A stretch of DNA of 64,000 nucleotides from Larus michahellis (taxonomy: Eukaryota > Chordata > Aves > Charadriiformes > Laridae). Every line of letters starts with the position of its first letter. Within the stretch, counting starts at the first letter, position 1. This document shows, in pieces, positions 1 through 64,000 of this stretch. The notes beneath the pieces were generated by a model. That model was not told the DNA's origin, did not search any database, and was given only the letters and a program-made list of their open reading frames with translations. The stretch is from NCBI RefSeq assembly GCF_964199755.1, contig NC_133906.1, forward strand, positions 13,427,378 through 13,491,377. The letters run 5' to 3'. Both the position numbers and the translations under genes were made by a program.

Positions 1-1440
1 CCGGTGAGCCCCTTGTTCAAGCCCATCCTCTGCTGGGGTTGTCCCAAGCTGCCCTTGGGGAAGAGGGAGCCCAGCGGAGGCAGAGCACTGCGAGAGCAGC
101 TTCTCCTCTGCTGCAATAGTCGGTGCTGCTGTTGTTCTGCCTCTTCTCGCGTGTGTGCACTCACGGGTGGTACAGCTGGTGGGGAGGAGGCCTTTCATGC
201 TGCTCTGGCTTTAAGTGTCCTTGTGCGACACAGCAAGCCTGTCCCACCCTGTATTTGTGCAGATGGTGTGAATTTTCCTGCATTGACTGGAAATGCTCAT
301 CTCTGTTTCCTTTGCTGTATAAACTGTGTTGCGCTGCAGTGCATTTCTTCCTCTGGAAGATGTTTCAGCCTGCTCGTGTAGTAGGTAACAGGTTTTTTGT
401 GGTCTGCTCACTCTGCAGCTCCCCTGAGTACTGTGACTCAGCTAATGCACGAACCAAACCCTGCACAGTCCTGGGACTTTCCAAAGTGCTCTCCCACGCT
501 GTGCCAAAGTAAGTTGCAAAACAGTAGACACCTAAATACCTGCAAGACTCCGGTCCCCTGCTGCTGGAGAGACTTTAACCACCACCTGTGAGTGCTGCAG
601 GCTGGAGTCATGCCTTCAGCAGGAGACTTTGGCTCCCTGTTGCTATACCTTTCACTGCTGTTGCTGCTGGAGCATCTTTACTCCTGGGCCACAAAGGGTT
701 GTGCCATATATAAATGGCATATGTATAAATACACGGTTATAATATAAATATAGGCTATAACTAGATATAAAGTGAGGGGAGAACTAAGGGCCTGCTTAGC
801 TGAAGGACTTGGTATCTCCCTTTTCAGCTCTAGCGCACGCTTTTGAGTTCTGCTCACAGAAGCAGCCTCTCTTCATGGCTGCTGTTCTCCACTCTGGCTT
901 TTCTTGGGCTTTTTCCTCTGCTCAGACCTGCTTTCCTCGTCTCAGTACAAGCTTTACCCCATAGCAGGACAAATTATCTCTTGCAGCATCTCTTGCCAGC
1001 ACCCCCCTTGTGCCAATGGATTCTGGAGTCTCTTCACTGTAGCCCCATGTATTTCTAGCAACTTAAAAGTCACTTTTGTTACTTTGCCATATGGCTCATG
1101 GTTTTAAATGCCCAGCTAAAGCCCCTGCTCCGCTCTCCAGAGCCAGCGCTGCCCCTCCATGCCCTGGTTGCCAACCCAGTCACAAACTTGCCCCTTTCCA
1201 ACAGCGTGGATAGAAAATACCCATCCCTCCTTCCCTGCCCTGCGGTTTCCCTCTGTTGCCATCAGCCTGGTCCCTGTCACTCCTGGGCATGGTGTGTGTC
1301 CCAGCTCTAGCGTCATCTTGGCCCCTGGCTGTTTCTGCTGGGGGTGGTGGGAGAGGCCTGAGAGGTCTTGCTCCTTGGCTTCTCACCAGTGTCTGGCCAA
1401 GAAAGATCTTGTGCAACATCAGCTAATTTAGTCCAAAAAT
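1..1440. other. Left flank beyond the IL4 3' end, no gene found
   Basis: No exon with a recognisable protein and splice sites was found. In mammals KIF3A lies tail to tail with IL4, so the end of KIF3A (+ strand) is expected at or beyond this edge, and this stretch could include its 3' UTR. That is inference from synteny only. An AT-rich patch lies at about 705-765. The open frames here are short, and none resembles a kinesin motor or tail. Confidence 0.4.
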
Positions 1441-1443
1441 ACA

Positions 1444-1457
1444 TTTATTTATTTATT
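1444..1457 (-). terminator. IL4: IL4 polyadenylation signals
   Basis: Three overlapping AATAAA hexamers on the minus strand lie about 85 nt past the IL4 stop codon. A short 3' UTR of about 100 nt fits mammalian IL4. An AU-rich ATTTA-type element lies just upstream in the transcript, near 1468-1476. Confidence 0.65.
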
Positions 1458-1541
1458 TAAGAGTTATTATAAATAATCTTTGAAAAAAATACAGTGTCAT
1501 AATAGTTTAAAAACAAACAAACAAAAACAAACTGTGTTTTT

Positions 1542-3713
1542 TCACTTCAAACTCTGGTCTTTTACTAATTGCCGGAGGAGTCTGTGTAAATCCTCTTGGA
1601 ACTGATTCAGGGAGGTAGTGTTTCCTGCTGCCACGGGACACGGGGCCTGGGATGGGGAAGAGAAGGCTGTTAGGATGCATCCTGGGGGAGGGATGTGGTG
1701 CTGCAGCCTGGTCCTGGCCGCTGCTGGTGCAGGAGAGGAGGGGGCAAAAGCAAAAATGTGAAGGTGGGTGTGCAGAAAGCCTGAGGGCTGTGCGGCGGCG
1801 AGGGTCGAGCTTTTTCTTACCCTGTAGACTGCGCTTTCCCTTCGGACCAGGCTGAGCAGGTTGAGGTGGATGCCCTCCAGCTGCTTGTGGCAGCTCCGGC
1901 CCTCCAAAGCGACCGTGCTGGCTTTGCATAGCATCTCCATAGCGTCGCCTTGCTGGAAAAGGATGCACGTGGCTTTTTTTTAGAAACCCTTTTGTACAGG
2001 CGTGGCTTCATTAGCAGCAGATTAAAGCAGCGTAAGTAATACATTTCTGTTCTAATGGTCTGGCCCCGGCAAGGAGCGTGGTGCCACCAGCCGCTGGTGC
2101 GATGTCCTGGCAGTTTGGCGCAGCAGCGAGTGTCCGCCTGCTTGGAGCATCCTGCTCCTGGCACAGAGTGGGGACCCTGTGCCCTGCTCCCTGCGGCGAC
2201 CCGCGGGAACGACGCTGGTTTGGGTGGGCAGAGGCTCAACGGGAATAACAAAAGCCCCTGGGAAGAGGTTGCCTCCATCAGGTGCTTAGAGTAGATAAAG
2301 CCCCGAAGCAGCGACATGCGGAAGGTGAGGAGCTATAAGTGATGGCAGTAATAAGAAAATTATTCAGTTGTCTTCCCTGGGGGACATCCCTGCTGGTGCC
2401 TTGCTGCTGCAGGGTGGGCAGGACATTGCAGTGGTCCCAGGGGACCATCAAATAAGCCACTGGCCTGTCCCTGTGAGCATGGACAGGTCGTGCAGCATTC
2501 CAGGTGTCTCTTCTCTCTGCCAGGGCCGGTCCCTGCAGCAGGAGGGGTGTGGGGACCCCCCGAGTGGCGCTCAGCCCCCCGAGGGGTGCTCAGTCCCCCC
2601 GGGAGGCTGCTGTGCCCCTCGGCTGCCACCTGCCCCAGCAGCGTGGGGCGAGGGCATCGGCTTTCTGTGAAAACAGGAACTCCTGCGCCGGGGAGCTTGG
2701 CTTAGGCAGCAATTTTTCAGAGCAGAAATAGGCTTTATTATCTGCTATTAAATCTCCTGCTAACTAAAGAGCTTTCCCCCAGATAAGGGGCTGAAGAGGG
2801 ATAGTGCGTCTAACCAGAGCTCGAGATGCTGCGCGATAGGCGCGTGTGGGTGTCTGTGAGATGGTGACACACCGCTCCAAGGCAAAGGAAGAAGTTCCTC
2901 TCTTCCTTTCTGAAAAGCTTGAAAAACCCTGTACCGCTGCTCAAACACACGCTGCCCAATCCCGCCCGCCCCTCTGGCCTCCCCCTCACCCCCGCGGTGG
3001 CCGGGGGCTGCCGGTGCTGCTTCGGCTGGAGGTGGCGATGGGTGCGGGAGGGTGCAGGCACCGATGCTGGGCACCGGGAGCAGCGAGGACCAGCCTGGCA
3101 GCCACCAGCATCCCTGCTCGGGGCTCGCCATGGGCTCCTTGCTCCCCTGCAGTGCCGCACCGGGACGGGCAGGACTCCCACGCCTGCCGCCAGGCTCTCC
3201 TCCAGCCCCCGCATCCTCTCCCAATACCCATCCTGGCGCAGCATTGTTTCCCAACAAGGACGAGTTAGTTTTTTCTCCCTTACCTTATCGCCTGCAAAAA
3301 TATTTGTCACGTTCATCTTGTCACAGGAAACCTTTATCGAGACACAAAGGAGAGGAGCGATCAGAAAGCGCTAACGCGGGTCCATCCTGACACACACACG
3401 CAGACACACACCCCCTGTCCCTCTGTCTGTCCATCCACCTGCCCTTGGTCCCCCGGGTGCTCCGCTGCCCCCCTGCGCGCTCAGCACCTTTCTTTCAGCA
3501 TCGCTCTCGCCGAGCCCAGTGAAACCCTCTCTCCCTCCCATCAGCGGGTGAAGGCTGCGGCGCGGGGACCAGCCCTACCTTGGTGTCCAGGAGCTCGCCC
3601 AGCAGCCGGATGCTCTCCTTCAGGAGCGTGGAGGTGGGGAGCAGGGCCGCCATGTGGCCCTGGCAGGCTGACAGCACCAGGAAGGTGAGCAGGACCGGGA
3701 CCGGGATGCTCAT
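1542..3713 (-). CDS. IL4: Interleukin-4, four exons, complete
   Basis: Secreted four-helix cytokine of Th2 cells that signals through IL4R-alpha. Coding exons on the minus strand are 3579-3713 (45 codons), 3284-3331 (16), 1821-1952 (44) and 1542-1646 (34 plus TGA), all phase 0 with GT-AG introns. The total is 139 aa. The exon 2 size of 48 nt matches mammalian IL4. Exon 1 starts with a hydrophobic signal peptide (MSIPVPVLLTFLVLSACQG). Exon 2 carries VSCDKMNVT, exon 3 MLCKAST and SCHKQLEG, and exon 4 APCPVAAGNTT, all close to chicken IL-4 as I recall it. There are four mature cysteines (48, 70, 82, 108) and N-glycosylation sequons at Asn52 and Asn114. The N-terminal mature cysteine I recall in chicken IL-4 is missing. 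Its strand and its place beside IL13 and RAD50 fit the Th2 cluster. Identification is strong; the exact exon 3 acceptor (ttttccag) was chosen for frame and tract quality. Confidence 0.93.
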
Positions 3714-3799
3714 GGCCTGCTTGGACCGAACCCCCTTGGCTTGTAGTTTCGAGATATTTTGGTGATCTATACCTGTGTGTGCTTTTCTGGAAGCACCAT

Positions 3800-3985
3800 C
3801 TCAATTTATGGCTGTAAAATTGCTGAACCTGTAGGAAAAACTTATTTTTCCCTTATCTGCACTTTCCAAAGTTGCTCCTATCCAATTAGGACAACAGGTC
3901 TTTTTTGTAAAAGTCAAGATTTTCTTCTGATCTTGCATTACGTTTCAACATAGGAAATTTCCACCGTAAGATAACGGTGGTAAGA
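3800..3985 (-). promoter_or_regulatory. IL4: IL4 proximal promoter region
   Basis: A TATA-like CATAAAT on the minus strand lies at 3804-3810, about 95 nt before the start codon, which would give a 5' UTR of about 65 nt as in human IL4. Just upstream is a near-palindromic pair of GGAAAA/TTTTCC motifs (about 3833-3852) suited to NFAT, then AGATAA on the minus strand at 3853-3858 (GATA type). Further up are GGAAATTTCC at 3953-3962 (NF-kappaB/NFAT type) and a GATA site inside an inverted repeat at 3961-3980. Motifs are seen directly; factor binding is inferred. Confidence 0.5.
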
Positions 3986-6278
3986 GACAGGTCACATACG
4001 AAAGAAAGTATGTAAACTGCCCGGTCTGGGGATTCTTCATTTCTCCGTATCCCAAGACTTTCTCTGTGCTGTGAGGTGAAAGTGGCGCCCCTGAATCCGG
4101 CCACGCTCAAACAACGGAGCTTTGCTTTTTTTTTTTCCTCCTCTAACTGTCCTGCAAGCTCTTCCATCTTGCGTTTCATTTGAATATCTCCAAATCATGC
4201 AAAGCATCCTTCATCTGCATACTATTTTCTATCTATGCTTATCTTAACCTGTGCCGGGGAGAAACAGAAAGCACGGCAGAGCCCTGCCTGGGGCCCGTGG
4301 GGACAAAACCCTCCCGGACGGGAGCGGGGCATCACCACCTCCCGGGGCCAGGGGGTTTTGGAGAGCTGGGGGCCCTCCTGGCCAAACGGGACCCCCGAAA
4401 AGTGTCCTTGCCCATGGCACCCTGCAGTGATGTGGGTGAGGGACAGGGAGCTGGTGGCCCTGCGGCGTTGGTGCTGGGAGTGTGGGGAAAATGGGGTTTT
4501 GTGACTCTGCTTCGGCACCCGGCGTCTCGGGGAGCTGGTGGCTCAGTGACGGGCTCAGCGATGGGCTTAGTGATGACGGGCTCAGCGATGGGCTCGATGA
4601 CAGGCTCAGTGATGGGCTTAGTGATGGTGGGCTCAGTGATGGGCTTAGAGATGGGCTTGATGATGGGCTCAGCGATGATGGGCTCTGCTGGCACCACCGA
4701 CCAGCGCTGCCGCAGGAAATCACGCTGAGAAATCCGCTGAGCTGGGAAACTTCGGAGTTTTGTAATAACTAATAGGTATTTTTCTAACTCAAATAGCAAC
4801 TTGCCATCAGATGCTTGATAAGAGTTTGCGAGTGCTCGATTAATCCAGGAGCAGCCAGACTGAGAGTAATTTTGTTTGTCTGATTACGAAATGCCCCAGA
4901 TGAAGTTAGTGCCACTGACTCAGAAAGACCTTTGCGAGGGATTTGCCAGTGGAGCGCTGCGCCGTTTCCTACCTGCACCGTGTGCGATGGAGAGTAGATA
5001 AGCCCCGGCTGCGGGACTGCGCCGCCGCGGTGGCCTCTGCCGATGGTGGCCATGGGGCCGGGCTCCTCGACGGGATTCCCGGAGCGCCCCCCTGGGTCTG
5101 GGACGGATGGTGGTGGGAGGCTCCCTGCCTAAAAGTGATGCAGGAGAAGGGGATGGAGGTGGTGGTGCCATCCCGCAGCCCCAGTGGTTTCCCCAGTGAT
5201 CAGGGTGGAGTAAATGAACAGAAAACGCTATATTAACAGAAAAATGTAACCTTTGAGCTACCGGGGCTGAATCATGGTGGAAAACTGCATCACTGTGTGA
5301 TGGGAAAGTCACCAGTGAAGGAAAAAATTCCCATGTTCTTTCCCGAGGGTGGGATGTGGCTGATGGTGGTGACGGCCCCATCGCTCGCCAGAGGGATGGC
5401 CCCAGCACGGTCCCAACTCTGCCCGTGCGGGGCGAGAGGGTCGTTTCTAGAGCCCCGGCAGTGCCTTCGTCCCGGCCATCCTTCAGGGGATGCACCTGCT
5501 GCCGTTTTCCCTGCCGAAGGAAGGGGCTTGGTTCAGAAACACGTCCTCAGTTTTTCTCCACTGCCCTTCTGCCCCTCGCGCTCTGGGGTTTGAAGTGTCT
5601 CCCCATCGCACGAGGATCCAGCCTGGGCTCCCAGCACTGGTGTCCCCGCAGCCACCGAGCCAAGGGCTCTGCTGAAAGCCACAGCCACCGGATCGGCTTT
5701 CCCCCTTTTTTCCTTGGCCCAAGCTGGAGTGATTCCAGGACAGATGCTGAGAAAGAGCCACGAGGTTTTGCCTGGGCGTCACGCGCTGCTCAGGGGACAT
5801 TTTGGCTGGTGGCGGCAGGGATGTGCTGCACTTCTCATGCATTTCTGTTGCCTGCCATATCTGGAGCTGGTGTGAATAATGCTGGGGTTTATCCAGAGCA
5901 AATCCAAAGGCTGCAGTTAACGCCCCCATCACATGCATTTATAGCAATTTCCTGCATTTATAACAATGTCCTGCATTTCTAGCGATTCCCAACAGACGGG
6001 TTGCCCATTTATTTCCTACCCGTGTACCTGCCACTGCTGGCACCCAAGCAGGTGCCCGTCCCATGAGCCAGCCCTGTCCCTTCCCTCTCCCATGGGCAAA
6101 GTGTTCCTTGCCCCGCTGGCGCTGCTTTGCCGCCCGCTGGGTGCCATTTCAGCCCTGCCGCCCCCCACCCCAGACCATGGTCTGTGCCCCGACACACCCC
6201 CCCCCCTCCATCAAGACCCTCTTCCCAAGCGCCGACTCCCATCCCCGCTCCTCCAGCCCTTCCCTTCACCCCGTGTTT
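3986..6278. other. IL4 upstream intergenic DNA
   Basis: Lies between the IL4 promoter and a CR1 element. It holds a minisatellite (4540-4690), a perfect AP-1 heptamer TGACTCA at 4916-4922 and a GATA motif AGATAAG at 4996-5002. This is the position of the IL4-IL13 intergenic enhancer (CNS-1) in mammals, but I cannot align it. No coding exon was recognised. Confidence 0.4.
4540..4690. repeat. Minisatellite with 12-nt core unit
   Basis: Imperfect tandem repeat of a unit near GATGGGCTCAGT / GATGGGCTTAGT, with some 15- and 18-nt variants. All frames through it are open in places and give low-complexity Met/Gly/Ser/Leu peptides, which are artefacts of the repeat. Confidence 0.85.
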
Positions 6279-7380
6279 CATAGAATCATGGAATGTGTTG
6301 GGTTGGAAGGGACCTTTAAAGGTCATCTAGTCCAACCCCCCTGCAGTCAGCAGGGGCATCTTTAACTAGATCAGGTTGCTCAGAGCCTCATCAAGCCTGG
6401 CCTTGAATGTCTCCAGGGATGGGGCCTCCACCACCTCTCTGGGAAACCTGTGCCAGTGTCTCACCACCCTCATTGTAAAGAACTTCTTCCTAATGTCTAA
6501 AGATTATCTAAACCTGCCCTGCTCTAGTTTAAAGCCATTGGCCCTCGTCCTATCGCTATATGCCCTTGCAAACAGCCCCTCCCCAGCTTTCTTGTAGGCC
6601 CCCTTCAGGTATTGGAAGGCTGCTATAAGGTCTCCCTGGAGCCTTCTCTTCTCCAGGCTGAACAACCCCAACTCTCTCAGCCTGTCCTCACAGCAGAGGG
6701 GCTCCAGCCCTTTGATCACCTTTGTGGCCTCCTCTGGACCCGCTCCAACAGGTCCATGTCCTTCTTGTGCTGAGGGTTCCTCAGCTGGACACGGTACTGC
6801 AGGTGGGGTCTCACCAGAGCAGAGTAGAGGGGGAGAATCACCTCTCTGGATCTTCTGGCCACCGTTCTTTTGATGCAGCCCAGGATGCGATTGGCCTTCT
6901 GGGCTGCAAGTGCACATTGTTGGCTCATGTCCAGCTTTTCATCCATCAGTACCCCCAAGTCCTTTTCCGCAGGGCTGCTCTCTATCACATCCTCCCCCAG
7001 CCTGTATTGATGACGAGGGTTGTCCCGGCCCAAGTGTAGGACCTCGCACTTGGCCTTGTTGAACTTCATAAGATTTGCTCGGGCCAACCACTCTAGCTCG
7101 TCCAGGTCGCTCTGGATGAACTCCCGTCCCTCTGGCACATCGACAGCACCACTCAGCTTAGTGTCGTCAGCAGACTTGCTGAGGGCGCACTTGATGCCAC
7201 TGTCTAAATCATTGATGAAGATGTTGAACAGCACCAGTCCCAGTACGGATCCCTGAGGGACACCGCTTGTCACCCCTCTCCATCTGGACATCGAGCCATT
7301 GACCACCACCCTCTGGATGCGACCGTCCAGCCACTGGCGTAGGAGTTTCCCTGAGCCACAAGCCAGGTATGTTCCTTGGT
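6279..7380 (-). mobile_element. CR1 LINE fragment with reverse transcriptase C-terminal part
   Basis: The plus strand begins with the reverse complement of the CR1 3' end (TCATAGAATCATGG, then GGTTGGAAGGGACC), so the element is antisense to the plus strand. Reading the minus strand gives a CR1 reverse-transcriptase segment with [20 protein letters not shown] and the catalytic region as SADDTKL, where the first residue is usually Phe or Tyr. The frame then continues to [18 protein letters not shown]. The 5' end is truncated near 7360-7380. It lies just past the probable IL13 poly(A) site. The element is partial and inactive. Confidence 0.9.
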
Positions 7381-7597
7381 GCCTTTTGCTTGCTTGGAAT
7401 ATTGCTCTTTGATGGAAGCCTGGGTAGATTTGCTGGGTATTGCCCCAAGAAATTCCATCCTTCCCCATCCCCTTGCCCCCGCCGTGCCGACTGACCGAGG
7501 AGCCAGCACCCTCCGATGCTCTTCATTGACTGCTGAAGGTAAGACAAGGGGAATCAACAGCATAAACCATTCGTACCAAGAGCTCATTATTCAGTAG

Positions 7598-7603
7598 TTT
7601 ATT
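7598..7603 (-). terminator. IL13: Probable IL13 polyadenylation signal
   Basis: AATAAA on the minus strand, and the only canonical hexamer I found on that strand between the IL13 stop and the CR1 copy. Use of it would give a 3' UTR of about 1.45 kb. Confidence 0.45.
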
Positions 7604-8536
7604 GCTTAAGCCCTGAGACACTTTTATAACATCAGTGCAAAGTTGAAATGAAAAAAAAAATTAAAACGAAGACATCCAAATACATGGTAATTTGAATATA
7701 TTAACTCTGTTGTAATACAAATACTTTAAATAGAGGGAAGAACAATAAATTACAGCACACATTCATTTGTTGTCATGGAAAGGCAATTAGGCAATAATAG
7801 TTCCCTAGGAATGAGGTAGCAGTATTTTAAATATGGCTGTATTCCATAGAACTACACTTATATAAGTTACAAATAAAACACCTATTCTATTCTGAACGCT
7901 GGCTTTTCCTTTTTGTTTTGGGTCCCAAGCGAAGAAAAGCTCTCAACAGCTGGGACTTTGTGGTCTTGAATCTTTAGATTGCGCAGTATAAAAATAAGTT
8001 ATTTAAATAAAATATAATAATAAATAAACTCTAGAAGAACGATGCCAATGAGCACCCATTAGATCCAAAGTTATCCTACAGACTTGTCTGGTCTTCACTA
8101 TTAATAACTTAAAAGCCCACCGACAATAACAGCGACACGTTAAAGGTTCTGGTACCGGCTGTGGCTGCTGGGGAGGCATGTCCCCCCCCGCCGCTGTTTC
8201 CCCTCCCGCCTCTCGCTCCCGGACACTGCATTTCCCCGGCTCCTCTCCCACCGGGCAGGGAGTCCTCCCCCCCTGGGCTGCTGGAGTAACGCGTTAGCGA
8301 AAAATGCATCATTTCAGCCTAGCTTGTGATCTCTTTGGGAAGAGAAGGTGATTACGAAGAAGCCTCCCTTCATGAAAGGGAACAGGAAGCAGATAATTTG
8401 GTTTTGGTTTTGGTAGGTGCTGCAGGAGGAGGTGAACGAGTTAAAAGCTCAGCCTCCTCGGCCACCTGGTCCAGGAGTGATGCTCTGCTCCTCCCGGCCC
8501 TGCAAACCCTCCCGACAGCCTTCCTGGGGGTCATGT

Positions 8537-8700
8537 CCCTCCCGAGGGCTCGCATCCATCCCTCCTGAGGGGGTTGCATCCCTCCCAAGGGGCTGGATCC
8601 CTCCCGAAGGGTCTGCATCCATCCTGAGAGGTTGGATCCATCCTAAGAGGCTGGATCCCTCTTGAGGGGTCGCATCCATCCCTCCCAAGGCGTCACATCC
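8537..8700. repeat. Minisatellite, unit of about 20-25 nt
   Basis: Degenerate tandem units built around GCATCCATCCCTCC / GGATCCCTCC followed by GAGGGG or AAGGGG. It lies in the probable IL13 3' UTR. No protein is expected from the frames open through it. Confidence 0.8.
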
Positions 8701-8933
8701 TGCCTCGTGCCGTCTGGAAGAGCCGCAGGGCTGCGAGGGAGCAGTAAGGGCAGCCTTGTCCAGAGGAGACATCTCCTGCAGAGGTTGAGTAATGCCTAAC
8801 GCATGGCACTCGGACAGAAAGCTTGGGAGATGCCGGGAAGGGGACGTTTCCCATCGCAGGGACTTGCTGTTGGGGTTGCACTGGGTTTAGGAGGGCTGGG
8901 GCAGAGCTGAGGAAATGCATGCGACGAGGAGCA

Positions 8934-8957
8934 AAAAAAAAAAAAAAAAAAAAAAAA
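8934..8957. repeat. Poly(A) run, 24 nt
   Basis: Uninterrupted A homopolymer on the plus strand (poly-U in an IL13 transcript). It may be the tail of an old retroposon, but no element is recognisable beside it. Confidence 0.9.
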
Positions 8958-9051
8958 CCAAACTCTGCAAAACCTATTTTAAGAGCTACCAGCAGTAAGG
9001 TCCCTGGGCTCGGGGCTGGCAGCGGCGGCTCTGGCCGGAGCGGTGCCCGTC

Positions 9052-10744
9052 TCACTGAGCAGCTGACGTGGCCAGGCGCCTGTACATCCCCTGGGTGAAA
9101 TTCCCCAGCTCCGGCAAGAAGTTGCGCAGGTAGATCTCGTTTTCGTTGCTCAGGGAGCAGTTCTGGGGAAGGAAAGGCATGAATACATTAGAGCTGACAG
9201 CAGGATTTGGCAGCTCAGACAGCAGGTAGCCAGGCTACCAGCCCAAGCAGATGGTTTGTTGCCATTGCCTGTGTCTCCCATATAAATATTCTGTAATAAC
9301 TGAGTTAAGATTTGGGAGGTCGCTGCCCCAGGAGGTTGGGAATTTGTCCTTTGCTCAGGAAAAGCACCTGGCCCCGGTGCCCAGCGGTGTGACCCCCCCA
9401 GGGCCACTGGTCGGGGGTGGCGGGGGCTGGTGGGGACATCCAGCCTCTTCCCATGAGGCAGGTTGTCCTGCAGGGCTGTACTGCCCAGGTCTGGCCCCAC
9501 GCATGGTCACAAACCCCGGCTGGGTCCATCCCCAGGGTCCATCTGGGGAGCTGGGAGCGGAGCGGGGCTGATGTGGGGCAAAGCCAGCACAGGGGGAGCC
9601 GGGGGGGGGCTGCAGCTCCTGCTTACCATCTTGCCGTGCAGGCTCTGCAGGTTGACGATGAACGGCTCGTAGTCTTTCTTGCATCTGGTGACTTTGGTGA
9701 GCGCCGTGGCAGCCTGGCACAGCAGCTCCTGCTCCGACAGCTGGGAGACACGGTGGGGGAAAAACTTCATTACAACCAAGTAGTTGATTTAAGCTGATGT
9801 CACTTATCAAAGTGTCCAAGGCTGGTGGGAGATTCCGCAGCGACTCCCTAAACTGCTTTCATTTTACGGCTGCGATGGCAGCCCCGGTGCGGTGACTGGG
9901 ACCCTGGGCTCGGGGGGGCCGGGGCGGGCAGAGGCACCGGAGGCATCAAGCTCCGTGCTCGCCCCAGCCACTGGCACTCGAGCAGCTCTTGCTGGGTGAC
10001 TAATGAAACCACCCCTGCTACGTGGGCTGTGCACCGCGGCCAGGAGGGCGCCGGCTGTGTCTGTGTTTATAACAAATGCGTTTTCCATCTATCTCTCCGC
10101 CATCTTTTACCTTTCGATCCGTGAAGGCGACCTGTGCCACTCGGGTGTCATTGCAGGGGACCTGGAGAGGCAACACAAGGTAGAGCTGTCATTATGAGAC
10201 ATTCATTACGAGATCGCTATTATGAGACCATCGTTATGAGGCTGTCCCTGAGGAGCCGCCGGCTGCACCCTCCCCTGGGAAGGAGGACCATGTCCCCATC
10301 CCTCTCTATGGGTACATCGCATGGATGTACCCCAGCTGATGCCACCGCCAAGACCTGCCTTTCAGCAAATTTTTTCAAAACAGGCTCCTGGGAAGACAGG
10401 CCCTGGGTTTGTACAGCCCTCGCAAGCAGTTTGGGGAGCGCAGGAGGGTCCCTGGGTGCTCAGGGGGTGCCATGGACCAGCACAGAGCAGGGACCCCCTG
10501 GCAGCTGACACAGTGCCGGGCCACCATGTCCCCATCACCGAGCTGCCCCAGTCACCCTGACACAGCTCTGCCTGTTGGACAGGGAGGTTGTCTTGTTTCT
10601 CAGCATGTTTTTCTGCAATGTGCCCAATGTTGGGTGGAAAAGTTCACCCTGCCCGACCCCAGCAGCCACTTGTACCACCAACTCCAGTGCTGAGCACACA
10701 AAGTGTAGGTTGAAATGGGCTGGGGTGCCCAAAGCAGCAAGGAA

Positions 10745-10788
<44 letters not shown>

Positions 10789-10985
10789 CTAACGTTCCTT
10801 TGGTCTGTAAGCAAACGCACGCCAGGAGGTGTAGTGGCATTTACCTGCACTCCTGAGTTGAGCCGTTGGATGCGGTGGGTGATCTCTGACAGCTTTAGCT
10901 TGGGAGAGGTAGTCATTGGTGGTCTGGAAGAAACAAGCTGGAGCAGGGAGAGGAGAGCGAAAGCAGCCTTCAGCGAGGGGAGCAT
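9052..10985 (-). CDS. IL13: Interleukin-13, four exons, complete
   Basis: Secreted four-helix Th2 cytokine, sister of IL-4, acting through IL13R-alpha1/IL4R-alpha. Coding exons on the minus strand are 10845-10985 (47 codons), 10111-10161 (17), 9627-9740 (38) and 9052-9162 (36 plus TGA), all phase 0 with GT-AG borders. The total is 138 aa. Exon 1 begins with a signal peptide (MLPSLKAAFALLSLLQLVSS), then KLKLSEITHRIQRLN. Exon 2 reads VPCNDTRVAQVAFTDRK. Exon 3 has LSEQELLCQAATAL and CKKDYEPFIVNL. Exon 4 has YLRNFLPELGNFTQ. Four mature cysteines (50, 72, 84, 104) can form the two disulfides of the family, and sequons lie at Asn51, Asn103 and Asn123. The match to chicken IL-13 as I recall it is close. 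It sits between IL4 and RAD50 on the same strand, as expected. Confidence 0.94.
10745..10786. repeat. (CAT)14 microsatellite in IL13 intron 1
   Basis: Fourteen perfect CAT triplets on the plus strand, about 58 nt inside intron 1 from the exon 1 donor. It is a likely length polymorphism. Confidence 0.95.
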
Positions 10986-11070
10986 CCTGCCGCCGCCTTC
11001 TGAGTGCTTCCCGTGCCGGCTGGGCTGGCTGGCCAGGGCCTCTCTGCCTCGCTGCTTGGCACAGCACCAT

Positions 11071-11208
11071 TTTTATAGTCTCCATTGACTACCAAATATA
11101 GGTGTCTTCCTGTGCTGATCAGGCGTGACAGTGGGAAGTGCCACTCACCCCAAAGAAGGGCATTATGTAATGACAGCGAAGACTTTTCGCCCTTAACCAA
11201 CATTATCT
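11071..11208 (-). promoter_or_regulatory. IL13: IL13 promoter
   Basis: A good TATA box, TATAAAA on the minus strand at 11071-11077, lies about 86 nt before the IL13 start codon and would give a 5' UTR of about 55-60 nt. A GATA motif (AGATAA, minus strand) lies at 11203-11208, about 130 nt upstream of the TATA box, in the position range where GATA3 sites act in mammalian IL13. Function is inferred. Confidence 0.6.
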
Positions 11209-12389
11209 GCTATTCAGCTACCGTGCAGATTTTAATCACCTAATTGATAGATGAAGCGATACTGGGATGAAAAGTTGAGAATTTCTCTTTGATGTCGGAG
11301 GATCTATTTACTATCGAGCGTGTTTGTAATGTGCTGCATGTAGAAAACCATGAACATGTCCATGACTTAACCAAGCCCATTGCAAGGCTCGAGTGAAGTC
11401 AAGCCATGATCTTACATGTGGAGAAATACCTGCCGAAGCTTTCCTTGTCTTGTTGGTGCAAAAGACAATGGGTTAAGCAGAAGGACCGGCTCCGGGATGC
11501 ATGTGGCTGGATGCCTGCTGGGCTCTTGGCTCCTGCCCTGGCTGTCGATGTCTCCTGGGGGACAATATGACCCCAGCGAGTGTCTGGTCGAATTTGGAGT
11601 TGTTTCCTCACTGTGTGCCAGAAGCCAGACCAGCCCCACTGTCTAGGTGGGTCTGCGCCTCGGTGCTGCGGCTGCAGCCTGGGGATAGGCATCACCCTCA
11701 GGTTAGATATCCAGGAGCTGAAGTGACACAAAAGCAGCTATTGGCTTTTGCACTTGAACATGCCCCTCTGCCACCTGCACAGTGTCCTGCCACTGTCTCA
11801 ACACCCACCTGCCCCGGGGACACCATCACGGGATGCGGGTGGGAGCACCCCGGTGCCCGGCACTGCTTTCCGGGGCACCCCGACCACTTGCCATCTTTTC
11901 CATTGACGTGAAGGACCTCTGCTCCCCACCCCATGGTGGCCCAGGAGACTTTCCAGGACCACAGTGCCCTGTGTCGCAGCTTGGTCATTGCCGGTGGTGA
12001 CAGCAACACTTCGGAGAAGGAAATGGTGCGCGGTTGCTGTCGCAGAGGAACGGCTGAACCGTGAGTCAGAAAAAAATTCATGCCAAAAACTTTGGCTATA
12101 ATGGCAAACAGCTCCGGCAAGCTCAGGTAGCCAAAGTCAGATTTGAAAAGACAAGAAAACCTCAAAACTTTTATCAAGATGTTAAACATCTGCAAAGAAA
12201 CAAAAAAATGCTCTTGCATGTAAAGGAAGAAGTAGCTGAGGGGGTTTTCTGGCGTGTGGGTGTTTGGGTTTTAACTAGGACTTGCTCAGCTCTGTAGCAC
12301 GTATCCCGCCCTGCAAGGATGGCTCCTGCAGTGCCTGGCTCAGCACGGCGCCTTTCAGCCACACGTGGTGCTGTGCCCATGGGCCATGA

Positions 12390-12487
12390 TGTCCCACACT
12401 ATCCCATGCTGTCCCACACCGTCCCATGCCATCCCACACTTGTCCCATGCCATTCCACGCCATCCCATGATGTCCCACACCATCCCA
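12390..12487. repeat. Minisatellite, 10-11 nt unit
   Basis: About nine tandem units near CCCATGCCAT / CCCACACCGT on the plus strand, degenerate. Low-complexity frames through it are artefacts. Confidence 0.85.
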
Positions 12488-14654
12488 GAGGACATCAGAA
12501 AATCAACAGAGACTCAAACCCCCGCATCTGTCAGCAGAAGAGCAGACAGGAACCCACAGTTGTTTCCCAACGTGGCTGAACTGTTAGTGGGAATTTTGTG
12601 GGGAAAAAAGTTGACTTGCCAAAATGGCTCATTTGTTCCCCAAATTCTGCAATGCCTTTTCCCAGGCGCTGCTGCCAGCACGGGAGAAGCAGCTCGGTGC
12701 CAGCAGCACCTCATGGCTCTGCTCATGCCAACACCCAACGCTGCCCCAGACGTCGCTTTATACCTGGTCAGAGGCTTGCAAGTAGTTATAAATTGTTAAA
12801 TTTATAAACATTTGAACTTCAACCAGCTTGCTTTTTTTTTTTTCCAGTAAAGTTGAGGTGCTGCATAGCCCGAGGAAGCGCTCACCTTCGCATCTCAAAC
12901 CAGCCCTTTCCCATTTCCCTGCGTTCTTTTTGGACGGGAAGATCTATCAGCACAGTGGCAGGACTGGGCTGCAGCACTCCAGGTTCATTGCCTGTATTAG
13001 CCTGAAAAAATTGGTTTTCCTGGAAAAAAAGATGGTGATGGTTCCCAATCATTTAATTCCCTGCAAAATCAAAAGGCTGGGTCAGAGCCAGATGGGAGCC
13101 TGGAATTTTCGCACCACAGGGACTGGGAGGAAGGTCAGGAGCTGGTGTGTGTCCAGGGCAGTGTCCGTGTGTCCCAAACTCGGTGTCCCCGGGTCCCTTG
13201 AGCTGAGCTGAAGGGCGGAATGCCGGAGCAGGATGCACTGTGGCCCCAGGGAAGGTGCCCTGTGCCCTGGCACAGTGGTCCCAGGGGAACTGCGGGACTC
13301 CGGGGGGGTGGGAGCCTTTGGCTGGGAACACCCTGCATCTGCAAACCCTGCGAGGAGAGCGTGTGTCACCTCCCCCAAAGGCAGATAAAATCATTCCCCC
13401 AAACTATTGATATGGTAAAGACAACCTGATGATGGGAAAAGCTGACATGTATCAATTTGGCTCGTGTGGGTGGCAAATGATAGCTAGAATGCGGAGCCCA
13501 GTTCTGAGAAACGGCGTCGAGCTGGGGGCTCGGGTGGGAGGCAGCACGGGAGAGGGGCTTGCAGCCCTTCGGGAGCGTCATTGGCCTGAAGGGAACCGAA
13601 AAAGCTCCTTCAGAGCATCTTCGGCCGCTCTGAGCACTAAACTCAGTGGTGATTGTGAAGTAATAAGGGAAATTTCTGCCTGTGCACCACCCCCGGGGCT
13701 GAGCCGGGCGCTACCGGCCGAGCGGCCCTTCCCTAAGGATGAGGGTGCATGGGCTGGGACACCACGTCCCCGCGCCTGCTGCTGCCGGCTGGGGTAGACG
13801 CAGAACCCCAGGGGTGTGACCCCGGCCTCCTCACAAAAGAGCCAGTTTTGCTTCCAGCTGTGGCCAGAGGTAGAACGCAGGAGGGTCCCGGGGGTCCTGC
13901 AGCTGGTGGGGGCGGTGCGGGGCGCCCACGCTCTTATGCCTGATTTAAGCCACCCCAAATTGGTCCCCGATCAGTTCAGAAAAATAATGCAAGTGGTTGA
14001 TTTAGGTGTTGCAATTTTCCCCATCAGGCTCCTCTTGCCGCCATGTGCAGGAGAGGCCGGGCAGGGGAAGGTGCACACTGGGCTTGGCGCCAGTTGGACC
14101 TTTCTGTAGCTGCATCTCTGGGTGATAACACCAGAAAGCAGAGGAACCACCTGAAGAGACCCTCAGTGCAACCGAAACCAGAAATTTTGCTTTGTTCTGT
14201 GCCCAAAGCCATGGGGTTTTTTTTCTCTTTTTCCTTTTTTTTTTCCTATCAGCGAAGCCAAGGTTGGTTGCCCACAGTCATCACACACAAATGAAGAGCA
14301 GGGGGACAGGCTGGAGCTGTGGCCACCACCAGCACGGGACGGCATCAGTGGGCACTGGTGGAATCCATGGGAGTCAATGGTAAGAAAGAGGCATGGCTGG
14401 TGGCTAAGTCAGATTTACAGGGGCTACAGGTCCCAGTGGCAGAGTCCCCTTCTCTTTCCCAGCTCTGCAGGAAATGGAGGAACGGCGGTCCATAGTTCTA
14501 GATGGGCTGAATTCGTACCTTTCCAGTGAAACAGGCGGCAGCTTTGTCTCAGCACTGGGCAGTCGCAGCAGGAGGAGCGGGAAGAGTTTCCCGCCCAGCT
14601 GCCTTTGGCCATTCCTGGCCCAGGGTGGGGACAGCACCCCGACACCCCGGAGGA

Positions 14655-14776
14655 ATTGAAAAGACAGGTGGAAGCGGTGCTGAGGGACACGGTTCAGTGG
14701 TGGGCTTGGCAGTGTTAGGCTGATGGTTCGAGTGGATGATCTGAAAGGTCCCTTCCAACCGAGACGACTCTATGAT
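14655..14776 (+). mobile_element. CR1 3'-end fragment
   Basis: Plus-strand CR1 tail: it reads GGCTTGGCAGTG and GGATGATCTGAAAGG, then CCCTTCCAACC and a degenerate CTATGATT terminal repeat. The 5' part is truncated. Confidence 0.75.
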
Positions 14777-16511
14777 TGTCCTGGGCGATGCCCAGGGCCC
14801 GGCTGCCCGTCCTCCTCCGGCAGGGCCCTGCACGCCTCTTCCTGGCTCTCTGGGCACGGGTGAGCGGCCGCACCACCTCCCGCCTCCGTGTCAGCAGCCA
14901 TGGCCCCCCCCGGCTGCCCCGAGCCGCAGGCTTTGTGGAGGGACAGGGCGGGATGGTGTAATTAAGAAACAATGTCAGAACTCATAAGGTCGAGCGGATG
15001 CTGTAATTGAAGTGATACAAACAACGGTGGGTGTCTTCTATCATTTCTGAGGGCCTGACTTTGGACAACCCTACTGACCATTTTCTGTTTCCAACACAGT
15101 TCCAGCCTTACCTCCTGTGAAATCCTCATGGAGAAGCCACGACACTTTTCTCCAAGCCGTTTGCTGGTGTGTGCTGTTCCTTACTTTCAGAAGATGGGGG
15201 AGAAGTTAAAGAAAACATTTTATAACATGAAAAAAACACCCAAATGTGGGTCACCATATAATGTCTAGCATCAGCACATGCAATATCTCTTGAATCAGTG
15301 GTTGAGTTTACAAACTGTGAGTGTTTCAGACCCTGAGCTGGGATGGCACTGCAGCCTGGTGCAGCTGGAGGCAAAGGTGAGCTACAGCTACAGCAGTTTC
15401 TGGGGTTTTTTCCTGCATAAATCAAATTACACAGAGTAGGATGAAGCCGGATGAAGGAGAACTTGCAAATTGCATCATATTTCCCGAAGGTGTAAACCTG
15501 CAGCGAGTAGAGAGTAAGTGCTGGCTCCTGGCAGCTCGCCCCAGGGGCGTTGTAAACAAACCGTCATACTGAAATAGATTAGAAATGATATTTACTGTGA
15601 CATTTAAATGCTAACAAAGTTACAAGGAGACATTAAATGATTAAGCTTTTGAAAGCATCATCTTTATTTATTGCTTTGGTTTGTGGTGTTTGTTTATAGA
15701 TAATCACATCTGATTGGATCGGTTTGTTTTTTTTTAATTTTTAGGGCATACAAAAGCTCTTTGCCTAAAAAGTAGCATGCAGTAGCGAAACTGGACCTCC
15801 CCAGCTAGGAACTTTATGGAACTGGCGTTCCTGGAAGTACCAAGTTACAGGCTGTGTAAGTCCCTTTGTTACTTCGGGCAGGTCAGAAAGCCGTTTTGGT
15901 TGCAAAAAAAAAAAAAAAAAGAAATTAAAAAGTCATCTCTGAAGTTGATCACTCTGGGCCAAGCAGCTTTTGCAGCAGTCTGTAAGCAGAGAGCGCGGTA
16001 CCGTGATACGTAATCATAGTGACGGAAGCACCAGAACGCTGAAGTATTGGTTTCCCACTGCTAATATTAATTCCACTTAGAAGACTCTTCAGATAAGGAT
16101 GCCTTTAAGGCCATTTTTTTTCTAGTGAGAGTAGTTGCCACCTCGCCTACTAAGTGCAGATAAACTGAAAATAAGTTTTGTTACTGAAGAAATCAATGAT
16201 GTGTGTGGAGCTGGGAGGAAAGTCATTTGCTTGAGCGGCGCATGCTGGAGCCCTCAGTCTGCTGCAGGTTCCTGGCTCCAAAAGCGTTTGCCAGGGCTGA
16301 GGCTGCAGCCAGACAAATCCCTGGAAAGGGATTCATACCCAAGTGCCCTTTCCCAGGCTCCCAGCATTTGCTTGGGAGGTACCTGGTGCTCTCAGAGGGG
16401 TGCTGGGTGCCTGCTTGGCTATGAAACCACCATCCCAGGCTACTGCCTGATTCTTGGCTCCTGAACCCGCTGCGATCACACTGAGAGTTCTGTGAAAGCA
16501 TTTAAAATTAC

Positions 16512-17135
16512 TTCTAGGTCATCACCGCATCCTGGGCTGCATCCCCAGCAGCGTGGGCAGCAGGGCGAGGGGGGGATTCTGCCCCTCTGCTCCGCTCTGG
16601 GGAGACCCCCCTGCAGTGCTGCCTCCAGCTCTGGGGCACCAACAGCAGAAGGACACGGAGCTGTTGGAGCGGGGCCAGAGGAGGCCCCGGAGATGCTGGG
16701 AGGGCCGGAGCCCCTCTGCTGTGAGGACAGGCTGAGAGAGCTGGGGGGGTTCAGCCTGGAGAAGAGAAGGCTCCGGGGAGACCTTGGAGCCCCTTCCAGT
16801 CCCTCAAGGGGCTCCAGGAAAGCTGGGGAGGGACTCTGGAGCAGGAAGGGGAGCCATGGGACAAGGGGGAACGGTTTTAAACAAAAAGAGTGGAGATTTA
16901 GATGAGATCTCAGGAAGAAATTGTTTGCTGTGAGGGTGGTGAGCCTATGGCCCAGGTTGCCCAGAGAAGCTGTGGCTGCCCCATCCCTGGAGGGGTTCAA
17001 GGTCAGGTTGGACGGGGCTTGGAGCAACCTGGTGTGGTGGGAGGTGTCCCTGCCCAGGGCAGGGGGTGGCACTAGACGGCCTTTAAAGGTCCCTTCCAAC
17101 CCAAACCATTCTATGATTCCACGATTCTATAATTT
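16512..17135 (+). mobile_element. CR1 LINE 3' fragment, about 620 nt
   Basis: Sense-strand CR1. It starts in the last part of the reverse-transcriptase frame (HRILGCIPS), passes through a frame with LLERGQRRPRRCWEG, then the 3' UTR (GGTTGCCCAGAGAAGC), and ends in CATTCTATGATTCCACGATT. It is close in sequence to the copies at 45138 and 58477, so it belongs to the same subfamily. Confidence 0.9.
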
Positions 17136-19930
17136 TTTGTTCTTAAATCATGGCATACCTGAGTGTCTGCCCGTGGCTGTGCCTTCCTTGTGAAGGTGTG
17201 TCCGTGCATCGCTGGGTAGAGGATGGCTGCTGCAGAGCCGCTCTCCTGCGCTGGTGTTCCTCTGCTGGAAATCCACCACAGCTCTGACCAAAATGACAAG
17301 CGGAGAGCCCGTTTCTGCACTGCTGTCACCTGCCCAATGAGTCACCACAATAAATTTGTGTCTCACTTACCTTGAAATATCTTTGCTTGGTTCTGTACTA
17401 TAGACAGTGTGAACTTTGTGTTGCATCACGTATGTCAGCAAGGGCAACAACATTTTCCCTGATATTCTGCTCCGCTCACCACCCTCACCCTCAGCCCTCT
17501 ACCCGCAGGAGAAGGCTGGTGAGGAGGCTGGGACCGCAGGCAGGAAGCCGTGGCGGAGCAGGGATGCCCCTGACGTGGGGCTGGGGGCGGCTGACTGCGC
17601 CTACTGGCAGCGACGCTTCCTCTGGGTGCCACAGGAGAGGCAGCAGAGAAGCTCCTCCACCGGTCCCAGCGAGGACCACCACTCGCCTCGCTCTCCCTGA
17701 GGTGCCCACAAGCAGCAGATCATGGAATTCTTTAAAGTTCCTCCTACACTTCATTCACATGAGCATATTTTTTTGTTTTCCTGGCCCCGTATCAAAACCA
17801 CAGGGCTGGTGGCATCTCTTTCCCCCGCTGTTAGCTACAGAGGAGCCTATGGATTATTCAGATGAAAGGTGTGAAAAAAAACAATAGTTACATGGATGAA
17901 TTTTTGTCATTTTAACACTGACACTTGATACAGGACAAGTTAGTTTCCCACCACATTTTCTGTATTTCTTCCAAATTCTGGCAAAAAGTTTAATCCCCAG
18001 AATACGGGTGTGAGGCTAAACTTTGTAGGTGAGGAACAGAGAAGGGCTGATTTAGGCAAAAATCCACCAAAACTACTTTATAGAGGAATTGCGAATCACA
18101 GCTTTAACTTGGGTGAAAAAAAAAAAGCACAGAATTCACAAAGGTTGGGGAGTTGCTTCTGAAGACAATGTAATTCTTCATGAGTTGGGATGTATGTGTC
18201 ATGCTAACATAAACAGGTAGTACAGGAACATTTGAAAATTCAAAGACTTTTTTTTTTTTTCTGTTGATTATATCTTAAAGAAAATTCCCCTTCAGGAAGT
18301 AGTACTAGACTCAGTGAAGCTTCTTATTTAAAACTGCAAACGTAATGCATGTTAGTAGCATTTTCCTTTGCCTTCCCTCCCGCCCCCCCACCAAGTTTGG
18401 TGTTAATTGCTTTTTCAGGGGGATTGGTGAAAGAGCATAATTGCTAGGAAGTCCCATTCATTCACTTATCTCTGAGTGGTTTCCCAATGGCTGGGGCCAC
18501 CCTGACTCTAGTGACTTGCAGTTTCAGAATACTCAGGTGGAAATAATCCTTAGTTCAAGTGCTCAGTTTCTGGTGTTACCCTTGAAGGCACCAGCTGCCA
18601 AGTCTACTTGACCCTCTGGCCACACAGAAGGATGAAAAACACTGAGATGAAGAACGCAACCCAGGGTACTGTTGGGTTTTGTCTTTTCTGGTGCAGGTGT
18701 TGACTACACCCTTTGGCAGGTGAGATGGTTTAAGGTGCGGGGCTCAGCAGAGGCCCCGTGGGCTGACAGGGCCACGCGTCACCGTCCCCTCGGGCCAAGG
18801 CCCTGGGGCTGCCTCTGTCCGTGGTGCTTAACTGTCCCCAGGCCCTGGTGGCACCCACCAGCTGCAGCCGCACTCCAGACCCTGTCCTCACCCCCTTCAG
18901 CCCCGGGAAATGTGCAAAAAAGGGATTCCTGCATCCTGAAGCGTGGGGAAGGCAGTGTGCAACATTCTCACGCTCAATCCCCTATTTACCAAAGGCAAAT
19001 GTCCTGATGTTACTGTGATCAACATTTTTCTTCACAGTGGTTTAAAGATTCTTCCTCTGACATTGAGCTTTGGTCATACGCTGTCTGCTAAGGAGGTTCA
19101 GCCAATCACTGCTATCTGCAAGGATTTAAAAAGCTGTAGATGCAGCTTCTGCTTGTGGACTTGCACCCGGTACCCAGAGATCAAGGTAGAGGAGGTGCCC
19201 CCTTACCCAGTTATGAAGAAACAGAGACCCAGAAATCATATCCCCCAGGGCTCGCGTGGCTTCAGAGGCAGCAAGGCATGTTGCTGAGGAACCCTCTGAA
19301 ATCTCAGGACTTGTGATGATTAGGTCCTTTGCATTTTGAAGCGTGCCAGCGCTGTTGGCTTTCCGTTGTTAGTCTGAGTTTTAGGTTGTCCTTGGCCTGT
19401 GCTCTGCAGGGCCGTCGGGTGTTGCTGTACCAAGCAAAACAGCTTCTGGAAGAACTCTGAATGGTGCAGATGAAGGTCAGCATTCACACAAATTAACTCT
19501 CTAAGGCATTTTTGTATCATTTTCACAGAACTTGACTGTATCTCATCAAGAATCAGAATATGACATAACTCTCATAAATGTCACCATCTTAAAGCAGCAG
19601 AAAGGTAAATGACCCTAAAGCAAAGAGAATATGGCTAGAATATGCTTCTGGCATCCATTCACTTACTCACCTTGTAATTTCTGTTATTCTGAAGAAAGCT
19701 GCTATACTTTGTGAAGCCTGAGCAACTTATCTTGTAGAAGAAGTAATGAAAGTTCTGTTTGAAGCCTGTGAATTTTGTGTAGACTGGGCAGGTAGCTATG
19801 AACATGCCTTGACTAGAGACACAAATCAATGGTGAACTCACCCTAACGCACTGATGGAGAGCAAGCCTTCTTCTATTGACAGAGCTGCAGATGTTCCAAA
19901 GAACCAGCATCTGGATCTCCGCACCACAAC
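17136..19930. other. Intergenic DNA downstream of RAD50
   Basis: Unique sequence between a CR1 copy and the RAD50 3' end. No exon, RNA gene or repeat family was recognised, apart from short A/T runs near 18118 and 18250. Confidence 0.5.
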
Positions 19931-19951
19931 ATACACAAAGAACACCACAAC

Positions 19952-19957
19952 TTTATT
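19952..19957 (-). terminator. RAD50: RAD50 polyadenylation signal
   Basis: AATAAA on the minus strand, about 255 nt after the RAD50 stop codon. It implies a short 3' UTR of roughly 275 nt. Alternative longer ends cannot be excluded. Confidence 0.55.
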
Positions 19958-20212
19958 TTCACTTTCAAAGCGTAAAATACATCTAAAAGTTAACTGCGTT
20001 GTATTCATTTAAATTCTTGCAAATCATAGAGATGCTTCAACCCAGGCACAGAAATATGTAGGAAGATACAAAGTTTTAAAAGTCTAATAGTTCCAGACTC
20101 TAGCTAAAATTGTCAGAAATGATATGAAGGAACTAGATTTTCAGATGCCTTCATTTGAGTTCTATCAAGTTCAGCAGCTAAGCCAGTCTGTAATATGTAA
20201 TTACTAGAAATT

Positions 20213-41910
<21,698 letters not shown>

Positions 41911-42630
41911 TTCTGCGGAACAACTTCTCTTCCAAAGTCAGAAGTGTAAACGTTATAAATCCTGTAAAATAAAGCTTTGTGAAAAAAATCTAAAAGGCAA
42001 AAATCACAGCATATCAGCACTGAAAGCTGACAACACATCTATCCAAGCACAAAATATTATGAACATCTTAAAAAAAAACACAGTTAAGGCTCTTCAGTTG
42101 TGGCTCAAGGTACAGAACATATGAAGGCAAAACTCTAATTTGTTTTCAACTGAGAAGCTAATCAACTCCAGGTTAATCAAGCTGCCATATTATTTATCAT
42201 TAAATAAAAAACAACGGCCAAAAATAAGCCTTGAAGTGTATGAGAAACATACTTTATTCCGCAACACAAATGCCACGCACGCGCTTTCAGAATCCCCGAA
42301 AAGCAACAGAGGCCACAATATTTTTTTCCCCCTTTAAAAATCCACTGCGGTACTGCAACACATTGAGCCAGCCCCACTCTCGCCCCTGTTTCTCACAGGG
42401 CCGCGTTCCAATTTGTAGGGGACAGCCAGCATTAACTACCCTTGTCACCATATGAGGGGAAGGAAGAAGGCAGGGGGCTCTGGAGGCCCCAGGTGCAGGC
42501 AGGGCCCCGGGGCTGTGCACGGGTGGGAGCATCAGCTGAGGGAGCCGACTCCTACCCCAGGGCCCGTTACTGACCCACGGTAAAGACGTACATTTCAAGC
42601 CCATATATATGTATATTTCAAGCCCACCTA
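41911..42630 (-). promoter_or_regulatory. RAD50: RAD50 5' flank or 5' UTR region with candidate splice acceptor
   Basis: On the minus strand a usable 3' splice site (ttttacag) ends at 41962, 51 nt before the RAD50 start codon. Exon 1 may therefore be preceded by a non-coding exon, most likely in the CpG island about 1 kb upstream. A contiguous 5' UTR is the alternative. Confidence 0.35.
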
Positions 42631-42632
42631 TA

Positions 42633-42775
42633 TAGAATCATAGAATCGCTGAGGCTGGAAGGGACCTTTAAGATCATCGAGTCCAACCTTTAACCTACCC
42701 TGACAAAAGCCACTTCTAAACCATGTCCCTAAATGCCCCATCTACCCTTTTTTTAAACACCTCCAGGGATGGTGA
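42633..42775 (-). mobile_element. CR1 3'-end fragment between the RAD50 CpG island and start codon
   Basis: Antisense CR1 tail on the plus strand: TAGAATCATAGAATCGCTGA, then GGAAGGGACCTTTAAGATCA, ending near CACCTCCAGGGATGGTG. It is truncated and non-coding. Confidence 0.85.
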
Positions 42776-42829
42776 AATATGTATATTTCAGATGTGTTTC
42801 ATCCGGCCGAAAAGCTCAGGGCCCTCCCC

Positions 42830-43400
42830 GCTCCCCTCTGACCTCCCCCGGGCAAGGCCGAGCCCAGGCGCCTCAGGGAAGGCCCAGCGGGGCCCGGCCC
42901 TGCCCAGCCACCGCTGCGGTTGGAGACAGGCGGCAGCGGCGGGGGGAACGGGCATTTCCTGGAGAAACCCCGCCGCCGGGGCAGAGGTGGGCAGCGGGAG
43001 TTCCCCGCCCGGGAGCCCCGCGCTGCAGCGGGGGTGGACATTTTCCAGGGAGAGGCGATGGCACCGCCGCAGTGGAGGAGGCGGCCGCGGCCCTTCCCCT
43101 GCCCGCCGGCCCTTCCCCGAGCCCGCCGCCTGCCCCGCTCCCCCGGCCCGGTCACCTCCGCTCGCCGCCGCCGTCCCGCGCGCCCCGGCAGCCACCGCGG
43201 CCGCCGCCACGCCCCGGCAATGGCGGACCCCGCCCCGCCCCGGCCTCGGCCTCGGTACCGCCCCCCGCCGGGCCTGGCCGCCCGCAGCCGCCGATGGGCC
43301 TGGCCGCCCGCTTCCCTTTGGTCCCCCGCCGGCTCTTCTTCCACAGGCCGTGTGGGGCGAGGGGGGAAGTGGGCAAGGATGAGGAAACCCCGCTCCAGCT
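42830..43400. promoter_or_regulatory. CpG island, probable RAD50 promoter
   Basis: About 500-570 nt of very GC-rich, CpG-dense DNA, in sharp contrast to the AT-rich RAD50 introns. It lies 0.9-1.5 kb upstream of the RAD50 start codon and is the only CpG island near that gene, so it is the natural housekeeping promoter. One candidate donor on the minus strand is GAG|gtgacc near 43153. Long open frames in several registers reflect GC composition, not genes. It could also drive a transcript to the right. Confidence 0.6.
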
Positions 43401-43404
43401 CTTC

Positions 43405-43565
43405 CCCACGGCTCCTCTCCTCATCGCCATAGCCTCGCTCCACATCCCCATGGCCACTCTGATCATCCCCCGGCGCCTCTCCTCATCCTTCGGCCCCTCT
43501 CTTCATCCCATGGCCCCTCTCCTCATCCCTTGACTCCCCTTCTCATCCCTCGGCCCCTCTCCTCA
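43405..43565. repeat. Minisatellite, about 20-24 nt unit
   Basis: Tandem degenerate units near CGGCCCCTCTCCTCATCCC on the plus strand, at the edge of the CpG island. Confidence 0.8.
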
Positions 43566-45137
43566 GCCCCAACCTCTCCAGCCTGCCCCAGTGGCACCCA
43601 GTGATTTTCCCCCTGGCTGAGGAGCCATTAGCATTTTTATTAAAAACACAAAAGATTTGCAAAACCATACTTTCAGAAGGTTTTTAACACTGTTTCCAGC
43701 CTGCTGCCCCAGCTCGGTGCCCCTGCAGTGCTGGCGGGGCAGCCGTGGCGGTGGGAATTTCCAGCTGGCCGCAGCCCTCACCCCCAGAGCCGAGAGGGCG
43801 CCTCTTGAAAGACAGATCTCCCGTCATCAAGTGGCAGCGAATCATCCCACGCCAAGCCCCCTTTTTCTGACAGATTTAAGTGATGAACGGAGCGGGGGTA
43901 ACGAAGTTGCAGGGAGCATGAGGCTGCGCTGCCGAGCCCTGCTTTTAAGGCAAATCTGCGGATCCCCGCAGCAATCTGTCTCAGTGCTGCTGGCTCAGAA
44001 ACCGCATTTCCGATGCTGGGTTTGGTGTCCGCTCACACTGCCCATTACGTGCTGCTGAAGCAGAGCCAGCACAGGACCAGCCGCCGGCATGCAAAGGGGT
44101 GGCACGGCATCGCCGGAGCTGCTGCTGCTGCCCAGCTGGCTGCGGCCATGCCAGCCTGGTGGTGAGCGTGTCTGCTCGAGTGTTTCCAGCAACAGCGTGA
44201 GCCCGCAGGGCTGTGGGTGAGCAGCGGTTCACCATGACGCGGCCGGTAGTGTTAAGTGTGATGCATCCCTCTCTCGCAGTGACAGATGAGAGTCAGGAAA
44301 TGGTTTACAAGTCTGAGTTGTTATGTGATCTGGTATTTCACCTTCCTTAGTAGGAAACGTAGAATACAAAGTGCAGAAATTCCACATCAATCTCGTCGTG
44401 CTTGATGCAGGAAGAGGATAAAGTGTAGTCATATATGTGAGTGTAGGATTGCTCCATCTATGTTTAATCTGGGGGGAACTTCCCTCCAAATCTGAAAGAA
44501 AAATAGGGAAAGAATGACTGAACTAAGTAGTGTAAGATATTTTTGAAGGTGACAACTTAGCAGGACTCAAAATAGCGTTGGGCATACAGAGAAGCGCTGT
44601 TAGGTGAATTGAGCGAGGACCCTCCGCCACGTCGTCCCAAGGATTCTCATTAAGTAGAAATATTTTACTCAACAGCATATAGGATTCTTTTCCACATTTT
44701 ACACTTGCCTACAAAAGTCGTTGGAAATAGAATATAAGCTGCTTGTAAAGAAACATTCATCACCAATCCTGTGTTTTATTTGCTCATCATTTTCTGAAAA
44801 TCTGTCTTGTGGATTGACAATTGTCATGCACGAAGGTTAGTTTTGTTGGACTTAGCAAAATGTGAAAATAAATTGCAGCAGCTTTTCGTAGTAAATGCAA
44901 ACAGCTTCCATCATTCCGCAGACAGCTCAATGGCAGCTGAGCAAAGCAACTTCTTGCTTCCGGGTGAGTGACTCCAGCAATTTCTATGCTCTGGAAAGAA
45001 ACTCAAAGAAAAAACTCATTTTCCTAATTAAATTAGGAATTTATCCTTAATTAAATTAGGAATTAATCCTATGTGTATCTGAAGGGAGATTGCTAAATAC
45101 CGTAGCCAAAATTACATACAGTTTTTTACCACTAAGT
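43566..45137. other. Intergenic DNA between RAD50 and a CR1 copy
   Basis: No exon recognised. It contains a perfect 19-nt palindrome at 45021-45039 (TTCCTAATTAAATTAGGAA), partly repeated just downstream. Confidence 0.5.
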
Positions 45138-46430
45138 CATGGAATCCTGGAATGGTTTGGGTTGGAAGGGAACTTAGAGATCACCAGTGCCACCCCCTGC
45201 CCTGGGCAGGGACACCTCCCACCACACCAGGTTGCTCCAAGCCCCGTCCAGCCTGGCATTGAACACCTCCAGGGATGGGGCAGCCACAGCTTCTCTGGGC
45301 AACCTGGGCCAGGGGCTCACCACCCTCACAGCAAAGAATTTCTTCCTGAGATCTCATCTAAATCTCCCCTCTTTTCGTTTAAAACCGTTCCCCCTCATCC
45401 CATGGCTCCCCTTCCTGATCCAGAGTCCCTCCCCAGCTCTCCTGGAGCCCCTTGAGGGACTGGAAGGGGCTCCGAGGTCTCCCCGGAGCCTTCTCTTCTC
45501 CAGGCTGAACCCCCCCAGCTCTCTCAGCCTGTCCTCACAGCAGAGGGGCTCCAGCCCTCCCAGCATCTCCGGGGCCTCCTCTGGCCCCGCTCCAACAGCT
45601 CCGTGTCCTTCTGCTGTTGGTGCCCCAGAGCTGGAGGCAGCACTGCAGGGGGGTCTCCCCAGAGCGGAGCAGAGGGGCAGAATCCCCTCCTCGCCCTGCT
45701 GCCCACTCTGCTGGGGATGCAGCCCAGGCTGTGGGGGGTTTCTGGGCTGCCAGCGCATGTTGCTGGCTCATGTTGAGCTTCTCATCCACCAACACCGCCA
45801 AGTCCTTCTCCTCAGGGTTGCTCTCCAGCCATTCTCCACCCAGCCTGGATTTGCGCTGGGGGTTGCCCTGACCCACGTGCAGGATCTTGTCCTTGTCCTG
45901 GTTGAACTTCATGAGGTTCACACAGGCCACATCTCCAGCCTGTCCAGGTTCCTCTGGATGGCATCCCTTCTCTCCAGCATGTCAAGTGCTCCATATAGCT
46001 TGGTGTCATCAGCAAACTTGCTGAGGTTCACTTGATCCCGATGTCACTGGCAAAGGTGTTAAACAGCACCGGTTCCAGTACTGATCCCTGAGGAATGTCG
46101 CTCGTCGCTGGTCTGCACTCGGACATCGAGCCATTAATCGTAACTCTTTGGGTGCGACCATCCAGCCAATACCTTACCCACCCAGTGGCCATCCATCAAA
46201 TCCATGTCTCTCCAATTTAGAGATGACGATGTTGTGTGGGTCAGTGTCAAATGCCTTGCACAAGTCCAGGTAGATGATGTCAGTTGCTCTTCCTTTATTG
46301 ACCAACACCGTAACCCCATCGTAGAAGGCCACCAAATTTATCAGACACAATTTGCCTTTAGTGAAGCTGTGTCAGCTGTCACCAATCACCTCCTTATTTT
46401 CTATGTGCCTTAGCAACCTGTTTTATACAC
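45138..46430 (-). mobile_element. CR1 LINE fragment, about 1.3 kb
   Basis: Antisense on the plus strand, starting at the CR1 3' end (TCATGGAATCCTGGAATGG). On the minus strand it decodes to broken reverse-transcriptase pieces: [14 protein letters not shown] sequence, HVGQGNPQRKSRLGGEW, LAVLVDEKLNMSQQHALAAQ and LLERGQRRPRRCWEG. Frames are interrupted by frameshifts, so it is inactive. It is the longest CR1 in the window. Confidence 0.9.
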
Positions 46431-49400
46431 TTTCTTAGTCACAATGCTAAGCCTGAATTTTATTTTTTTTTTTTTTTAGAAAAATAAGAGGAAATGAGAA
46501 AAAATTAAAACAGACATAATACTTTTAGGAAGGGTGCATGTTTTATACCCCTTGGTAGGTAGATCCTGCTCTCAACAGCAAAACAAGCAGTTACAAAACT
46601 GGCAAGAAATCATACAACTGAAAGAGTTAAGCAGGAAATCAATGGATAATACGCATGTCCATTGATGGATATGACAGAAACTGCCGCAAGAGCTGTTGTT
46701 CCTACCAGTGTTCACTAGGATGAGGAAGCAGAAGTTCAAATCACTTCAAAATGTGTAAGTTATTCCTTAGTCTTCAGAACACAGGAAAGGGAAAATAACT
46801 TTCCCTGCAATACAAAAAACTTCAACTGCTTCTGGTTAAGTCCTTAACCATTATCTGTCCTTTTCCGTGTACCCATGAAGACATAAACTCTAAACATTGC
46901 CGATTTTCTGATGTTTCTGATCTTAGCATAGTTTGTTAAATACTTTCAAAATTCTAGTCTGTCCTGGAAAAGAATCTGAGGAAAAATCCTGGACATTAGG
47001 GACATCCAAAATTCTAGGGTAGATCTGGAGTTTTGCAACTGACCTTTATTTCCATAATGAGAAAGTCAATCTCTCCCAAGTTTAGATCACCAAATAACAT
47101 TGTTAATAACGATCACATGCACAAAGCGCATTAAGAAGTCACCTAATAGAGCACTATAAGGATAACACAGTGCGTCAAGGGCTGTGTATCATCAGATCTA
47201 GAAGATGTGGTCTGCAGACTCTGGCTATTGCACAGCTAGTGCCATTGGGCACTCTAATCAGAGGTTACTCAACACTTCATAGATGCTTCGGGGTCTACAG
47301 AAGGGTTGGAAAGGAATACCAGAGTTTTGAGGCAGTTTTGGGTCTGCGGGAAGGTTCCAGGTGATTGGAGGTAGGAGGAAGGATGTCTCCCTTTGGCTGC
47401 TCTTTTCTTTCCAGGGCCCACAGACTTCCTCTGTACCCTTGTACCAGTCTTCTCCCACATCCATTGCAAGAAGTAACTTTTCCTCTTTGCTCCACAGCCC
47501 CTGTTCATCTTCCAGTTAGAAAAAGGTCCAACTACAGAACAAAGAAAGCCAGCGGGACTGCCCCTTCCTCCCTTCCCTGGGACTTTCTTATGCTACTCCT
47601 GAGGACCAGGAGTCCCTCCAGGACTAACTGCAGGAACAGGCTGCCGCTGCAGATGCCATGAACATCCTCACCTCTTCCCGGCAGCCCCTGTCCAGGCGGG
47701 AGCCATCTCAAGCTCACCTGTATGTAAACTGTGAGAGCTGCCAGCCTGGGGAGTCTAACTTGCCTACACTTTCAGCCAAACCCAGAACTGAATTAAGAAC
47801 TTTAGCAGCATATTTTAGTGCTTACTGGGCTTCCTCTATGAGGGGAAACAAAGTGGCCCGTCTGGTATCAGGTCAAGTTCATGGTTAGGTAACAGGGGCA
47901 AACTTTGGAAAACAGCCCTTGGTACTCAATCTCAGCATCATCTGTAACTAAAATGAGTAACATATAAATGATAGATGAAGTAAGCCTGGACCTTGACAGG
48001 CAGCAGGTGGGCTTTTGGCTCACAATTCAGGCTTCCTTTATGGTCACAGCCTGGTGATAATCCTGCTTTTTATGATTGCGAAAAAGGTTCACAAAAAGTG
48101 AGCTATGGCCACTACAGATCTTGAGACAAGAAGTTAGTATATTCACTTCACTGAGGCGTTACTGGCACAGCAGGCTGTAAGAATGCTGCCAAAGATAAAA
48201 GTCATACACATCTTTCAGAAGAAAATACAACTCCTCTAGATGGCTGATACTGGATTATACTGCACTTGTGTGTTGTCTCCCACCCTGTAGCTGCTTCTTA
48301 TGACTGAGTTGTTCAGGAGTACAGTGCCATCAGTCTCTGTTGTTGCCGCACTCTATGGCAACAATTTTCTACGTTGCTTTTGGATGGTGCACAAACCAAG
48401 TCCTGACTCTGCAACCAGTCTGTTCTCCGGAATATTCTCCAGAAGTCATTGATTAGGAGACTTAGTTACTGGCGTTGTTTCTGGTAAGAGTTCTCTGTTT
48501 CACACACACTATTTTCCCATCAATATGAAATCTATTCTCTAAATCAGCGTCTGCGCTACTGTGGGATGATTTAGTGGGAATGATTTCTTCACTTGTGATC
48601 TATCTATCTCCTTTGACACTTTCAGAGTATATAAATCTGTGAATGTGAGAGTATGAACATGAAAGGCTGAGAAGCAGAAGGGACTACTCAAGTCACTGTT
48701 TCCAGTCTCCTGCAACGTGTATTACCATGTCACCCCTTCTAGAAATCTGTCAGTGCTCCTTTATAAAACTGGTTGGAACATTAGGTAGAAGAACAATGAG
48801 CAGTTACAAACTTTTATATTTCTAGCCTAAATGGCTGGTAGTTGGAGTGCTCCCCATTTGAATTTGTCTGAACATTGTCCTGTATCTAAAATATCTTCTT
48901 CCTGCTCTTATCTCCCAAACTGTCGGTAGACTGCACATATTCTCAGCCTTCATTTTCCCAGATAACCAAGCCAAGCTCTTCCACTGTCCAAGTTCTCTGT
49001 TCAGCTGGTCAACCAATGTTGTTAATGACAGTAGGACAGAGACTACACCTTGAGCCATTCATTGGTTACCTACTTCAGCCTAATAACTTTCCTTTCCAAG
49101 CGACTGCTAACATAGCCCAGTAAACTATTCATCTGCCTTAATACTTCCACATCTGCTCCAGATTAACCAATACGTTATCGTTTGACACAGTACTTTACTA
49201 AACCCCAGATACCTAGGATCCTTGTCTTCTCATAGGATGAGCTCTCTTATCAAACAAGGTTATCTCTCTGGCATGATCCATTGTCAGCAACCAATGTTAC
49301 GTTTTGTCTTGTTCTACCATTTACTTCTATGTCTTTACCATGTGTTTCCTTCCAAAGTTGTTCTAAAGGCCAACACATCAGAAGAGCCAACCTTCACTAG

Positions 49401-51560
49401 TCCAAGTAGCTTTTTATGTGTAACTTAATGGACCACTTTATAGAGAACTGGGGGAATGCAGATTTTATCATCCCCTGATTTGAAAGCTCAGTTCAGCTCC
49501 CAGTCAGGCCTGGAGGAATGACACAGACACCTGACTGTCTCCCCAAGTGCTGCTGACCCAGCCAAATCATTTTATTTTGTCTTCTCATTTTTTTTGCAGT
49601 CCACCCCGTCATTTCAGATGCTGCTCTTCACTCACTGCACCGCCTATCTCGCAATATCTTATATCAGTATTTTTCCTTTGACTGCCCATCCTGCCTTGAT
49701 ACTTTTTTAACCACCGTGATATCTTCATTTACCTGATCATTTTTTAAATTCCTATATACTGTCATTTCTGATTTCACTCTACCCTACAGGGTAAGTATGG
49801 ACACAAAGTCTGATGGACAAGATATCTGCACTCAGCTGGGAAATGGAACCTTACATATTGATCACATTTGTTTCTGCTGCAGTTGACTGAATGGCATTTT
49901 GCTGGGAGACACTTATCCTATGCTGCCTTCATACATTTTTTCCATTCTACTCCCACATACCTCCTGTAATGTCACAACTCTCTCTTTATTCAAATTCTGC
50001 AAGACTCATTGACACTGTGGAACAAAGAATTGCCATGGATGATGGACACAAGTCTTCCATTATTCAAAAACACGTGCGTCTTGTTCCTCTCCCAAATCAT
50101 ACCTTGGTGGTATGTCACCAGGGGTGTGATCAGTTTGGGGGAAAATTTTTCATTATTTCAAAAATGGCTGACATTGTCGGTAATTCAGATGCTGATGACA
50201 GCCCAAAAAGCTTAGATTATTGCCCAATATAGCAAGAATAAACATGTACTCCTTAAATTCTTGTTAAATATAATAAAATACATACTCTATTAGCATAGGA
50301 TATGATAGACATGCTAACTTCTACTCTAATAATCTTAAATAAAACTACCACTATTTGTGAAATATAACAAAATGCTTGCTTTATATCTACATTGTGGGAA
50401 AGGGAAACCTTTCAGAAGATCTGCTTTTCTTCTGCCTGGTTTATCATAGATGCTTTTTAGCCCTCACTCTCTAGGAAAGAGTGGCCACACCAGGTCAGGT
50501 AAGCATCCTTTCTCTAGGAGTAGCCAAATGCGGATTTCTGTGGAGGAATGCAAGTATATGTTGTGTTTTTCCCCTCATGCCCTTCCATGATCCAAACATT
50601 TTCAGCTGGAGGGGCCTCTTGTGTCCCTTTGGATGTGCTCTGATGATAGGGTGCTCTATGAGCCTAGTGTTAGAAGCTTTTTCAGGAGCTTTTTCAGTTA
50701 GTATCAAAAGATCCTTTCAAGAGGGTGTTTTTAACAACCTCTAGTTATACTTCTCTTGCTGAGTTTTAGGACAAGAATAGGCATTTTAATATTAAAAAAT
50801 ATTTTAAAGTTTAGTTTAGCGATGTTTTCAACAAGATTTAAAGAGATCTGTTCATAAAATTATGCATTGAGAAATTAATTATTTGATGCGCACAAGGTCT
50901 CCCTGGTTTCTGTGACTCTCAAGCAGATAGCTACGGAAAACAACATGACTCTTCTCACATTGTTGAGTGATTTATCTGATTTTGCTGGAAAATTGTAACC
51001 TTTTAATGAGTGACTATTGCCCTCTCACAAGCAATTGCCAGGCATCTGAAAGTAGTTTTTAGCCACATGTATGCGCTTCAGTGCTTTTCAGTACATAGAG
51101 TTTTTCCACTAACATTGAAGGACTTCTTTAAATTCAGACAAGGTTTTTACTTGATACCAGGACCGCTAATTTTTGCCATTAATCTCTACCGTGCTTTTAC
51201 CATTTGGCTGTTGGTAATTAAACCCCTGCTTTCCCAGCTATGTATTATATGCTGAATTTCACAGAACAGTGAGGGTGAAGGAGGAAGGCTAAAGAAGTCA
51301 AATTGGTTAAGTGGTGTTAGGCTCTGTCTATGTCTAAGAATTTGCTATGATTTTTTACTCTACCTAGAACTTCAGTTTATGTTAGAAAATCCTATTGAAC
51401 AAAGGATGTCATATTAATGGGTGGAATGGAAGAACTAAGGTTTCCAGATATCCATCTATCTGATTACGTGATGCAAAAGTAAGAATAGAACCACATCAAG
51501 ATGTGTGTTAAACAAGGAATACTCCTATTTCCTGTGATGAGTTTTTGATATCGTGTAAGA
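46431..51560. other. RAD50-IL5 intergenic DNA
   Basis: About 5 kb with no recognised exon. A T run lies at 46461-46479. Around 48680-49440 the sequence has the look of a very old antisense LINE (for example TTTCCAGTCTCCTGCAACG and AACAAGGTTATCTCTCTGGC), which I cannot assign to a family with confidence. Open frames are short. Confidence 0.45.
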
Positions 51561-51564
51561 AAAT

Positions 51565-51750
51565 GACATCTCTTATCTACAAAGGTATTTTCCCCTTATT
51601 TGATGTCAGAGGGAAGGAAACCCCCAACCTGTCCCCACTGAGGCATCCCACAATGCCTATAATAATTCACACTCCGTTCTTGTGCTTTTCCAATATGAGA
51701 AAACTTTCCCTTTGATTTAATATTCAAGGTGTACATGGGTATATATAGGC
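51565..51750 (+). promoter_or_regulatory. IL5: IL5 promoter
   Basis: A TATA box (TATATATA, 51740-51747) lies 57 nt before the start codon, giving a 5' UTR of roughly 30 nt. Upstream are GAAAACTTTCCC near 51698 (paired NFAT-type half sites), GTCAGAGGGAAGGAAAC near 51604 and a GATA motif TTATCT near 51574. The close packing resembles mammalian IL5 promoters. Factor use is inferred. Confidence 0.55.
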
Positions 51751-51803
51751 AGCATGCGGTGTTAAAAAGGCATAAATCAAACGTAGCTTTCCTGGAAGCA
51801 AAA

Positions 51804-54099
51804 ATGCTGTTGCTCTGTCTCTCCTTATTGAGTTGCTGCTTATCTGGCTCAATGGGCAGCGCAATAAAAGAATTTCAAGTAAACTTCAAGGCTTTAGTGG
51901 ATCTCACAAGCAAGGAGGTGGGTCATTATCTTTTCTTCTTCGTTTTCTGCAGTTCTTTTGATGGAAGTATAAACTCGAGCCTGGGCTAATTTCAGCTCTA
52001 GTTTGCATGTCCTGTATTTTGTTTGTTAAACTCAAGATGCTGAAGCCACTGCGTGTCAACCTCTCCTCAGAAGCTGGCGCTGCAATTGTTTCCCCAAAGG
52101 AAGTTCAGAAATAGAAAACCTGATGAAGATGATATGTAGTTAGAGATGCTTAACAATGTGGCAGTCACTTACAAGAGAAATACCTTTTAACGCTATTTTC
52201 TTTTTTTTTTTAAATTTTAGATCTTTCTTCCAGTACCTGCCAGGAAATTTCAGGTAAGACTTTTAAAGCTTCTTTATTACTGCTGCTGTTAATCATTTGG
52301 AAAATGATGATGCTTTGTAGCAGATCTTGAAGGAAAGAGAGAGTTAGACTACTGAAAAAAAGACCGAGTCTCACAAAAAGGGAAAACACGTGCTAGCGGT
52401 ATGTTCATGAGCAGCCCTATCGAATTCAGTGAAGTTCCTTGTATGCAAAAAATTATGGAAATAAACAACCAATTTTGAGACCAGGGACTCCGAGGCTTGG
52501 TTATACTCCTACTGAAGGCAATCTCAGGAGCTCTCGCAGAGAGTTTAATACCAAGGCTGTTCTCAATATTGCTATAGGAGGTACAGACCCTGAACGTGAC
52601 CCACTGTCATTTAGAGAAGGTGGCAGAGAACACCGTTAGTACTGGAAACTGTTAAATGTTCCTACCTCTTGGCAAACAGACAGGTTGAGAGTTATAAAGC
52701 ACAATGGACTTTGTCTCCGAAGGAAGCAATTTGCAGAGATGACAAGTTATCGCACACAGACTTGTTGATCAGTGGTTTTCAGCCTGTGGTCTGCAGATTT
52801 CTCAGGCTCTGTGAACTGAAAAAAGGTTCATGAAAAATAACTAAGAGCAGGCGGCCTGTTGTTGGGAAGCCTTATCTTCAGACGAAAAAAAAAATTAGAG
52901 TTTGCAACTTTAAAAAAGGTGAAGAGCAGCACTTTATAAACAGGGGAGTTCCGTGCTTTTGTCCTTCCGCAGGGAGACGGTAGCCGTGAAAGGCAATTAG
53001 CAAATCTAATCTCCTTGGGCTATGCAGTGTGATTTTGATAAAACTGCAACCCCAATGGATTTTAATCCTCTTTTACAAGCCTTTTCCCTATTTTTCCTTT
53101 TTTAATGATTTTTTTTTGACATTATATACTTTTTCCTCTCCTGATGTAGATTTTTATCAAATCTCAGAAAACGCAGGAAAGCCCCCCCTTTCCCTAATTG
53201 TACAGAAATAGAGTAGAAAATAGGTAATTTCTGTTTCTGCTGTGCATGCAGTTAGTTTTTGAATTTAATGAAAGATAAAAATTAACTAATTTGGCGGAAT
53301 ATAACTTTGTTGTTGTTTGATATATTTTTCTAGTGCAACCTAGTTCCCTGTCACCTTGAAAGAACCGTAAAACGGCTGAAATTTTACTTTAAGAACGATC
53401 AAATGAGAACATACGTTTCTCTGATGGAGAAAAACATGGACCGCATAATATCGACTTTAAATAAAGCACATACAGTAAGTTATTTATACTGGTTAAACAG
53501 ATGGAAATGTGAAATTACTGTGAATAAACTGCTCCTTTGTTTCCAAAACATATGAAATTAAGCAACTTGTCATCCTACAGTCAAACTGAAGTCAATAGCA
53601 AAATTTTGATACCGTCCCCATACACTCTTAATTTTGCACTGTTGAGGATTATGCCTGACACACAAAAATGTCTTTATAAAAAATACCTGAAATTCACAGA
53701 TTCTGGATGGAAGTTGCAGTTTTCTAAAAGGTGCATCACCTTTAGACAAGTCCTGAACTTGTCATTAGCCCAGGAGATTAATAAGAAAAGGCCCAAGGCC
53801 ACATCTCAGTGGGCAAAGTCAGCCAGGATGAAGTGTTCCTGATTCTCAAAAGTCTTCTCTCCAATCATTCGTGTCGAGCTCTCTCTGTCCCCTTCTGATT
53901 AAATATCGCCTTGAACAACCACCAACAACTCCGCAGCAATACGCTTTTTCTTTTTTTATTCTCTCCATTATTATCACTCTTACTGTTGTTATTCTAGACA
54001 TCCAAGAAAGAGGGTTCCTGTCCGATGACAGAGGTGACCCTGCCGAGTGCCCTGGAGCGCTACAAGAGTTTCTTCCAAGAGCTGCACGAGAACTGCTAG
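51804..54099 (+). CDS. IL5: Interleukin-5, four exons, complete
   Basis: Secreted dimeric cytokine acting on eosinophils and B cells through IL5RA/CSF2RB in mammals. Exons are 51804-51917 (38 codons), 52221-52253 (11), 53334-53474 (47) and 53998-54099 (33 plus TAG), all phase 0 with GT-AG introns. The total is 129 aa against 134 in human. The 33-nt exon 2 is the hallmark of IL5, and it encodes IFLPVPARKFQ, aligning with the human LRIPVPVHK segment. Signal peptide: MLLLCLSLLSCCLSGSMGSA. Helix regions include RTVKRLKFYFKND in exon 3 and LERYKSFFQELHENC in exon 4. Mature cysteines are at 50, 55, 104 and 129; one of the first two and Cys104 match the interchain pair of mammalian IL-5. There are no N-glycosylation sequons. 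It is transcribed opposite to RAD50, as in mammals. The start at 51804 is chosen because it opens the signal peptide. Confidence 0.93.
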
Positions 54100-54309
54100 A
54101 AGGGTGCGGAGACCCAGCAAGTCGGAGACGTCTTCTACCCAACACTAGAGCCGGTTCTGATGGGAAACTGCAAAGCTGCCACAGAGCGACAGCATAACAT
54201 GAATGTGTTAGAGTGTATTATCAGATATTTATGTCTTATCGCAGGTATTAATGTATATATTTAATTTATGGAGAGCTTTCGTATTTTTTCAGAGTCCTAA
54301 TGTTCAAAG

Positions 54310-54412
54310 AATAAAAGAACTTAAAATTATTATTTCTATTGCGGCTTTTGTGCACTATAATAATTAGTATATATCAAGGCTTGAATAAAGCTATGTGGGT
54401 GAAATTAATAAA
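54310..54412 (+). terminator. IL5: IL5 polyadenylation signals
   Basis: AATAAA occurs at 54310-54315, 54384-54389 and 54407-54412, about 210-310 nt after the stop codon. The 3' UTR before them has ATTTA motifs near 54224 and 54260, as expected for an unstable cytokine mRNA. Confidence 0.6.
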
Positions 54413-57400
54413 ATACTGATCAGAAGGCAGATCCATTACTCTGCTTTCCTGCGGACATTTACAAAATTGTCAGAATCTCTATTTTCTGAAGGCAGGAGAA
54501 AAAAAAAATTTAAAAGGCTGTCTTTTAAATATGGGTATAATTAAGTTTGAAATCAGAGGGTTTTTTTCCTGAAATTCTGCAACATAATTGCAGTGCAGTA
54601 TACCTGCGTGGTATGCATTCTTTGTTTATTTAATGTATTTATTGCGACAGCAGATCCTATTTATTTTAATATTACTCCAAATTTATTTTCAAACCATGTT
54701 TATCTTCAAACTTTGGAGCAAAGAGTGAGGAATTTGTGTTTGTTGGCTCAGTGTCGGGCCAAAATGAGACCCTGAGCTGGTCTCGGGCTATTGCCGTAGA
54801 AACGTCGTAACGACTGTTGTAACAACAGAAACAACAGTGGTAGTAAGGGATGTCTAATTTAGGATGGATTTGTTGGTTCCCCCCCCACTTCAGGATTGCC
54901 TTAACTGACGTTTTCATGAAGTGAAGAATGTATTTGTGAGTTACTTTTCCTAAATAAAGATATTACATTTTTCTAGAATCTGAAGCGTCAGAGGAAAACT
55001 ACACTTTTGCTAACGTTCGGAACTGTACGCTGGTTTCCAGCTGAAACGGGGTGGATCCACCAAGCTCGCTTTTGGGGCATGAGCTACTATGAGGACCTGC
55101 CCAGCTAGGCATTGCCTAAGTTTTAATTCAAAGATACTTACCGTATATGTATTTTTGAGACGCCACAGGCCCTTGCTGATAAAGTAAACCATGCTGAAAA
55201 GTAATTGAACGTAATTATGGCCAAAGAACCACCAGGGTTGTGAAGATCGTGATAGATAGTCAAGGCATGAAAAGTAAAGAAATGACAGGGTGGTGCACTG
55301 AGAGGCGATTCCCACCTTGGTGACAGATTAAAGCCGGGATGAAACCAGACACTATTATTAGCAGGGTGGCAGTGGCTAATCCATTGGGTTGTGAAACTAA
55401 TAAACCATAGTAAAGGGGGAAGGCAAAGGACACTCTCCCAACAAGCCAATATCTGCACCGATAGTCACTGCTGGAGGTTTAGCAAGAGCAGGTAACAGCG
55501 ACACATAGAATTTTGAAAGAACCCAACACCAGAAGGTCCCTCTCCAAACAGCATCTCTCTGAGCCAGCTCCCAAGGAATGGCAGCACATTCTTGGAGATG
55601 CAATAAGCCAGGAAACCTGACCCGTACAGAGTGGGTAATAAGTACCTGAATGACAGCTTTCACGGGTAACTGTAAATGATGCGCAGCTGCTAAAATTGAC
55701 GCAAGACTGGACAGCATCACTTTTTTCTTTTATTTTATGGTTTGTGCCGGCTTTCTGCATAAAGCTGAAAAATAGCAACAAAGTTGGCATTTTTACCGCG
55801 ATTGTTTGCAGGAACTATATAATCTTAAAACAAACAAAAAACCCCTTTCAACCACGCATTGCTAAGTGACTGTAACGTTACTGCAGGGCATGCTGAAACC
55901 ACCCCTTTCCCCTCCAAACCATGCTAAAACACGTTGAAAGCGTCAGCAGCAATGTGATGTACCCATGGGTGGGGAGGATATTGCTCACCCACGCCAAGCT
56001 AAACCTCACGGGGCGAGCACAGACAAATTCTACTGACAGCTTGAAAGACCACACTGGACCTTAATTAACTAATTAAGCAGGGGAGATCTCTAGTTACATC
56101 ATATTTTAATGCAACCTTGTGTAAGCTCAGCCCATACCTACAGGTGTATTCTTTCACTAGTCCTTCGCATTACCTTGTGGTGGGTCCATCCACATAGGGC
56201 AAAGCACAGGCAAATCTGTTTTCTTTCCATTTTGCTCTTCTGGAAGCATTTGACTTCCTGTGCTAGTACAGGTTAACAGAGTTTGGAGCACCTGGAATTC
56301 TCATTTTATGCTATCTGCTCTTTGGGAATACGGGTGTCAGGATTATAAGACAATTGGGAGCATTTTGAAATACCCTGAGTGGGAGAAATGGATTTTTGGT
56401 GTGCTGCCAACACGGTGTATCATCCGTTTGCCAACCGGCCAACCTATGGAAAAGTCATTTGAGAAGAGACAGGAAAGATGTTGTCCCAAACCAGTCACCA
56501 AGGAACATAAATGAGGTTTTCAGGAGCCCGGGGAGGGAAAGGCTGTACAGGCAAGGGCAGAGGGAGTGACGAGCCTGGCTGGGCAACCTCTAAAATTCAG
56601 TCAACATACACAAGGCTGTTCAGCCCTCTGAGTGGAGAGGAAAAGCCTTAAGGCTTTCGTTCTCAAGACGTAGAGGCAAAAAAAGAAAAAAAACCTCAGG
56701 CAGAACCCGCTCTGGGGAAGGTCTCTAGCCCAACGCAGAGGACAGGCTCCTGCAGAGCGTGATGTGTGGTGTTGGAACTGAAACCCCACAATAAAAATCA
56801 GAAAACAAAGAAACAAAAAGCTATAAACAAATATACTGAATTGTCTAGGCGGAAAGAGCTATAATCACGGGTTTCTGAGCTCCTACCAGTTTTTGTTTTC
56901 TGGCTGGGGGAGCCAAAGGCTTTTGGAAAGCAGAAGAGATGTTGAAACTGCCCAGAAGTAATTGCCGGGATGCGAAGAGGTGAGCATCCCACTGCTGCTC
57001 CTCTGCCTCGCCACTTCAGGCAGTTACAGGACAACAGTTTAGGGGTTTTTTTAAACTATTCTGGTTGCCATTCCCGCTGACATTTCCCAGGAGGCTGAAA
57101 AGCTTTCCAGTGCAGCCTGGGCCAGCCAGCGGCCATGCCTTTGCTGCAGGCTGGGGCAGAGAGCGAGCCGCAGACACCTACATTTCCATTAGTTTTGGCT
57201 GAGTCCTGAGCAACAACTGGCTCCTCTGGGTCATCTTCCTTCCCCTGGCTTTCGTCTTCCCTTCCTCTGTAGGAAGCGTCCCATGTTGTGCAATGGCTCA
57301 GTCAAGCTGAGTGTGGGGTGGCATCTGACAGAGTCCCACCGCCGGCAGTGTCCAGAGTGGGATTGGGACCATGCTGCACTCCTCACCTACCTGAGCAGGA

Positions 57401-58476
57401 GCAGCAACAGTGGACAGCAAATGACGGAGTCAAGGCCACCTGGCCAATGTTTTTTCTTTTCTTCCAGGTGTCTTCCACACCACCAAGGAGCCTGGCAAAA
57501 ACAACACAAAACCAGGTGCTTCTTGCTACAGGTCACTTTGTGAAGAACAAGGGAAAATCTGTGAAAATAAAAGGCTTGGTTAGTCCTTGCATTTAAAATC
57601 ATGTATGCTTTTGTGGTGTATTTGGTAATACATACTTAATAAGTTACATACATTAATTAGTACATACTCAATAAACCTTACATACTAAACACTGTAAAAA
57701 CCAGTCAGACCATCGTTCCCAGTGTACCCCTGACCCAGTCCACCTCTGCCTGGTGGGCTCCAGTCTCCCCAAGCAGAGTTAAAACTTTTCTCCCCCCCCA
57801 AAAATTGGTCAGATACTGTGCATATTGTTCCCAGTGAGCAATCACTCCCATGGACCGTTACAGAACTGCAAAAGACATTCCTCTTGACAGCCCCTTTCCT
57901 AAGAAAAGATTTTAGTTCGTGTAATTTAGGTCAAGACCAGTCTTTACAAAACTTCTCAATTTTCCCAGCTTGGGACCAGCCTTTGACCGAGCAGCAGAGC
58001 TGTTTCTGTGGCAGAGATGCTCCAGGCTCCACCTTGTGGAGCGGCACCACTTCGGGATGATCTTCTAGCAAAAAAAAAAAAAAAAAAAAACCTCTGGGGT
58101 TTATCTTTTATCTCCATTGCACGAGGCAGGATTCCTGCTGGCTGCTGGAGCATCCCAGCCTGGCTTTGCCCATGAGTGCATCCCTCGCTTTACCAGCTGC
58201 CGTGACACGGCGTGGGCAGGCTGGAAGGCAGCAAATAGCCACATATTTGTTCCCTAAATCCTGTGAACATGACTCAGGGCCCCCTGCTCATGACCTGCTG
58301 TTTGCACTCACCTGCCTTTTCTCTGTTGCTGCCTGTTAGAGGCGAGAGTGTCACTAGAGATTAAAACAGTCTCTACAACCCCAGGAGATTGTTTGGGGTC
58401 AGAAAACTTGCCAGGATAAGAAAAAACTCCATTTCAGCCAAATTGCTTTAAACTAAGGCCCCAGAATAAAATATTA
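54413..58476. other. Intergenic DNA downstream of IL5
   Basis: No gene recognised. Around 55000-55800 the minus strand has several overlapping open frames of about 100 aa that match nothing I know. An A run of 21 nt lies at 58070-58090. Confidence 0.45.
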
Positions 58477-58768
58477 TCATAGAATCAGAGAATGGTTTGG
58501 GTTGGAAGGGACCTTAAAGCCCACCCAGTGCCACCCCCTGCCCTGGGCAGGGACACCTTGCTCCAAGCCCCGTCCAACCTGGCCTTGAACCCCTCCAGGG
58601 ATGGGGCAGCCACAGCTTCTCTGGGCAACCTGGGCCAGGGGCTCACCACCCTCACAGCAAAGAATTTCTTCCTAATCTCTAACCAAAATCTCCCCTCTTT
58701 TTGTTTAAAACCGTTCCCCCTCATCCTATGGCTCCCCTCCCTGATCAAGGGTCCCTCCCCAGCTCTTG
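58477..58768 (-). mobile_element. CR1 3' fragment, about 290 nt
   Basis: Antisense CR1 3' end (TCATAGAATCAGAGAATGG, then GGTTGGAAGGGACC), nearly the same subfamily as the copies at 16512 and 45138. It is truncated after CTCCCCAGCTCTTG. Confidence 0.9.
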
Positions 58769-61272
58769 AAACATAACCACTGAGAGAACGCATTTCAGAG
58801 GGTTAGTAAAAGCATACTCATACTCTAATAGGAATGACAGCAGGTGGCTGCGAGCCCTCCTGGCCCCACCAAGTCGCCTCCTCGTCTCCAGGCATTGGGC
58901 TGGATGCGACTCAGGGAGGCAAACCCCGCGGTCCCCAGCAGCTCTGCTGTCCCAGGAGCGGGGAGAAGAGCCGGGCAGGAGGGATTCCAGCAAACCACGG
59001 CTGCAGCTTTTTATGCCGTCAACTACAAGGCACTGGCTGCAGCTGAAATCCCTTCGGGGCCACCGAGCATATGCTCAGGTGGCTCCAAATCACATCACAA
59101 CCTCTTCAGAGATGGCCAGGAAGCACTTATCTTTAACAAACGAGAGATAACATTTACTAATGAGGTTAACTGCTGAAATGTAGTTTCCAAGTATGAGATT
59201 ATGTTAGTCAAAAGGTGCCCATTCATTAAGGACGGTTTAAAAAACAAGATATAGTCTCCAAAGCCGCAGTATCTCCTCACACATCTAGCCTGCCCTGCAA
59301 GATAGGGCCTTGCTGTCTTCAAGGGAAAGATGGTCAAAGAAATGAAGTCTGTTCCCTGATTTTTAGAAGTTTCCATTCCCTTGAGCCTGGCAGGCCGGAG
59401 AGGCACAGGTTACTGCACCATATCCATGCTGTGTTACATGCTTGCACCGGTACAAAAACCTTATCTGAGCATCATAACTTCATGCTTATCTAGATGAAGG
59501 AGGAAAACCACCCACTGCAAATGGTTGCAGCTTCCAGCTAACGATGCCAGCAGAAAGCTGTGAAGGTGACAGTAGCACACGATAGCTCACTAGTTCCTGT
59601 GTGCCACCTCAGGTCCACCTCCCCTGGGCACCGCGGTGTTTCAAGCTGCCGTGGTTTCCACGGGGGCTGTGTGGCCCTGCTACAGCCGGGGGGGGTCAAT
59701 CCTGCCCCGGGGGCCAGGCAGCAAGCGCTGGCAGCTCTCACAGCTGCCCAGGCGCTGGTAATGCCCCCAAGCCAGGAGCAGGGTCAGAAAAGCTCACGCT
59801 TAGGCAAGGCCAGCACCGGTCTCGCCCGTTATGGGCTCAGCCAGCGGCCACGGTGCCAGACTGACCCGCTCCATTCATCCGAGCATCCGCCATGTCCCTC
59901 CAGCCCCTCAGCAAGGCGCCTGCCCACAGAATCACCATTTCTGGGTGCAGAGAAGCCCTTACCCCAAGCGATGATCCCAGCTCCGGCATCAGCAGCACCC
60001 TGCACAGCTTTCGAGGTAGCTTTGTCTTCACGTTCATAGTGTCATCTGATTCTTTTTTCAATAATATTCCTGAATCAGCTATAACAGGAACATGGCTTAT
60101 CACACCCTGACTCCCACTGAAATACCTTTTTCATTAGTATCAGAATTCGTGAATTCACTAATTAATCATATTATTTATCCACTTCCATACTCCTGATCAT
60201 TCCAAATTCAAACTGAGTCACTTTGGATTAATCCAACAGTTTGGATTTCCACCTGCTGTCTTTTTCTCCAGCCTCCAGAGTTTCTTCTGAAATATTTTCT
60301 TTTTCCTTTTCTTTTTCCTTTTCTTTTTCCTTTTCTTTTTCCTTTTCTTTTTCCTTTTCTTTTTTCTTTTCTTTTTCTTTTCCTTTTCTTTTCCTTTTTG
60401 CCTTTTCTTTTTCCTTTCCTTTTTCATTTTCCTTTTCTTTTCCTTTTTTCCTTTTCTTTGTCCTTTTCTTCTCTTTTTTTTTTCTTTTTGTTTTTTTTTT
60501 CCTTTTTCCTTTTCTTTTCCTTTTCCTACCAATTCGGTCAGTGTTTGTGGTGCCTTTGCTCTGCCCGTACTCACAGACGAGACAAATTCTAGAGCTATAG
60601 GGATCAAAGGTGTACAGCATCGAGACGGTCGGGACCTGTTGCTTAACGTTGCCCTATTTTGTTCTTAACATCATCGTTCAGCTTCTTAACCCTGCATTCA
60701 CATGTGAAAAAAACCCCAAACCATCCGAACAGTAACAAATTTGAAGCTGGAAGACGCGACTACAGTTTGTGTAGGGACACTGAGCCGGCTGAGAGAGAAA
60801 AACTAGCATTTGAGCAGTTCTCTTAACTCAAGCAGAACAGAAAAAAAAAAAAAAGGAAAAAAACAAGGAAAAAACCCCTCCCTGCATTGCGAAGTCTAAT
60901 GATTTTGGAGTCTGTCACAAGAAGACAGAGTGGTCACACAGTGGTGAAGAACCAATCTTGTTTCCTTTGTGGGCCAGCCAAAGCCCTGCTGAAAGACCAT
61001 CAGCTGCTACTGATACGTGCAACAAAAATACCCTTCAGTTCTTGGGAACTGGGAATTATCTCCCAAACACAAAAAGCCACGAAATTTTCAAAGGGAAAAA
61101 AAAATAAATAATAATCGCAGAGTTCATGCAATGTCCTGGAGCAGTGCCAGGATTTTTGCAGAAGTGGTCGAAAATCCCAAATGCAAGGGAGGCGGGGGGG
61201 GAGGGGGGAAGGAAGGAGAGCTCTGAGACATAAAACCCATCGGCAGCTGTGCCAGGAGAGGAGGTGGGACAG
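58769..61272. other. Intergenic DNA with a long pyrimidine tract
   Basis: No gene recognised. It includes the polypyrimidine repeat annotated separately and A runs near 60840. Confidence 0.5.
60297..60530. repeat. Polypyrimidine (CTTTTC)n-type repeat, about 235 nt
   Basis: Nearly uninterrupted T/C sequence on the plus strand in units of CTTTTTCCTTTT, with no A and almost no G. The minus strand is all purine and gives false Lys/Glu-rich frames. Confidence 0.95.
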
Positions 61273-61275
61273 ATC

Positions 61276-61340
61276 ATAGAATCATAGAATCATAGGGTTG
61301 GAAGGGACCTCTGGAGATCATCTAGTCCAACCCCCAATGT
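61276..61340 (-). mobile_element. Short CR1 3'-end fragment
   Basis: Antisense tail with three copies of the terminal octamer-type repeat (ATCATAGA), then GGTTGGAAGGGACC and CATCTAGTCCAACC. Confidence 0.85.
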
Positions 61341-63000
61341 GCTCTTGGTGACCAGCGGCCGTGGCACGGGGACACCCAAGGTGGGGACACCACGGCAGCG
61401 GCAGGTGGCTCTGTGGGCGATCCCTCACGGAAGTGACAGGAACCGCTGTGATACAGGACGGACCAACCGTCGGCTGAGGAAAAAGTGAAACAGAGAAATT
61501 TCCCATTACCAATCCTGAGGTCCCGCAGGAATTCCAAACCAAGCTGTGCACGGAGGTCTCCAGCGGTGGGGTCAGACCTCACGGGGCTGGTACAGCCCCA
61601 GCGCCAGCCAAAGGGGAGAGGAGGCTTTGCCCGAAAAATCAGTATGAGTTTGTGGGAGACCAAAAGAAACGAGCTGTAAAACACCAAAAACACAGCGGAC
61701 CAAGAATGGGGCTTAATATTTTCTGCTGCGTGACTTACAAATTCAGCCCGAGGGCAACTGTTAGCTCCAGGCAGGTTCTCTGCGGAGCTCCCAGCGGTGC
61801 GCTGGCGCAGAGTCCCCATTCCTGCAAGGATATGACCCTTGGAGTTGTGTGATGGGAAAGCTCTAGAGCTAGGCATGCAACGTGAAAGAAAGCACACTAT
61901 CCCTGTTCGAGACGGCAGAGTGGGTATAGCGAGAGGGCAGCGACCAGCTTGTAGGTTAGCTTGAGTGAAGCCACACGACCGCTGCTGACTTTTGACTTCC
62001 CCAATTCAAAGTATTGAGATGTTGAGGCACTTACACATAACTGCTGCGGCACTGGGCTGGGTGCCACGCAGAACGGGGCCAGCAGATCTGCTCCAGCCCA
62101 GCAGAAGTGGGGCCGGACCTCCTGCTACCGCTGCCGTCGCCGGAACCCGTGGGCAGAAGGCAAACGATAGCACTTTTATGAAAAAGAACACCGTTCTTTT
62201 CGAAAAAGGAATCGAAAAAGGCTTTTTTCCCAGCTTCCAGGAAAGAGGAGGAAACAAGTCACCGAGTTAATTAATTTGGCCAGATAAGAAGTCACAATGC
62301 CTTCAGTGAATGAAGGGCTTGGCCCCAACCCTTGCAAACCCGCGGGGCTCCCCCCCATGCCAGCGCCTGGCTGCGAGCGGGGCAGCGGGGGCACCATCGT
62401 CCCGGCACAAAACCAACTCCCTCCCCCCGCCGCGGAGTCTGGGCTGAGACACTCGGAGCATCCCACATCCCTCCTTCTCCAGCCAAAAGGAGCCGCTTCC
62501 CTCTCCCATCCCCAGGGCCACCCTCCCGTGCCAGGGCAGTGGCTTCTCCTGCTGTAAATTAACGAATTCCTACAGAATACCTGCATTTTGACAAACTTTT
62601 GCCACAGGTAGTGCACAAAGGCTGTCATTTTCCCCTTCTAGGCAGTGCTCCACATATTTTCCGTGGGGTTTTGGTGTTCTTTGTTTTGGTTTTTTTTTCT
62701 CTTACACCACAGTCTTTTTCCCTCATTATCTATCAGAAGATTGCATGCTGTTATCAGAGGAGTTCCGATTTCTAGAGAAGCGCCCTCTGCTTGGTCATGG
62801 TTTTGATCATTCGATGTTTTACTGATTCGAAAATCAAAAGGCCACAACCTTATATCTTTATGACCTACTTCTGTGGAAATGCTGATGGGGTAAGGAGTTT
62901 GCCCCAAGGTTAAGTGCCAAATTTACCGGAACCTTCCTCTTTCAGAAAATCTCAACAAATGGCCTTTTTTCTATCAGTTTAAAAAATCAACCTAAAATGC
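61341..63000. other. Intergenic DNA upstream of the IL5-like gene
   Basis: No coding exon recognised. The last few hundred bases (about 62640-63000) are the presumed upstream regulatory DNA of the IL5-like gene. Confidence 0.45.
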
Positions 63001-63019
63001 TGTTTCCCTGTAGGGAGGC

Positions 63020-63026
63020 CATAAAA
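63020..63026 (+). promoter_or_regulatory. TATA-like box of the IL5-like gene
   Basis: CATAAAA, 60 nt before the start codon. An in-frame ATG at 63026 overlaps it and is therefore probably upstream of transcription start, which supports the start at 63080. Confidence 0.45.
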
Positions 63027-63079
63027 TGACAAAGGACCGGCCCAGAAGCACTTACAGGTTCTCTGAGCGCATCAGGAGG

Positions 63080-63404
63080 ATGAAGACCCATCTCTACCTT
63101 CTTTTGCTGGCTGCAAGCATCTCTGCTGCTCCCCACATGAGCAGCGTGTCTGAACTACTGACGTTATTACAGGAGATGTGGGACTCAACGACAAAGGACA
63201 ATCTGGTAAATTCAATTGCCACATCACTAATCTAGAAATCTGACAAACTGAATCCTCTTGTTCTCAGATATTTAACTTTTCTGAAAGTCAATCTGTTTAT
63301 GTGACATCTTGTTTTTGTTAGCGTTAATGACGATGATATTTGAAAGGCTTAATTGATGTACTGTTTTTCAGGCTCTGAGGATTGAAACTCCAGACAACAT
63401 AGAT
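63080..63404 (+). CDS. IL5-like cytokine, first two exons (KK34 candidate), truncated by window end
   Basis: Exon 1 is 63080-63205 (42 codons) and exon 2 is 63372-63404 (11 codons), both phase 0 with GT donors (gtaaat, gtaagt) and a good acceptor (tgtttttcag). Exon 1 encodes a signal peptide (MKTHLYLLLLAASISAAP) and a helix (VSELLTLLQEMW). The 33-nt exon 2 encodes ALRIETPDNID. A 33-nt second exon is shared with IL5, whereas IL3 and CSF2 have 42-nt second exons in human, so this is an IL5-type gene. It lies 9 kb from IL5 on the same strand, which suggests tandem duplication. Avian KK34, an IL5-like transcript reported from chicken gamma-delta T cells, is the best candidate; IL3 or CSF2 are less likely. 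I found no convincing exon 3 in the remaining 600 nt. Confidence 0.75.
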
Positions 63405-63965
63405 GTAAGTGAAACCCCTTTTTTAAAAAAATAAAATTAATTTTTTCATAAATGTAGTCATTGGAAATTGAAATAGCTTAAAAATTGCTATCTCCTAAAA
63501 TACTCTGTTTGCATTTAAGGACAAACAATGACTTTAAATGTAGCTATTACAAGATATAAAATGTTATTAAAGATATTAAATGTTATCATAAGATATAAAA
63601 TGTTATTTTAAAAAATTGAATGTTGAGCCAAAAAAAAATGCTGTGATATAACTGTCGCCAAGGACAGCGATTATTCTTCTTCTATGTTTTGGTAACCTCC
63701 TGCAGAGCGCACACAGAGTGATTTTCTGAATCAGCTTTTTAAGCCTGGGACAGTTAGAAAGGAAAGAACAAACTCGGTCACGTCTCTTGCTTGTCCGTCT
63801 GCAAAAATACTTCTTTTTAGTCTGCTTTGTTTAGTCTGCTTTTAGAAATGGCTTTTTATACCTTTACCATCAGTATGGGATTAAATAGTTGTATTACCAT
63901 GTCTTGGCTGAAGGATTCCTTGTAATTGAGGTGTAAAGCTCCCAGCTGTGTCACTTCCCTTACAC
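63405..63965 (+). other. Intron 2 of the IL5-like gene, start
   Basis: AT-rich DNA following the exon 2 donor. Candidate acceptors near 63705 and 63820 lead quickly into stop codons, so exon 3 probably lies past the window. Confidence 0.5.
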
Positions 63966-64000
63966 CGAAAGGGTTGTCAAGCATTGGAACAGGCTGCCCA
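63966..64000 (+). mobile_element. CR1 fragment cut by the window end
   Basis: AAAGGGTTGTCAAGCATTGG followed by AACAGGCTGCCCA is the plus-sense CR1 3' region. The rest lies outside the window. Confidence 0.7.

Follow-up and report, generated by a model that had tools for sequence, protein, structure and literature searches.

In mammals, IL5 holds the slot next to RAD50. For chicken, the title of Avery 2004 announces six genes, including that of KK34, and calls chicken IL-5 a pseudogene, and the title of Yamaguchi 2016 reports KK34 in many mammals as a member of the same cytokine family. The excerpted text of PMC4690019 already lists IL-5 of chicken, sparrow, and pigeon, and describes an unnamed mammalian cytokine (predicted in cattle and an apparent pseudogene in human) directly downstream of IL-3 and GM-CSF. 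This unnamed gene would correspond to the one later called KK34. Reports on chicken IL-5 expression conflict, as far as their excerpts go, with up-regulation in PMC3004833 and none in PMC5960781. The label of pseudogene bears on whether birds have a working IL-5 biology, and the gene that we assign to IL-5 in the gull Larus michahellis is intact.

We analyzed a stretch of 64,000 nucleotides from this bird (the window, C15:13427378-13491377, where C15 is contig NC_133906.1 of a 1.41-Gb assembly) together with adjoining sequence. The preliminary description had noticed two cytokine genes of IL-5-type layout in tandem on the same strand of the Th2 locus, each with a signal-peptide exon of about 40 codons and a 33-nt phase-0 exon 2. 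Both observations were confirmed: the signal-peptide exon has 38 codons in gene A, the copy on the RAD50 side, and 42 codons in gene B, the distal copy; exon 2 has 33 nt in each; and 8,980 bases separate the stop codon of gene A from the ATG of gene B (Table 1). As our explanation of this IL-5 corner of the avian Th2 cytokine locus, we consider it probable that gene B is IL-5 and that gene A is a separate, intact cytokine gene, a divergent member of the IL-3/IL-5/GM-CSF/KK34 family.

Table 1. Features of the Th2 locus and of the P4HA2 cluster in Larus michahellis. Plain numbers are positions in the window; "extended" marks the same numbering continued beyond its edge (C15 position = coordinate + 13427377).
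Feature	Position	Strand	Remarks
IL4 gene	exons 3579-3713, 3284-3331, 1821-1949, 1545-1646	-	chicken IL-4 primers best here
IL13-slot gene	exons 10845-10985, 10111-10161, 9627-9740, 9055-9162	-	chicken IL13 primers fit
RAD50 zinc-hook exon	33044-33286	-	E 1.4e-39; Pfam Rad50_zn_hook
TATA-like box of gene A	51740-51745	+	64 nt upstream of ATG
Gene A exon 1	51804-51917	+	114 nt, 38 codons; signal peptide and presumed helix A
Gene A exon 2	52221-52253	+	33 nt; IFLPVPARKFQ; without cysteine
Gene A exon 3	53334-53474	+	141 nt; 2 cysteines
Gene A exon 4	53998-54099	+	stop TAG included; C-terminal letters ...SCPMTEVTLPSALERYKSFFQELHENC
Gene A 3' region, ATTTA motifs and polyA signals	54100-54420	+	AATAAA/ATTAAA at +210, +284, +307
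Weak TATA-like box (ATAAAA) of gene B	63021-63026	+	59 nt upstream of ATG
Gene B (IL5) exon 1	63080-63205	+	126 nt, 42 codons
Gene B (IL5) exon 2	63372-63404	+	33 nt; ALRIETPDNID
Gene B (IL5) exon 3	65481-65615 (extended)	+	acceptor 6.6, donor 3.6
Gene B (IL5) exon 4	65856-65948 (extended)	+	read beyond window edge
IRF1	84146-88104 (extended)	+	
P4HA2	C15:13740216		
Gene K	start ~C15 13779938	-	beyond P4HA2
IL3-slot gene	~C15 13787884	-	beyond P4HA2
CSF2	~C15 13799594	-	beyond P4HA2; z 9.3 with chicken CSF2

The structures of the genes, their order, and their strands were established directly. The order is IL4(-), IL13(-), RAD50(-), A(+), B(+), IRF1(+), and we take the human locus to have the same gene order and strands. 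Because RAD50 is encoded on the minus strand, genes A and B are on its 5' side. Chicken primer pairs identified the two genes beyond RAD50: the IL-13 pair picked the IL13-slot gene with a product of exactly 123 nt (33/42 bases; 0/300 shuffles as good), and the IL-4 pair picked the IL4 gene with a product of 97 nt compared to the published 100 nt (27/47 bases; 2/300 shuffles). The idea, taken from exon 4 of gene A, that gene A is IL13 and gene B is IL4 was rejected, since the orientation of RAD50 is wrong for it and RAD50 separates IL4 and IL13 from genes A and B.

A scan of 258,822 bases on both strands for a signal-peptide exon followed by a 33-nt phase-0 exon 2 with splice scores, using thresholds chosen after A and B were known, found A and B only, and 40 Markov-generated single strands, each 40 kb long, gave no hit. 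A looser scan (exon 2 of 27-63 nt, relaxed splice limits, and four exons required) added the IL13-slot gene at 10985 (-) and missed IL4. No third gene was detected by the scan between B and IRF1. Whole-genome searches were less informative. Pfam IL5 had no match in the genome, and likewise none in 14/14 control genomes, so this result is uninformative. Chicken CSF2 had three matches (E 0.33-5.8), none of them on C15 although the CSF2 gene sits there, and six-frame searches of this kind can accordingly overlook relatives of these cytokines. With that reservation on the method, gene A appeared to be single-copy in a six-frame search of the whole genome, in which the five matches comprised three of its own exons and two others at E 0.97 and 9.2.

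Gene B is an intact gene of four phase-0 exons (63080-65948, plus strand) encoding 128 residues. The two exons inside the window have GT-AG borders. Exons 3 and 4, which the preliminary description expected past position 64000, were found there; exon 3 was the sole passing candidate within 63405-69500. The four exons, phase 0, and the 33-nt exon 2 make up the layout of IL-5, for which the human IL5 exon layout, as we take it to be, served for comparison. In codon register with human TLRIPVPVHKN, whose exon border is likewise presumed, exon 2 of gene B has 4/11 residues in common and that of gene A 0/11. The preliminary description had held that each gene kept a different half of the mammalian motif LRIPVP; the letters are as claimed (LPVP in A, LRI in B), but LPVP in gene A is one codon out of register, and the proposed split retention is weak. 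In the 600 nt 3' of gene B, ATTTA occurs twice and a polyA signal is absent.

The full gene B protein was assigned to IL5 by Pfam with 32.8 bits (cut-off 24, E 9e-8), and its GM_CSF score of 13.5 bits is under the 20.1 cut-off of that family. The first six matches of a PDB search were IL-5 chains, with 3b5k at the top (E 1.6e-5) and the other five at E 0.005-0.014. Judging by its letters, 3b5k is mouse IL-5. When only exons 1 and 2 of gene B were submitted to Pfam and PDB, no cytokine was retrieved. Exon-wise alignment gave z values of 7.2 with mouse IL5, 6.2 with human IL5, 6.2 with CSF2 of the same genome, and 5.6 with gar IL-5famA. The preliminary description had staked its reading on exons 3 and 4 not grouping with IL3 or CSF2. 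The whole protein is called IL5 rather than GM-CSF or IL3 by Pfam, but exon 4 alone scored highest with CSF2 of the same genome (z 8.2, vs 5.8 with mouse IL5 and 5.3 with human IL5). In the tree, gene B joins mammalian IL5 with a support of only 65.9/40, and gene A is left unplaced. The presumed mature protein of gene B, with the cleavage site guessed, has exactly two cysteines, which align to those of human HQLC and KKC; we take the dimer cysteines of human IL-5 to be C44 and C86.

The chicken IL-5 primers (AJ621252), given in the excerpted text of PMC3004833 and PMC7019883, provided a further comparison. With product lengths of 96-126 nt allowed, the pair fitted the gene B cDNA in frame and with a product of exactly 111 nt, as published (17/23 and 15/23 bases). 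The combined match, 32 of the 46 bases compared, was reached by 0/1000 and 0/300 shuffles, and the pair matched six other cytokine cDNAs of the same genome at 23-25/46. Because the chicken IL-5 primers fit gene B at the exact length, we conclude that gene B is IL-5 and not KK34. On its sequence, gene B is most likely the IL-5 of Larus michahellis, and the primer match indicates orthology with chicken IL-5.

Three further genes lie together beyond P4HA2 on the same contig, namely CSF2, a gene in the IL3 slot, and a third gene, here called K, which follows the other two in the direction of transcription. Since K has the place reported for the presumed mammalian KK34, KK34 is probably outside the A-B tandem. 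We take CSF2, rather than IL3, to be closer to P4HA2 in human; here, CSF2 and the IL3-slot gene have swapped places. Gene K aligned to chicken CSF2 with a z value of 6.7 and to gar IL-5famA with one of 6.0, and had a Pfam GM_CSF score of 11.5 bits, under the 20.1 cut-off; the chicken CSF2 sequence used for this comparison and for that of CSF2 in Table 1 is one that we presume to be correct. By its sequence, K could be a second CSF2-like gene. Roughly 90 nt upstream of the ATG, the IL3-slot gene and CSF2 have a promoter stretch in common, TATTAATCATTTCCTC, which was not found in the 120 nt upstream of K. By position and elimination, K is the best KK34 candidate. With this assignment, the six genes in the title of Avery 2004 can be explained as IL4, IL13, IL5 (gene B), K, IL3, and CSF2, and gene A would be a seventh.

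The family of gene A is less apparent. The whole gene (51804-54099, plus strand) consists of four phase-0 exons with GT-AG borders and encodes 129 residues. The protein has four cysteines beyond the presumed signal peptide, and so departs from the two-cysteine dimer pattern of IL-5. Neither Pfam (E up to 10) nor PDB returned a cytokine family or a significant match for it. Gene A also has no clear fit with the chicken IL-4, IL-5, or IL-13 primers. The IL-5 pair matched it at 24/46, no better than shuffles (511/1000), and the single IL-5 primers were equalled by 136/500 and 450/500 shuffles; for IL5, the paired, length-bound test discriminated between genes where alignment of single primers did not. 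The IL-13 pair was equalled by 34/300 shuffles. With the IL-4 pair, gene A was second best (26/47; 18/300 shuffles), and two of the four single IL-4 primers matched its cDNA (8/500 and 4/500 shuffles, among 24 single-primer tests). The second of these matches (4/500) falls in the 3' untranslated region.

Exon by exon, the similarity of gene A to nine IL-5-family proteins gave z values of 3.8, 2.7, 2.1, and 2.8 for exons 1-4 (p 0.002, 0.004, 0.026, and 0.012 from shuffles), and that to four IL-4/13 proteins gave 1.8, 0.8, 0.4, and 5.1, which is clear in exon 4 alone. Among the genes of its own genome, gene A is closest to gene B (z 4.5-4.7), followed by CSF2 (2.8), IL13 (1.0), and IL4 (0.9). 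An old duplication giving rise to A and B, as had been suggested, is possible in view of the z value between them, but the trees cannot place A. In AU tests of its placement, 0/5 positions were rejected (with IL-4/13, p 0.68; in the IL-5 family, 0.56; in the IL5 clade, 0.51; with B, 0.16; with CSF2, 0.13), and the bootstrap proportion alone rules out gene A as the sister of B. In its exon layout and its location on the IL-5 side, gene A agrees with the IL-3/IL-5/GM-CSF/KK34 family. The layout favors the IL-5 family, in that the 33-nt exon 2 contains a proline motif but lacks a cysteine. We consider it likely that gene A belongs to the IL-5 family, and most likely it would be a member of the IL-3/IL-5/GM-CSF/KK34 group that diverged long ago.

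The alternative that gene A is a displaced gene of the IL-4/IL-13 family on the IL-5 side of RAD50 seems unlikely to us, although human IL4 provides the strongest single similarity of gene A (exon-wise z 5.0), ranking first for the whole protein in 4/4 settings (z 4.5-5.6). The exon 4 signal comes mainly from human IL4 (z 6.6-7.3), and the best maximum-likelihood tree places gene A with IL4/IL13, the split keeping A outside the IL-5 family having an SH-aLRT of 94.1 and a UFBoot of 73. Against this, IL4 and IL13 of the same genome remain unmatched, an IL-4/13 signal is absent from exons 2 and 3 and slight in exon 1, and exon 2 of gene A, with 33 nt and no cysteine, differs from the four compared IL4/IL13 exon 2s, which have 48-51 nt and one cysteine each. 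The possibility that gene A is the KK34 of Larus michahellis and gene K something else is quite unlikely. The inclusion of KK34 among the six genes in the title of Avery 2004 would leave room for it, but the presumed mammalian KK34 lies directly downstream of IL-3 and GM-CSF in the excerpted text of PMC4690019, a place held here by K, and K resembles gar IL-5famA, whose best database match is that mammalian-type gene.

It is very unlikely that gene A is a non-functional relic. Its sequence is highly divergent, and for chicken IL-5 the title of Avery 2004 gives a pseudogene and the excerpt of PMC5960781 no detected expression. However, the reading frame of gene A is open across the four exons, all six splice sites are intact, and the gene has a TATA-like box, an AU-rich 3' end, and polyA signals; ATTTA occurs nine times in the 600 nt 3' of the stop codon, whereas 300 random stretches average 0.88 occurrences and none has more than 7. 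The naming in the preliminary description, with the RAD50-side gene A as IL-5 and the distal gene B as KK34 or its ortholog, is highly improbable and was not upheld: gene A does occupy the RAD50-adjacent slot, and the excerpt of PMC8964181 describes KK34 as an IL-5-like transcript, but it is B, and not A, that the chicken IL-5 primers match with a product of the exact length, Pfam IL5 calls B and not A, and a separate KK34 candidate is present by P4HA2.

Under our preferred explanation, with gene B as IL-5 and gene A as a divergent relative, both genes would encode short-chain helical cytokines destined for secretion. Gene B would encode a secreted four-helix cytokine that forms a homodimer via its two cysteines and would act via IL5RA and the common beta chain. 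The product of gene A may be a monomer in which the four cysteines form two internal disulphides, as in GM-CSF, and it might bind a common-beta-type receptor through a glutamate in helix A. This glutamate does not settle the family of gene A, because IL4 has one there too. Genes A and B may be co-induced in Th2-like cells. If A works as a cytokine, it would be another player in the eosinophil and Th2 biology of birds. Gene A may represent a seventh cytokine gene of the Th2 locus between RAD50 and IL-5, distinct from IL-3, IL-4, IL-5, IL-13, GM-CSF, and KK34, with a GM-CSF-like four-cysteine chemistry in the mammalian IL-5 slot, in this bird and perhaps in birds generally; for this broader proposal we see the chances as evenly balanced.

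As a whole, the anatomy is that of an ordinary Th2 locus, in which one gene name is corrected and one cytokine has been under-described. The names matter, since gene A would be labeled 'IL5' if position were the sole guide. A new gene of birds and reptiles, IL-5famE, has reportedly been recognized, and gene A is perhaps this gene. IL-5famE would be an extra bird gene of the IL-5 family, as A is; a literature search for the name IL-5famE did not find it and matched only IL-5fam. Should A prove to be IL-5famE, nothing in the finding would be new in kind. As far as the title of Avery 2004 goes, the extra cytokine adjoining IL-5 is apparently absent from its list of six genes.

Compared to IL-4 and IL-13, gene A has an exon 4 resembling that of human IL4, but its exons 2 and 3 do not fit, and the genome has its own IL4 and IL13 on the other side of RAD50 from A. 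The presumed mammalian KK34 is reported downstream of IL-3 and GM-CSF in the excerpt of PMC4690019, and the KK34 candidate here is gene K by P4HA2 rather than A or B. The closest likeness is that between gene B and avian IL-5 (chicken AJ621252), which extends to the exon layout, the place between RAD50 and IRF1, the Pfam IL5 match, and the primer fit at the exact length. In contrast to chicken IL-5, which has been called a pseudogene, gene B is intact.

On the same contig beyond P4HA2, three further cytokine genes stand in tandem: gene K, the IL3-slot gene (named by its place in the Th2 locus) and CSF2. Gene K is a candidate for KK34 on the basis of position and elimination. Its exon 2 is 30 nt long and that of the IL3-slot gene just 24 nt, and the latter gene and CSF2 have a promoter stretch, TATTAATCATTTCCTC, in common.

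Features of the window and of the cluster beyond P4HA2 (contig coordinates for the cluster, window coordinates otherwise)
Feature	Position	Strand	Remark
Gene K, IL3-slot gene, CSF2	~13777-13800 kb	-	same genome
IL13-slot gene	9055-10985	-	
Reverse transcriptase-like open frame	6719-7522	-	Pfam RVT_1, E 3e-8
Minisatellite, GGCTCAGTGATG-type units	4540-4685		near IL4 gene
TTTTCC-type hexamer array, long, 39 copies	60295-60527		between tandem cytokine genes A and B

The reverse transcriptase-like frame is probably a CR1-type element. A short translated stretch, GAFSSPG*TPP, recurs across the extended 258 kb: it stands at ten places among the matches listed, one of them 45485, and is presumably an interspersed repeat.

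The Pfam search with the IL13-slot gene returned the IL4 profile (31.0 bits against a cut-off of 23), and an IL13 match was absent from its listing. Despite this IL4 match, the chicken IL-13 primers fit the gene at exact length.
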